In this document: piece by piece, positions 1 through 64,000 of the stretch
Layout of the letters: each line of letters begins with the position of its first letter
Position numbering within the stretch: position 1 is the first letter of the stretch
Assembly (NCBI GenBank): GCA_029262335.1
Contig: JAJCZQ010000009.1
Location: 58,539 to 122,538, forward strand
Direction: 5' to 3'
DNA length: 64,000 nucleotides
Source: Deltaproteobacteria bacterium
GTDB lineage: Bacteria > Desulfobacterota_D > UBA1144 > Nemesobacterales > JAJCZQ01
The notes under the pieces: generated by a model
What the model saw: the letters and a program-made list of their open reading frames with translations, nothing else
Told to the model about the DNA's origin: nothing
Database searches by the model: none
Translations under genes and position numbers: made by a program

Positions 1-296
1 TCAATGTAGTACCAAAGGTTCGTACCGTCTGACACAATAGAGTCCTTGGTAGGACTGTAATAGTTCCATCTCATTTTCCCGGGTTTTTTAAACCATACTT
101 CTCCGAATGCCTTTTGAGTTTTCTTTAGTGCTCTTACTTCTGCTTCCTGTACAAAGTCTGCCTGAAAGTCATTTATTCCTTCGTATTTTTTCTGTAGTTT
201 GTCCACAATGAAATCAACCTGTGTTGATTGCTCTGAATATGCAAACTGACCAAATAGTAATAAAAATGTAAATGTTAGTAAAATATAGTTTCTCAA
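1..296 (-). CDS. lolA: Outer-membrane lipoprotein carrier protein LolA, partial (runs off left edge)
   Basis: Minus-strand translation from TTG at 296: MRNYILLTFTFLLLFGQFAYSEQSTQVDFIVDKLQKKYEGINDFQADFVQE...GEVWFKKPGKMRWNYYSP...IVSDGTNLWYYI; LolA-type FQADFxQ and PGKMRWxY motifs; start overlaps ftsK stop. Confidence 0.8.
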   Translation of the reverse strand, partial: MRNYILLTFTFLLLFGQFAYSEQSTQVDFIVDKLQKKYEGINDFQADFVQEAEVRALKKTQKAFGEVWFKKPGKMRWNYYSPTKDSIVSDGTNLWYYI

Positions 297-2548
297 CTGT
301 TGTTCTCCTTTACCTGGTTAATATCAATATATACTTCCCTTGGCCTGCCTGCTGATTCCTGCGGGCCTATTGCGCCTTCCCGCTCCATTGTTTCTACAAT
401 ATTTGCAGCCCTGTTGTAACCTATCTTTAATCTTCTCTGCAGCATTGATATTGATGCGTGCTTGGTTTCAGCAATAATCTTTAATGCAGTATAATACAGT
501 TCGTCCTTATCTTCATCCATTTCTCCGGATTCATCACTTTCTTCAACATACGTAATATGCTCGTTATAATCTGGCCTTCCCTGTGATTTAAGATACTCGG
601 TAATCTGTTCTCTTTCCTCATCAGAGATTAAAGCACCCTGCAGCCTTATTAACGAAGAAGCACCTGGTTTCAGAAAAAGCATATCTCCCTTACCAAGTAG
701 ACTCTCGGCACCGCCTGTATCAAGGATAATCCTCGAGTCTATTTTTGATGAGACATGAAAAGATATTCTTGTAGGAAAATTAGCTTTTAGCAGGCCTGCT
801 ACAATATCTGCTGAAGGCCTTTGTGTGGCAACTATAAGGTGAATACCTGCGGCACGTGCTTTTTGTGACAGCCTTGTAACAGATTCTTTGATTTCACTTG
901 GGGCAACCATCATTAAGTCAGCAAGTTCATCAATAACAATAACAATATATGGGAGCCACCTTTCCCACTTGTCAACGGAATTTTCCAATTCGATGTTTTT
1001 GTTGTGGGTCTCAATGTCTCTTACACCTTCTTCCGAAAGCAGCTTGTACCTGGTTTCCATCTCTGCAACTGCCCATTTTAAAGCAGCAGCGGCTTTAATA
1101 GGTTCAGTAACCACCGGGTGAAGGAGATGCGGAATATCTTCATAAATTGAAAGTTCCAGCATCTTGGGGTCTATCATAATAAATTTGAGTTCATTAGGTG
1201 TTGATTTGTAAATAAGGCTTGTAAGTATTGCGTTCAGCAACACACTTTTACCCGAGCCTGTAGTACCGGCAATCATCAGATGCGGAGCACGCCTCAGGTC
1301 TGTAAAAAGAGGCCTTCCGGCAATATCTTTTCCCAAGGCCAGTGAAAGGGCAGACTGCTTGTCCATAAAATCGGGGTGTTCAATCAGTTCCCTGAGGACC
1401 ACAGTTTCGCGCTGTTCATTAGGTACTTCAATTCCTATTACATCTTTTCCGGGAATAGGTGCAATTATTCTTATACTTAGTGCACTTAATCCCATAGCAA
1501 GGTCATTTTCGAGTGAGGCTATTTTGTTTATTTTTATACCGGGTGCAGGTTTGTACTCAAACATTGTAATAACCGGGCCAGGTCGAATTTCCGTAATTTT
1601 ACCGGACACGCCAAAGTCTTTTAGTTTGTCTTCTATCAAACGTGCTTTTCTATATACGGTTTCCTTGTCTATTTTAATCCCGTTATCTATTTTTGGGTCA
1701 AGCAGATCAACCGGGGGCAGTTTGAAATCTTTCTTAAGCGGCAGGTTTATTACCTTTTTCTCAAGAGCTGTAGGTTCATTAACATTCTCAAACACTATTT
1801 CCGGTGCAAGCGGGTCGATCTCATCTTCAAGGTCCATAACCGGCACCGTAAGTTTTTCCTCAACAATTGCTGGTTCTTTTGTTGTTGTGGTATCAGCTTT
1901 ATGGGCTGTTCTGTTCTTTCTGTATCTGTAGTGATCGGCTAACTGCATTGATTTGGATTTAATAAATTTGTAAGAAGATTTAAAAATGCTGTATGTAATT
2001 TCAGCTCCAAAAATTAACGAATACTTGAGGAACCTGAATACCTGGTTTATTTTTACTTCCGTTATTAGTATTAAACTAAGAAGAAGGACAATTGTTACGA
2101 TAATATAAGACCCGACAGTTCCTGCAAAAAAGTCCCTTGAAAATGAAGATAACACTACACCGATCCATCCGGCAGATGGGTCATATCCCATAAGTCCGCT
2201 TTGAAAGGAAAGTCCTATAAGAGTTGTAAGAGAGAACAGGAATATAAAGCTCGATAATGCTTTTCTGTATAGTTTTAAGCCAAGTTTATTGGTAAACACG
2301 ATATAAGATGTATAAAACATCACTACCGGGATAAAAAACGAAGTTACGCCAAAAGAACTTCCGAGCAGGCCTGAAATAAATACACCGATTTCACCCATGG
2401 TATTTTTAACATCAATTCCTGACTTTGAGCTATAGGAAATAAGGCTGAGGAAGGAGAAAAGGCCAATTGTAAAGAGAATGGCCGCAAGTATCTCATTGGT
2501 TAGTGTGTCTTTTTCTTCCCGGTAAACAGTTTTTTTTCTTCTAGCCAT
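293..2548 (-). CDS. ftsK: DNA translocase FtsK/SpoIIIE
   Basis: N-terminal TM segments, Walker A ([16 protein letters not shown]), C-terminal gamma winged-helix (SISMLQRRLKIGYNRAANIVETMEREGAIGP). Confidence 0.96.
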   Translation of the reverse strand: MARRKKTVYREEKDTLTNEILAAILFTIGLFSFLSLISYSSKSGIDVKNTMGEIGVFISGLLGSSFGVTSFFIPVVMFYTSYIVFTNKLGLKLYRKALSSFIFLFSLTTLIGLSFQSGLMGYDPSAGWIGVVLSSFSRDFFAGTVGSYIIVTIVLLLSLILITEVKINQVFRFLKYSLIFGAEITYSIFKSSYKFIKSKSMQLADHYRYRKNRTAHKADTTTTKEPAIVEEKLTVPVMDLEDEIDPLAPEIVFENVNEPTALEKKVINLPLKKDFKLPPVDLLDPKIDNGIKIDKETVYRKARLIEDKLKDFGVSGKITEIRPGPVITMFEYKPAPGIKINKIASLENDLAMGLSALSIRIIAPIPGKDVIGIEVPNEQRETVVLRELIEHPDFMDKQSALSLALGKDIAGRPLFTDLRRAPHLMIAGTTGSGKSVLLNAILTSLIYKSTPNELKFIMIDPKMLELSIYEDIPHLLHPVVTEPIKAAAALKWAVAEMETRYKLLSEEGVRDIETHNKNIELENSVDKWERWLPYIVIVIDELADLMMVAPSEIKESVTRLSQKARAAGIHLIVATQRPSADIVAGLLKANFPTRISFHVSSKIDSRIILDTGGAESLLGKGDMLFLKPGASSLIRLQGALISDEEREQITEYLKSQGRPDYNEHITYVEESDESGEMDEDKDELYYTALKIIAETKHASISMLQRRLKIGYNRAANIVETMEREGAIGPQESAGRPREVYIDINQVKENNS

Positions 2549-2655
2549 CGTAACGAACTAATTATACAATAAAAAATAGTTAAACTAAAGGTTTAAATAT
2601 TTTTATTAATATACTATAAGAATTACAAAGTTTAAGGGAATTAAATAAGAATTTG

Positions 2656-4095
2656 TCAAAAAGTACCGGCTGCTTTTATAGCAAGCTGGATTGAGTAAAG
2701 AGGGAACAGTCCAAAGAGTAAAGTGCCGATTGATAGTATAACAATCGACATTACTGATATAGGTTTATATGGTTCAAATGTGTGCTGTTCTTTGTGCATA
2801 AAAGCATAAACAAGAACTTTCAGATAGTAATATGCAGATATTACGCTGTTTATTATCCCGATTACGGCCAGCAGGTAGAGCTGTGCTTCAACTGCTGAGA
2901 GAAAAATCCTGTATTTAGCAAAGAACCCGATTGTCGGGGGAATTCCTGCAAGTGAAAACATAAATATTGCAAGGCAAATAGCCGTATACGGCTTTCTTTG
3001 CCAAAGGCCTGATATCTGTTCGTAGTCGTTAAAAGACCTGTTTTCCCTGCCAAGATAACAAAGAATGGCAAATGCACCCATATTCATAAGTGTGTATGCA
3101 TACAGATAATACAGCACGCCCGATAGGGCATTGGGCTCTCCGTTTAGCTGGGCAATTATACCGATAAGTGCATAACCGGCATGGGCTATACTGGAGTATG
3201 CCAGCATTCTTTTAATACTCTTTTGTGTAATTGCAGAAATATTACCAATGGTCATTGTCAGTATTGAAACAACCAGCAGTGCCGTACTGACGCCGTGATG
3301 TGTAATATTTACTCCCTCAAAAAGGACCCTCAGCAGTATTGCAAAACCTGCTGCTTTTACTGCTACAGACATAAATGCAGTAATGGGGGTTGGTGCACCT
3401 TCATAAATATCCGGTACCCACTGATGAAGAGGGGCTGCCCCTATTTTAAAGAGGAACCCTGTCAGAACCATTATTGATCCGCTTACATAAAGGACACTTT
3501 GGTAGTTAAATGCGGAAATAATGTCCTTAAAATAGATGGAGCCTGTTGCCCCGTAAAGAAGTGCTATACCGAACAGCAGTATGGCAGATGAAAATCCGCC
3601 GAGTACAAGGTACTTGATGCCGGATTCTGTTGACTGAATAGATTTCTTATTGAAACCGCTAAGTATGTAAACGGCTATGGACATTATCTCAAATCCGACA
3701 AATAGGGACATGAACTCTTTTGCTGAAGCAATAAACATCATTCCTGATGTCGAAAGCAGTATGAGTGCCAGGTATTCACTGATGTTTTCATTGTCCTCCA
3801 TATAATCTTTGGAAAGGAGAATTGTAAAAAAAGCTCCAATTAGAAATATTGAATTGAAGTAGGCAGAGAATGTATCAAGTGAAAGTGCCCCGGAAAAAGC
3901 AACAGCCGGGTCGGAAAATCGGCATAAATTAAGTACAAACACAAGGCAGACACTAAGAATGGATATAAAATAGTTATATGAACTGATATTATCTTTTTTT
4001 ATTGTCCCGACAAGAATAATAACCAATGAAGTTACTACTAATACGAGTTCCGGGATGATAGATAAAGTACTTGATAATAAACTGCTCAGTTCCAT
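2656..4095 (-). CDS. nuoN: NADH-quinone oxidoreductase subunit N
   Basis: 479-aa polytopic membrane protein; conserved NuoN motifs (FKIGAAPLHQWVPDIYEGAPTPITAFMSVAVKAAGFA). Confidence 0.93.
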   Translation of the reverse strand: MELSSLLSSTLSIIPELVLVVTSLVIILVGTIKKDNISSYNYFISILSVCLVFVLNLCRFSDPAVAFSGALSLDTFSAYFNSIFLIGAFFTILLSKDYMEDNENISEYLALILLSTSGMMFIASAKEFMSLFVGFEIMSIAVYILSGFNKKSIQSTESGIKYLVLGGFSSAILLFGIALLYGATGSIYFKDIISAFNYQSVLYVSGSIMVLTGFLFKIGAAPLHQWVPDIYEGAPTPITAFMSVAVKAAGFAILLRVLFEGVNITHHGVSTALLVVSILTMTIGNISAITQKSIKRMLAYSSIAHAGYALIGIIAQLNGEPNALSGVLYYLYAYTLMNMGAFAILCYLGRENRSFNDYEQISGLWQRKPYTAICLAIFMFSLAGIPPTIGFFAKYRIFLSAVEAQLYLLAVIGIINSVISAYYYLKVLVYAFMHKEQHTFEPYKPISVMSIVILSIGTLLFGLFPLYSIQLAIKAAGTF

Positions 4096-4182
4096 TTGTT
4101 CACCATAATCTTTAGTTGCTGCCGAATAAAATCCTCTAGTATGTTTAAGTCATATTTAAAGTCAAGCATGAAATAATTAATA

Positions 4183-4644
4183 CTAAGATGTTACATCGAA
4201 TTCTCTTTGTTCAAACTGATAATCGTCTTCATTTATATACCAGAGTCTTGCATCATTAAAACTGCCCTGATTGATTGAGAAAATGATATAACCCCAGAAC
4301 GGTGAGGCAATCTGCCTGTCGGTCTCTGATGGTTTAGAAGGGTGGTCGGGATGCGAATGGTATATACCCAATATCTCAAGCCCTTCTGACCTTGCCCATT
4401 CATCTGCTTCCATATAGGACTTTGGATCAAGCTCAAACCTGTCGCGAAGCCTTTCTTTATCAAGTTTGTTTGAATTTTTAAACTCTGTTTCAACAGTGTC
4501 TTCCGCAATGAGGTTCTTACATTCCCTGTATGTTGATATGTTTTCCCCGTTTCCTATCATGACTCCGCACACTTCATAGGGATATCCGGATTCTGCATGC
4601 CTTATCATACCGTCGTAAGCTTCTTTGCTGATTTTTACCACCAT
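4183..4644 (-). CDS. JAMM/M67 family metallopeptidase (Mec-like)
   Basis: JAMM motif GIYHSHPDHPSKPSETD; start overlaps the cysteine synthase stop. Confidence 0.9.
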   Translation of the reverse strand: MVVKISKEAYDGMIRHAESGYPYEVCGVMIGNGENISTYRECKNLIAEDTVETEFKNSNKLDKERLRDRFELDPKSYMEADEWARSEGLEILGIYHSHPDHPSKPSETDRQIASPFWGYIIFSINQGSFNDARLWYINEDDYQFEQREFDVTS

Positions 4645-5549
4645 ATTCCCTCACTTAAATACCTGAAGCCGCTGTCAGGCAGGACGGTAACTATTACTCC
4701 GCTATCAAGGGTTTTTGCTACCTCGTATACAGCCTGAATAGCTGCTCCCCCCGAATGCCCTACAAACAGGCCCTTTTTGTCCATTAGGTATTTCATCATA
4801 TCGTATGATTCTTCTGTGCCAATGCCCATAATTTCATCGGGGAATGATTCCCTGAAAATACCCGGCTGGATAGAAGACGGCATATGCTTAAGCCCCTCAA
4901 GGCCGTGAAGTGATTCTGCCGGCTGCATTGCGATAACTTTTATATTTTTATTAAATTCCTTTAACCTTGCCCCTGTCCCCATAACTGTGCCGCTGGTGCC
5001 CATGCCTGCAATAAAATGAGTAATTTTTTTATCGGTCTGTTCCCAAATCTCCGGGGCAGTCGTATGGTAATGTGCAAGGGGGTTTGAGGGGTTGTTGTAC
5101 TGGTCAGGCATATAGTATTTTTTTGGATTTTCTTTCTTTAATTTGCGTGCCAGTAGTATTGCTCCGTCTGATCCTTCGAGCGGGTCTGAATTTATTACTT
5201 TCGCCCCGTATGCTTCAAGTACTTTTTTTCTTTCAAAGTTTATATTTTCGGGTGTTACCAGCTCTACCTGATACCCAAGGGTCCTGCCGATCATTGCATA
5301 CGCAATTGCAGTATTTCCGGATGATGAATCCATTATTATCTTATCTTTTGTAAGTTCACCTGAATCAATGCCGTCCATAATCATCCTGTATGCGGGCCTG
5401 TCTTTTACAGATCCACCGGGATTAAACCACTCAGCCTTGGCGTACATTTTCACACCCGGGCTGATATCATCGTACATATCGCTAAAGGATATAAGGGGTG
5501 TGTTGCCTATCAATTCAAGCAAGCTTTTAGAATTCCTGGTTTTTGTCAC
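4635..5549 (-). CDS. PLP-dependent cysteine synthase (CysK/CysM family)
   Basis: LLELIGNTPLI, GGSVKDRPAYRMI, SSSGNTAIAYAM, GMGTSGTVMGTG motifs. Confidence 0.93.
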   Translation of the reverse strand: MTKTRNSKSLLELIGNTPLISFSDMYDDISPGVKMYAKAEWFNPGGSVKDRPAYRMIMDGIDSGELTKDKIIMDSSSGNTAIAYAMIGRTLGYQVELVTPENINFERKKVLEAYGAKVINSDPLEGSDGAILLARKLKKENPKKYYMPDQYNNPSNPLAHYHTTAPEIWEQTDKKITHFIAGMGTSGTVMGTGARLKEFNKNIKVIAMQPAESLHGLEGLKHMPSSIQPGIFRESFPDEIMGIGTEESYDMMKYLMDKKGLFVGHSGGAAIQAVYEVAKTLDSGVIVTVLPDSGFRYLSEGIWW

Positions 5550-5576
5550 TTTTTTAGCCGAAATAGAAAAACTGAG

Positions 5577-5828
5577 TCATGAACGCTGAATAAGAACCTT
5601 GTAATATGGTTCCTCTCTATGGATATCAAGTATCTTATGGCCTTCCTGCTCTACGCTTTTTGGCAGGTTGGCAAGAGGTTCACCCTCTCTGAGTGTTACT
5701 TCAAGGACCTGCCCGGTTTCCATTGTCTCAAGCTTGAGCTTGGTTTTGACAAATGTCATTGGACAAATTTCCCTGGTTATATCTATAGATGTATCGGGTT
5801 TTAACTCTGTCATAATATTAATTTCCAC
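5577..5828 (-). CDS. TusA/SirA family sulfur-carrier protein
   Basis: DITREICPMTFVKTKLKLETMETGQVLEV: TusA-type CPM motif and size. Confidence 0.85.
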   Translation of the reverse strand: MEINIMTELKPDTSIDITREICPMTFVKTKLKLETMETGQVLEVTLREGEPLANLPKSVEQEGHKILDIHREEPYYKVLIQRS

Positions 5829-5881
5829 ATTTAAAACTTATGGATTAAGTTACCACAGTAAACAGTTGATAACAAACGTAG

Positions 5882-6580
5882 TTAATTAGATTCAATCCAG
5901 GAAAAAACGGATTCAAAAATGAGTTTTCCGTCGGTGCCGCCGATAATATCTTCACATGACCTTTCGGGATGAGGCATCATACCAATAACATTGCCGGCTT
6001 TGTTGCAGATGCCTGCTATATTATGTACCGAACCGTTTGGATTGTTTAAAGGTTTTGGATCCCCATTTTCATCGCAGTATCTGAACACTACCTGCGAGTC
6101 AGTGATTAATGTCTCAAGGGAGTGGTCTTCAACAAAATAGTTGCCCTCCCCGTGGGCTACCGGTATTTTCAATACTTCACCCGGCTTAATAGAACAGGTG
6201 AAAGGGGTATTGGTGTTTTCAATAGTAAGGTGTGTCCATTTGCAAACAAACTTTAAGGAATTGTTTTTCAGGAATGCTCCTGGCAAAATGCCTGATTCTA
6301 CAAGGATCTGAAATCCGTTGCATATGCCAATTACGGGTTTACCGCTTCCGGCAAATGATTTTACTGATTCCATTACGGGTGAGAACCTGGCGATAGATCC
6401 TGTCCTGAGATAGTCGCCGTAAGAAAAACCGCCGGGAATAACTATGCAGTCAAAACCAGACAGGTCCTGATCTTCGTGCCAGACATATTCACAGTCATAA
6501 GAAAGTATGTTTTTAAGTGCGTTATAGCAGTCGTAGTCGCAGTTGGAACCGGGAAAAACAATTACCCCAAATTTAGGCAT
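5882..6580 (-). CDS. purQ: Phosphoribosylformylglycinamidine synthase subunit PurQ
   Basis: FGVIVFPGSNCDYDC, PVIGICNGFQILVESGILPGA, GMMPHPERS; overlaps purS. Confidence 0.95.
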   Translation of the reverse strand: MPKFGVIVFPGSNCDYDCYNALKNILSYDCEYVWHEDQDLSGFDCIVIPGGFSYGDYLRTGSIARFSPVMESVKSFAGSGKPVIGICNGFQILVESGILPGAFLKNNSLKFVCKWTHLTIENTNTPFTCSIKPGEVLKIPVAHGEGNYFVEDHSLETLITDSQVVFRYCDENGDPKPLNNPNGSVHNIAGICNKAGNVIGMMPHPERSCEDIIGGTDGKLIFESVFSWIESN

Positions 6581-6836
6581 TCTGTTCCTCTGTTATATGT
6601 ATGGAAAAATCTTCTATGACGGTATTGGCAAGTAGTTTGCTGCACATCTCAGTTACCGAACTCCTGACAGTTTCTTCGGATTCACCTTCGATGTTAAGTT
6701 CGATAAGTTTGCCTATACGTGTATTTTTTACATTTTCATATCCGAGGTTATGAAGCGCAGAGGATACGGCTTTGCCCTGTGGGTCAAGTACAAGTGGTTT
6801 TAGTTTTACTTCAACTTTTACAAAATATTTATTCAT
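6573..6836 (-). CDS. purS: Phosphoribosylformylglycinamidine synthase subunit PurS
   Basis: Size, VKLKPLVLDPQGKAVSSALHNLGYENVKNTRIGKLIEL; adjacent purQ. Confidence 0.93.
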   Translation of the reverse strand: MNKYFVKVEVKLKPLVLDPQGKAVSSALHNLGYENVKNTRIGKLIELNIEGESEETVRSSVTEMCSKLLANTVIEDFSIHITEEQNA

Positions 6837-6869
6837 GGATTGCGGTAAAATTCCGGATGTGAAATGATA

Positions 6870-7724
6870 TTACCTGTTTGATTTCAGGATTCCAATTAAC
6901 CTTTCCAGTTCATCGCCGGAATAGTATTCTATCTCGATTTTCCCTTTTTCTGCCTGTCCGTTTATTCTAACTTTTGTTCCAAGGCTTTTTTTAAGGTCTT
7001 CGGCAATTGCCTCGATATACTGTTTGTCACTGGCTTCTGCCGGGTCATTTTCGGTCTTTGTCTTTGGTCCCGGGGCTGGCTTTACAAGTTTTTCGGTCTG
7101 TCTTACGGAAAGACTGCCGGAAATTATTATATCAAGGTATTCATCTATAAGGCCTTCTTCTTCGATAGTAACAAGTGCCCTTGCATGCCCCGCTGTTATT
7201 AATCCATCTATAAGTGCTTCCTTTGCCCTGCTTGTAAGTCTTAAAAGTCTCAGGTGATTAGTTATTGTGGACCTGTTTTTACCAATTTTTTTTGATATTT
7301 CTTCATGGGTAAGGTTGAAATCATCTGCCAGCTTCTGATACGCTTCGGCTTCTTCGATCGGGTTAAGGTCTTCTCTTTGTAAGTTTTCAATTAAAGCAAG
7401 TTCCAGTACCTCATTGTCATCTGCTTCAATAATTACTACAGGTAAATTCTTGATCCCGGCCAGCTGTGAAGCTCGCCATCTCCGTTCACCTGCTATTATC
7501 TCAAAATCACTCCCGGATTTTCTTACGGTAAGCGGCTGAATAACACCTTTTTCTTTAATCGAAGCGGCAAGTTCTTGAATAGCCGAATCTTCAAAGTTTT
7601 TCCTGGGCTGAGCACTATTTGGTTTTATCCTCTCAATCGGAAGCAGGTTGCCGGTGGTAGTCTCCACTTTTTTTTCTGAAGGGATTAACGCGTCAAGGCC
7701 TTTTCCCAGCCTAGATTTTTTCAA
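6870..7724 (-). CDS. parB: Chromosome partitioning protein ParB
   Basis: RLGKGLDALIP start, QPRKNFE, EIIAGERRWRAS, ENLQREDLNPIEEA, HTH GKNRSTITNHLRLLRL. Confidence 0.95.
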   Translation of the reverse strand: MKKSRLGKGLDALIPSEKKVETTTGNLLPIERIKPNSAQPRKNFEDSAIQELAASIKEKGVIQPLTVRKSGSDFEIIAGERRWRASQLAGIKNLPVVIIEADDNEVLELALIENLQREDLNPIEEAEAYQKLADDFNLTHEEISKKIGKNRSTITNHLRLLRLTSRAKEALIDGLITAGHARALVTIEEEGLIDEYLDIIISGSLSVRQTEKLVKPAPGPKTKTENDPAEASDKQYIEAIAEDLKKSLGTKVRINGQAEKGKIEIEYYSGDELERLIGILKSNR

Positions 7725-8509
7725 ATCGAAGGACCTCCGTTATGGGATAATATCTCTTTTGCCAAAGTAAGGTAGTTGTCAGCACCGCTGGATTTTACGT
7801 CATATATAATTAATGGTTTTCCAAAACTCGGTGCTTCTGCAAGCTTTACATTCCTCGTAATTACTGTTTCAAAAACCTTCTCTTCAAAATATCTTTTTAT
7901 TTCATTAGCAACCGAATGGCATATGTTATTTCTTGTGTCAAACATCGTAAGAAGATAACCCTCAACTTCAAGTTCCGGGTTTAGCCTTTGCCTGATAAGA
8001 GAAAGGGTCCTTTGAAGCTGGCCAAGACCTTCAAGAGCATAATACTCACACTGTATTGGAACAAGTACCGAATCTGCTGCTGTCAGTGCATTAACTGTTA
8101 GTATGCTAAGTGATGGGGGGCAGTCTATTAAGATGTAGTCATATTTAGCATTAACACCTGATAATGCATTTTTAAGACGGGTTTCCCTTTCTTCAAGCTG
8201 CAGTAGTTCTATCTCAGCACCGGTAAGGTCACTGTCAGATGGGGAAATATCCAAAAATCCCTTTAATTTTTCTTCATGGACCGGCTTTATTGTTTTATCA
8301 ATTTCTGCTTCGCCTATGAGGGCATGGTAGATATTAAGTTCTTCATTTTCTTTCTCAATGCCAAGCCCGCTTGAGGCATTGCCCTGCGGATCGAAGTCAA
8401 CAACCAGCGTTTTCCTGTTAGCCACTGCAAGTGATGCTGCAAGATTAACAGTTGTTGTGGTTTTGCCTACGCCGCCTTTTTGATTTACAACACAAATTAT
8501 TTTTGCCAT
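7721..8509 (-). CDS. parA: Chromosome partitioning ATPase ParA/Soj
   Basis: Deviant Walker A KGGVGKTTTTVNLAA; overlaps parB. Confidence 0.95.
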   Translation of the reverse strand: MAKIICVVNQKGGVGKTTTTVNLAASLAVANRKTLVVDFDPQGNASSGLGIEKENEELNIYHALIGEAEIDKTIKPVHEEKLKGFLDISPSDSDLTGAEIELLQLEERETRLKNALSGVNAKYDYILIDCPPSLSILTVNALTAADSVLVPIQCEYYALEGLGQLQRTLSLIRQRLNPELEVEGYLLTMFDTRNNICHSVANEIKRYFEEKVFETVITRNVKLAEAPSFGKPLIIYDVKSSGADNYLTLAKEILSHNGGPSI

Positions 8510-8646
8510 TTAGGTTCTTAGAGAATAAACTTGCATTTAAAATGAGTCAATATAATGTTTATAAAAGTTCTATCTGTGTTAATTTATCCTTAAATAACAA
8601 TGATAGAAAGTATCCTTCTTAAACTGTGCGATTTTACTGAATCAAA

Positions 8647-9105
8647 TTGAACAACAGATTAAACACTATAATATCCAGCTTCTTTTTTCTAGGAAATTCA
8701 CCAATAGCCCCCGGGACAGCCGGAACGCTGGGAGCCATACCCCTATATTACCTTATGGTTACTTATCTTGGGGACATCCAGTACATGGTTTGTTTGCTTT
8801 TATTAACCGTGTTGGCGATTAAGGTAAGTACTAACGCAGAGAAAATATATAAGCGCGAAGACCCCGGTGAAGTTGTAATAGATGAAGTTGTGGGTTTTCT
8901 GGTCACTATGGCATTTATCGCGCCTACAATATTAAACGTCGCCCTTGGTTTTTTTCTTTTCAGGGCACTTGATATTTTAAAACCCTTTCCCTGCAGGAGA
9001 CTTGAAAAACTGCACGGGGGTTATGGTATCGTATTGGATGATGTAGCTGCGGGGGTGTGGGCTAATATTCTCCTGGCGGCAATAAATATTATATTAATTA
9101 ATTAA
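8647..9105 (+). CDS. pgpA: Phosphatidylglycerophosphatase A (TTG start)
   Basis: GNSPIAPGTAGTLGAIPLYYL, VVIDEVVGF, GGYGIVLDDVAAG motifs. Confidence 0.9.
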   Translation: MNNRLNTIISSFFFLGNSPIAPGTAGTLGAIPLYYLMVTYLGDIQYMVCLLLLTVLAIKVSTNAEKIYKREDPGEVVIDEVVGFLVTMAFIAPTILNVALGFFLFRALDILKPFPCRRLEKLHGGYGIVLDDVAAGVWANILLAAINIILIN

Positions 9106-9115
9106 TGATGGTATA

Positions 9116-10354
9116 ATGAGAAAGGTCGAATTAATTACTACAGGAAATGAAATCTTGTCCGGACTGACAGTGGATACAAATTTTAGCTGGGCTGCGGATA
9201 AATTTTCCACTAACGGAATCATACCTTCGTATCACGTTTCTGTTAGTGACGATAAGGAAGATATAACTGCAGCATTTTCAACTGCATCGAACAGGTCTGC
9301 CTTTGTTATTGTTACGGGAGGGCTTGGCCCGACTGATGATGACCTTACGGCAGAGACTGCAGCCGAATTCTTTGGTGTTGAATTAAACTATGATGAAAAA
9401 AGTTATTTAGATCTGGAAGAAAAGTTAAGAAGCAGGGGAAGGAATGTCCTCGATGTCCATAAAAAGCAGGCTATGTTCCCATCAGGTTCACAAATCATAA
9501 AGAACAAGACCGGCACTTCAAACGGATTTAAGTTCACATTCCAAGACTGTTCTTTCTATTTTCTCCCGGGAGTCCCAAGGGAGTTTAAGGCAATGATTGA
9601 AGATTTTGTTTTGCCTGATTTAATGCATTCAGCCGGGCCGGATAACTATATATTACAAAAAGTTATTAAAACTATAGGCCTTGGTGAATCTGAAGTTGCA
9701 GTAAAACTTAAAGGCCTGAATATAGATGATGCCGATTTTAGCTACAGGATAAAATATCCTGAGATTCACTTAAAACTTGTGGCCAAAAGCGGTTCATTAG
9801 ATGAAGCCGAAAAGATAATAAATAAACATACAAATAAAATTAACAATTTACTTGATGACTATATTTATACAGATAAAGATGAACCCATTGAGAAAGTAGT
9901 TGCTGAATTACTTGTAGAAAATAAACTGACTATTGCTACTGCCGAATCATGCACTGGAGGACTTCTAGGAAGTCTGCTTACAGATATACCGGGCAGTTCT
10001 GAATATTTTTTACGCGGAGTTATTACATACAGCAACGAATCAAAAACAGAAATACTTGGTGTTGATGAGGATCTGTTTGAAACAGTTGGTGCGGTAAGTG
10101 ATGAGGTAGTGCACCAGATGGCAAGTGGAATAAGGCAGATAAGTTTATCTGATATAGGGGTAGGAATATCCGGTATTGCAGGGCCTGGCGGCGGGACTGA
10201 AGAAAAACCGGTCGGTACTGTATATATTGGTGTCGATTACATGAATCATGTATATTCTTACAGATACAATTTTCATGGAACAAGAAAGGACATAAAACTG
10301 GCATCTGCCATCTATGCCCTGGACAAAGTAAGAAACCTGATAATAAAAAAATAG
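9116..10354 (+). CDS. cinA: CinA: competence/damage-inducible protein, nicotinamide-nucleotide amidohydrolase
   Basis: MoCF-like N-terminus (GNEILSGLTVDTN, GGLGPTDDDLTAE) and C-terminal AESCTGGLLGSLLTDIPGSSEYF. Confidence 0.94.
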   Translation: MRKVELITTGNEILSGLTVDTNFSWAADKFSTNGIIPSYHVSVSDDKEDITAAFSTASNRSAFVIVTGGLGPTDDDLTAETAAEFFGVELNYDEKSYLDLEEKLRSRGRNVLDVHKKQAMFPSGSQIIKNKTGTSNGFKFTFQDCSFYFLPGVPREFKAMIEDFVLPDLMHSAGPDNYILQKVIKTIGLGESEVAVKLKGLNIDDADFSYRIKYPEIHLKLVAKSGSLDEAEKIINKHTNKINNLLDDYIYTDKDEPIEKVVAELLVENKLTIATAESCTGGLLGSLLTDIPGSSEYFLRGVITYSNESKTEILGVDEDLFETVGAVSDEVVHQMASGIRQISLSDIGVGISGIAGPGGGTEEKPVGTVYIGVDYMNHVYSYRYNFHGTRKDIKLASAIYALDKVRNLIIKK

Positions 10355-10372
10355 ATAAATTGAGAGGTAGTC

Positions 10373-11461
10373 ATGGCTAAAGAAAGTGCTGCAAAAAATG
10401 CTGATACAAAGAAAAAGGATGAAAAAGACAAGTCAATAGAGCTCGCCATAGCATCTATTGAAAAACAGTTTGGAAAAGGCTCCATTATGAGACTTGGAGA
10501 CGAAGGTTCCATATCAAATCTGTCTATTGTATCTACCGGGTCACTTACAATGGATATTGCACTCGGAGTAGGCGGACTGCCAAGGGGAAGGATTGTAGAA
10601 GCATACGGCCCGGAATCCTCCGGTAAAACAACGCTTGCGCTTCATGCAGTGGCAGAATGCCAGAAAGCCGGTGGAATAGCCGCGTTTGTAGATGCAGAAC
10701 ATGCACTCGACCCTGTTTATGCAAAGGCACTTGGTGTAAATACCGATGACCTTTTAATATCACAGCCGGATTTCGGGGAACAGGCACTTGAAATAATAGA
10801 TACACTCGTAAGAAGCGGTGCAGTAGATATCGTGGTTCTTGATTCGGTGGCCGCTCTAACACCACGTGCTGAGATCGAAGGAGAAATGGGTGACTCCCAT
10901 GTAGGCCTTCAGGCAAGGCTAATGTCTCAGGCACTAAGGAAATTAACAGCCTCTGTCAGCAGGTCTAATACCATTGTTTTCTTTATTAACCAGACGCGTA
11001 TGAAGATAGGGGTTCCTTCTTATATGAACCCGGAAACCACAACTGGCGGTACTGCCCTTAAGTTCTATTGCTCAGTGAGAATGGACATAAGGAGAATAGG
11101 TTCTGTTAAGAATGGTGAAGAAGTTGTTGGGAACAGGACAAGGGTAAGAATGGTGAAAAATAAAGTTGCCCCTCCATTCAGAGAAGCCGAGGTTGACATT
11201 ATTTTTGGAAAAGGAATATCAAGACTAGGTGAAATAGTAGATTTGGGGTTAAAATATAATATATTGACAAGAAGCGGGACCTGGTTTTCATATGGAGAGG
11301 AAAGACTTGGCCAGGGAAGAGACAACTCCAAAAACTTCTTGATTGAGAATCCTGAAATAAGGAATGAAATTGTTTCCAAGATTTTAGAAGAAAGTGGAAT
11401 TCTAAATAAAGGGGAGCAGGAAGGGGAAAACGAAAATGAGCAAGGACAAGATCAATCTTGA
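10373..11461 (+). CDS. recA: Recombinase RecA
   Basis: [16 protein letters not shown], canonical RecA core and acidic C-terminal tail. Confidence 0.98.
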
Positions 11462-12569
11462 TGAGTTATTAAAAGCTGCCATACGGCTTGGTGCTTCGGA
11501 TATACATCTGAAAGTAAACAGGACTCCTGTATTCAGGATCAATGGTAAACTGGTGCAGCTTAAAGAATCTCCCACTATCACTGAGGAAAACAACAGGGAA
11601 ATTGCCTATTCAATTATGAATGAATGGCAGACAGAAAAATTTGAAGAAAATCTTGAAATGGATTTGGCATACAGCATATCCGGCCTGTCACGTTTCAGGG
11701 TAAATATTTTTCAGCAGCGCGGTACACTTTCGATTGCTATCAGGGCTATCCCTTATGAAATTTTAGGTTTTGATGCACTTAACCTTCCATCAGTTGTAAA
11801 ATCAATAGCAGAAGAGGAAAGGGGCCTTGTAATTGTTACAGGGACCACGGGTAGCGGTAAATCAACAACACTTGCTTCAATCGTGGATTATATAAACAGT
11901 ACAAAGGCAAGACATATCATTACAATTGAAGACCCTATTGAATACACGCAGAACGATAAACTCAGCTATATAAATCAAAGAGAAATAGGTATTGATACAA
12001 GGAACTTTAAAAATGCCCTTCGTGCTTCCCTCAGGGAAGACCCGGATGTAATACTTGTGGGTGAGATGAGAGACCTTGAGACAATGGAAATATGTATGTC
12101 AGCAGCGGAAACAGGGCATCTTGTATTTACAACTCTACATACACTTGATGCACAGGAAACCATTAACCGTATATTAACAGTGTTCCCGGTACATCAGCAT
12201 AACCAGGTACGTTACCAGCTTGCCCAGGTGCTAAAGGCCATACTTTCGCAAAGACTTATGCCGAGGGCTGACATTGAGGGAAGGGTGCCGGCAGTAGAAG
12301 TACTTCTCGGAACATCAAGAGTCAGGGACCTGATTTCAAATCCGGAAAGAACAAAAGAAATTACACAAGCCATTGCAGAAGGTAACCTCCATTACGGAAT
12401 GCAGACATTTGACCAGTGCCTGTTTAACCTTTATGGAAAAAATATGATTACCTACGATGAAGCAATGAGGCAGGCTACAAATAAAGACGATCTTGCTCTT
12501 AGAATACAGGGTGTTACTACCGGATCAGTTACTCTCGATATGAATGAATATGAGCAAAGAACTAATTAG
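11436..12569 (+). CDS. pilT: Type IV pilus twitching motility ATPase PilT
   Basis: Walker [54 protein letters not shown]. Confidence 0.93.
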
Positions 12570-12594
12570 ATTATCTGTCTGATTCCCAAATAAT

Positions 12595-13257
12595 ATGAAA
12601 ATAATAGGACTGGACACTACTTCCCAATCGGGAAGTGTGTCTTTAATTAATGAAAATAAGATACTTGGCGAGTGTCTTTTTAATGTCGGGCCAAGGCATT
12701 CGGAAAATGTTGTATCATCACTTGAATGGCTGCTTGAAACTCTGGACATTAAAAAACAGGAAATTGATGCAGTGGCCGTTTCAATAGGGCCCGGTTCGTT
12801 TACTTCCATAAGGGTCGGGGTAACAATTGCCAAGAGCCTGGCGTATTCAATGAAAATTAAGATTGCCGCAGTTTCCTCACTAGAGGTACTGGCAATGAAT
12901 GTACCAAATACGGATTTAAATATCTGTTCGATACTGGATGCGAAGAGAAGTGAGGTGTATTCAGCAATATATAAATACAGTAATAATCGATTACAAAGTG
13001 TAAGAGATGAAAAGGTTGAACCGATAGAAACTCTTCTGACTTTTATTAATGAACCGACTATTTTCGTCGGTGACGGCTCATCCATCTATAATGAAGAGTT
13101 AAAAAAGAACAGTAATTCCATTCTGGTATCTGAAAATTTTAATATAGTACGGTCTTCTAACTGTGCACTTCTTGGCTCTGTTAAATTATGTGATGGAAAA
13201 TCAGATGATGTTATGGGACTGGTCCCTAATTATCTCAGAAAAACTGACGTAGAATAA
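12595..13257 (+). CDS. tsaB: tRNA threonylcarbamoyladenosine biosynthesis protein TsaB
   Basis: IIGLDTTSQSGSVSL, SIGPGSFTSIRVGVTIAKSLAYS, DAKRSEVYSAIY. Confidence 0.92.
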   Translation: MKIIGLDTTSQSGSVSLINENKILGECLFNVGPRHSENVVSSLEWLLETLDIKKQEIDAVAVSIGPGSFTSIRVGVTIAKSLAYSMKIKIAAVSSLEVLAMNVPNTDLNICSILDAKRSEVYSAIYKYSNNRLQSVRDEKVEPIETLLTFINEPTIFVGDGSSIYNEELKKNSNSILVSENFNIVRSSNCALLGSVKLCDGKSDDVMGLVPNYLRKTDVE

Positions 13258-13392
13258 GAGCTTTTCGAAATATTTACAGAAATATTAAATGTTGATTGAA
13301 AAAATTAATAATATATATATGATATATCGTTTTGAATTAAAATAATAGTTGCCGCGAAAGCAACAAAATCATAGATTATAAGGAGACTCATA

Positions 13393-15099
13393 ATGGCAAA
13401 GATGTTAGGCGCTGAAATGTTTTTTGAAACACTCATCCACGAGGGTGTTGATGTGGTCTTTGGACTACCTGGCGGCTACGTCTTAAAAGTCTATGATGTA
13501 ATGAGGAAGTACGAAGACAGGCTTACACACGTTCTTGCAAGGCATGAACAGGCTGCTACTCATATGGCAGACGGATATGCAAGAGTATCGGGAAAGCCGG
13601 GAGTTGTACTTTGTACATCAGGCCCTGCTGCAACAAATACCGTTACTGGGATTGCAACTGCCCAGATGGATTCTTCTCCAATTGTAATTTTTACGGGGCA
13701 GGTTCCCACTCAGTACCTTGGTAGTGATGCTTTTCAGGAAGCTGACCATATAGGTATTACAATGCCGTGCACTAAACATAACTTTCTTGTAAGAAAAACT
13801 GCAGATCTTCCAAAAACAATGCTCGAAGCATTTCATATAGCTACAACAGGAAGGCCCAGTCCGGTACTCGTGGATATGCCAAAAGATGTATTAATTGGTG
13901 AAGATACTCTCAAGATTCCAAAAGATATAAACATTAGGGGTTATAAACCGAAACTTAAGGGCGATGCTGCAAAAATAAAGAAAGCTGTCAGTATGATACA
14001 GCAGGCCAAAAAGCCTATGGTCTTTTGCGGCGGCGGCGTTGTTTGCGCAAATGCACATAAAGAACTAAGAAAATTTATAAAAAGATTTCAGATACCTGTA
14101 TGTTCCACATTAATGGGGCTTGGTGCAGTTGACCCGGCAGACCCTCTTTATGTTAACTTTCTGGGTATGCATGGTTCTTATGCGGCTAACATGACTGTTC
14201 ATGAGTCAGACCTCGTTATTGCTATAGGTGCAAGGTTTGATGACCGAGCAACAGGCGGTAAATTTGATGAGTTTGCACCAAATGCAAAAATTATTCACAT
14301 TGATATTGACCCTGCTACCATAGATAAAAATATTACCGTACACTGCGATGTTATAGGCGATGCAAAAGAAGTCCTTAACCAGTTAATGGCGGCATTGCCT
14401 GCGAAGCTGAAACATGACAGAAAGCCATGGCTCTCACAGATAAAGGAGTGGCAGGTAAAACACCCGCTTCTGCCAAATAAACATAAAAAGAACAAGATTT
14501 CAACAACATGCACTATCGATTTACTTTCAAAGATGACTAACGGCGAAGCAATTATATGCTCTGATGTAGGCCAGCACCAGATGTGGCTTGCACAGTTCTA
14601 TAAATTTAAACAGCCAAGACAGTGGATTAACTCTGGCGGGCTGGGGACTATGGGATTTGGATTCCCTGCAGCCATTGGAGCAAAATTTGCCGCCCCTGAT
14701 AAACAGGTCATTGCCGTATGCGGAGACGGAAGCTTCCAGATGAATTTCCAGGAACTTGCTACCGCTGTTGAAAACAGAATGGATTTAAAGATTGTACTAT
14801 TTAACAATAATCACCACGGTATGGTTAGGCAGTGGCAGACTATGTTCTTTGACAGCAACTATGCTTCATCCAAATTTGATGTACTGCCTGATTTTAAGAT
14901 GCTTGCTGAATGTTTTGGTGCAACAGGACTGAGGGCAACAAAACCCGAAGAAGTAGAAGCAACACTAAAAGAAGGGCTTAACACAAAAGGTGTGGTTCTT
15001 ATGGAGATTGTTGCAGATCCCGAAGAGATGGTTTACCCGATGATTACACCAGGCGGGGCCATGAACGATATGATTCTTCAGCCTGTAGACGTGGCCTGA
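13393..15099 (+). CDS. ilvB: Acetolactate synthase large subunit
   Basis: ThDP enzyme; GLPGGYVLKVYD, TSGPAATNTVTGIATAQMDS, GDGSFQMNFQELATA. Confidence 0.96.
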   Translation: MAKMLGAEMFFETLIHEGVDVVFGLPGGYVLKVYDVMRKYEDRLTHVLARHEQAATHMADGYARVSGKPGVVLCTSGPAATNTVTGIATAQMDSSPIVIFTGQVPTQYLGSDAFQEADHIGITMPCTKHNFLVRKTADLPKTMLEAFHIATTGRPSPVLVDMPKDVLIGEDTLKIPKDINIRGYKPKLKGDAAKIKKAVSMIQQAKKPMVFCGGGVVCANAHKELRKFIKRFQIPVCSTLMGLGAVDPADPLYVNFLGMHGSYAANMTVHESDLVIAIGARFDDRATGGKFDEFAPNAKIIHIDIDPATIDKNITVHCDVIGDAKEVLNQLMAALPAKLKHDRKPWLSQIKEWQVKHPLLPNKHKKNKISTTCTIDLLSKMTNGEAIICSDVGQHQMWLAQFYKFKQPRQWINSGGLGTMGFGFPAAIGAKFAAPDKQVIAVCGDGSFQMNFQELATAVENRMDLKIVLFNNNHHGMVRQWQTMFFDSNYASSKFDVLPDFKMLAECFGATGLRATKPEEVEATLKEGLNTKGVVLMEIVADPEEMVYPMITPGGAMNDMILQPVDVA

Positions 15100-15148
15100 T
15101 AAATCTTATATATATTCTGTTCTATTAGATACGGAGGAAAATAATTAA

Positions 15149-16667
<1,519 letters not shown>

Positions 16668-16668
<1 letters not shown>

Positions 16669-17321
16669 TGCTAAAAAACATTGCTAAGATATCACCCGAG
16701 GGTTTGCCTTTAATTGTTTTATCGGCTGCTCTCGGATGGTTGTTAGCGCTTTTTGGATTTTCCACACTATCAATTATTGTCCTGATTGTTACCATCTGCC
16801 TGTTGTTTTTCTTCCGTGATCCTGAAAGAAATATAACACTCGATCCTGATGCTGTTATTTCACCGGCTGATGGAAAAATACTAAGTATTAAAAATATTAA
16901 AGAAACTGAGTTCTTAAATAAAGACTGTATTAAAATCAGTATATTTTTATCAGTCCTTAATGTGCATGTTAACAGGTTTCCCGTTTCGGCAAAAGTTTTA
17001 GCAACAAAATATCAACCAGGGAAGTTTAATTTAGCATACGATGCAGATGGCAGTGAAGAGAATGAAAAACTAACTACTTTTGTGCAATTGGATTCAGGTG
17101 TTAAACTTCTTTTTTCACAAGTTGCAGGTTTCCTTGCAAGAAGAATAGTCTCGAAAGCTGATGTAGGGGATTATTATACTCAGGGAGAAAGATTCGGAAT
17201 CATAAAGTTTGGTTCCAGGATGGATATTTATTTGCCCGAAAAAGCAGTCCTGGAAGTTGATATTGGGGACAAAGTAACAGCAGGGGAGACAATTCTCGCA
17301 TGGTTAATAGAAAAAAATTAA
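16668..17321 (+). CDS. psd: Phosphatidylserine decarboxylase
   Basis: FFRDPER, VISPADGKI, LNVHVNRFP, FGIIKFGSRMD (LGST-like processing site). Confidence 0.93.
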
Positions 17322-18130
17322 GAAGAGAATCCATAAAAAAAGAGGTGTTAATACCTCTTTTACCAAACATAATAACAACCGGGAGCCTTACACTTGGCCT
17401 TGCTTCCATAATGAAGTCTCTCCAGATATTGTCATTAAAAGTATTGCCAAATACACCTGTAGAGGAGCTCAATGATAAGTTTTGGTGGGCCGCGGCGTTA
17501 ATAGGTTTTGCAATTATACTGGATATGCTTGACGGCAGGGTTGCAAGGGCACTTGGCTCTGAGAGCAGGTTTGGAATCTCTTATGATTCCCTTTCAGATC
17601 TTGTATCTTTTGGTGTGGCACCTGGAGTATTAATATATGTATGGACATTAATGGGCGCCGGTAAACTCGGATTAATGGCACTTCTGTTTTATATAGTATG
17701 TGTTGCCCTCAGGCTGGCAAGATTTAATATTCAGGCTGAAGATGTAGAAAAATATAACTTTACAGGGCTTCCAAGCCCTATGGCTGCCGGGCTGCTTTTT
17801 GCACCGGTAATGCTTTTGTCAGAGTTTAATATTGTTCCAACAAAAGAAATAGTATGGTTTTATCTGTTTATTTCTCCATTTGTAGGAATTATCATGGTGA
17901 GTGATATACCCTATAATAAGTTTTCAAATCTTACAAGAAGGGGCCAGTTTAATATACTGGTGATTGCGGCAATACTTATTTCAGCCATAATTACCAATCC
18001 ATCTATAATGGTAACTCTTTTTGTATACGTATATTTTATAATTGGTTTAGCAACATATATGGTTAGGCAATTTAAAAGTAAAAAGTCCGTTAGTAAAAGT
18101 ACTTCGGATTTTGTTACTCCTCAAAAATAA
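17300..18130 (+). CDS. pssA: CDP-diacylglycerol-serine O-phosphatidyltransferase
   Basis: CDP-alcohol phosphatidyltransferase motif DMLDGRVARALGSESRFGISYDSLSDLVSFG. Confidence 0.93.
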   Translation: MVNRKKLRRESIKKEVLIPLLPNIITTGSLTLGLASIMKSLQILSLKVLPNTPVEELNDKFWWAAALIGFAIILDMLDGRVARALGSESRFGISYDSLSDLVSFGVAPGVLIYVWTLMGAGKLGLMALLFYIVCVALRLARFNIQAEDVEKYNFTGLPSPMAAGLLFAPVMLLSEFNIVPTKEIVWFYLFISPFVGIIMVSDIPYNKFSNLTRRGQFNILVIAAILISAIITNPSIMVTLFVYVYFIIGLATYMVRQFKSKKSVSKSTSDFVTPQK

Positions 18131-18156
18131 ATAAATCTTAGGAAGTCGGATTTTCT

Positions 18157-20817
18157 ATGAATATAAAATGGTTCTATATACTGGCTTTATCTTTTTCACT
18201 TTTATTAACTAACTTGGAGATTTCTATGGCAACCGAAACGGTAACTAAAGAGCAGGATATTAACAAATTTGTGCTGGACAACGGGCTCACCGTGATACTT
18301 GACCAAAACAACTCGTCTCCCGTTACGGCTATCAATGTATGGGTCAAGACGGGTAGCGCATGTGAGCAGGAAGGTGAATATGGACTTGCCCATGTACATG
18401 AGCATATGCTTTTTAAAGGCACCAAGAAAAGGTCCGTAGGCGAAATAGCCAATACTATTGAAGCAGGTGGTGGTGATATAAACGCGTTTACTTCATTTGA
18501 TGAGACAGTGTATTACGTTGTGAGTGCAAGCAGATTTTTAAATACAGCACTCGATATACTTGCAGATGCAATGCAAAACTCTACCTTTGATCCTGCCGAA
18601 CTGGAAAAGGAACTTGAGGTTGTACTTGAAGAGATAAGGAGAGGAGAGGACAGCCCTTCGAGGGTATTAAGCCAAAAAATGTTTGCTACAGCTTATGATG
18701 TCCATTCTTATAAAAGGCCTGTAATAGGTACCGATGAAAGTGTTAAATCCTTCACAAGAGAAAAAATCCTGAAATTCTATAACAAGTGGTATACACCTCA
18801 AAACATGGTCCTGGTTGTTGTAGGTGATTTTGATACTAAAAAACTTATCCCGCAGATTAACAAGACCTTTGGAAAACTCGAAAAAAGAAAATTAAAAAAA
18901 TGTGAAATTCCAAGTGAACCTGTACAGAAAAAGATAAAAACATTTGTAATCGATAAAGAAGTAAACGAGGCATATTTTTCAATGGCATTTCATGCAACTG
19001 ATGCTAAAGATGAAGATACACCTGCATTAGATGTTATTTCCAATATTCTTGGCAGCGGTGAGAGCTCGAGGCTATACAGGAATATTAAAGAAGAAAAAGG
19101 CCTTGTTAACTCTATATATTCCTATGCATTTACCCCTAAATACGATGGACTTTTTGCAGTAGGGGGAACTTTGCCACCTGAAAATATTGATGCAGCATAC
19201 CAGGATATTATCAAACAAATTTATGAACTTAAATATAAACCGGTAAGTAAAGATGAAATAAATAAGGCAATCGTAAATATTGAAAGCGACGCAGTTTATT
19301 CAAAAGAGACGATGCAGGGCCAGGCGCAGAAACTCGGATTCTTTGAAGTTGAAGCAGATGACTACAGATATGAGGATGAATATCTAAAGAGGGTAAAGAG
19401 TATAACAGCCGAAGATATAATGGATATTGCCAACAAATATTTTATAGATAGTAATATCACAGCCGGAGTCCTTGTACCAACTGCCCAAAAGAACATAACT
19501 GCAGCTGCACTAAAAAAGACAATAGTTAATGAGGCTAAATTAGTTGATAAAGAGTTCACAAAGAAAACAAAAGAAATTAAAAGTGATGTGACAAGCACTG
19601 TCTTAAAAAACGGAATAAGGGTCATTGTAAAGGAAAACAGCTCTGTTCCATTGTTTGCCGCCCGTGCGGTATTTCTGGGTGGAGTAAGATATGAAGATGA
19701 ATCTACCAACGGTATTTCTAATTTTCTTGCCCAGATGTTTACACGTGGTACAACGACCCGTAGTTCAGAGGAGATTGCAGTCGAGATAGAGTCCATAGCC
19801 GGGGATATTGATGGTTTCTCGGGGAGAAACAGTCTCGGTGTTTCAGTAGAAGCTCTTAGTGAAAACATAGAACCCGCGATGGATATTTTTGCGGATGTAA
19901 TTTTAAACCCGGTATTTCCAGGTGAAGAAATAGAAAGAGCCCGTAGGGAAGTACTTTCCGATATTAACAAGGAAAATGATAATCTCTTACGAAAGAATAT
20001 TAACCTGTTTCTAAATACCCTTTATACAGAACATCCATACAGATTTAATGTTTTAGGTGCTGAGCAGAATGTTCAGAAATTTAATAAAAAGGCCCTTACA
20101 GGTTATTACAAAAAGATAGTTGATCCACGGAACATGGTTATTTCAGTTGTGGGTGATATTAATACTGCCCAGGTACTCGAAATTATTGAAAAACATTTTG
20201 GCAGTATGGGTAAGTCAGAATTTGTCGAGCTCAAAATAAAAAGTGAAGCCAGGCCTGATAAAATCAGGGAAGAAGTAATTTATGAAAAAGATAAAAACCA
20301 GACACATATTATTCTGGGTTTCCAGGGGCCAACATTATATGATAAAAACTACTACGCCTTTGAAGTACTAAACACTATCCTTGCCGGGCAGGGAGGAAGA
20401 CTGTTTCTGGAACTCCGTGATAAGAAAAGCCTGGCATATACTGTAACTTCATTTTTATCACCCGGAATTGAGCATGGATTTTTCGGTATTTATATAGGGA
20501 CTGCTCCCGGGAAGGAAGCTGAAGCTCTTGAAGGAATAAAGAATGAAATTACAAAGCTTCTCAAAAATGGTATTACCAAGAGTGAACTTAACAGGGCAAA
20601 GAACTACCTGGTCGGTAATTTTGAAATAGGCCTTCAGCAAAATACTTCGCAGGCTGCAAAGATCGCATTTGATGAACTGTATGGGCTTGGATGGGATGGT
20701 TATAAAACCTATTCGGATAATATATTTGCAGTTACAAAAGAAGATGTGGTAAAAGTGTCCAAAAAGTTTATCAATCTTGATAAATATACACTGGCTATTG
20801 TTAAGAATGAAAATTAA
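18157..20817 (+). CDS. M16 family zinc peptidase, two tandem M16 domains, secreted
   Basis: Signal-like N-terminus; HVHEHMLFKGT (HxxEH) in first half; second M16-like half without HxxEH. Confidence 0.92.
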   Translation: MNIKWFYILALSFSLLLTNLEISMATETVTKEQDINKFVLDNGLTVILDQNNSSPVTAINVWVKTGSACEQEGEYGLAHVHEHMLFKGTKKRSVGEIANTIEAGGGDINAFTSFDETVYYVVSASRFLNTALDILADAMQNSTFDPAELEKELEVVLEEIRRGEDSPSRVLSQKMFATAYDVHSYKRPVIGTDESVKSFTREKILKFYNKWYTPQNMVLVVVGDFDTKKLIPQINKTFGKLEKRKLKKCEIPSEPVQKKIKTFVIDKEVNEAYFSMAFHATDAKDEDTPALDVISNILGSGESSRLYRNIKEEKGLVNSIYSYAFTPKYDGLFAVGGTLPPENIDAAYQDIIKQIYELKYKPVSKDEINKAIVNIESDAVYSKETMQGQAQKLGFFEVEADDYRYEDEYLKRVKSITAEDIMDIANKYFIDSNITAGVLVPTAQKNITAAALKKTIVNEAKLVDKEFTKKTKEIKSDVTSTVLKNGIRVIVKENSSVPLFAARAVFLGGVRYEDESTNGISNFLAQMFTRGTTTRSSEEIAVEIESIAGDIDGFSGRNSLGVSVEALSENIEPAMDIFADVILNPVFPGEEIERARREVLSDINKENDNLLRKNINLFLNTLYTEHPYRFNVLGAEQNVQKFNKKALTGYYKKIVDPRNMVISVVGDINTAQVLEIIEKHFGSMGKSEFVELKIKSEARPDKIREEVIYEKDKNQTHIILGFQGPTLYDKNYYAFEVLNTILAGQGGRLFLELRDKKSLAYTVTSFLSPGIEHGFFGIYIGTAPGKEAEALEGIKNEITKLLKNGITKSELNRAKNYLVGNFEIGLQQNTSQAAKIAFDELYGLGWDGYKTYSDNIFAVTKEDVVKVSKKFINLDKYTLAIVKNEN

Positions 20818-21078
20818 TTAATTGTACTGTTTAGGTTTATATTCTAAACAACCTTTATTATTGCATTCTATTTTTATACTTTATAGTCTACTTTAAGTAT
20901 TTTCTTTGTAGTTCAAACTACTAATTCCATCTTAATCTGACATTTTTCAGTAAAAAAACATATTTATGACAAATATTGTTATATATTATGAAGTAAAAAT
21001 AATATATATTATATTCTCAGTATTAAAATATCTAACAATTATAAATACTTAAGCTGTATTAACATATAATACAGGTAT

Positions 21079-21095
21079 TTGGCACTATTATTGCG
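21079..21095 (+). promoter_or_regulatory. Putative sigma54 (-24/-12) promoter
   Basis: TTGGCACTATTATTGCG: GG-N10-GC with near-consensus TTGGCAC-N5-TTGC. Confidence 0.6.
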
Positions 21096-21128
21096 AATAT
21101 TAATATGAAAAATATAAAAACAGAAGTC

Positions 21129-21560
21129 ATGTCAAAGATACTATTAATAGAAAACGAAGAATTTCTCAGGAAACTGTATTCAGAGTTTCTCTCAATGAGT
21201 AAATACCTTGTAGAAACAGCTGAAAACGGTAAAGACGGTTTTGATAAACTTGATTCCTTTTTACCTGATTTAATTATTCTGGATATTAAGATGCCTGTTA
21301 TGGATGGCCCCGGATTTCTTAAGAATATAAAAAGTAGTATAAAATTAAGGGATATTCCAATAATTATACTTACAGGCGTTTCAGAATATATATATATAAA
21401 AGAGTGTCTGGAACTTGGTGCAAATGATTACGTTGAAAAAACAACCCATCCTGTTGATCTCTTAAACAAGGTTGAACATCTTTTAAGTGATGAAGTCGAA
21501 CCGGAAATAAATACCGCAGCTACCCAAAACGAACTCAGATATGATGTAGAAAAAATCTGA
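21129..21560 (+). CDS. Single-domain response regulator (CheY-like receiver); start reassigned from 21105
   Basis: MSKILLIENEEFLRKLYSEFL...PDLIILDIKMPVMDGPGF; Met at 21129 is the canonical receiver start. Confidence 0.88.
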   Translation: MSKILLIENEEFLRKLYSEFLSMSKYLVETAENGKDGFDKLDSFLPDLIILDIKMPVMDGPGFLKNIKSSIKLRDIPIIILTGVSEYIYIKECLELGANDYVEKTTHPVDLLNKVEHLLSDEVEPEINTAATQNELRYDVEKI

Positions 21561-21631
21561 TTTCCTCCTATCACCCCTTAAATTCTTAAAATCTTGAATA
21601 TTTATTCATTAATTCCATTAAAAAGCCTGTT

Positions 21632-21648
21632 TTGGCATAAAAATTGTA
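21632..21648 (+). promoter_or_regulatory. Putative weak sigma54-like promoter
   Basis: TTGGCATAAAAATTGTA: GG-N10-GT, one deviation from GC at -12. Confidence 0.4.
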
Positions 21649-21703
21649 ACATAAAATAGTTGTATACAGTTTATAACTGTGGGTAAAAGATGGAATTAAA
21701 TTT

Positions 21704-22135
21704 ATGAAAAAGATATTCCTTATAGATAACGTAGATTCGATAGCAGAATATTTTTCAGATTTTCTCGGGCTAAAAGGCTACAAGATTGCCGTTTCGGGGA
21801 ATGTTGAGGATTTTTCCAAAAGACTGGATTCCTTTAATCCTGATCTGGTGATTTATGATACTGATATGCCAAGGTCAGAGTCATACAAATTTGCAGTATT
21901 AAGGTCTTTAAATGAAAAGCTTATTTCAAAACCGACACTTTTACTTACGGGTTTTGTTAATGAAGCCAAGATTACAGGTTTTGATGATTTAAAAAATTAC
22001 GATTTTATTGATAAAAGCAGTACCAACAGCCAGATCCTGAGAAGGATAGAAGATTTATTGCAGTACACCCATCCTGAGTCGAATGGATTCTATGGTTCAA
22101 GGGGTCTGGCAGAAGTACCAAGTCTTAATAATTAG
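21704..22135 (+). CDS. Receiver-domain protein
   Basis: KKIFLIDNVDSIAEYFSDFL...PDLVIYDTDMPRSESYKF, response-regulator fold pattern. Confidence 0.75.
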   Translation: MKKIFLIDNVDSIAEYFSDFLGLKGYKIAVSGNVEDFSKRLDSFNPDLVIYDTDMPRSESYKFAVLRSLNEKLISKPTLLLTGFVNEAKITGFDDLKNYDFIDKSSTNSQILRRIEDLLQYTHPESNGFYGSRGLAEVPSLNN

Positions 22136-22141
22136 ATATTA

Positions 22142-22657
22142 CTAATACCTTGTGCAGACCTTTATTTCTTTATGGTTTGCATGTCCGGATTTCATTACAC
22201 CGTTTACATGACTCCATTCGTGTTTGAGAAGCGGGAGGCGTGTTTTCTTATCAAAATCCTTTTTGGAAACAAATATTGTATTGAAAGAAGCATCATATTC
22301 TCCGCTGCACCTGCCGCTATGGTATTTACATTCAAACTTTGAATCTTTAAGTATTACTACTTTTACTTTTTTGATTTTATTAAGCCGGGGGTCTTTTTTC
22401 AATTTTGATTTTACGCAAGACGAATATGCCGCCCATTTTTCATCTATGACCTGGCCCCAGAACTCTTCCGAATGATCTACACCCTTGGTTTTAGCGTACG
22501 GAATTTTGTATTTTGGTGTATAGTAAGCCTTTGTTTTACTAAGGTTTTGCTTGTTAATATCACGGGGGTCCACGACCCTGTATGCTTTTGTTGCTGTTCC
22601 GCAGCCTGCCGTAAATAGTGATAATATAAGTAATGGAATCCAGATAGATTTTTTCAT
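22142..22657 (-). CDS. Putative lipoprotein with HExxH-like motif
   Basis: Lipobox LSLFTAGC; LLKHEWSHVNGVMKSGHANH; start reassigned to Met at 22657. Confidence 0.7.
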   Translation of the reverse strand: MKKSIWIPLLILSLFTAGCGTATKAYRVVDPRDINKQNLSKTKAYYTPKYKIPYAKTKGVDHSEEFWGQVIDEKWAAYSSCVKSKLKKDPRLNKIKKVKVVILKDSKFECKYHSGRCSGEYDASFNTIFVSKKDFDKKTRLPLLKHEWSHVNGVMKSGHANHKEIKVCTRY

Positions 22658-22670
22658 ATTTATTTCCTTG

Positions 22671-23942
22671 TTATGATGCCTTTGTGATTGGAAGTTCATT
22701 CCAGTTTGTAGTGTACCTGGGGCTGACCATATTCCTTTTCATAGCCCAGGGCTTCTTTATGCCGGAACTTGCATATTTAATAGTGTCTCTTCCCCATACC
22801 ATGTTGATCTCATCCATTGCATCCATAATTTCCATATGCCCTGCAAGGTTTCTGCTTGTATAAAACAGGTTTAGCTGGACTGCGTTATCCGGGCATATCT
22901 CTGCAAGCATAACCCCTGCTTTTTTATACCTGTAGCCGGGTTTATAGAGATTGTCTAAAAGCATATGGGCGGTTTTTATGAAGTCAGGCGTGTAACTTGT
23001 GGGTTCGGGAAGGTATGTCCCCATAGAGTTATTGTACTGCGGCCCGTCCTTGTATTTATTGGTTTTAAGAAATACGGATATATACCTTGCGACACTGTTT
23101 TGCTGCCTCAGCTTTTCCCCGGCCCTGCTTGCATGCATGGAGACCGCTTCCCTGAGTTCATTCAGCTCAAACACGTCATGCCCAAAGCTCCTTGACCTCA
23201 GTATCTCTTTCTTTTCGGGTTCTACGTTTTCTATCTCAATGCAGGAAGTTCCTCTCAGCTCGAGTGCGGTCCTGTAACCAACCACTGTCATGCGTTTCCT
23301 GATAAAGGTGTCGGCGGTGTTTTTAAGTTCAAGAGCGGAGTATATGCCGTTGCTCTTAAGGAGCCGCGTATATGCCCTTCCTATTCCCCATATGTCGCTT
23401 ACATCTATTCTTGAGAGTATCTCATCTCTTTTGGGATTGTTGTATATGCTGAATACACCGCCAAGTTCGGGCATCTTTTTGGCGACCCTGTTTGCCACTT
23501 TTGCAAGTGTTTTGGTCTCCCCGATTCCGACGCTTACGGGAATTCCCGTCCATTTGAGTACTGTCTTTCTTATCTCTTCACCGTATTCCTGCAGATCTCT
23601 TCTTTCGAAACCCTTTAACGAAAGAAACGCTTCATCTATCGAATAGATCTCTATGTCAGGGGTGAATTTATTAAGTACTGACATTACCCTTGCCGACATA
23701 TCGGAGTAAAGGGTGTAGTTGGAAGAAAAACATTTGATGTCGTGAAGTATTACGTCCTTTGTGTGTTTGTGAATAGGCGCGCCCATGGGTATCCACTTTT
23801 TGGCTTCAGTCGAACGTGACACTGCGCAACCGTCGTTGTTTGAAAGCACAACTACGGGCTTTCCTTCGAGCGAAGGGTCAAACACTCTTTCACATGAAAC
23901 ATAAAAAGAGTTGCAGTCTACAAGGGCATATATCCGTGACAT
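22671..23942 (-). CDS. umuC: Y-family DNA polymerase UmuC (DNA polymerase V catalytic subunit)
   Basis: [75 protein letters not shown]. Confidence 0.95.
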
Positions 23943-23976
23943 CTTCAACCTCACCTAGAGTATTTAGTGCCGGAGT

Positions 23977-24648
23977 TTAGGATACCGAGATAAAACACTC
24001 AGGCAAATCGTTCTTCCATGAGTTTACAACATCACTTACCCTGTAACTGTCCATCTTGTTTGAATCATAGGGTACAAGAAGTTCTTTAAGCTCTGCTTCA
24101 TTGCTTTTGGGGTCAAGCCATATCTGCCTGTTGCTCTCAGGAAGGATTACGGGCATACGGTCATGAACAGGTCTCATTAGATCATTTTCTGAAGTTGTTA
24201 TGATCGTAAATGTATAAAGTGGATCATCTTGTTTTTCCCAAATGTCCCAAAGCCCTGCCATTGCAAAAAGCTTTTTATCTTTCATTGTAAACCGGTAGGG
24301 GATTTTTGTTTTTTTATCAGGCTTTTGCCATTCGTAAAAACCATCTGCTATTACAAGGCATCTTTGGGATTTAAATGGTTTCTTAAAGCTCGGTTTCTCT
24401 GAAATAGTTTCAGCACGGGCATTTATCATTCGGTATCCCATTTTTGTGTCTTTTGACCACGATGGAACAAGTCCCCATTTAAACATTCTGAGTTTGTTAT
24501 TACCATCTTCATTTATTATCACGGGGGAAAGCTGGGAGGGGGCAATATTGTATCTTGGCTGTATTATGTCATCAAAAGGTTCATCGATAAATGTGAATTC
24601 ATCATAAAGCTCTTCGAGGTCCTTTGCCTGTGAAAATCTTCCGCACAT
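23977..24648 (-). CDS. SRAP-domain protein (HMCES/YedK family)
   Basis: MCGRFSQ N-terminus with Cys2, PRYNIAPSQ, MINARAETISEKPSFKKPFKSQRCLVIADGFYEW, PVHDRMPVIL. Confidence 0.96.
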   Translation of the reverse strand: MCGRFSQAKDLEELYDEFTFIDEPFDDIIQPRYNIAPSQLSPVIINEDGNNKLRMFKWGLVPSWSKDTKMGYRMINARAETISEKPSFKKPFKSQRCLVIADGFYEWQKPDKKTKIPYRFTMKDKKLFAMAGLWDIWEKQDDPLYTFTIITTSENDLMRPVHDRMPVILPESNRQIWLDPKSNEAELKELLVPYDSNKMDSYRVSDVVNSWKNDLPECFISVS

Positions 24649-24649
24649 T

Positions 24650-25744
24650 TTAATAAAGATAATCTACAAGGCTTCCAATTTTAAGCCAGAGCCTTGCAAG
24701 CCCGTTTAGAATAAAACCGCCGTCATTAAAAACCGTAACTGTTACAGACCCCCCGATCCGAAGATTGTAGTTATCATGCTGATCGTTGAGTTTTAACCTT
24801 ACCGGAAATCTCTGGGCAATCTTTACCCATGTATTTACACTTTCAACAATAGGAAGTTCCCCGGACGGCATACCCTGGCCCGTACTCACACCCCAGTCAA
24901 CGCTTTCAACAGAGGCTTTAAATGTTTGCCCGGGATACATGGCAATACTTACCCTTGCACTTTGTCCGGCTGAAATCCTGCCGATACTGTTTTCCTTGAA
25001 ATTTGCCACAATCCACCAGCTGTCTGTATCTACAAATGTAAGTACTGCTGTGCCTACATCGATATAAGCACCATTGGCAAGCTGAAGATTTGTAACGATA
25101 CCATCTGAGGGTGCATATACTGTTGTCTGGTCAAGGTCATACTGGGCAGAAGCCAGCTGGGCCTCTGCATTTCTTATGAGTGCATAGTCTCCGTCAATTG
25201 TAAATTCCAGTTTTTGTTTTGAGGCTTGTAAATTAGCCTCGGCACTTAGCAGTGATGCTTTGCTCGTATTCAGGTTGTCGACAGCCTGGTCGAGTTCAAG
25301 TTTTGCAATATAGTTTTTTTCAGCAAGAGGTACAAGGTCGTTGTATCTTTTCTGGGCATAGTTAAGTTCTGCCTGTGCAGATTTAAGTGCAGCGTCCATA
25401 GCGATAATTTCACTTTTAATCTGGTCAATTTGCTGCCGGGTCTGTATAAGCTCGGCGTTTAGCTGTGCGACAGTATATTCATACGGCCGTGGGTCAATCT
25501 GGAATAGTACGTCACCCTTATTTACATCCTGATTGTTACTTACATTTACTTCAATTACCCTGCCTTCAACCTGGGGTGCAATCTGGACAACGTATGCCTG
25601 CACGTATGCATCGCTGGTGTATGGTGTATACCTGTCCATCAGAATAAAATAGAATATAAGTATAAGAATTAGGACAACTATGGACTTAACCCAGAAGGAT
25701 GGGGTGTTAAAATTTATTTTCTCGCGCAGATTACTGAATTTCAT
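24650..25744 (-). CDS. HlyD/EmrA-family membrane fusion protein
   Basis: N-terminal TM, YTSDAYVQAYVVQIAPQVEGRVIEVNVSNNQDVNKGDVLFQIDPRPY. Confidence 0.93.
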   Translation of the reverse strand: MKFSNLREKINFNTPSFWVKSIVVLILILIFYFILMDRYTPYTSDAYVQAYVVQIAPQVEGRVIEVNVSNNQDVNKGDVLFQIDPRPYEYTVAQLNAELIQTRQQIDQIKSEIIAMDAALKSAQAELNYAQKRYNDLVPLAEKNYIAKLELDQAVDNLNTSKASLLSAEANLQASKQKLEFTIDGDYALIRNAEAQLASAQYDLDQTTVYAPSDGIVTNLQLANGAYIDVGTAVLTFVDTDSWWIVANFKENSIGRISAGQSARVSIAMYPGQTFKASVESVDWGVSTGQGMPSGELPIVESVNTWVKIAQRFPVRLKLNDQHDNYNLRIGGSVTVTVFNDGGFILNGLARLWLKIGSLVDYLY

Positions 25745-25812
25745 GATTTAATATATCAGAAGTATATTTCTTATAACATAATATTAAACTCAATTCTTAT
25801 TAAAATGATAAT

Positions 25813-28068
25813 ATGACACTTAAAGAGTTTCAGCATAATAACAGGATGAAATCGACTCTGAAGACTGTATTAGTCGGTGTCTTATGTGTATTGATTGGTG
25901 AATACTTTCACCTGGACGATCTCTTCTTCTCGGTACTTATTTCCTTTCTTCTGATGACTGCTTTTAAGGGGCAGGTATTTAAAGCTTCTTTAAAAGTACT
26001 TTTAGCTACTATTATCTTCGGCTTTGTTTCCGTTGTGATTGGGCTTGTGTTCTTTGACAGCAGTATTTTATACCTACTGCTTTCTTGCCTGTGGATTTTT
26101 ATAGCAGTCCTTCTTGTACCCCTTATTAATATTGGGGCAATAATCGGCGGCATAGTAGCAAGTATTATTCTGTTTTTCACTGTATTTAACGGCATTGAAG
26201 CTTCGACGGAAACATACTATATGCTATGCTTACAGTTTTTTATTGCTTTTGTTGTTGCTTCTTTTGTGGACAGTTTTGTTTATCCTTTCAAGTCCTACGA
26301 AGCATTCAGGCTTACTATTGATTCAACATTTGTATCATTAGGGTCACATTTCAAAAATCTCAACGCTATTCTTTCTAACAGTCCTGAAAGTGAAAAGGAG
26401 ATTACTCTCGATAATTTTAAACAAATGAGAGAGCTCATAAGAATCACGGATAAAAAAGATGTTGAAACCAATATTTATAACTACCAGGTAAAAGTAGCAA
26501 TCTTTACAAAGGAAATTTATGTAAAAAATGAAATTATCAGGAATATACTTCTCGGGGACAACTCGGAGTGGATGGCCCCCGAAATTGCTGAAATTGTTAA
26601 ACTGCTGAATATAAATATTTCAGAAGCATTAAAAATTATTCACGAATGCTGGATTTCCGGTAGTAATAATGATTCCTTTATATCCCGGGAACTAACAAAT
26701 GCACTCAATTCAGAAATTAAAAATCTTGAAGATATTTACAGGGAGGTCCATTCAGCCCCAGGTAGGGATGCGGAATTTTATGAAAAACTGCTTTCATTTG
26801 GTTCCCTGATTGAGCTTTATAAAATCATAGTCCTAAAATTGCAAAAGATAGATGATCTGGTCCTAAAATCAAAAGAACCACATTTTAAACAAGATGAACC
26901 ATCTGATATAAAGGAAATCAGAAACACTGAATTTATACCTGACTATAGGCATTTACTCTTAAATAAGGGAAATGTAAGGCAGTCAGTAAAAATTATAATT
27001 ATTACACTGATTGTGTTATACGGTGAGCTTTATATGAGTTGGCCGGGAGGATTCCAGGTAACTTTTTTCTCAGTTCTATTCGGCCTTCTTCCAAATATTG
27101 GCCAGATACACCAGAAGGCAAAGATATCCATACAGGCTGTCTTTGTAAGTATTCTTTACGGAATTGTTTGTCTTGCTGTTTTATCTCAAATTCAGAGCTT
27201 TGCTCTTCTTATTTTGTTTTTTATACTTGGAGGATTTATTTTTTCATATCTAGCAAACAGTACAGGCAGTGCAGCTTATGGCTGGCTGCATGCACTTTTG
27301 GTTGTTCCGTTTTCTCTTCTTGTTACAAATGTGGGAGTAGTAGATGACCTGGCCTCTGCTCTACAAAGAGGGCTTGCGCTGATTGTAGTGGCATGTGTAG
27401 GGATAGCAGTACAGCATTTGATATGGCCTGTAATTCCCGAGAAACAACTAAGAAGCAGTATCAGGAAATCTCTTATCTCCACATCAATTATCCTTGCAGA
27501 ACTTCTAAAAATGGATGTAACCAAAAGTGTAGAAATAAAAAAACTAGTCAGGAAACAGTCAGAGTCCCTTCCTACAATAAATACACTTTTTAACGATGCA
27601 AAATACCTTTTGAGTTCTGAAGATGAAAATACACATGAGTATTTTATGGCAATAGAGCGGATTGAGTTTTTGTATATTCAGGTTGAAAGTCTTTTCAGGG
27701 GGATTTACAGGCATCTTGATAACAGGCTGCTTCCCCTGCATTTAGCACATATGAAAAAGAACTATGACCAGTTGTTTGACTGTATGGAAAAAGTTGCCGG
27801 ACAGTTTGAAAATGGGACTGTATTTGAATACGATTTTGATAAATTTACCGGGGACTTAGTCGAAAACAGGCAAAGATTCAGGGATTCGGATGTATGGAGA
27901 AAATTTTCAGATAATGAAATAGAACACAGTGTGTTTATAGCTAAATCTATTGATGATATTATCGATTCTACAGAAGAAATTAACAGGGCAATAAATTTTA
28001 TCAATTTGAATGGTGATGAAAAAACAGTGTTTACCCTTGAAGAAAGTAGTGTAGTTCCGGTTAAATAA
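25813..28068 (+). CDS. FUSC family / aromatic acid exporter-like inner membrane protein
   Basis: Two sets of TM helices separated by soluble regions, AaeB/FUSC layout; divergent from HlyD-like gene. Confidence 0.78.
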   Translation: MTLKEFQHNNRMKSTLKTVLVGVLCVLIGEYFHLDDLFFSVLISFLLMTAFKGQVFKASLKVLLATIIFGFVSVVIGLVFFDSSILYLLLSCLWIFIAVLLVPLINIGAIIGGIVASIILFFTVFNGIEASTETYYMLCLQFFIAFVVASFVDSFVYPFKSYEAFRLTIDSTFVSLGSHFKNLNAILSNSPESEKEITLDNFKQMRELIRITDKKDVETNIYNYQVKVAIFTKEIYVKNEIIRNILLGDNSEWMAPEIAEIVKLLNINISEALKIIHECWISGSNNDSFISRELTNALNSEIKNLEDIYREVHSAPGRDAEFYEKLLSFGSLIELYKIIVLKLQKIDDLVLKSKEPHFKQDEPSDIKEIRNTEFIPDYRHLLLNKGNVRQSVKIIIITLIVLYGELYMSWPGGFQVTFFSVLFGLLPNIGQIHQKAKISIQAVFVSILYGIVCLAVLSQIQSFALLILFFILGGFIFSYLANSTGSAAYGWLHALLVVPFSLLVTNVGVVDDLASALQRGLALIVVACVGIAVQHLIWPVIPEKQLRSSIRKSLISTSIILAELLKMDVTKSVEIKKLVRKQSESLPTINTLFNDAKYLLSSEDENTHEYFMAIERIEFLYIQVESLFRGIYRHLDNRLLPLHLAHMKKNYDQLFDCMEKVAGQFENGTVFEYDFDKFTGDLVENRQRFRDSDVWRKFSDNEIEHSVFIAKSIDDIIDSTEEINRAINFINLNGDEKTVFTLEESSVVPVK

Positions 28069-28118
28069 ATGAAAATACTAAAATTGTTAATTTTCAATAA
28101 GGAGTTAGGTTTATCAAG

Positions 28119-28871
28119 ATGAGTACAAACGGACATAAATGGAACCCAAAAGGTTATGAAGAACACGCACACTATGTTTATAAACTTGGGGAACCCCTTA
28201 TTGCACTTCTTTCACCTACAGAGTCTGAAAAGATAATGGACCTCGGGTGCGGGCACGGTGAGCTTACACTCAGGCTTATGGAATTTGAATGCAGTGTTAC
28301 GGGGATTGATTCAAGCCCTGAAATGGTCAGTGCTGCTAATGAGAACGGCGTAAATGCTGTTGTTATGAAGGCACAGGAACTTGCTTTTAACAATGAATTT
28401 GACGGGATAATTTCAAACGCAGCAATTCACTGGATGACTGATATTGATAAAGTACTTGAAGGATGCTTCAGGTCATTGAAACCAGGAGGCCGTTTTGTAG
28501 GAGAGTTTGGAGGTGAGGGTAATGTGGGAAGGATAGTAAATGCTACTGCCAGGTATTTTGAAAACCACCCTGAGCTGGGAGAATTTAGTGTTCCCTGGTA
28601 TTTCCCTTCTGTTGAGGATTTTGCAGAAGATCTCGAACACGCTGGTTTTTATATTGAATATATGGAACTAATTGACAGGCCTACTCCTTTACCGACAGGG
28701 ATTAAGGGATGGCTTCTAACCTTTTTTCACGGTCTTATGTCGGGATTTACGGAAGAACAAAAAGATAGTTTTATTAATGAGATTTCCGAAATACTAAAGC
28801 CCGAACTTTATAATAAAGATAACGGCTGGTATGCAGATTATGTAAGGCTCAGATTTAAAGCTTTAAAATAA
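28119..28871 (+). CDS. Class I SAM-dependent methyltransferase
   Basis: IMDLGCGHGELTLRLMEFECSVTGIDSSPEMV. Confidence 0.9.
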   Translation: MSTNGHKWNPKGYEEHAHYVYKLGEPLIALLSPTESEKIMDLGCGHGELTLRLMEFECSVTGIDSSPEMVSAANENGVNAVVMKAQELAFNNEFDGIISNAAIHWMTDIDKVLEGCFRSLKPGGRFVGEFGGEGNVGRIVNATARYFENHPELGEFSVPWYFPSVEDFAEDLEHAGFYIEYMELIDRPTPLPTGIKGWLLTFFHGLMSGFTEEQKDSFINEISEILKPELYNKDNGWYADYVRLRFKALK

Positions 28872-28876
28872 TGGCC

Positions 28877-28901
28877 CGGCCGAAACCAGGCCGTTTATTT
28901 T
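28877..28901. terminator. Rho-independent terminator between convergent genes
   Basis: CGGCC-gaaacca-GGCCG followed by TTTATTT. Confidence 0.65.
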
Positions 28902-29199
28902 ATTCACCATCAAGCAGATACTTATCGTAAACTTCCTTGGCCCAGAACAGTTCTGTTCCCGAAGCTACAAGAGCTACTTCCATTATTGCTTCGGCAATTT
29001 CTTCTTTGCTAAATCCTGCTGCCATAGCTTTTTTGATTCTTGATCCTGTGCAGTGAGGACACCTGCCGTGTATTGCAACAGCCAGTGCTATCATTGCTTT
29101 TGATTTAGAGTCTAATTTACTATCGCCTTCACAGGCATTATAAAATTCCCACCAGCCTTTTGCCATTTCAGGTGCTTTTTCTTCAAACCATAATCCCAT
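28900..29199 (-). CDS. Carboxymuconolactone decarboxylase / AhpD-like protein
   Basis: AHGRCPHCTGSRIKKAMAAGFSKEEIAEAIMEVA-type CxxC motif. Confidence 0.88.
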   Translation of the reverse strand: MGLWFEEKAPEMAKGWWEFYNACEGDSKLDSKSKAMIALAVAIHGRCPHCTGSRIKKAMAAGFSKEEIAEAIMEVALVASGTELFWAKEVYDKYLLDGE

Positions 29200-29274
29200 T
29201 TTACTGCCTCCTAAGTTAGAATGTTTTATCTTGTTTGATGTACATTATATCATTTAGGTTCGGAGAATATAGTA

Positions 29275-30471
29275 ATGATTTACGGCGACCACGACGAGAA
29301 AACCATAAAACAGTTTAAAGGTGTTATGAAAAATGCCGAAAAAGGCGCACTTATGGCTGATGGGCACATTGGATATGTGATGCCCATAGGAGGTGTTGCG
29401 GCATACAGCGGAGTTATAGCTCCGGCAGGAGTAGGATATGACATAGCCTGCGGTAATATGGCAGTAAAGCTTGATATAAAAACAAACCAGATCTTTGATA
29501 CTCTTCCTGATACGCTCGACTGGATACAGGACAATATATCTTTTGGAATTGGCAGGACTAATAAAGAACTTGTTGAACACGAAATATTTGATGACCGATA
29601 TGCATGGCTTACATATGATAAAAAACACCGGGACGAACTGCATAAACTTGCAAGGAACCAGCTTGGTACTGTTGGTAGCGGGAACCACTACGTGGATATA
29701 TTTGAAGATGAAGAAGAAAATGTCTGGATCGGTGTCCATTTTGGGAGCAGGGGGCTTGGCCACAGGACTGCAACCGGATTTATGAACCTTGCAGTGTCGG
29801 GAAAATGGGAAAGAAAAACAGGTGAGAGGGAAGTCCTTCTTGATCTTAAATCTGACCTTGGTGAAAGGTATTACATTGCTATGAAGCTTGCCGGTAGATA
29901 TGCGTATGCCGGAAGGGAATGGGTAATTAATAAGATCGTAAAGTATCTTGAAGCCGGCGTCCTTGATACTGTCCATAATCACCACAACTACGCATGGGAA
30001 GAAAAACACGGGAAGGAAAAATACATTGTTGTCAGGAAAGGTGCAACGCCTGCTTTCCCGGGCCAGAGGGGTTTTGTAGGCGGCAGTATGGGTGATAATG
30101 CAGTAATTATTGAGGGGATAGAATCTGCTGAGAGTAAGGAAGCTCTTTACTCAACAGTACACGGTGCAGGAAGAGTTATGAGCCGGACAGAAGCCAGGGG
30201 TAAATCCAAAAGAAAGAAAAATAAAAATACCGAACTGTGGAATGAAGAAGTTATAAAAGAAGGAAAGGTTACATGGGAGATGATGGAAGAGTGGCTTCAG
30301 AAAAAGAAAGTAATGCTTAGGGGAGGGGGAAGGGATGAAGCGCCGCATGTCTACCGGAGATTAAATGAAGTACTAAACTCTCACCAGAACACAATAAACA
30401 TTCTTCATACTCTTAAACCGCTTGGTGTTGTTATGGCAGGTGAAAACGAGTTTGATCCCTACAGGGACTAG
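29275..30471 (+). CDS. rtcB: RtcB family RNA ligase
   Basis: MADGHIGYVMPIGGVAA, GVGYDIACGNMAVKL, GTVGSGNHYVDIF, GVHFGSRGLGH, HGAGRVMSRTEA. Confidence 0.93.
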   Translation: MIYGDHDEKTIKQFKGVMKNAEKGALMADGHIGYVMPIGGVAAYSGVIAPAGVGYDIACGNMAVKLDIKTNQIFDTLPDTLDWIQDNISFGIGRTNKELVEHEIFDDRYAWLTYDKKHRDELHKLARNQLGTVGSGNHYVDIFEDEEENVWIGVHFGSRGLGHRTATGFMNLAVSGKWERKTGEREVLLDLKSDLGERYYIAMKLAGRYAYAGREWVINKIVKYLEAGVLDTVHNHHNYAWEEKHGKEKYIVVRKGATPAFPGQRGFVGGSMGDNAVIIEGIESAESKEALYSTVHGAGRVMSRTEARGKSKRKKNKNTELWNEEVIKEGKVTWEMMEEWLQKKKVMLRGGGRDEAPHVYRRLNEVLNSHQNTINILHTLKPLGVVMAGENEFDPYRD

Positions 30472-30473
30472 TC

Positions 30474-30959
30474 TTACTTAGTATTCTTTGGTATTGTGCG
30501 GAACCTTGCATAAAACTTAATCAGCCAGATGGCTATAAATGCAAAATACAGAACCAGTGCCCAGAATATACTCCCGGACAGGATCGGGACTTTATATATG
30601 TTTGCCTCAAATACCAACTGCATTACATAAACAAGCAGCACTATTGTAGCAATACCAATTCTTAGCGTAGATGAATTAATATATTCGTTCGTTTCGGCTT
30701 CCCTGTCACCCGAGAGCCAGTAGTCCCTGTTTGGAATGTTTTTCATCCTGTTTGGAAATCTGGGAATAAATAAAAAAATAGCAAGGAGAATTGCAACCAT
30801 CCCGAGATAAAATAAGACCAGGAAATGTTTGCTCATCCAGCCATCGGGATTGCCTGCACTGTCAAAATGAGATGCGGTTATTTCAGGGAGCTGAGGATAA
30901 AAGTATATGGACTGCGCGACAGCTATTAAAGCAAAAAAGAGTAATATAGATTTGGCCAT
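30474..30959 (-). CDS. DUF1648-type membrane protein
   Basis: YFYPQLPEITASHFDSAGNPDGWMSK motif followed by TM helices. Confidence 0.75.
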   Translation of the reverse strand: MAKSILLFFALIAVAQSIYFYPQLPEITASHFDSAGNPDGWMSKHFLVLFYLGMVAILLAIFLFIPRFPNRMKNIPNRDYWLSGDREAETNEYINSSTLRIGIATIVLLVYVMQLVFEANIYKVPILSGSIFWALVLYFAFIAIWLIKFYARFRTIPKNTK

Positions 30960-30971
30960 AGGATAATATTA

Positions 30972-31685
30972 CTACTTTTTAACGGCAACAAAGTAAAGTC
31001 TTTCGGAATTTTTTGTTACTTTGTACTGTTCAAGATCAAATACTTTTATCTTGTGAAACTGTTTTGATAGTGCCTCTTTTATCTTTTTAACAGAGAATGA
31101 TTTTTCAAATAAAGTCTCTTCGTACATTGAGTATTTATTGTCGGCCTCATGGTCAAAAATTCTAAGGTTCCACTCATAACGCCCACGGTGTTTCTGTACA
31201 TCAATTATAAGAATATTTTCATCAAATTCATGTACCATAGGCGGGACCAATGATATCTCTTCGAGTTTAAACTCAGTATTTATATCGAATATAAAAATGC
31301 CGCCTTTGTTCAGATGCCTTGCAGCATTAGTAAAGAGTTTTTTCCAGTCTGAAAAATTTAACAGGTGGTTAATAGAGTCGTTCATACATATTATTACATC
31401 AAATTTGTCTTTTAGCCTGAAGTCCAGCATATCAAGCTGATATAGTGTTGTATGCCTGAACTTATGGTGGGCCATCGCTACCATGACAGATGATTTATCG
31501 AGACCGGAAACTTCGTAGTACTTTGAGAGTTGTTTCATAAGCGCCCCGGTACCGCAGGCTAATTCCAGTACGGAGTGGGCATTGGGGTTACGCTGCCTGA
31601 TGAATTCTCTTATATAAGAAGCGACTTCTTCCTGGTCGCCCATTATCTCGTCGTAAAACTGCGCTATTATGTCGTATTGTTCCAT
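30972..31685 (-). CDS. Class I SAM-dependent methyltransferase
   Basis: SVLELACGTGALMKQLSKYYEVSGLDKSSVMV. Confidence 0.9.
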   Translation of the reverse strand: MEQYDIIAQFYDEIMGDQEEVASYIREFIRQRNPNAHSVLELACGTGALMKQLSKYYEVSGLDKSSVMVAMAHHKFRHTTLYQLDMLDFRLKDKFDVIICMNDSINHLLNFSDWKKLFTNAARHLNKGGIFIFDINTEFKLEEISLVPPMVHEFDENILIIDVQKHRGRYEWNLRIFDHEADNKYSMYEETLFEKSFSVKKIKEALSKQFHKIKVFDLEQYKVTKNSERLYFVAVKK

Positions 31686-31766
31686 GGTTGGGGAAAGAAA
31701 ATAACCTTTAATAAGGGTTTGGACAAATTATTGTTATTCCCATACTCATTGGAAACCTTATAACTT

Positions 31767-31795
31767 TGTCATTCCCAACTTGATTGGGAATCCAG
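31767..31795 (+). repeat. Palindromic repeat family A (left inverted arm)
   Basis: TGTCATTCCCAACTTGATTGGGAATCCAG; exact reverse complement of 32151-32179; internal 8-bp stem ATTCCCAA/TTGGGAAT. Confidence 0.92.
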
Positions 31796-31811
31796 TCTTT
31801 CAGAAATTATA

Positions 31812-31839
31812 TGTCATTCCCGTGAAAACGGGAATCCAG
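31812..31839 (+). repeat. Palindromic repeat family A (second left copy)
   Basis: TGTCATTCCCGTGAAAACGGGAATCCAG; 8-bp stem ATTCCCGT/ACGGGAAT with GAAA loop. Confidence 0.9.
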
Positions 31840-31842
31840 GAA

Positions 31843-32130
31843 TTATTTAAGTATTTCATCATAAAGATCATACCACTCTGGATTCTTATCCTCTATCAAT
31901 TCTAGTTTCCATTTCCTGTTCCATCTTTTTATTTGTTTTTCTCTTTTGATTGCACTTTGTATATCCTGTGTTTTATCGTAATAAACAAGATTATGTACTT
32001 GATATTTTTTGGTGAATCCTTCGGTTAAATCATTTTTATGTTCATATACTCTTTTAATTAGGTCTGATGTTACACCTATATAAATTTTTCCATTCCTTTT
32101 ACTAGCCATAATGTATATGTAGTAATCCAT
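31843..32130 (-). CDS. GIY-YIG nuclease family protein, copy 1
   Basis: YYIYIMASKRNGKIYIGVTSDLIKRVYEHKN...IKREKQIKRWNRKWKLELIEDKNPEWYDLYDEI; start reassigned to 32130 because upstream codons lie in the repeat. Confidence 0.93.
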   Translation of the reverse strand: MDYYIYIMASKRNGKIYIGVTSDLIKRVYEHKNDLTEGFTKKYQVHNLVYYDKTQDIQSAIKREKQIKRWNRKWKLELIEDKNPEWYDLYDEILK

Positions 32131-32150
32131 ATAGAAGATATTAATTTTTT

Positions 32151-32179
32151 CTGGATTCCCAATCAAGTTGGGAATGACA
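32151..32179 (-). repeat. Palindromic repeat family A (right inverted arm)
   Basis: CTGGATTCCCAATCAAGTTGGGAATGACA. Confidence 0.92.
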
Positions 32180-32281
32180 GAGGAGTGAGTTGGGAATATT
32201 TTGGAATCGAGTTGTTTGGGTTAGTGAATCTAAATATAAATTTGAAATACCAGCACTAGCATTATTTTTTGTGTGCCGGAG

Positions 32282-32704
32282 TTATGGCCGGTGTATCACA
32301 AAAGTAACAACGCCCATAATTCTGAAATCGGATAGGGGCCTTATCTCTATGGGGTCGTATTTTGGGTTATCAGGCATAAGAAGCACGCTTGTGCCTTTAA
32401 TACTCAGTCTTTTTACGGTGAGTTCTCCGTCGAGGTTTGCAACAACGACCTTGTTGTTGTCGGCTTCAATTGCACGGTCTACAACCAGAATGTCTCCGTC
32501 ATAAATTCCCGCGTTAATCATCGAATCGCCTTCTACTTTCACGAGGTAAGTATCCGAGGGGTGTTTTACAAGTTCGTTGAGATCAAGGGTCTGGTCTATA
32601 TAGTCATCACCCGGGCTTGGGAATCCTGCAGGAACTCTTGAAGAAAAGAGCGGAAGCTCAAGCTTTGTGGACTGATCGAGTGAATATATTTCCGTGACTC
32701 TCAT
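32282..32704 (-). CDS. umuD: UmuD-like S24 self-cleaving peptidase
   Basis: PAGFPSPGDDYIDQTLDLNELV; catalytic Ser in EGDSMINAGIYDGD and Lys in ELTVKRL. Confidence 0.94.
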   Translation of the reverse strand: MRVTEIYSLDQSTKLELPLFSSRVPAGFPSPGDDYIDQTLDLNELVKHPSDTYLVKVEGDSMINAGIYDGDILVVDRAIEADNNKVVVANLDGELTVKRLSIKGTSVLLMPDNPKYDPIEIRPLSDFRIMGVVTFVIHRP

Positions 32705-32716
32705 TATAGTAAAAGT

Positions 32717-32736
32717 ATTACTAAATATTTAGTGAT
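32717..32736. promoter_or_regulatory. Palindromic putative operator upstream of umuD
   Basis: ATTACTAAATATTTAGTGAT, 18/20 palindromic, 13 bp upstream of umuD start. Confidence 0.5.
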
Positions 32737-32772
32737 TGCAAGTGATTATGTGGAATATGTTAAGCTATTTCT

Positions 32773-33069
32773 ATGAAGGGCAAAAGCTATTATGTTTATA
32801 TTCTTACGAATAAAAACAATAATGTTTTATATACAGGTGTTACAAATGATTTACAGAGAAGGATCTACGAACATAAAAATAAAATAATTAGTGGATTTAC
32901 AGAAAAATATAATGTCAATAAATTGGTCTATTTTGAAGAAACTTCTGATATTGAGTCAGCTATCTTAAGGGAAAAGCAAATTAAGTCTGGTTCCAGGCAA
33001 AAGAAGGTTGATTTGATAAATAGTTGTAATGAGGAATGGGCTGATTTATCAAAAGACTGGTACGACTAG
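32773..33069 (+). CDS. GIY-YIG nuclease family protein, copy 2
   Basis: YYVYILTNKNNNVLYTGVTNDLQRRIYEHKN...ILREKQIKSGSRQKKVDLINSCNEEWADLSKDWYD. Confidence 0.93.
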   Translation: MKGKSYYVYILTNKNNNVLYTGVTNDLQRRIYEHKNKIISGFTEKYNVNKLVYFEETSDIESAILREKQIKSGSRQKKVDLINSCNEEWADLSKDWYD

Positions 33070-33072
33070 GCT

Positions 33073-33145
33073 GTCATTGCGAACGTATGTGAAGCAATCT
33101 CACGTATTATGGCAGGAGATCGCCGCGCCTTTGGCTCGCGATGAC
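33073..33145 (+). repeat. Interspersed repeat family B, copy 1
   Basis: GTCATTGCGAACGTATGTGAAGCAATCTCACG...GATCGCCGCGCCTTTGGCTCGCGATGAC. Confidence 0.9.
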
Positions 33146-33188
33146 ATAGGGAAGGATATTGATATCGAATAATTGGTACGACTAGGCT

Positions 33189-33261
33189 GTCATTGCGAAC
33201 GTACGTGAAGCAATCTCATGTATTAAGGCAGGTGATCGCCGCGCCTTTGGCTCGCGATGAC
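33189..33261 (+). repeat. Interspersed repeat family B, copy 2 (116-bp period from copy 1)
   Basis: GTCATTGCGAACGTACGTGAAGCAATCTCATG...GATCGCCGCGCCTTTGGCTCGCGATGAC. Confidence 0.9.
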
Positions 33262-33268
33262 ATTAAAG

Positions 33269-33637
33269 CTATAAACTATGCACCACATAAACCACAACGC
33301 CCCATACATCCGCTTCTTTTACCTTTTTTGATAAGGGGACTATGGTTAGTTCTTCATTAACTGTACTTATTATCATATTGCCATAAGTAGGGTCAGTGCT
33401 CCTGTCCACTATCAGCAGATCACCGTCGTGAATACCGGCGTAGTTAAGGGAATTGCCTTCCGCTATAACAAAGAAAGTGGCTTCCGGGTTTTTTATAAGC
33501 AGTTTGTTGAGGTCTACCTTTTCTTCTACATGACCGTCCCCAAAGGTGGGTGATCCGGCCCTTACCATTTCGGTAAAATATGGAAGGACTGTTCCCCTTA
33601 CATTTTCGAAAGAATATATATCTTTTATGTTGTTCAT
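33269..33637 (-). CDS. UmuD-like protein, predicted catalytically inactive
   Basis: VRAGSPTFGDGHVEEKVDLNKLLIKNPEATFFVIAEGNSLNYAGIHDGDLLIVDRS...ELTIVPLSKK; UmuD-like but TVKxL Lys position is Val. Confidence 0.85.
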   Translation of the reverse strand: MNNIKDIYSFENVRGTVLPYFTEMVRAGSPTFGDGHVEEKVDLNKLLIKNPEATFFVIAEGNSLNYAGIHDGDLLIVDRSTDPTYGNMIISTVNEELTIVPLSKKVKEADVWGVVVYVVHSL

Positions 33638-33667
33638 CCCTTGTGAGCCGCTCCCTTTTCAAACACC

Positions 33668-33683
33668 TGTAATAAATATTACA
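33668..33683. promoter_or_regulatory. Inverted repeat upstream of UmuD-like gene
   Basis: TGTAATA-AA-TATTACA, followed by CACTAAAT at 33682-33689. Confidence 0.4.
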
Positions 33684-33748
33684 CTAAATTTAAAACTCTC
33701 AATTAAAAAAATATATATTCTTCATGTAAGTTTATCTTCAATTTAACA

Positions 33749-34366
33749 ATGTCTGATTATAATACAAAAAAGATACTGATACTGTTTGCACATCCTGCCA
33801 TGCAGAAGTCCAGGGTGAATAAACATCTTATCGAACCACTAACCAATATAGATGGTGTGACCTTCCACGACCTCTACGACAGTTACCCGGATATGTATAT
33901 TGATATTGAGAGGGAAAAGAAACTCCTTGTTGAGTACGATATTATCATTTTTCACCACCCGTTTTACTGGTACAGCAGTCCGGCAATAATCAAGGAATGG
34001 CAGGATCTGGTACTTGAGTTTGGCTTTGCATACGGCCCCGGGGGCACAGCGCTTAAGGGCAAAAAGTTGATGAATGTTATATCCACCGGAGCAGGAAGGC
34101 ATGCCTACACGAGAGAAGGCCACAACAAATACAGTATCAGGGAATTCCTGAGGCCATTTGAACAAACTGCAAACCTCTGCCATATGCAGTACCTGCCGCC
34201 ATTTGTCCTTCACGATGCAATGAACATAAATGTAAATCTCGACCTTCACTTTTTTACGGAACTATTAAGGAATATGCTTACGCAGCTTATGAACAATAAG
34301 ATTGATTTTAAAGAGCTGGCGAGTTTTGAATATATGAACGACTATTTTATGGGACCGGAGAGCTAG
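33749..34366 (+). CDS. NAD(P)H oxidoreductase, KefF/KefG-like flavodoxin-fold
   Basis: KILILFAHPAMQKSRVNKHLIEPL, FHHPFYWYSSPAIIKEWQDLVLEFGFAYGPGGTALKGKKLM; upstream of KefC-like gene. Confidence 0.9.
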   Translation: MSDYNTKKILILFAHPAMQKSRVNKHLIEPLTNIDGVTFHDLYDSYPDMYIDIEREKKLLVEYDIIIFHHPFYWYSSPAIIKEWQDLVLEFGFAYGPGGTALKGKKLMNVISTGAGRHAYTREGHNKYSIREFLRPFEQTANLCHMQYLPPFVLHDAMNINVNLDLHFFTELLRNMLTQLMNNKIDFKELASFEYMNDYFMGPES

Positions 34367-34372
34367 CCTGAA

Positions 34373-36244
34373 ATGATAGACCATTTTCTATTCCAGGTTT
34401 TTATTTATCTTGTAGCGGCAGTAGTATCAGTGCCGATTGCCAAGAGGCTCGGACTTGGTTCGGTGCTCGGGTACCTGATTGCGGGTGTGATAATAGGACC
34501 GTTTGTTCTGAAGCTTGTGGGGCAGGACACCGAAGACGTTATGCATTTTGCCGAGTTTGGTGTTGTCCTTATGCTTTTTCTAATCGGGCTTGAACTTCGC
34601 CCGGCGCTTCTATGGCGGCTTAAAAAACAGATACTTGGTGTAGGAAGTTCACAGGTTGCGCTTACTACTGCAATAATATTTGCAATAGCTTATTTTGTAG
34701 GGCTTCAGTGGAAGGAATCACTTGCTATTGGCCTGATACTGGCACTTTCTTCAACAGCTATAGTCCTGCAGACATTAAGTGAAAAGGGGCTTCTTAAGAC
34801 GCAGGCAGGGAGGAACTCTTTTTCGGTACTGCTTTTCCAGGATATTTCGCTGATACCAATTTTGGCATTCCTTCCACTTCTCGCAATTGCTGCCGTAGAG
34901 TCACATTCAGGCGGAGGACACGATGGATATGGTACCAACTATGTGGAAAAACTTGAATCGTGGCAGCTTGTTCTCCTGATTCTTTTTATTGTTAGTTTTA
35001 TTATTGTTGGCGGAAGGTTCCTTTCCCGCCCGGTCTTTAAATTCATTGCGGGCACAAATCTAAGGGAGATATTCATAGCATTTGCACTGTTTCTTATTGT
35101 TGGAATTACGCTTGCAATGCAGTTTGTCGGGCTTTCTCCGGCGCTTGGCACTTTCCTCGCCGGTGTTGTACTTGCCGACAGTGAATACAGGCATGCAATA
35201 GAAACAGACATCGAACCCTTTAAGGGGCTTCTTCTCGGACTGTTTTTTATCTCAATCGGTGCAAGCATTAATTTTAATTTACTTTTTAATAATGCTGAAC
35301 TTATTGCCTTACTCTTATTTGGACTGATAGTTATAAAGTTCTTCGTACTGCTGTTTGTCGGCAAGATCTTTAAATTCAACAACTCTGAAAATTTCCTTTT
35401 CTCCTTTGCACTGGCACAGGGAGGGGAATTTGCATTTGTACTGTTTTCGTTTGCCTCACAAAACAATGTTGTTTCAGTAGAGAATACGCAGGTGCTTATT
35501 TTGGTTGTTGCACTCTCAATGCTTCTTACACCTCTTATGTTTATTATCAACGAGAAGTTTGTTCAAAAGAGTTTAAACAAGAAGGCAGATGATGACGAAG
35601 AAGTTGAAATTGAAGAAAACAATCCCGTAATAATTGCGGGGTTTGGAAGGTTTGGCCAGATAGTGGGGCGTTTTCTCCATGCCCATGAAATTGGTACTAC
35701 TGTGCTTGACCATGATGCAAGTCAGATAGATCTTGTAAGGCGTTTTGGATACAAAGTCTATTACGGCGACAGCTCAAGCCCCGACCTTTTAAGGGCCGCA
35801 GGAGCGGAGGAAGCAAAGCTTTTTGTAGTCGCAATTGATGATAAAGAAAAAGCCAATGAGACTGTAAAAACTATTAAGAAACATTTTCCACATCTCAAGA
35901 TTATGGCAAGGGCATTCGACAGATCACACACTTACGAACTGCTTCACGAAGGAGTAGATAATGTGAGGCGGGAGACTTTTGATTCGGCACTTCAGCTTGG
36001 CATTGATGCGTTGGTCAGCATGGGTTATCCAAAATACCAGGCAAGCAGAGACGCCCTGACTTTTAAACACCATGATGAACAGACCCTGAGTGAACTTGCA
36101 GAACACTGGGGCGATGAGAAGAAATACATTCTCCATTCAAATGAACGAAATAAGAACCTGCTCCAGATTCTAAGGGAAGATGAAAAAGGAATTGATGATT
36201 CTAATGACCATTCGTGGGAAAGACCTTTTGACCCTGAGGAATAG
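34373..36244 (+). CDS. Glutathione-regulated K+ efflux (KefB/KefC-type) CPA2 antiporter with RCK/TrkA-N domain
   Basis: LGSVLGYLIAGVIIGPF, LMLFLIGLEL, ALSSTAIVLQTLSEKG, PVIIAGFGRFGQIVGRFL. Confidence 0.93.
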   Translation: MIDHFLFQVFIYLVAAVVSVPIAKRLGLGSVLGYLIAGVIIGPFVLKLVGQDTEDVMHFAEFGVVLMLFLIGLELRPALLWRLKKQILGVGSSQVALTTAIIFAIAYFVGLQWKESLAIGLILALSSTAIVLQTLSEKGLLKTQAGRNSFSVLLFQDISLIPILAFLPLLAIAAVESHSGGGHDGYGTNYVEKLESWQLVLLILFIVSFIIVGGRFLSRPVFKFIAGTNLREIFIAFALFLIVGITLAMQFVGLSPALGTFLAGVVLADSEYRHAIETDIEPFKGLLLGLFFISIGASINFNLLFNNAELIALLLFGLIVIKFFVLLFVGKIFKFNNSENFLFSFALAQGGEFAFVLFSFASQNNVVSVENTQVLILVVALSMLLTPLMFIINEKFVQKSLNKKADDDEEVEIEENNPVIIAGFGRFGQIVGRFLHAHEIGTTVLDHDASQIDLVRRFGYKVYYGDSSSPDLLRAAGAEEAKLFVVAIDDKEKANETVKTIKKHFPHLKIMARAFDRSHTYELLHEGVDNVRRETFDSALQLGIDALVSMGYPKYQASRDALTFKHHDEQTLSELAEHWGDEKKYILHSNERNKNLLQILREDEKGIDDSNDHSWERPFDPEE

Positions 36245-36245
36245 G

Positions 36246-36488
36246 CTAGTGGATTGTGTTGTCTGGAATTAGTACCATTTCCCAGATTGAAAGCATAAGC
36301 TCGTCTTTTTCGGTCATTTCCAGTTCTTCACCGGAAATTTGAGACTGGCTGTATTTATAGGCAAACTGGTTTATATCTTCATAAGTAAACTCCAGCTGAT
36401 TGCCGGAATCATCAAATTTGATCTTAAACCCGTTTTCTGTCTGTGTTGCAGTGAAATTGTTGTTTCTTTCCATTTCTCTTTCTCTCAT
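36246..36488 (-). CDS. Hypothetical small protein
   Basis: ORF 80 aa in intergenic context, no recognisable family. Confidence 0.45.
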   Translation of the reverse strand: MREREMERNNNFTATQTENGFKIKFDDSGNQLEFTYEDINQFAYKYSQSQISGEELEMTEKDELMLSIWEMVLIPDNTIH

Positions 36489-36664
36489 AATTTACAAATT
36501 AAGCACTTTTTTTCATCAGTAAAGAGTAAATTTACTGAACTCTTTATAATTACTTTGATAATATTTATAACTTAAAGACTCGGAATTTGTTTCATTGTTA
36601 AAATTTACGAAGGGTGGTTTAAATAGGATTTATATAAGGCATACTAATATTCTGATTTATTTCA

Positions 36665-36738
36665 GGGCTGTTAGCTCAGCCTGGTAGAGCAGCTGACTCT
36701 TAATCAGTCGGTCATAGGTTCGAATCCTATACAGCCCA
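36665..36738 (+). tRNA. tRNA-Lys (CTT)
   Basis: Cloverleaf GGGCTGT...CTCTTAA anticodon loop...GGTTCGAATCC...ACAGCCC. Confidence 0.95.
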
Positions 36739-36747
36739 TTCAATATT

Positions 36748-37020
36748 TCACTTCTTGGATTCAGACGAACTGGCACCGTTTTTTTTATAGCTCGAACAGT
36801 AACCAGTTTCCATACTGCAACCTGTATCACCTTTCAGGAATTTGCCTTCAAGATTTTCGCATGGTCCGGCCTCAGTAGGATACCAACACCCGGGTTTTTC
36901 TCCTTCAAACTGGCAGCAGCCCATATCGGCGCTCATGTCCTGGGTCAAAGCAGGAATAGCTGTGGAAATGAAACTCAAAACAACCAGGCAGATAAGAAAT
37001 ATATTTATAGTACTTTTCAT
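36748..37020 (-). CDS. Small cysteine-rich secreted protein
   Basis: Signal peptide-like start then MGCCQFEGEKPGCWYPTEAGPCENLEGKFLKGDTGCSMETGYC. Confidence 0.7.
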   Translation of the reverse strand: MKSTINIFLICLVVLSFISTAIPALTQDMSADMGCCQFEGEKPGCWYPTEAGPCENLEGKFLKGDTGCSMETGYCSSYKKNGASSSESKK

Positions 37021-37129
37021 TTTTTTATTCCTCCCCTAATGCATATATCTCGATTCTAACACAGGTATATAATGCAATCAATGAATAAAAGAGTACGTAC
37101 GCCTTTTATCTTTCTGTATTACCAATCCA

Positions 37130-37166
37130 TTCGACAAGCTCATGACTCCACAAGTTGAGAATGACA
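37130..37166. repeat. Interspersed repeat family C, copy 1
   Basis: TTCGACAAGCTCATGACTCCACAAGTTGAGAATGACA, shared TTCGACAAGCTCA...GAATGACA. Confidence 0.55.
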
Positions 37167-37173
37167 CTATGCA

Positions 37174-37247
37174 TGTCATCGCGAGCCGTAGGCGTGGCGA
37201 TCCTTTGCCATAAATAACGGGATTGCTTCACGTTCGTTCGCAATGAC
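37174..37247 (-). repeat. Interspersed repeat family B, inverted copy
   Basis: GTCATCGCGAGCCGTAGGCGTGGCGATCC...GGGATTGCTTCACGTTCGTTCGCAATGAC, reverse orientation of 33073-33145. Confidence 0.85.
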
Positions 37248-37267
37248 AGCTCTGGCTTCCCAATTCT

Positions 37268-37303
37268 TTCGACAAGCTCAAGACATGGCTCATGGGAATG
37301 ACA
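37268..37303. repeat. Interspersed repeat family C, copy 2
   Basis: TTCGACAAGCTCAAGACATGGCTCATGGGAATGACA. Confidence 0.55.
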
Positions 37304-37373
37304 TTTAGAGAATTTGTAAATATGGGTTATTACATCTAAAATTAATTTTAAATTAACTTGTTTAGCATTATTT

Positions 37374-37402
37374 CTGGATTCCCAATCTAGTTGGGAATGA
37401 CA
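37374..37402 (-). repeat. Palindromic repeat family A, distant copy
   Basis: CTGGATTCCCAATCTAGTTGGGAATGACA, 1 mismatch (loop) from 32151-32179. Confidence 0.9.
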
Positions 37403-37412
37403 AATATATAAA

Positions 37413-37442
37413 AAAGCCCCTGATTTTGAGGTCAGGGGCTTT
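37413..37442. terminator. Rho-independent terminator
   Basis: AAAGCCCCTGA-ttttgagg-TCAGGGGCTTT, 11-bp stem, A/T tracts both sides. Confidence 0.85.
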
Positions 37443-37462
37443 GAAATTAATTTTAATATCTT

Positions 37463-38455
37463 TTATCCTTCGTTTTCTGTTGCTTGTCTATCCGGTGACC
37501 AGATGCCGTCCATACTTCCCCTCTGGTTTCCATTATTCAGGCCGATGTATCCGATAAATTCCCTTCCATCTTCGTCCATTCTAGAGATTCTGTCAAGGGT
37601 AACGACTCCATCACTTATTATATTTCCGGGGCATAAAAGTTCACCGCCTTTACTGTGAGGAATAGCGTTGTTTATACCGTATTCAAAATCAGCGACACTG
37701 GCTTCACCTACGGATGCAAGAAGGGATTCCTGAAGTGTACCTTCCTGGTTTATGCATGCATATATCACGTTTCTGCAAGAAAATATTACTTCGTTTTCAT
37801 TTAGGATATCTACATCAAAAAGCGCATTTATATCCAATACATCTGCTGCAAGAATTTCGCCCGTATCCATAAAATCAACCCTGAAGGCTAACCCTACAAC
37901 ATCTGAGAGTGTTACACCGCTTTCTGTATTAAAATTAAATGTATGTACTGCTCCAAATAAATCGAATGGCCCTGATGTAAATGGATTTACTGAATTTGTC
38001 CTGTATTCATAGCCGTTGTTGTCCAGGATCCTGAAGTTGCCTACTATCCTGTTTTCATCAGAAAATTCTCCGTCAACAGGATCAACACTTATTATACTTA
38101 CAAATCCATATGCTCCGTCCGGAAGGACCACGCCCGATGGATTACCGTCATTAGTTGTTATATCACGAAGGTTGTATACATGGGTATCATTACCTGTATA
38201 TGTATCAAAAAAATTGTTTTCATTACAATTATTACTGACATCAAATATCTGTACGTGTACTGTCCCCCCAAATGTTTCAATATTCGTAAGCTGTACAAAA
38301 CTTTCCCTGTCTCTTAGGTCAAAGAATGAGAAAAGTAAAAAGTTTTCACTTGAATCTGATTCACGCATATCAAAACCAGAGTAAGATGAAGGTACGAATA
38401 AGAAAAATGAAATAAGAATAAGCGCTGTCGCTTTAAATAGTCTGTTTATGTTCAT
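37463..38455 (-). CDS. Secreted protein of unknown function
   Basis: Signal peptide (ATALILISFFLFVPSSYSG), 330 aa, followed by terminator. Confidence 0.75.
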   Translation of the reverse strand: MNINRLFKATALILISFFLFVPSSYSGFDMRESDSSENFLLFSFFDLRDRESFVQLTNIETFGGTVHVQIFDVSNNCNENNFFDTYTGNDTHVYNLRDITTNDGNPSGVVLPDGAYGFVSIISVDPVDGEFSDENRIVGNFRILDNNGYEYRTNSVNPFTSGPFDLFGAVHTFNFNTESGVTLSDVVGLAFRVDFMDTGEILAADVLDINALFDVDILNENEVIFSCRNVIYACINQEGTLQESLLASVGEASVADFEYGINNAIPHSKGGELLCPGNIISDGVVTLDRISRMDEDGREFIGYIGLNNGNQRGSMDGIWSPDRQATENEG

Positions 38456-38579
38456 TCTGTCCTCCCGAGGGACTATATTTAGTTGGGCTAGTATATGTTA
38501 TTGATAAGTATTAAGCAATTATCCTATTAAGGTTAATGAAACCTTTTTTAAGAAACATTAGTATTTATTTATAGAGACA

Positions 38580-38978
38580 ATGAGTTACACTATTGAAAAA
38601 ATGATAAAAAGAATATCAATACTATTATTTCTTCTTGTATTTTCTGTTTCTGTATCCAGTGCAGTTGCGATGGACTGCTGCTGGAATATGGAAGAGACTG
38701 CCAAGGCATCGGAACACTCCATGCCAATGGATATGGAAGAAGACTGCCATAGTAGTGCTGAAACGGATAATACTTCTACCACATCTGACCAAAACTCTGA
38801 GAACACTACCGGGGACTGCTGCTACAACATGATGGAGTGCCAGGTACAGCTGTTTAAAACTGCAAACATATTTACAATGAATACCCAGGCTTTTGATATA
38901 AATTACGGAAATAAGACTGATAAATTTATTTCAAATACTACAGAACCGCTTAAACACCCCCCTAAAGTATTACTCTGA
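38580..38978 (+). CDS. Secreted Cys/His/Met-rich protein, putative metal binding
   Basis: Signal peptide then MDCCWNMEETAKASEHSMPMDMEEDCHSS...DCCYNMMECQ. Confidence 0.7.
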   Translation: MSYTIEKMIKRISILLFLLVFSVSVSSAVAMDCCWNMEETAKASEHSMPMDMEEDCHSSAETDNTSTTSDQNSENTTGDCCYNMMECQVQLFKTANIFTMNTQAFDINYGNKTDKFISNTTEPLKHPPKVLL

Positions 38979-39048
38979 TTTACCCTTACGCGGACTACTC
39001 CGCGGAATTCATACATATTTAAGTTTATTTAAAATTCAGAGGTGAATT

Positions 39049-39471
39049 ATGAGTAATTTTATTACGCTGTTTGCGGCGTTTGCACTGTTTGTTTCTATAG
39101 CGGCGCCTTCGTATGCACAACATGACGCACACAGTCATGACCATGAAAACATTGAAATAAAACCTGTCGATACCGGAAACGTGGAGGTTATGGACGGCGA
39201 AGCTGTAATTATTGTCCAGGGAATAGTCTGTTCATTCTGCTCCCAGGGCGTTAAGAAAAAACTTTCGAAACTACCTTTTATAGACGACACGAGGTATTCG
39301 AAAGGTGTAAAAGTAGAAATAGAAATACAGAGAGTAACCATTGCTATTAAACCGGACACTGAATTTGATATGGAACAGGTTTTTAAATCCATCAAATCAG
39401 GGGGTTATGAGCCTGTTGTTGCATATAATAAAGTGGCAGGCGACTTGGTTACTGTATATCCGGAGGGGTAG
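39049..39471 (+). CDS. Secreted heavy-metal-associated (HMA-like) domain protein
   Basis: Signal peptide, His-rich HDAHSHDHE, HMA-like GEAVIIVQGIVCSFCSQGVKKKLSKLP. Confidence 0.8.
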   Translation: MSNFITLFAAFALFVSIAAPSYAQHDAHSHDHENIEIKPVDTGNVEVMDGEAVIIVQGIVCSFCSQGVKKKLSKLPFIDDTRYSKGVKVEIEIQRVTIAIKPDTEFDMEQVFKSIKSGGYEPVVAYNKVAGDLVTVYPEG

Positions 39472-39475
39472 GGGA

Positions 39476-40348
39476 ATGAAATATATTCTGACTGCTCTTC
39501 TGATTTTATCTGCTATTCAGATAGAGAATGCAAATGCCGACCAGCCTGTAATGGATATGGCCCCCCGGTGGGAAAAGGGTTACGGCATCCAGATCAGGCA
39601 GGAGTACTATGGATCGTCAAAGCTGCTTGAGGGTAATAACAAAATTGACAACCCACTCGGGCTTGAACGTTTTGTGAGTAAAACATGGCTTGAAGGTGTT
39701 TATACTTTTAACCGTTCTGTACGTGCGACTTTTAAACTACCCTTTGTATATCAAAGGCGAATAAAGAACATAAACGGTACCGGGGTCCGGCAGGAAAACA
39801 GCGGTCTCGGTGATCTTATACTTGGTGTTCCGCTAAAACATTACCGCAACAAAGGCGCATATACAGATAATTTTGGGATTACACCTTCTATAAGGATACC
39901 TACGGGAGAAAGCTCGGGAGATTTTCCCATTTCAGACGGCAGCTGGGACTTCGGTCTTAGCCTCTCGCACAGCCTTGAAACGCCAAAGTACTATACCTCG
40001 GTTGAACTTGTATACTGGAAAAACACTACCGGCAAAAGAAATATGAAAGCCGGGGACGAATACGGGATTGATATTGATCTTGGTTATCACCCATACCACA
40101 GCGATATTACAAGCTCAGGGATATTCACGATGTGGAACTTTAATGCCCGTCATAATGGCGCTCCCAGTGAAGAGAACCTGACTACTTTTACCGGTGGGGA
40201 ACTTGTACGGACAGGGCCGATTCTTGTTTTGTACAGGGAGAACGTTATGTTCAGGGCAGAACTTCAGTACCCAATATATGAAGATGTGGACGGTATCTCG
40301 AATTCAAGGGGCCCCGAGGTTAATATCGGGATAGGAGTTGCTTTCTAG
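39476..40348 (+). CDS. Putative outer-membrane beta-barrel protein
   Basis: Signal peptide MKYILTALLILSAIQIENANA; alternating beta pattern, C-terminal aromatic (GIGVAF); start reassigned from 39341 to 39476. Confidence 0.7.
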   Translation: MKYILTALLILSAIQIENANADQPVMDMAPRWEKGYGIQIRQEYYGSSKLLEGNNKIDNPLGLERFVSKTWLEGVYTFNRSVRATFKLPFVYQRRIKNINGTGVRQENSGLGDLILGVPLKHYRNKGAYTDNFGITPSIRIPTGESSGDFPISDGSWDFGLSLSHSLETPKYYTSVELVYWKNTTGKRNMKAGDEYGIDIDLGYHPYHSDITSSGIFTMWNFNARHNGAPSEENLTTFTGGELVRTGPILVLYRENVMFRAELQYPIYEDVDGISNSRGPEVNIGIGVAF

Positions 40349-40357
40349 GAGATAACA

Positions 40358-40735
40358 ATGACAAAGGAAATAAAACCCAGGAACTGGGGATGGCTGATAC
40401 TGTTTGCTTCTACAAGCACTCTTTTGTGCTGTGCCCTTCCGATATTGTTTGTGATACTGGGAATGGGATCTGTAGTTGCATCAGTTGCTTCCAACGTACC
40501 GATTCTGATAACACTCAGTATGCACAAGGGATGGGTATTTGCCGTATCAGGGATACTTTTACTGGTTAGCGCCTGGCTTCTTTACCGGCCGGGTAGGTAC
40601 TGCCCGACTGACCCTGTTCTGGCTGAGCTATGTGAAAGATCTTATAAATGGAATTTACGGCTTTACTGGGTATCTGTTGTAATCTGGGCTATAGGGTTCT
40701 TTTTTGCGTTTATAGCTCAGTATCTATTCTTTTAG
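40358..40735 (+). CDS. MerT-like membrane metal transporter
   Basis: TSTLLCCALPILFVILGMGSVVASV with CC in first TM; second Cys pair CPTDPVLAELC. Confidence 0.7.
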   Translation: MTKEIKPRNWGWLILFASTSTLLCCALPILFVILGMGSVVASVASNVPILITLSMHKGWVFAVSGILLLVSAWLLYRPGRYCPTDPVLAELCERSYKWNLRLYWVSVVIWAIGFFFAFIAQYLFF

Positions 40736-40747
40736 TTTAGTAAAATT

Positions 40748-40791
40748 ATACACCACCTTAAATGTTATATGAGAATATTAAGGTGGTGTAT
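40748..40791. terminator. Strong inverted repeat / terminator after the metal gene set
   Basis: 14-bp perfect arms ATACACCACCTTAA / TTAAGGTGGTGTAT. Confidence 0.6.
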
Positions 40792-40916
40792 CTTATTCAG
40801 AACATTCAAGATATTAATTTTCAGCCCAATAAATTATTGACACTAAATCTACTATGTGGTAAATATAGACACCCAATATCCATAATATCTAAATAGATCG
40901 ACTTTAAAGAAGAACT

Positions 40917-41090
40917 GTGTCCAAGATAAAACGAAAAGAATGTAAGTGTAATAACTTAAAGAAAAAAGATTTGATTAACGCGTGCAGGGAAGGGTGCACA
41001 TCTGTTAAGTCATGCTTCCGCTACTACAACTGTGCCCCAAAGTGCGGCAAATGCACCCCATTTGTCAGAAAGCTGATTAAGACCCAGTAA
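40917..41090 (+). CDS. BFD-like [2Fe-2S]-binding domain small protein (57 aa, GTG start; absent from ORF track)
   Basis: MSKIKRKECKCNNLKKKDLINACREGCTSVKSCFRYYNCAPKCGKCTPFVRKLIKTQ: CxC ... CGKCxP pattern of BFD-like domains. Confidence 0.75.
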   Translation: MSKIKRKECKCNNLKKKDLINACREGCTSVKSCFRYYNCAPKCGKCTPFVRKLIKTQ

Positions 41091-41130
41091 ATAAAATTTA
41101 GTAAAACCTATAAACTTCCCGGAGGAAAAA

Positions 41131-41796
41131 ATGTCAGAAGATTATGAAAAATATATTGATAAGTTTGAAAACCTCGTGCCTGAACTTAGCGGAACATGGA
41201 ACACATATAGTGAAGAAGTATTTAAAGAAGGCCTGATATCTGTAAAAGATAAGCAGTTGATTGCACTTGCCTGTGCACATATTACAGAATCATCACCCTG
41301 TATCAGGTTAAGGACAAGGCTTGCTAAGGAACTAGGCGCTACAGACGAGGAAATAGCAGAATCGGTATATATTGCAATGAGGCTTGCAATGGGACAGCCA
41401 TATGCATTCAGCAGTATTGCACTAGAGAATTTTGACCTTATGAAAAATAAAGAAAGCGTATTAAAAGGTTATTTTATCAGCAAAAATATTACTCCCCAGA
41501 TTCAGGACTTCCATAAAATTAGTGGTGAGAAACACGAAAAATTTTCAGCTTTTCATAATATAGTTTACGAAGACGGGCATCTTACTAAAAAACTCAAGAA
41601 AGGACTAATGGGACTTGCCTGTGCAATTCTTGCGAAATGCCCGTGGTGTATAAGGAGCTGTGTCAGAGACGGGCTCCAGGAAGGAGTAACCAAGGAAGAG
41701 ATTGTTGAAGCAATCAATGTTGCCATGGTTATGAATGCCAGTGCAAACCTTGCAAAAACAAGTGTAACTATGGAAACAGCTGAGAAATACTCCTGA
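41131..41796 (+). CDS. Two-domain carboxymuconolactone decarboxylase / AhpD-like protein
   Basis: Two CMD-like repeats; CPWC in second, single Cys (SSPC) in first. Confidence 0.82.
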   Translation: MSEDYEKYIDKFENLVPELSGTWNTYSEEVFKEGLISVKDKQLIALACAHITESSPCIRLRTRLAKELGATDEEIAESVYIAMRLAMGQPYAFSSIALENFDLMKNKESVLKGYFISKNITPQIQDFHKISGEKHEKFSAFHNIVYEDGHLTKKLKKGLMGLACAILAKCPWCIRSCVRDGLQEGVTKEEIVEAINVAMVMNASANLAKTSVTMETAEKYS

Positions 41797-41824
41797 ACAA
41801 CTCAATTAATGGCCAATAACGGTA

Positions 41825-41956
41825 TTATCCTTTGATTGTTTTAATATTCTTACGGGAAGAGAAGAATGTTTTTCCAATTCGGATAATACCTGCCTCTATG
41901 TCGTCATAAAATCCAATAATCAGTAAAAGTGTTATAAATACAATTGGGTTTTCCAT
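41825..41956 (-). CDS. Small hydrophobic protein
   Basis: MENPIVFITLLLIIGFYDDIEAGIIRIGKTFFSSRKNIKTIKG with GGAGG RBS; start reassigned to 41956. Confidence 0.5.
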   Translation of the reverse strand: MENPIVFITLLLIIGFYDDIEAGIIRIGKTFFSSRKNIKTIKG

Positions 41957-42005
41957 TTTAATACCTCCGGATTTTTTTATATTTGCTAAAACTATAAATC
42001 CTAAG

Positions 42006-43097
42006 ATGGACAATATATGTCCAATGCCAGGTATAATTTTAAAACTATTAAATATATTGGAGGCAAAACAATTGAGTTCGATTCCGGAGCCTATAGGAAA
42101 GTTTGATGGTTTTTACTATATAATTGAATACCTCTCGGGCCTGAAGTCAGGGCTTACGGTTACTGAAATAGCAAAAGAAATTGGTAAAAGTGAAAAAACC
42201 GTAAGGCGGTATCTCGATTCCATGGAGTATTCAATCTTTGATATCGAGGTAATAAAAGAAAGGGGTTTTGACAGGAAATACCGTTACAGGATTGAAAAAC
42301 AGGCTGCACCGTTCAGGCCAATATTTCTAAATACCCTTGAGATTGTTGCACTTAATTTTATCAGGGGATTCTCCCATTTTAATGACTTCCCTGTAATCCA
42401 GGACAACCTGAACAATATATTTAAAAAGATCTCTGTTTCCGCCAAGGAGACAAAAGAAAAATCAGGAAATGATTTCCAGGAAAGGGTTTCAGGCCTATTT
42501 GTACTGCCGCCCGATCTTGGAGGAAAAGTCTATGTTAAGAGGGACCAGGTGAATTACCTGGAACTTTTGATTAAAGCGGTACTGGAAAGCAATACTTGTA
42601 ATGTCTTATACGGCGGAGGTGAGAAAAGGAAATCATATAAACTTGCGCCGTTACACTTCTTTAACTACCGGGACGTTATTTATCTAATCGCAAAAGATTT
42701 GAATGATGAAGATATAGTTTATAAAAACTTTGCACTCCACAGGGTAAGGAAGCTGGAAATAGATGAAAATGAATTTTTTGAATATCCGAGTGACTTTGAT
42801 GTAAGTAAACATATGAAAGAAAATATGTTTAAATTCGACGGACAGAAGTACTCCATAAAGCTAAAGTTCTTTGAGGATGCAAAGGATTATGTGCTTGAAA
42901 GGCAGTGGTTTCCAAAACAAAAAGAAGAAGTCATGAGTGATGGTTCTCTGCTACTCAGCTTTGAAAATGAAATAAACCTCATGCTCCTTGGCTGGATAAG
43001 GGGTTTTGGACCCGGGGTAGAAGTTCTTGAACCAAAGGTGCTGAGAGAAAGGATAATAGAGGATATTAAAGTAAGTTACGATAATTATCAGAAATGA
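42006..43097 (+). CDS. HTH-WYL transcriptional regulator
   Basis: N-terminal HTH (TVTEIAKEIGKSEKTVRRYLDSM), WYL-like middle (KSYKLAPLHFFNYRDVIYLIAKD), C-terminal WCX-like region. Confidence 0.88.
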   Translation: MDNICPMPGIILKLLNILEAKQLSSIPEPIGKFDGFYYIIEYLSGLKSGLTVTEIAKEIGKSEKTVRRYLDSMEYSIFDIEVIKERGFDRKYRYRIEKQAAPFRPIFLNTLEIVALNFIRGFSHFNDFPVIQDNLNNIFKKISVSAKETKEKSGNDFQERVSGLFVLPPDLGGKVYVKRDQVNYLELLIKAVLESNTCNVLYGGGEKRKSYKLAPLHFFNYRDVIYLIAKDLNDEDIVYKNFALHRVRKLEIDENEFFEYPSDFDVSKHMKENMFKFDGQKYSIKLKFFEDAKDYVLERQWFPKQKEEVMSDGSLLLSFENEINLMLLGWIRGFGPGVEVLEPKVLRERIIEDIKVSYDNYQK

Positions 43098-43975
43098 TTG
43101 TAAAGAATAGTTACCCATGGGACTTCTCTATAAAATAGTATCAGTGCAAATACCAAAATATATAAGATTCTGGTTCTAAACCTTCCTTGATAGACCTGTA
43201 CTATACCCATAGCGAGTAGCAGCCAACCAAAACCCTCCACAGTTGCAACCGAGTAGACAGTAATACAAAAAAATAAAAGAACATAGTCCCTGTATTTTGA
43301 CAGCCCTTTATTCAAAGGCCAAAGGAATGCGACTGCAACAAGAAACTCAACAATTACGGTAAAGTATGTGAGGAATAAGGCAACGGTCAAAAACCGGCCT
43401 GGTATCTCCGGTAAATATAAAGAACCAATAAGCTGTCCGTCTACATGCTGTTTTACGTACTGATGCAGTTCCTGGAATTTTTCACCCGATAGTCCGCCCA
43501 CAAGCCTGGAAAAGTCTTCAAACCTCGGGTCAACGAGCATATTTATTTTAAAGAAAGTCCCGTCGATATAGTCTGGTGAAAGAATAAGTTTCCAGATTGT
43601 AGCAAAAAGAAATACAAATCCTATTAAGTACCTGGCATTAACAGCGAGGTGTTTTTTAGCATCATCTGTCAGAAGGCAAATTGTTACAGCCAGGCACCAG
43701 TAGGCAAGCAGGTAAGCGTGGTTGTCATTAATTGGCCATGATATGTAAAGCCTGAGAGTTATAAATACCGTTAATAGCCCCCAAACCCTGGGGTTTCTTA
43801 GCTGTGCAGGGAAAAGGAGTCCCACGCATGAAAGTAAAAGTATTAAAAACCTTATCTTAATATCGCCAACCGGAATTAATATGAGGTTTAGAAGAGTCAG
43901 CCTGAGAGAGAGGTCAAGTAGGTCAGTATTTATCAGCTGTGAATAAAATTCAGAGAACGACCATTTTTTATTCAC
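43088..43975 (-). CDS. Polytopic membrane protein, HTTM-like
   Basis: Multiple TM helices, YLIGFVFLFATIWKL. Confidence 0.5.
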   Translation of the reverse strand: MNKKWSFSEFYSQLINTDLLDLSLRLTLLNLILIPVGDIKIRFLILLLSCVGLLFPAQLRNPRVWGLLTVFITLRLYISWPINDNHAYLLAYWCLAVTICLLTDDAKKHLAVNARYLIGFVFLFATIWKLILSPDYIDGTFFKINMLVDPRFEDFSRLVGGLSGEKFQELHQYVKQHVDGQLIGSLYLPEIPGRFLTVALFLTYFTVIVEFLVAVAFLWPLNKGLSKYRDYVLLFFCITVYSVATVEGFGWLLLAMGIVQVYQGRFRTRILYILVFALILFYREVPWVTILYNHF

Positions 43976-44399
43976 GAAATGGTATCTCCAGTGAATTTAT
44001 TATTGAAGATTTTGGTTTAAGTGTGTCAGGATTGAAACTCTTTTTCCAGACCTGTATTTCGAGTTTTACAGGCCCTGTTTCCGGAATATAAAAAATATCT
44101 TTTAATTTTTCAACAAAATTTTCGATAGCATTGTCGGATGGAAATACGAGAAGCTTATCAACAATTTTTTTATGCCTGGTATTTAGTATAAGCTCTCTTC
44201 TAACATTGGGTGTAATTGCAAATATGTGTAAATGCCTGTTGCTGCCAATGTCAGTAGTTGAAAACATACCGAAACCGCCGCCTGACCAGGCGCCAAGAGT
44301 GCTGTAACTGGCAATTATTATTTGAGTACATGCGACTAAAATGAGTAAAAATACAGGCAAATATATTAGAAACCTGCGAACAGGAAAAATTTTAGCCAT
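43968..44399 (-). CDS. Hypothetical membrane-anchored protein
   Basis: N-terminal TM, overlaps downstream membrane gene. Confidence 0.55.
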   Translation of the reverse strand: MAKIFPVRRFLIYLPVFLLILVACTQIIIASYSTLGAWSGGGFGMFSTTDIGSNRHLHIFAITPNVRRELILNTRHKKIVDKLLVFPSDNAIENFVEKLKDIFYIPETGPVKLEIQVWKKSFNPDTLKPKSSIINSLEIPFRE

Positions 44400-44448
44400 A
44401 ATTACCCACTTTGGACTGAACGTCTGCTTAGTAAAAAATTAATTATTC

Positions 44449-45156
44449 CTAATATGGACTGTTGACTACCACATATACAACTTCGCCGCCCTGATAAGCT
44501 TCCTGGTACCAGTAGTTGTCGCATTGGTAATAGGTCTGTCCGTTTACATTTACTGAAGTCATTGTACAGGGTGCATTATTAAAAGATGATACAGCAATAG
44601 CAGTCCCGGTTACCAAAATACCGGCTGCTATAATGTTGTCCCATTCGGCCCCGTCGTTCCACTCTATAATTCCATCATTCCACTCAGCATGTTCAGCATA
44701 TTCCCTTCTCTCACCACGAACATCATCCGCATAGTCTCTTCTTTCATCACGAACATCGTCCTGGTGGTCCCATCTTTCATCCCTGTAATCTTCGCGGTCT
44801 TTATCCCTGTTTTCTACTTTGTCCTGGCGGTTACCCTGTCTGTTCTGTGCATTGTCCTTCCTGCTTCCGTCCCTGTTTTGAACATTTCCCTGACGGTTTG
44901 TCTGCCTGTTTTGGTTTCGCTGTACGTTTGATCGTGAAGACTGGCGTGATCTGCTTGAATTCATGGAACCACTCCTGGATGGGCCGCTTCTATTTACGTG
45001 AGAAACGTTGTGGCCTCCGCCGCTCCTGTGAGCACTATGTCCGCCACCTCTGCCACCACCTCTTCCGCGGGAGTCTGCAAAATCAATTGTTACAAATACA
45101 AAAAGTACGGCTACAAATAAACAGCTTATAAGTCTTAAATTTTTAATATTATTCAT
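44449..45156 (-). CDS. Secreted low-complexity RG/RQN/ER-rich protein
   Basis: Signal peptide, GRGGGRGGGHSAHRSGGGH, (N/Q)R-rich blocks, RDERRDYADDVRGERREYAE, C-terminal NGQTYYQCDNYWYQEAYQGGEVVYVVV. Confidence 0.75.
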   Translation of the reverse strand: MNNIKNLRLISCLFVAVLFVFVTIDFADSRGRGGGRGGGHSAHRSGGGHNVSHVNRSGPSRSGSMNSSRSRQSSRSNVQRNQNRQTNRQGNVQNRDGSRKDNAQNRQGNRQDKVENRDKDREDYRDERWDHQDDVRDERRDYADDVRGERREYAEHAEWNDGIIEWNDGAEWDNIIAAGILVTGTAIAVSSFNNAPCTMTSVNVNGQTYYQCDNYWYQEAYQGGEVVYVVVNSPY

Positions 45157-45158
45157 TT

Positions 45159-46052
45159 TTATTTATTCCCCTTATTTGTATTTTCAGCTTCTGTGGTGTT
45201 ATTTGAACGAGTGGCAAAAATTATTTTTCTTGAATCTTTTGGCGGTGTAAATTTAAACAGATTATCCGGAAGTTCAGCCGTAAAGTCCCAGTCACTAAAC
45301 TGTGCTTTATACTGAGGCTGGCCGGGAGCGTATTTGTAGGTGATTACTATTCTTACAGGAAGCGGCTGGTCACCTTCTTTTATCCAGATCTGTAGGTCAG
45401 TATCAGGAAACCTGTAAGCAAATTCATTGCAATCTACACCGTTGATTGTTGATACACCAAGATACATACTGGCATTAAGATCGGTTTTGAGATCAAATGG
45501 ATGTTTTACTGAGAACAGCTCAGTAAGGGGTAACGGCATATCTAATTTATCAACAAAATAATCAAATGCCTGGTCCAGGTCTCCTTCTTTATCTGCAATT
45601 GCATAGACGTTATACCCGGAATCATAATAAGTTATATCTTTGCCATCAAAGTAAAAAGTCCTGTCGTCTCCATCCCAGCTAACTGCATTTATTAAAACAT
45701 GGTTTGGCCTTTTGATTATCCATTCTGAATTGCCCCCAAATTCAATTAATTGTCCGCTTTTTTGGAGTGTATCAAATGTTGAAGCAATATTTACTTTTAG
45801 TTTCTGGGTTTTAGCAATAAAATCGAACATGGACTGCAGGCTGGTATTGGCATATTCGTCAATTTTTGGCTCTGTTGATTTATCCTGTTTACTATTTTCT
45901 TCATCCTTGTTAGAAGCGGTTTGCTGCGAGTTGACTTTAGTAACCTGTTCCTCTGATGCAGTAGTTTGAGTGTTGTCGTCTGTAGGTGCCTCTGTACATG
46001 ATGTAGCTGATATAATGCTGAGTAATAAGATAAGAAATACTGTATTTTTCAT
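45159..46052 (-). CDS. DUF2092-like periplasmic lipoprotein
   Basis: Lipobox ISATSC; YANTSLQSMFDFIAKTQKLKVNIASTFDT...; start reassigned to Met at 46052. Confidence 0.65.
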   Translation of the reverse strand: MKNTVFLILLLSIISATSCTEAPTDDNTQTTASEEQVTKVNSQQTASNKDEENSKQDKSTEPKIDEYANTSLQSMFDFIAKTQKLKVNIASTFDTLQKSGQLIEFGGNSEWIIKRPNHVLINAVSWDGDDRTFYFDGKDITYYDSGYNVYAIADKEGDLDQAFDYFVDKLDMPLPLTELFSVKHPFDLKTDLNASMYLGVSTINGVDCNEFAYRFPDTDLQIWIKEGDQPLPVRIVITYKYAPGQPQYKAQFSDWDFTAELPDNLFKFTPPKDSRKIIFATRSNNTTEAENTNKGNK

Positions 46053-46183
46053 AACTCTGTCCCCTTTATTTATATGTATTACTAAGTCGATTCCAAGTCT
46101 ATTACAATTAATTTTAAATGTCAATTTATAAACCATATGCTATCCTTTAATTGTAAATATCTAATAATATAAAGGAGTTAGAA

Positions 46184-46579
46184 ATGTATAAATTAAGTAT
46201 ATTAATTACCTTATTTGTTTTTACTTCATTAAATCTTTCGTTGGCGGATACGGAAAAAAGTGTAAAAGAGATGGCTCCCGATGCACCTGTTGCCGAGGGG
46301 CTTGAACCAGCAGTACCGGATGTTAAAAAGATGGCACCGGAAGTGCCGGATGTTAAAAGCATGAAACCCGAGGTGCCGGAAGTTCCAAGTGTAGATGATG
46401 TAAAACCCGATGTTCCTGATGTAAAGAGTATGGCCCCTGAATTACCAGATGTTAAAAGTATGAAACCCGAAGTACCGGAAGTTCCAAGTGTAGATGATGT
46501 AAAACCAGATGTTCCGGATGTAAAAAGTATGGCCCCTGAAGTACCGAGTGCCGAAGAGATGAAACCAAAGGCAGAATAA
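46184..46579 (+). CDS. Secreted P/E/V/K-rich repeat protein
   Basis: Signal peptide then repeats of (A/K)PEVPDVKSM. Confidence 0.75.
   Translation: MYKLSILITLFVFTSLNLSLADTEKSVKEMAPDAPVAEGLEPAVPDVKKMAPEVPDVKSMKPEVPEVPSVDDVKPDVPDVKSMAPELPDVKSMKPEVPEVPSVDDVKPDVPDVKSMAPEVPSAEEMKPKAE
46352..46549 (+). repeat. Two tandem 99-bp coding repeats (33 aa)
   Basis: VKSMKPEVPEVPSVDDVKPDVPDVKSMAPELPD / VKSMKPEVPEVPSVDDVKPDVPDVKSMAPEVPS. Confidence 0.93.
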
Positions 46580-46594
46580 AAATGTAGGGTTTAT

Positions 46595-47041
46595 ATTTTA
46601 TTTAGAATTACAGAAGAAAAATATAATAATTATATAGACGATTTTAATGCAGCCTGCACTGGTGACGGAAGTGGTTTTGCAGATTTTTATGATAATTATT
46701 TCGAGCAGTACGCTGTTTTTGAATATATACCCAAGGCAGAAAAGAACTTTGGTAAAGAAATTACGGTAAATTTCTGGAAACAGGTACACGGGATAATGCA
46801 TGAGAAGATCCAGGAACATAGTTCTTTTGTGATCTCTGGTAATAAGTTGGCAGTTGAGGCCCCGATTGATTTTTTATGTAAGCAGGACCTGGAGTGGGTC
46901 GGGGAAAAGCACAAGAAGGGTAGTTCCTTCAGGCTGATGATGTGTGCATTTTATACTGTGAGTGATAATGATAAATTCGAATACGTAAGAATTTATTCAA
47001 TTTATCATCCGGATTACCAGGTTGAAAATAATTTAAAATAA
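46595..47041 (+). CDS. SnoaL-like (NTF2-fold) protein; no canonical start codon
   Basis: Open frame ILFRITEEKYNNYIDDFNAACTGDGSGFADFYDNYFEQYAVFEYIPKAEKNFGKEITVNFWKQVHGIMHEKIQ... continuous with track ORF 46796-47041. Confidence 0.6.
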   Translation: MLFRITEEKYNNYIDDFNAACTGDGSGFADFYDNYFEQYAVFEYIPKAEKNFGKEITVNFWKQVHGIMHEKIQEHSSFVISGNKLAVEAPIDFLCKQDLEWVGEKHKKGSSFRLMMCAFYTVSDNDKFEYVRIYSIYHPDYQVENNLK

Positions 47042-47044
47042 CAT

Positions 47045-47395
47045 TTACTTCTGAAAATACATCAATGCACCTTTGTGATTTACTTTAAATGATTTACCCG
47101 GCACTGATGAAATAACTTTCCAGACCTGCTTCCCTCTTTTATCTGAATATATTATTGTTTCTCCCTCAACCTTATAATTAGCATTTCCGGTCTTTTTCCC
47201 CATTTCCGTAACTACAGTACCGTCATCTTTAAAGTCCATAACTAAATTAATATCCCTTTTGCTTGTTTCATCACCATCTTCCATCCAATATACAAAAGTC
47301 CATTTGCCAACTAAATTATTCTGGGAAATCTGTACACTTAGACAAATGGATGTAAGAAATAGTAAAATTCCCGGTACTAATAAAAATTTATTCAT
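47045..47395 (-). CDS. Secreted lipocalin-like hypothetical protein
   Basis: Signal peptide; NNLVGKWTF...DFKDDGTVVTEMGKKTGNANYKVEGETIIYSDK. Confidence 0.6.
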   Translation of the reverse strand: MNKFLLVPGILLFLTSICLSVQISQNNLVGKWTFVYWMEDGDETSKRDINLVMDFKDDGTVVTEMGKKTGNANYKVEGETIIYSDKRGKQVWKVISSVPGKSFKVNHKGALMYFQK

Positions 47396-47416
47396 AATAT
47401 CACTCCCTGTTAAAAA

Positions 47417-48142
47417 TTATTTTCTGCCGCCAAAAATACCTATTACAAAAAGCTTAAAGAAGCAGTCCACATCTTTAAAACCAATATCTCTTAACCAGGT
47501 GCACTGCTCTTCCACCATTGCCGGTTTGTCTTCTTCTTTATCGGGCCTGTTTATAAAGTTCTCAGCAACTTCTTCCCTTTTGATTCCGGGGTTATCTTTA
47601 CGCTGGAATTTAAGAAGGTGATCAATGTAGTACTGTTCAAAAAGACTCTCAACACCGGGAGTTGCGGACTCTACATGGTCCATATTAATAAAAACACCTC
47701 CGGGTGAAAGTAACTCATATATTTCGGAATAGAGTTCTTTCTTCCTGCTGTCGTCCAGATGATGAATTGCAAATCCTGATACCACTATATCAACAGGCCT
47801 GCTGTCTCTGATTGTGTTAAGCCACTCAGTGGACGAAAGGTCACCTTTTACTACCAGGACCTCTGCATTATTACTTAGGTTATTTTCTGCAGCTTTCAGC
47901 ATGGTGTCTGAAATATCAATAAATATCCCTTTTGCAGATGGAAAATTATTTAATAGAAATTTGCCTAGAATTCCATTGCCGCATCCAAGGTCAAGTATAG
48001 TAGAAGGGTTCTCAAACCATTGGTTAACTGCTTTCAGCATTACACCAAGTTGAATCCCGGTTCCCGGAACTGCACCACGTTCATCTTCAAGAAATGCTTT
48101 TGCTACTTCTTCAGATTCCCAAACACTTTTTAAATTTGTCAT
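47417..48142 (-). CDS. Class I SAM-dependent methyltransferase
   Basis: ILDLGCGNGILGKFLLNNFPSAKGIFIDISDTML. Confidence 0.9.
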   Translation of the reverse strand: MTNLKSVWESEEVAKAFLEDERGAVPGTGIQLGVMLKAVNQWFENPSTILDLGCGNGILGKFLLNNFPSAKGIFIDISDTMLKAAENNLSNNAEVLVVKGDLSSTEWLNTIRDSRPVDIVVSGFAIHHLDDSRKKELYSEIYELLSPGGVFINMDHVESATPGVESLFEQYYIDHLLKFQRKDNPGIKREEVAENFINRPDKEEDKPAMVEEQCTWLRDIGFKDVDCFFKLFVIGIFGGRK

Positions 48143-48163
48143 TGTATAAATTGTTTCAGTATT

Positions 48164-48862
48164 TTAGATAATAAATATTACAAGAAAACCAAGAAAGAAA
48201 AGGGCGGTTATCCAGGCTGCATCTTCTTTCTCATGGGCTTCAACCAGCAGTTCTTCAAACACTAAATAAAGAAGTGCGGCTACGGCAAATGAAATAGTCC
48301 CTACTAAAGAAGCACCGGAAAGTCCGCTTAAAAGAAAGTAAGCACTAAAAGCAAATACCGGAAAAAGAAGAGAAATACCTATAGTACTGTAAAGACTTTT
48401 TCTTGTAGAATAACCCTTTGATAATAATGTTGTGGTAGTTGAAAGAACAAGGAAGCCTATTTCAAGAGTAAGTGCTACAATAAGTCCGATACTTTTTAGA
48501 AGCCCCTGTCCGACTGCAAGACCAAGGAGTATTCCGTCGACGCAGAGGTCAATGCCAACTGCAAGTATAAGCATTGTACCGGCAGATGATGTATTACTAA
48601 TTTTATTTTCTGTACTGTCTGTAAATTTTTTGATCCCGAGCATTAATCCAACACCCAGAACAAAACCGATCACCATCGCGGCCCCGTGGCCGGATGTCAT
48701 CTCGGGTACCAGTTCTTCAGCAACAGCTGCTATAACAAGTCCTGCTGCGAAGTGCTGGACGGCGCTTGTTAGTTTTTCGCCGGGTTGGCGGACAGTAGCT
48801 ATAACTGCTGCAATTATTGCAAATGTTGTCGGTATGAGGATTATTAAAAAAGAATCATTCAT
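48164..48862 (-). CDS. ZIP family metal transporter-like membrane protein
   Basis: HFAAGLVIAAVAEELVPEM and repeated TM layout typical of ZIP. Confidence 0.8.
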   Translation of the reverse strand: MNDSFLIILIPTTFAIIAAVIATVRQPGEKLTSAVQHFAAGLVIAAVAEELVPEMTSGHGAAMVIGFVLGVGLMLGIKKFTDSTENKISNTSSAGTMLILAVGIDLCVDGILLGLAVGQGLLKSIGLIVALTLEIGFLVLSTTTTLLSKGYSTRKSLYSTIGISLLFPVFAFSAYFLLSGLSGASLVGTISFAVAALLYLVFEELLVEAHEKEDAAWITALFFLGFLVIFII

Positions 48863-48886
48863 TAATTTATATATGTCTCAATGGTT

Positions 48887-49777
48887 CTAATCTTTCATGA
48901 ATATAGACCGCAGTTTTTGCTTATTAATTATAATAATCCCAAGCAGTACTAATACAATTCCTGCCAGCTGTAACATGCCGAATCTGTTGTACAGGAAAAC
49001 AACTCCAAATATTACTCCAAAAACCGGGGCAAGATAACCAATTAGTGAAGTGAAAAAAGGGCCTGCTCTGTCAATTAGCAGATAGTATCCGGAAAACCCA
49101 AACGCAGTGCTTATTACGGCAAGTCCTAAGAGGGCAAGTATATTTTCAGTATTTAATGGTGTCATGGTAGGCTCTTCAATTATAAAAGCCAGAACCGCTA
49201 TAATAATTGACGCAAATCCGATAGTGTAAGTAATGATGACGAATGGGTCGATATCCCTGGCATAAATCGGCACTAAGACACCGTTTACGGCATAACTGAA
49301 AAATGCTCCGAGTATAATAAGTGCTCCCATGAGAGTTGTATTGTGACTTAGTATATTGTTGATTCCAATAACCAGAACAAGGCCCGCCAGGGCAATAAAA
49401 AGTCCAGCAGCACCATGGGCCGTAAATTTTTCTGTTTTAAAGATAAATGCCGAAATTATGTAGGTAAATATAGGAAGAATTGCAAGCATTGTTGCGGCAA
49501 GTCCTGAAGAAATAATTTCCTCACTATATGCGATACCAAGCCATGGAATTGTTACTCCAAGTACACTGAAGAGAAGAAATGCCCGAATTTTTCTTAAAGG
49601 TTTGATTAAGTCTTTCTTCAACACAAGGCATATTATGAAAAGAGTTATAGTGGCTATGACGGCCCTTAAGGTCATTTCAGATATTGGAGTAATAGATCTT
49701 TCGCCAATTTTAACGAACAGGAAACCCAATGCCCAAAAAGCTGAAATTACTATCAGAATTATATAGTTAAGAGCCAT
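48887..49777 (-). CDS. EamA/DMT family transporter
   Basis: 10 TM, two EamA repeats. Confidence 0.9.
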   Translation of the reverse strand: MALNYIILIVISAFWALGFLFVKIGERSITPISEMTLRAVIATITLFIICLVLKKDLIKPLRKIRAFLLFSVLGVTIPWLGIAYSEEIISSGLAATMLAILPIFTYIISAFIFKTEKFTAHGAAGLFIALAGLVLVIGINNILSHNTTLMGALIILGAFFSYAVNGVLVPIYARDIDPFVIITYTIGFASIIIAVLAFIIEEPTMTPLNTENILALLGLAVISTAFGFSGYYLLIDRAGPFFTSLIGYLAPVFGVIFGVVFLYNRFGMLQLAGIVLVLLGIIIINKQKLRSIFMKD

Positions 49778-49799
49778 TAATGTTTATGTAAGTATAAAG

Positions 49800-50753
49800 T
49801 TAAAATGTAACAAATAAACGGTTTCCGCTGGCTGCAAGTACCCTTATTACAGCATCCCTTTCATTATCTGTTACGACTAAATTACCACTTGCTTCGAGGT
49901 GGTCTCCGACTGCACGCACAAATTCAGGGCCAAAACCAATATTCATATCTGATAAAATCATTCTGTCACCCGTATCGGGATCAACCCGAAAGACGCCCGG
50001 CAGGTCTGAATCGGTAACGAGCAAGTTCCCGTCTGCTTCCACGGCAATCTGGGTAGGTGCCTGGAATGAAGGGCCGTTACCCGTGGTATTATCCGAAAGG
50101 ATTATATGATCACCATTGTCACGGTCAATAAGTAAAATTGCCCTGAGCCCTGCGTCTGCAAGTACTATATTCCCATCGGCAAGAACAGCTACACCCCTTG
50201 GAGTTTCAAAATCCGGCCCTGTCCCCACTCCCTGGCCTGAAATAATTACACGGTCACCAGTTGATGTCTCTACTCCCAGGACAGTATCCATACCCCTGTC
50301 TTTTACCACTATATTGCCATCGGCTTCCAGTGCGAGGTCTCTTGGTTCCATCAGTTCCGGGCCTTCTCCTGTCCCGGCTCCTGATAAGATGGTGCGGTTA
50401 CCTGTTGCAGGATTAATGCTCACAATAGTGTTTGCCTCTGCATCAGCAAGTACTATAGTGCCGTCTTCAAGTACATCAATACCCCGTGGGTCAATTAGTT
50501 CTGCACCAGTCCCTATGCCGTCACCGGACAGGATGGAACGGTCGCCGGTAGTAATATCAACACGTACCACTGCGGGGATACCCCGGTCCGCAACTACCAG
50601 GTTGCCATTGGCCTCTACTGCAATACCCCTGGGATCGACAAGATTGGGCCCGGTTCCAACATTTGTTGTACCTTCATCACAAGCTGAAATTATTAGTATC
50701 AGTATCGCAGCTATGCTTATTAACTTAAGTGGCTGAATTTTTTCTATCCTCAT
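49800..50753 (-). CDS. Lipoprotein with NHL-like six-bladed beta-propeller repeats
   Basis: Lipobox LIISAC; repeats P.GIAVEADGNLVVAD....VVRVD..TGDR.ILS. Confidence 0.82.
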   Translation of the reverse strand: MRIEKIQPLKLISIAAILILIISACDEGTTNVGTGPNLVDPRGIAVEANGNLVVADRGIPAVVRVDITTGDRSILSGDGIGTGAELIDPRGIDVLEDGTIVLADAEANTIVSINPATGNRTILSGAGTGEGPELMEPRDLALEADGNIVVKDRGMDTVLGVETSTGDRVIISGQGVGTGPDFETPRGVAVLADGNIVLADAGLRAILLIDRDNGDHIILSDNTTGNGPSFQAPTQIAVEADGNLLVTDSDLPGVFRVDPDTGDRMILSDMNIGFGPEFVRAVGDHLEASGNLVVTDNERDAVIRVLAASGNRLFVTF

Positions 50754-51043
50754 AAATTTCTCCCGAACTTCTTAGTTATTTATGTCCCTAACCATTTAAT
50801 TCCATCATATAACAAAAGGTATAATCAGTCAAAATAGAAAAACTCAAAAATAAAAGCTGAACAAATTTATTAATAAAAAATAATATTGATAAAAAATATG
50901 GAATACAGCCGATAGACTTCAGACAGGCTATTTGTAATGTATAAAAGTTACTGGTGCAGTGCGATCCTTAGAAAAAAACAAGGACTAAATTTACAATCTT
51001 GTCTGATTGATAAAATGTGGTAATATTTTGATCCTTTTGTAAC

Positions 51044-51125
51044 GCGAGAGTGGCGGAACTGGCAGACGCGCTAGACTTAGGATCTAGTACCGCAAGGTGT
51101 GGGAGTTCGACTCTCCCCTCTCGCA
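51044..51125 (+). tRNA. tRNA-Leu (TAG)
   Basis: GCGAGAG...CTAGACTTAGGATCTAG...variable arm...GAGTTCGACTC...CTCTCGC. Confidence 0.95.
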
Positions 51126-51158
51126 TTCCCCTTTTTTAGAAGCTAAAATTATATTTAT

Positions 51159-52169
51159 ATGAACATTAATAGTTTTATAAAAAACCTCCCAAAAGCAGAA
51201 CTGCACCTTCATATAGAGGGGACTCTTGAGCCGGAATTAATGTTTGAACTTGCAGGCAGAAACGGGATAAAACTACCGTATAACTCTGTCAAAGAGATTG
51301 AGGACGCATATAATTTTAATAACCTTCAGGATTTTCTGGACCTATATTACCAGGGGATGAATGTGCTAATAAACGTGAAAGATTTCTATGACCTTACAAC
51401 TGCTTACATTGAAAAAGTACATTCCCAATCGGTAAAACATATAGAAATATTCTTTGACCCCCAGGCCCATACATCAAGGGGTATAAGGTTTGAAACAGTA
51501 TTTGAAGGAATTAGCTCGGCACTTGCCGAGGGTGAAAAAAAATGCGGAATCACGTACAGGATCATTATGTGTTTCCTGAGGCACCTTGACCAGGATGATG
51601 CATTTAGAACTCTTGAAATGGCACTTCCCTTTAAAGACAGGATAATCGGGGTAGGGCTGGATTCATCTGAGAAGGGCTATCCACCTTCAAAATTCAGGGA
51701 CGTTTTTCTTAAAGCACGTGAAGAAGGTTTTCTTGCCGTTGCTCATGCCGGCGAAGAAGGGCCGGCAGAATATATCCGGGAAGCATTAGAACTGCTTGAT
51801 GTGAAAAGGATAGACCATGGAAACGCAATACTGGATGACGATGAACTTACCAAGTATGTAGCAGACAGGCAGATAGCACTTACTGTGTGTCCGTTATCTA
51901 ATTTAAAGCTAAAAGTAGTTGCCCATATGGACGATCATCCATTGACTGAGATGCTTGCAAAGGGACTTTTGGTCACAATCAATTCTGATGATCCTTCTTA
52001 TTTCGGGGGCTATGTTAATGAAAATTATGAAGCTGTGCAGAAGAGTTTTGGCCTTGAAGTTGCGGTACTCGCAGAACTTGCAAAAAACAGTTTTAAAGCT
52101 GCATTTATTGATGAGGACAAAAAACTAGAATTATGCAGGGAAGTTGAGGAGTATCTCGAAAAGTTTTAA
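51159..52169 (+). CDS. add: Adenosine deaminase family protein
   Basis: LPKAELHLHIEGTLEPE, AHAGEEG, RIDHGNAILDD, VCPLSNLKLKVV, INSDDPSYFGGY. Confidence 0.92.
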   Translation: MNINSFIKNLPKAELHLHIEGTLEPELMFELAGRNGIKLPYNSVKEIEDAYNFNNLQDFLDLYYQGMNVLINVKDFYDLTTAYIEKVHSQSVKHIEIFFDPQAHTSRGIRFETVFEGISSALAEGEKKCGITYRIIMCFLRHLDQDDAFRTLEMALPFKDRIIGVGLDSSEKGYPPSKFRDVFLKAREEGFLAVAHAGEEGPAEYIREALELLDVKRIDHGNAILDDDELTKYVADRQIALTVCPLSNLKLKVVAHMDDHPLTEMLAKGLLVTINSDDPSYFGGYVNENYEAVQKSFGLEVAVLAELAKNSFKAAFIDEDKKLELCREVEEYLEKF

Positions 52170-52172
52170 TTC

Positions 52173-52352
52173 TTATTTAAACTGGAAGCCTTTTTTTAAT
52201 CTTGTTTCTGCGTCGGCAAAATGCTCTTTATATTCCCTTAGTTCCTCTTTAAGGGTTGCGGAGTCAACTTTTTCCGATACTTCACCAAGTTTTTCGTTTA
52301 TATTCTCAAGCAGGTGGACTATTTTTTTATCTTTATTACTTTCCATGTCCAT
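52173..52352 (-). CDS. Small coiled-coil protein (59 aa; below ORF-track cutoff)
   Basis: MDMESNKDKKIVHLLENINEKLGEVSEKVDSATLKEELREYKEHFADAETRLKKGFQFK. Confidence 0.55.
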   Translation of the reverse strand: MDMESNKDKKIVHLLENINEKLGEVSEKVDSATLKEELREYKEHFADAETRLKKGFQFK

Positions 52353-52390
52353 AATAATAACCCCATTTTTTAGTTATTATAAAAAACAAT

Positions 52391-52675
52391 ATGCTAAGCC
52401 TCCGTAAAGTAAGGGAAATTAAATCAAATATAACGGCAGTTCTTTTTAAAAAAGACGAATATACGTTTGAAGGAATTATAAGGTGGCTAATGGAAAGGGA
52501 TTTTGGGTGTGAGTATTTTGAAGAAACAGATAATTACTATGTTTTTAAGCAGAAGACAAAAGGTAATTTCAGGTCATATGAGTTTCATAAAGTAGAAGAT
52601 TTTAATATTGCTGTGGAAGTAGGATCGGCAGAGGATGGAGAAATCAACGAAAAAGGTTCTTATCCCGAATTCTAA
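52391..52675 (+). CDS. Hypothetical protein
   Basis: 94 aa ORF, no recognised family. Confidence 0.5.
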   Translation: MLSLRKVREIKSNITAVLFKKDEYTFEGIIRWLMERDFGCEYFEETDNYYVFKQKTKGNFRSYEFHKVEDFNIAVEVGSAEDGEINEKGSYPEF

Positions 52676-53277
52676 TATATCCTGATGGATTCGTAATTAT
52701 CCTTAATACAGCTTTTGTAAAAACCTTTTTTCTCTTTGTTATTTATAAATGTTTTATAAAGTGCAAATGGTACGTCTTTAAATTCATACTGTGTTACATA
52801 GTTTTCCCTGGTAATAATGTAGAGTTTGTTGTTGAAAAAACTTACGGCAAGTATGTAGGGGTCACCAGTTGAAACAGCGGGAAAAGAGAGGCGGTCATAC
52901 TCCTGGCCTTTTTCCTGTTCTGTAAGTAAGTCTTCATTTATACAGAGCAGCCTGCCATAATTATCAGCAGTATCAGCAGCATATGATGCAGTTGTAAAAA
53001 ATAAGCAGATAAAAAAAATAAGTTTCATTCCGTATTTGATCTCCATGCCGGTTCTTTTAAAGTTTGCACGCGTTAATTTTGTAACAAAGTACTTTACAAG
53101 TTTTAAATCAAAAAATCTAAAAAGGACCGGACCCTTATTCGAATTAAGAGACATTACCTCAAGCTCAATACAGGCTTCACTATCAGAGAAGATATTGCGT
53201 CTTGTCCTTATTTTTCCAAGACCGTAGTAGTTTATTTTTCTTATGTCTTCTTCCAGCCTGATTTCTTTTGCATCCAT
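52672..53277 (-). CDS. Hypothetical protein
   Basis: 201 aa ORF, internal hydrophobic segment. Confidence 0.5.
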   Translation of the reverse strand: MDAKEIRLEEDIRKINYYGLGKIRTRRNIFSDSEACIELEVMSLNSNKGPVLFRFFDLKLVKYFVTKLTRANFKRTGMEIKYGMKLIFFICLFFTTASYAADTADNYGRLLCINEDLLTEQEKGQEYDRLSFPAVSTGDPYILAVSFFNNKLYIITRENYVTQYEFKDVPFALYKTFINNKEKKGFYKSCIKDNYESIRIY

Positions 53278-53367
53278 TTCAAATATAAAAATACATAATT
53301 CTTTGAATATTTAGTATTATAAAATATATTAGTCAGAGATTTTAAATTACCTGTCCGGACATAATAA

Positions 53368-53772
53368 ATGAAAATACTACTTGCCATTACCGTTCTTTTC
53401 TTAACAACTACTTTTGTTTTTGCACAGGAGTGGGTTCTTATCGGCAATACAAGAGGCGGTGATACCTTTTACCTTGATAAATCCTCGATAAATAAAAAAG
53501 ATAATATAAGCACAGTGAATGAAAAACAGGTGTTTAAATTCTCACAGTTTTCGCAGAATGGTAACCTCTATGACCAGACATTGTTAATAAAAAAATATGA
53601 CTGTACTAATATGAATTTTACTATAATAGAAGCAATAGGGCAGGACCTTAATGGCAATACCATCTTTAAAGAAAATTTCGATAAATACTATGAAGGCAAT
53701 CCTTCAAAAAGATGGCTGAAAGTAGGCCCTGAATCACTTTTTCTAAAATCATACGAAATTGCATGTAAATAA
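53368..53772 (+). CDS. Secreted hypothetical protein, surface-adhesin-like
   Basis: Signal peptide; EWVLIGNTRGGDTFYLDKSSINKKDNISTVNEKQVF. Confidence 0.65.
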   Translation: MKILLAITVLFLTTTFVFAQEWVLIGNTRGGDTFYLDKSSINKKDNISTVNEKQVFKFSQFSQNGNLYDQTLLIKKYDCTNMNFTIIEAIGQDLNGNTIFKENFDKYYEGNPSKRWLKVGPESLFLKSYEIACK

Positions 53773-53802
53773 CTGTTGCATTATTATGGGGAGAATATCT
53801 GA

Positions 53803-54381
53803 ATGAAAGATCTAATTGGATTTAATTATATAGGAGATGCTTCCCATGATTTTGGAGAACTCCATATAAACTGGAAATGGCTTGTTGCCCTTGGGGCTGT
53901 TTTTGTATTACTTGGGACAGTTGGCCTGGGAATCACTTATTTTATAACAGTGGCAAGTGTATTTTTCCTTGGTTTTTTGCTTTTAATCGGCGGCGGTGCA
54001 CAGGTTGTACACCTTTTCAGATCTAAAGGGTGGAAGAGCACACTGCTACATCTACTCATTGCATTGCTTTACATATTTGCAGGTATTTGCGTCGTTACCA
54101 ACCCGGTTGCCGCTTCAATTACACTTACCCTTGTCTTTGCATGGATATTAATTGTGATTGGTATTTTCAGGATATTTATTGCTTTTCAGGCAAGGCAGTA
54201 TATGAACTGGCACTGGCTTCTGCTTGGGGGTTTTGTCTCAGTACTTTTTGGGCTTGTAATTATTAACGACTGGCCCGCCTCCGGACTTTTTGTTATTGGA
54301 TTAATAATTGCAATTGAGATGATAATCCATGGTATCGGGCTTATCTTTTTTGGTTATGGTCTAAAACATCACAGCAGTTAA
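53803..54381 (+). CDS. HdeD family membrane protein
   Basis: Six TM helices, HdeD-type repeats. Confidence 0.8.
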   Translation: MKDLIGFNYIGDASHDFGELHINWKWLVALGAVFVLLGTVGLGITYFITVASVFFLGFLLLIGGGAQVVHLFRSKGWKSTLLHLLIALLYIFAGICVVTNPVAASITLTLVFAWILIVIGIFRIFIAFQARQYMNWHWLLLGGFVSVLFGLVIINDWPASGLFVIGLIIAIEMIIHGIGLIFFGYGLKHHSS

Positions 54382-54656
54382 AGATCGCTTAACTTCTTTT
54401 GCAGTTCTACGTATTCGGCCACATTCTGGTCATATTCTTCTTTTTCTGATTCGCAACCGGAAGGCCTGTCCTTAATACAACTGTTGTATTTATTTTTGGA
54501 CCTGACTACTTTCTGTCTCGATTCCAGGAGGCTTTCCTTATCGTCAGCTTTTTTGAAGCTGTTGCTTACCTCGCCCCCAACTCCCCTTGTGGCTTCTTTT
54601 CCGTAACTGCAGCCGAGCATAAGCGCCAATACCAGCATGGGTATAAACTTGTTCAT
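54378..54656 (-). CDS. Small putative lipoprotein
   Basis: MNKFIPMLVLALMLGCSYG lipobox. Confidence 0.6.
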   Translation of the reverse strand: MNKFIPMLVLALMLGCSYGKEATRGVGGEVSNSFKKADDKESLLESRQKVVRSKNKYNSCIKDRPSGCESEKEEYDQNVAEYVELQKKLSDL

Positions 54657-54786
54657 CTAACCTCCCGATATCATTGAATTAATAGTATAAAAATATAAAA
54701 AATGTAATATTTACAATTTGTTAAGTAACGAGTATATTATCACACTCTTTAAAATATTTAAACTAGAAGTTGGGGTAAAAATTATT

Positions 54787-56091
54787 ATGAAAGTTAATAT
54801 AGAAGATATAAATGATACACAGAAAAAGCTTGATGTATCCATTCCCTCAGACCTTGTAACAGGTAAAAGAGCGGAAATATTTGATGAATTCAAAAGAAAT
54901 GCAAGTATTAAGGGATTCAGGCCTGGTAAAGCCCCTGATAAATTGATTGAATCGATGTACGGTAAATCAATCAAACAGGAAGTTGCATCCCAGCTTGTTT
55001 CTGATTCCCTGGAAAAAGCCTTAAAAGAAGCCGACATGTCTCCTATTAACAGACCGGACGTTAACCCCGGGGAAGTTCAGACGGGAGAGGACTTCAACTA
55101 TTCTGTAGAGTTTGAAATAATCCCAAAATTCGAAATTTCAGAATATAGCGGACTCGAACTTAAGAAAAAGAAGATCGATATAAAGAAAAAAGATATTGAT
55201 AACACCATAAAGGAAATCACTGAAAGGGCTGCAACCTCAAATCCTGTGGAAGAAGACAGGAAGGTGAAAAAAGGTGATATCGTCGTAGTTGATTTTGAAG
55301 GCCAGATTGAAGGAACGACTGTAAATGACCTTAAACAGGAAGATGCAAAATTTGTTGCAGGCGAAGGGCAGTTGATCAAAGAGTTTGATGATAATATAAT
55401 CGGACTTAAAAAAGGAAAAGAAAAAAAGTTTGATGTTTCCTACGAAGAAGATTTCCAGATAAAAGAAGCTGCGGGAAAAACTGTAAACTTTACTATCAAA
55501 CTAAAAGAGATACATGAAAAAGTAGTGCCAAAAGCTGATGCTGCATTTGCAAAAGGGCTTGGCTTTGAAACACTTGAGGAACTTAAGGAAAAAATTAAGG
55601 AAGACCTCACAGCCCAGCAGGAAAGAACCGAACAGGGGAATTTAAAGCAGCAGATAGTAGATATTGTTGATAAGGACAATGATTTCCAGGTGCCTGAGGT
55701 ACTAATACAGGATGAAGCTGCAAGGCTTCATAGAGATTTCACAGCTAATTTTCAAAGGCAGGGTGTACAGATGCCTGAGCTGGATGAAACGGGATTTGCC
55801 AAGTTTAAGGAAATTGCAGCAAAAAATGTAAAGAGTTCTATTGTATTTGCCCAGATTGCCAAGAAGGAAAATATCAGGCCTGAAAGCAATGATGTACAGA
55901 ATAAACTTCACGAACTTTCTGCACAGCTCCAGGTGCCTATGGATAATCTTATGAAGGTTTACCAGGACGAAAACATGATGGCAAATATAGAATCAGCCAT
56001 TACCGAAGAGAAGGTAATCGAATTTATTAAAGAAAAAGCTAACATTGTCGAGGAGTTAGAAGCAAAAACTAAAATTGACAATGAAGAATAA
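54787..56091 (+). CDS. tig: Trigger factor
   Basis: [17 protein letters not shown] ribosome-binding motif, FKBP domain; start at 54787. Confidence 0.94.
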
Positions 56092-56111
56092 GACAGTATA
56101 ATTTCTGTTTA

Positions 56112-56705
56112 ATGTCTTACGTACCCGTAGTAGTAGAACAAACCAGCAGAGGAGAGCGGGCTTATGATATCTTCTCACGACTTCTCAAAGACAGAATTGT
56201 ATTTCTAGGGTCCGCCATAGATGATTCTGTTGCCGATGTTGTCATTGCACAGCTACTTTTTCTCGAATCAGAGAATCCAGACAAGCCAATTTACATCTAT
56301 ATAAATTCACCGGGTGGCCAGGTAACATCGGGCCTCGCGATATATGATACTATGCAGTATATAAAACCGGATGTAAGCACAATTTGTATTGGACAGGCAG
56401 CCAGTATGGCAGCTGTACTTCTCGCAGCAGGGAAAAAGGGCCACAGATTTGCACTCCCCCATGCAAGGGTAATGATGCACCAGGTACTGGCAGGCGTACA
56501 GGGCCAGGCAAGTGATATTGAAATCCATGCAAAGGAAATATTAAGAGTTCGGGAAGACCTGAATAAGATACTTGAGACCCATACCGGTCAAACACTTGAA
56601 AAAATAGAAAAAGATACTGACAGAGATTTTTTCCTTAACGCACAAAGTGCTTTAGATTACGGCGTTGTAGATGCTATAATTACAAAGAGAGAGGAGGCTG
56701 TTTAG
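56112..56705 (+). CDS. clpP: ATP-dependent Clp protease proteolytic subunit
   Basis: [36 protein letters not shown] catalytic region. Confidence 0.97.
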
Positions 56706-57979
56706 TGACGACAAGCAGACGAGATGGTAAAGAAGGTAAGCTTTACTGTTCTTTTTGTGGAAAGAGCCAAAAAGAAGTAAAAAAGCTTATTGCAGGTCCT
56801 ACTGTTTACATTTGTAACGAATGTATTGAGCTGTGTAATGAAATTATTGCAGAAGAGGATGCAAAGGAAGATACACTCAAAAAGAGTTATTCTCCGCTTC
56901 CTTCACCCCCACAGATAAAAGAATTTCTCGATGAATATGTAATTGGCCAGACAAGGGCAAAAAAAGTCCTTTCAGTAGCCGTTTATAATCACTACAAAAG
57001 AGTAGAACTTAATGACCTTAGCAATAAAAGAAACGAAGTAGAGATACAAAAAAGTAATATTATGCTCATAGGCCCGACAGGGTCGGGTAAAACACTCCTT
57101 GCGCAGACACTGGCAAGATTTCTTGATGTCCCTTTCGCAATAGTAGACGCAACCTGTTATACAGAGGCGGGTTACGTTGGTGAAGACGTTGAAAATATGA
57201 TTGTGAGCCTCCTGCAGGCAGCTGATTATGATGTAGAGCGTGCATCCAAAGGCATAATATATATTGATGAAATAGATAAAATTGCCAGAAAATCCGGCGA
57301 CAGTCCGTCAATCACAAGGGACGTGTCAGGCGAAGGTGTTCAGCAGGCACTTCTTAAAATAATGGAAGGTACAAAAGCAAATGTCCCTCCAAAAGGTGGA
57401 AGAAAGCACCCACAGCAGGAATTCATTCAGATAGATACAACAAATATACTTTTTATTGTTGGCGGTGCATTTTGCGGCCTTGATGATGTTATAAAAAACC
57501 GTATAGGAGAAAAATCCATAGGTTTTGGCGCATCCATTGAAAAAGTAGATGAAAAAGATTACGGATCATTATTAAAAATGACACAGCCCGAGGACCAGAT
57601 ACTTTTTGGTCTAATTCCTGAATTTGTAGGAAGGATACCGGTTGTTGCAACTCTTGATGAGCTTGATGAAGAATCACTTGTAGAAATATTAACTAAACCA
57701 AAGAACGCTGTAATAAAGCAGTTCCAAAAGCTAATGGAGCTAGAAGGTGTTGAGCTTGAAGTTACCAAGTCGGCACTTAAAGCAATTGCCCAGGAAGCTA
57801 TCAGTAGAAAGACCGGAGCACGTGGACTCAGAGCGATAATAGAATCTATAATGCTTGATATCTCTTACGAGGTACCCACTATCGAAGGTCTCAGACGCTG
57901 CGTAATTACTGAAGAAGTGGTTCATAATACCGGAGAACCTCTCTATTTTTACGAGGAAGAAAGGCGTATTGGCGCATAA
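56705..57979 (+). CDS. clpX: ATP-dependent Clp protease ATP-binding subunit ClpX (GTG start)
   Basis: N-terminal zinc-binding domain [38 protein letters not shown]. Confidence 0.97.
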
Positions 57980-58051
57980 TACGGTATTTTCTGCTGGTTT
58001 TTTATAGACAAAATATAAATTTCAGTTATAAAATTAGTCCAATAATTTTTT

Positions 58052-58123
58052 GGGCGTTTAGCTCAGTGGGAGAGCGCTTGCCTTACAAGCAAGATGTCAC
58101 AGGTTCAAATCCTGTAACGCCCA
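58052..58123 (+). tRNA. tRNA-Val (TAC)
   Basis: GGGCGTT...CTTGCCTTACAAGCAAG...GGTTCAAATCC...AACGCCC. Confidence 0.95.
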
Positions 58124-58137
58124 TTATTATTCCCGGT

Positions 58138-58215
58138 GGGGCCGTAGTTCAGCCTGGTTAGAACGCTGGCCTGTCAAGCCAGAGGTCGCGAGTTCAAATC
58201 TCGTCGGTCCCGCCA
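58138..58215 (+). tRNA. tRNA-Asp (GTC), CCA encoded
   Basis: GGGGCCG...CTGGCCTGTCAAGCCAG...GTTCAAATC...CGGTCCCGCCA. Confidence 0.95.
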
Positions 58216-58255
58216 TTTTTTAAGCTTTTACTTTCATTCCAGTTACTTTTAACTT

Positions 58256-59731
58256 ATGGAAAATTTGTTTGAAACCATAGAAATTAAAAATCAGTTAGAA
58301 GAAAGGAATTTAACCCCCCAATACATTCAGGACCAGATATATACTTTTGAGAAAGGGCTTTCACCTGTTAAATTGGTAAGTCCATGTACAGCAGATAATG
58401 GAATAATCAGCCTTAATGAAAAAGATATAGAAAATTACATCCAAAAATATAATGCCAATGTAAGTAATATTGAATCCTGTAAATTTGTCCCCGCTTCGGG
58501 AGCAGCTACACGCATGTTTAAAGATATTGTTTCCGAATATTCGGGCACTGAAGACTACAGTAATCAAAATAGTCCCAATATTAACAAATTAATAGATAGC
58601 CTGACTGATTTTGCTTTTTTTAATGAAATGGATATCGAATCAACTGAAGGTACTAAAAGAATATTAGATAAAATTCTTTTAGAAGCAGGCCTAAACTATT
58701 TAAAACTTCCAAAAGGACTGATTAAATTTCATAAATATCCAGATTCATCAAGGACTGCTTTTGAAGAGCATCTTGTGGAATCAAAAGAATATATTGGTGA
58801 TGAATCGGGAAACTGCAACATACACTTTACGGTGTCCCCTGAATATAGATTGGAAATAGAAAATTATCTTGAAGCTAAATTGTATGATTACCAGGATAAC
58901 AATACAAAATTTAACCTTAGTTACTCCATACAAAACCCTGCAACTGATACCATTGCGGTTGATATGAATAACAAACCGGTAATTAATGAAAATGGTGAGC
59001 TTACTTTCAGGCCGGCGGGGCATGGGGCTTTGATTAATAACCTGAATATTATTGATGCAGATATTATTTTTATAAAAAATATCGACAATGTTACTACCGA
59101 AAAATATTTACCTGAGACGGTAAAATATAAAAAAGTGTTGGGCGGATATCTAATATCTATAAAAAATAAGATTAATGAAATAATTTTGGAACTTGAATCC
59201 GTAGGTATAGATAAGGATAAATTAAGTGGTATAAAAGAATTTATTTCCTGGGACCTTAATATAGATCTGCCTGATAATTTAAATACTGAACATATTAAAA
59301 ACCTGCTTAACCGCCCAATAAGGGTGTGCGGTGTAGTAAGAAACGAAGGAGAGCCTGGTGGAGGGCCATTCTGGGTAAATAACAACGGGATTAATACAAA
59401 ACAAATTGTGGAATCTGCTCAGGTTGATATGGCAGATGATTCCCAAAAAGAGATATGGAACTCATCAACACATTTTAATCCTGTGGACATTGTATGCAGT
59501 GTAAGAGATTACAAAGGTAAAAAGTTTGACCTTGATATTTTTATAGATAAGGATGCAGGAATAATAACCACGAAAAGCGCCAATGGCAGGGAAATAAAAG
59601 CACTTGAACTTCCAGGACTTTGGAACGGGGCGATGGCTGACTGGATAACATTGTTTATAGAGGTACCGCTTATAACCTTTAACCCCGTTAAGACTGTTTT
59701 TGATCTTTTAAGAAAAGAACACCGGAATTAA
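58256..59731 (+). CDS. DUF4301-like protein, possible nucleotidyltransferase fold
   Basis: CKFVPASGAATRMFKDI, FRPAGHGALINNLN; adjacent to manC. Confidence 0.75.
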   Translation: MENLFETIEIKNQLEERNLTPQYIQDQIYTFEKGLSPVKLVSPCTADNGIISLNEKDIENYIQKYNANVSNIESCKFVPASGAATRMFKDIVSEYSGTEDYSNQNSPNINKLIDSLTDFAFFNEMDIESTEGTKRILDKILLEAGLNYLKLPKGLIKFHKYPDSSRTAFEEHLVESKEYIGDESGNCNIHFTVSPEYRLEIENYLEAKLYDYQDNNTKFNLSYSIQNPATDTIAVDMNNKPVINENGELTFRPAGHGALINNLNIIDADIIFIKNIDNVTTEKYLPETVKYKKVLGGYLISIKNKINEIILELESVGIDKDKLSGIKEFISWDLNIDLPDNLNTEHIKNLLNRPIRVCGVVRNEGEPGGGPFWVNNNGINTKQIVESAQVDMADDSQKEIWNSSTHFNPVDIVCSVRDYKGKKFDLDIFIDKDAGIITTKSANGREIKALELPGLWNGAMADWITLFIEVPLITFNPVKTVFDLLRKEHRN

Positions 59732-59788
59732 ATCTTGATATTAACATTGTTTATTTGGGTATAGAATATTAAATAACGGGAAAGAAAG

Positions 59789-61189
59789 ATGTCTAAACTA
59801 AAACTACATGCAATAATCCTTGCCGGCGGTTCCGGTACAAGGCTTTGGCCACTCTCACGCGAAGAGTATCCAAAACAGTTCTCTAACATTATAGGAACTG
59901 ATTCTTTACTGCAATCAACATATAAAAGATTACTTCATCATTTTGGCCAGGAAAATATTTCCGTAGTTGTGGGCGATAACCATAAATTTGAGGTAAACCG
60001 CCACCTTAAGGAAATTAATATCAATAAAAGCGAAAATATCATAACAGAACCTCTTGGCAGAAATACTGCACCGGCGATACTTTATGGAACACTAAAAATA
60101 CTTTCTAATGTTGATGATGCACTTATCTTTGTTTTCCCTGCTGACCATGTTATTGAAAACGCAAAGGCTTTTGAAAATGCGATTCGGGGTGCAGACTTAC
60201 TTGCACATGAGGGGTTTATTGTCACATTTGGAATAAAACCTCAATACCCGGAGACAGGCTACGGATATATTGAGGGAGGCGATCCAATTGAAGAGGGCGG
60301 TTTCAGGATTAAAAGATTTGTTGAAAAGCCTGATAAAGAGAAGGCCACTGAATATATGAATAGTGGGAACTATTTCTGGAACGGCGGTATATTTGCCTTT
60401 AAGGCTTCAACAATTCTTGATGAATTCCGTGAACATGTACCTGAAATAGTAGAACTTCTAAAAAGTGACAATATTATTGATGAAACAATTTACAGTAAAC
60501 TCCCAAATATATCTTTTGATTACGCTGTAATGGAAAAAACTGACAGAGGGGCCGTTCTTCCTGTTTCATTCAAATGGAGTGATGTAGGTTCATGGAAATC
60601 TGTATTTGATTTCTTACCAAAAGAAAACAACAATAACGTCCTCAAGGGAGATGTAGTTACTAAAAATTCTAAGAACTGCCTCATTCAGGGTGATAGAAGA
60701 CTTATTGTAGCCAACGGCCTTTCAGATATTGCAGTTGTCGATACGGATGATGCTGTACTGATTTCTCATATTGACCATTCATCAAATGTGAAATCCATTG
60801 TAAATGAACTGAAAGAAAACGGAAGGCAGGAAAGTTTGTCACACCATATTGTTAACAAACCATGGGGATATTATTTAAACCTGAATACCGATGATGGTTA
60901 CAAAGTAAAAAAAATCGTAGTTAATCCTGGATGTAAACTCTCACTTCAAAAACACGAACACAGGTCTGAGCACTGGATTGTATCAAAAGGGACTGCAAAT
61001 GTCATAAACGGCGACGATACTGTTATTGTAAAAGAGAAAGGGGCGGTGTTTATCCCCCGGCAAAATGTCCACAGGGTAGAAAATATTGGTGATACCCCGC
61101 TACATATAATTGAAGTACAGTTTGGAGATATACTTGAAGAGGGTGATATCGTAAGACTGGAAGATGATTACGGAAGGTTAAGCAATTGA
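59789..61189 (+). CDS. manC: Mannose-1-phosphate guanylyltransferase/mannose-6-phosphate isomerase
   Basis: ILAGGSGTRLWPLSREEYPKQF; C-terminal cupin KPWGYYLNLNTDDGYKVKKIVVNPGCKLSLQKHEHRSEHWIVSKGTA. Confidence 0.95.
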   Translation: MSKLKLHAIILAGGSGTRLWPLSREEYPKQFSNIIGTDSLLQSTYKRLLHHFGQENISVVVGDNHKFEVNRHLKEININKSENIITEPLGRNTAPAILYGTLKILSNVDDALIFVFPADHVIENAKAFENAIRGADLLAHEGFIVTFGIKPQYPETGYGYIEGGDPIEEGGFRIKRFVEKPDKEKATEYMNSGNYFWNGGIFAFKASTILDEFREHVPEIVELLKSDNIIDETIYSKLPNISFDYAVMEKTDRGAVLPVSFKWSDVGSWKSVFDFLPKENNNNVLKGDVVTKNSKNCLIQGDRRLIVANGLSDIAVVDTDDAVLISHIDHSSNVKSIVNELKENGRQESLSHHIVNKPWGYYLNLNTDDGYKVKKIVVNPGCKLSLQKHEHRSEHWIVSKGTANVINGDDTVIVKEKGAVFIPRQNVHRVENIGDTPLHIIEVQFGDILEEGDIVRLEDDYGRLSN

Positions 61190-62154
61190 AAAATACTATA
61201 AAATTTCTTTATATTTTCATTTTTCTTTTTTCTATAACATTCTCATTTAGTTCTCTCGTTGCAGAAGAGCTGAAGTATGAAATTATCTCTGAGGGCTATT
61301 ACGACAGTACTAACCGTTCCCAAAGCCAGGTTGTTTTGGATAAAGATGTGTTAAAAGAAATTTTAAAGGAACAGAGTGTTGATAAAGAGATTAATAATAT
61401 AGATTTTGAAACGGAGACTGTGGCTTTAATAGTCCCTGGTAAAAGCAGTTATCCCGACAGTGTAATTATCGAAGATATAATAAAAAATAACCAGGGCATT
61501 ATAAGTGTTAACTATAATGTTTTATCTCTTCCATATGTGCCGCAGAAAGATGAAAGAATTAATCGGCCCTATAAATTAATTAAAATATTCCCGGCAGGAA
61601 AAGAATTCAAAAGCGTGAGTTTCAGGAAAATGGATTCTGCAAGCCCGGTATTTGTTAATAATTCTGTAGACAACATTATTAAATATTCAAATGTCATGGA
61701 AGACAACAGGGAAAACCTGTTTTTAAACTATCTTCCACTTGATAAAGGAAACAGCTGGACATATGATTTTGAATCTCCAAGGGGAAAAGGCAGCCAGACA
61801 TTTTCAATTGTTACATATACAAACGGCTGGTCCATATTTGATTCATACTTTGGAATGAACAACCTGGCACTTAGGCTCGACAGGGGAGGGCATATCCATG
61901 TATCTTCCGATACCGGCAACAGGCCGTTTTATACGCCTGATGTACTGGTGAGTTATCCTAAAGAAACTTTTAAATCAGGTACTTCTGAATTTAATGATAT
62001 TTTGGTTGTTACATCAAGTGACAAGAGTAATGTAAAGTTTAAAGATATCTATGCCAGAGATGTTGGACTTGTTTATCATGAACACCAGACAAAAAACGGA
62101 TTGGCAAAATACAGTTTGTCTAATGCTTATGTCAGAGGTAAGCAAATACCTTAA
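61186..62154 (+). CDS. Secreted hypothetical protein (TTG start)
   Basis: Signal peptide; overlaps manC stop. Confidence 0.6.
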   Translation: MKNTIKFLYIFIFLFSITFSFSSLVAEELKYEIISEGYYDSTNRSQSQVVLDKDVLKEILKEQSVDKEINNIDFETETVALIVPGKSSYPDSVIIEDIIKNNQGIISVNYNVLSLPYVPQKDERINRPYKLIKIFPAGKEFKSVSFRKMDSASPVFVNNSVDNIIKYSNVMEDNRENLFLNYLPLDKGNSWTYDFESPRGKGSQTFSIVTYTNGWSIFDSYFGMNNLALRLDRGGHIHVSSDTGNRPFYTPDVLVSYPKETFKSGTSEFNDILVVTSSDKSNVKFKDIYARDVGLVYHEHQTKNGLAKYSLSNAYVRGKQIP

Positions 62155-62213
62155 ATCATTAATACCTACTAATTGACACAAGATTTCCTTTAGTTATTTT
62201 TTTTATTCTTTTC

Positions 62214-62305
62214 GGAGAGGTGGCCGAGTGGTCGAAGGCGCTCGCCTGCTAAGCGAGTAAGGGGGTTAAACTCCTTCGAGGGTTCGAATCCCTCCCTCTC
62301 CGCCA
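62214..62305 (+). tRNA. tRNA-Ser (GCT), CCA encoded
   Basis: GGAGAGG...CTCGCCTGCTAAGCGAG...variable arm...GGTTCGAATCC...CCTCTCCGCCA. Confidence 0.95.
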
Positions 62306-62349
62306 CTATTTTCTTCCGTACTTTTATATTTCAGCTAAGTTTAGGAATT

Positions 62350-62790
62350 GTGTATGAATATCAATTATTATTAATTAACCTCTCATCTGCTTTATTCATG
62401 ACAGGCGTGGTATGGTTTGTGCAGCTTGTCCATTACCCTTTATTTTCTTTTGTCGATAAGAATTATTTTCCGGAATTTTCCAAAACCCATTCTCAAAATG
62501 CAGGTTACGTTGTAATTTTGCCTATGATTGCAGAATTAGTGACCTCAATTTTGCTTTTGATATCAAATTCTTCAAACGGAAATTATTATTACTATAAAGC
62601 TGCGTTTATCTTGTTAGTTATTATCTGGATATCAACATTTCTTATACAGGTTCCCTCTCATAAAAGATTATTGTGTGGTTATAATAAGTCAGAAATTAAA
62701 TTCCTTGTAAAATACAACTGGATAAGAACTGCCGCCTGGTCTACAAGGTCTGTTATTCTTTTATATTTAATGGTGAAAATGAATGGATAA
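62350..62790 (+). CDS. Hypothetical membrane protein
   Basis: Four TM helices. Confidence 0.65.
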   Translation: MYEYQLLLINLSSALFMTGVVWFVQLVHYPLFSFVDKNYFPEFSKTHSQNAGYVVILPMIAELVTSILLLISNSSNGNYYYYKAAFILLVIIWISTFLIQVPSHKRLLCGYNKSEIKFLVKYNWIRTAAWSTRSVILLYLMVKMNG

Positions 62791-64000
62791 AAAAAATATT
62801 TTAATTACCGGTGCCACGGGCTATATAGGAAGCAGGTTATTAAAGGTGCTAAAAAAAACTGATTATTCCATATCCTGTCTTGCCCGAAAACCCGAATATC
62901 TCACTTCAAGGGTGCCTGAAGATATAAAAGTAGTAAAAGGCGATGTACTTGATCCTGAATCACTAGAAAAAGCACTAAAAGGGATTGATACGGCCTTTTA
63001 TTTTGTTCACTCAATGGGCAATAAGGACTCTTTTGAAGAACTGGACAGGGTAGGTGCCCAGAACTTTGCCCAGGCTGCAGAAAAGATGAATGTAAAAAGA
63101 ATAATATATCTGGGGGGTTTGGGTGATTCTTCAAAAAAACTGTCTCAGCACCTTGAAAGCAGGCATGAAACCGGAGAAATACTAAGGAACTATAAAACAC
63201 AGGTTATAGAATTCAGGTCTTCCGTAGTTATAGGTGCAGGCAGTCTGTCATTTGAGCTGATAAGGGCGTTGGTGGAAAAACTACCTATTATGACAACTCC
63301 CAGATGGGTATATGTAGAAACACAGCCAATTTTGATAAATGACCTGTTGGACTATCTAACCGGATCAATTGATAAAGAGTTTGAGGGCAATAAGATATTT
63401 GAAATAGGCTGCGAAGATATAGTAACTTATGGTGATTTGATGAAAATTTATGCTGATCACAGGGGGCTTAATCGCTATATCATCCCTGTTCCTGTATTGA
63501 CCCCCTGGCTTTCAAGTTTATGGCTTGGACTTGTAACACCTATATATGCAAGGATAGGCAGGAAAATTATAGACAGCCTCAAATATTCTACAGTAGTAAA
63601 GGACCATTCCGTTAACGAATATTTTGATATTAAACCGAAAGACGTGTCAGAATCAGTCAAAATTGCACTTGCTGATGAAGAAAAAAAGTTTCACCAGAAT
63701 GATTGGCAGCAGTCTCTCTCTTCCACAAATACACTGCGAAGCTGGGGAGGAAAAAAGTTTGGTTCCAGGATTGTTGATACTCACAGTTATTCCTCGGACC
63801 TGCCAAAAGAGAAACTGTTTGTGCCGATTAAAAATATAGGCGGTAAAAATGGATGGTATTATGCAAACTGGCTATGGAAAATAAGAGGTTATCTGGATGT
63901 CCTGTTTGGGGGCGTGGGTATGAGACGTTCCAGGTCAGAAGACAATGATATAAGGGTCGGAGATATAATAGACTGGTGGAGAGTTGAAGAATACAGGGAA
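62783..64000 (+). CDS. NAD(P)-binding SDR-type protein with DUF2867-like C-terminal region, partial (runs off right edge)
   Basis: MDKKNILITGATGYIGSRLLKVLKK...; C-terminal FGGVGMRRSRSEDNDIRVGDIIDWWRVE. Confidence 0.87.
   Translation, partial: MDKKNILITGATGYIGSRLLKVLKKTDYSISCLARKPEYLTSRVPEDIKVVKGDVLDPESLEKALKGIDTAFYFVHSMGNKDSFEELDRVGAQNFAQAAEKMNVKRIIYLGGLGDSSKKLSQHLESRHETGEILRNYKTQVIEFRSSVVIGAGSLSFELIRALVEKLPIMTTPRWVYVETQPILINDLLDYLTGSIDKEFEGNKIFEIGCEDIVTYGDLMKIYADHRGLNRYIIPVPVLTPWLSSLWLGLVTPIYARIGRKIIDSLKYSTVVKDHSVNEYFDIKPKDVSESVKIALADEEKKFHQNDWQQSLSSTNTLRSWGGKKFGSRIVDTHSYSSDLPKEKLFVPIKNIGGKNGWYYANWLWKIRGYLDVLFGGVGMRRSRSEDNDIRVGDIIDWWRVEEYRE

Follow-up and report, generated by a model that had tools for sequence, protein, structure and literature searches.

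A diverged UmuD paralogue without the catalytic lysine in a deltaproteobacterial genome, and its possible part in tuning DNA polymerase V

The deltaproteobacterial DNA analysed here (a stretch of 64,000 nucleotides, “the window”) carries, in addition to a gene for UmuD of the active type, an intact and strongly diverged UmuD paralogue that lacks the catalytic lysine and is thus unable to perform Ser-Lys self-cleavage, a conclusion well supported by the alignments. In the textbook account, the mutagenic DNA polymerase V (Pol V) is switched on when UmuD cleaves itself. The reading that we prefer, tentatively and with somewhat less than even confidence, is that this “pseudoprotease” pairs with the active UmuD and in this way tunes Pol V.

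The open reading frame that the first-pass annotation had assigned to the UmuD family (Table 1) has exactly the extent and strand given there and does belong to that family: it matches Peptidase_S24 (5.3e-16), the solved structures of UmuD and UmuD' (1.7e-20) and NCBIfam NF007621, the Pol V autoproteolytic subunit (2.7e-24), the last with 85.4 bits and so below the cut-off of 110. It is 31% identical to the neighbouring UmuD. The best PDB matches of its AlphaFold model, in which core pLDDT is mostly 86-95 (by blocks), are the UmuD' structures 1ay9 and 1umu (TM-score 0.75 to 1ay9, 2.0 A), and the predicted fold is that of S24/UmuD'. A Pfam search of the protein returned no DNA-binding domain of the LexA or UmuDAb type, and its N-terminal part is too short for one.

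The catalytic site was read from alignments of 33 and 57 relatives, and both motifs are as the annotation had them: the serine of GNSL stands in a column that is invariant across the 57 sequences, and TIVPL puts valine into the nearly invariant lysine column, with the complete dyad kept, again as claimed, in the neighbour. A substitute lysine in the active site, for which the SKK motif had been named as a candidate, is ruled out by the alignment and the predicted strand, since the SKK lysines align 4 and 5 positions past the catalytic lysine, beyond the predicted strand 96-101. The shortened loop described after the lysine position is likewise real and is due to the in-frame deletion of a hairpin of about 20 amino acids; the neighbour's IKGTSVLLMPDNPKYDPIEI is absent after SKK, and the last strand, VWGVVVYVVH, is retained. 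The description of the N-terminal arm stood only in part: Ala-Gly is present, with 27 residues preceding its Gly, but DLNKLL, which had been counted to the arm, lies in the globular domain, in predicted helix 43-47. Around the Gly, 130 of 144 UmuDs read xGFP and only 3 read AGSP; the paralogue has Ser in place of the Phe.

Table 1. Coordinates of the UmuD paralogue, its sites and associated features in the window
Feature	Position	Strand	Remarks
Lys-less UmuD paralogue	33269..33637	-	122 aa, ATG start, no internal stop
Ser63 codon (GNSL)	33449..33451	-	nucleophile position kept; invariant column, 57-row alignment
Val100 codon at catalytic Lys position	33338..33340	-	TIVPL for TVKRL; alignments
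Ala27-Gly28, cleavage-site-like dipeptide	33554..33559	-	Phe of GFPSP changed to Ser (AGSPTF); alignment
Junction of in-frame hairpin deletion (~20 aa)	33322..33323	-	after SKK105; alignment
Active-type UmuD	32282..32704	-	140 aa; Ser61/Lys98, PAGFPSP; NCBIfam 151 bits, over cut-off
umuC	22671..23954	-	NCBIfam 450.8 bits, over cut-off
SRAP/YedK-type gene (presumed)	23977..24648	-	directly upstream of umuC; weak family match, below cut-off
Perfect palindrome ACTAAATATTTAGT	32720..32733	.	upstream of umuD; resembles CTAA-N5-TTAG, but N4
Palindrome TGTAAT-N4-ATTACA	33668..33683	.	upstream of paralogue; overlaps weak promoter-like site

A fresh pseudogene is unlikely because the open reading frame is intact, the core fold is predicted with confidence and neutral simulations behave differently from the real gene. 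When neutral drift was simulated from three live UmuDs down to the observed identity of the paralogue, the runs acquired 3.2-3.6 stops on average (3-5% stayed stop-free) and reached mean family scores of 79.6, 28.6 and 52.6; the real protein, in which the hairpin columns are empty, scores 108-109. For two of the three ancestors the real score exceeds every simulation; in the weakest case, ancestor L024 (simulated mean 79.6, maximum 112.3, observed 108), it lies not far below the simulated maximum, so that the simulation supports selection and does not prove it. What the simulations suggest is past purifying selection. It is also improbable, in our judgment, that the gene is a slowly decaying relic, an old duplicate past selection and still open by chance: its long branch (~1.5 changes per site), the hairpin deletion and its absence from nearly all relatives would all fit (a genome of the same genus, 83% complete, has neither a UmuD nor a UmuC match), but the lack of any stop or frameshift, the family score above all simulations for two of three ancestors and the confident core fold speak against it.

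The genome from which the window comes (2.09 Mb in 51 contigs, 92.6% complete) encodes two UmuD homologues, of which one is of the active type, and a single UmuC, the sole Y-family polymerase found. The active-type umuD lies ~565 bp downstream of the paralogue on the same strand, a GIY-YIG gene separates the two, and umuC, 9.3 kb from the paralogue, is not in an operon with it. The gene directly upstream of umuC we take to be of the SRAP/YedK type from its start, MCGRF. In three relatives (L015, L018 and L021) the sequence upstream of umuD resembles, by eye, the end of a SRAP-type gene, and these few loci suggest that umuD has moved out of a SRAP-umuD-umuC order in the window's genome. The palindrome upstream of umuD differs in spacing from CTAA-N5-TTAG, the SOS box reported for SOS genes of Bacteroidetes (PMC8565304). 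As for the palindrome upstream of the paralogue, a conserved regulatory box was rejected because such a palindrome occurs at chance level (27 of 100 shuffles have one), and control by LexA was set aside, the window's genome having no match to the LexA DNA-binding domain.

Several other elements surround these genes. A single-domain GIY-YIG ORF (31843-32166) lies within 31764-32182 between the arms of a 32-nt inverted repeat, which are 97% complementary, an arrangement as in a small mobile element. The GIY-YIG ORF between umuD and the paralogue spans 32773-33069 and runs at its 3' end into a 101-nt direct repeat, of which it overlaps the first copy (33047-33147); the second copy (92%) lies at 33163-33263. 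Divergent from the paralogue runs a pair of genes for an NAD(P)H oxidoreductase (flavodoxin) and a Kef-type antiporter (33749-36244).

The annotation had also proposed looking for Lys-less paralogues conserved alongside active copies, a pattern that the comparison does not support: among 58 genomes of the phylum, only one other (G013) has a second UmuD. That copy (L023; locus L067, 8694-9200) is Lys-less as well, reading ELYISRI, and has AGSP where nearly all others have xGFP, its predicted structure too has a confident core, and the active-type UmuD of the same genome (L017) sits on a different contig. The active UmuDs of the two genomes are sisters (98/95), which rules out that our paralogue is a recent tandem duplicate of its neighbour. 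Orthology of the two Lys-less copies was considered and not retained, their grouping being weakly supported in one tree (68/57, with long branches) and the two not being nearest neighbours in another; they share two rare residues, as many as 8% of background pairs do, and convergent loss of the lysine appears as likely from these comparisons as common descent. No close orthologue of the paralogue was found among the relatives searched, and no plasmid relative exceeded 60% identity. A phage origin was discarded, none of 80 viral UmuD loci being Lys-less.

These surroundings bear on the possibility that the paralogue is an S24-fold protein repurposed outside Pol V, for instance one that serves a membrane or stress protein as scaffold or partner. 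It stands alone next to a Kef-type antiporter pair, the start of the Lys-less copy of G013 overlaps an MscS-like channel gene at its end (a hint that Lys-less copies may do something else), and in one member of the superfamily, SipA, both residues of the dyad are known to be replaced (PMC12984324). The neighbourhoods of the two Lys-less copies differ, however, and the flavodoxin-Kef pair recurs in four f7 genomes (G034, G036, G038 and G042), where the stretches read show no adjacent UmuD; we regard repurposing as having a rather low probability.

What the paralogue might do within Pol V can be framed by work on E. coli, in which UmuD and UmuD' exchange subunits and the arm of a catalytically dead subunit can be cut in trans by its active partner (PMC5342242), UmuD(K97A) holds UmuC at the membrane (PMC4552617), and in a structural model of Pol V one UmuD' has its conserved N-terminal end near the active site of UmuC (PMC11791011). 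If it is expressed, the paralogue most likely takes on the usual UmuD architecture, a folded body plus an N-terminal arm, and would work through protein contacts. It would pair with the active UmuD (or UmuD') of the neighbouring gene, and this pairing would alter the amount of cleavable or cleaved dimer that reaches and binds the single UmuC, so that Pol V would be tuned, probably downward, given that the arm lacks the conserved Phe. With this change at the end that the model places by UmuC, and with no way to make a UmuD' of its own, a mixed dimer that lowers Pol V activity is the most economical reading, and the heterodimeric antagonist first proposed for this gene is a plausible one. Against such tuning count the position of the paralogue outside the umuC operon and the GIY-YIG gene between it and umuD; loss of the hairpin could also disturb the dimer or the contact with UmuC.

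A mixed dimer might also have another outcome. Since its arm retains Ala-Gly, the paralogue may be a substrate that the dyad of the active UmuD cuts in trans, giving a UmuD'-like form that offers UmuC a different arm (GSPTFG). The E. coli precedent and the retention of the dipeptide together with the first 27 residues favour this, but the most conserved residue of the arm, the Phe, is changed, the hairpin is lost and the pairing with UmuD is itself presumed, and we consider this reading unlikely.

The dyad is intact in most of the UmuDs that we sampled, and its loss reaches beyond this one gene. Serine and lysine were both present in 110 of 113 distinct sequences of a first survey and in 138 of 144 once 30 Bacteroidota loci were added; because sequences were sampled by similarity, the figures should not be read as population frequencies. 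The exceptions include three in-operon UmuDs that have Ala for Ser and Arg for Lys, all of one Bacteroidota family (Balneolaceae, at a guess). Among 92 genomes of this family, 41 have a UmuD match, always one per genome, and the family search found no second UmuD. The dyad is absent from all 40 readable copies (L208-L247; also L193 and L196-L202), the 41st (L248) being broken: the lysine position holds Arg or Cys in every one, and the serine is usually lost too (to Ala, Gly, Asp, Glu or Asn), being kept in three. The cleavage dipeptide is mostly T-G, and umuC lies within the fetched stretch at 27 of 30 loci. Pairwise dN/dS in five close species is 0.07-0.21 for umuD and 0.02-0.05 for umuC. In a tree of 114 rows the copies of this family form one group (SH-aLRT 95) that takes in only one other sequence, the long-branched L014. 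The latter (4700-5146 of its locus) is a Saprospiraceae homologue with QSFP for the A/C-G site and Arg for the lysine; it is the only UmuD match in its genome, and no umuC was seen in its 10-kb locus.

With dN/dS of about 0.1 in five species and umuC mostly alongside, these dyad-less UmuDs indicate that loss of cleavage is tolerated and maintained elsewhere. They are presumably working Pol V subunits. That an entire family has a single, mostly umuC-linked UmuD without the dyad means that dyad loss alone does not imply antagonism, and “dead” need not mean “inhibitor.” We find this family-wide condition no less interesting than the paralogue in the window. Seen together, the stand-alone Lys-less paralogues of the window's lineage and the sole, umuC-linked UmuD of the Bacteroidota family raise the idea, which seems to us possible though doubtful, that RecA-triggered self-cleavage of UmuD has been lost repeatedly; if so, there are ways to assemble or control Pol V that do without UmuD autoproteolysis, and the self-cutting switch may not be universal. 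Natural dyad-less UmuDs offer a direct test of whether Pol V requires cleavage, and of whether cells make their own dominant-negative UmuD; a limited search of the open literature turned up no paper on natural Lys-less UmuDs. They also call for caution in annotation, as the automatic label “autoproteolytic subunit” reaches proteins without the dyad: one copy of the Bacteroidota family (L198) scores over the NCBIfam cut-off despite the missing residues.

Compared with known systems, the paralogue resembles E. coli UmuD and its K97A mutant, sharing the fold, the retained serine and a cleavage-site-like dipeptide and missing the lysine as K97A does; it is, for its part, a natural gene with the hairpin deleted and the Phe of the arm changed, and it coexists with an active-type UmuD and is not beside umuC. 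The UmuDs of the Bacteroidota family likewise have the lysine replaced, but these are full-length proteins, usually encoded beside umuC and the only UmuD found, and most have lost the serine as well and carry T-G in place of A/C-G. Another relative within the UmuD family is HumD of phage P1 (NCBIfam NF051876), to which the paralogue scores 47 bits against a cut-off of 120. HumD is a ready-made UmuD' without the arm; the paralogue has kept its own. UmuDAb of Acinetobacter is, like our protein, a UmuD paralogue with a changed role, but it undergoes cleavage and bears a DNA-binding part at its N terminus (PMC8565304), whereas the paralogue has neither a DNA-binding domain nor a complete dyad. SipA of Streptococcus pyogenes, finally, is another protein of the LexA/signal peptidase superfamily in which the dyad is missing (PMC12984324); in contrast to the paralogue, it belongs to the signal-peptidase branch and is unrelated to Pol V.
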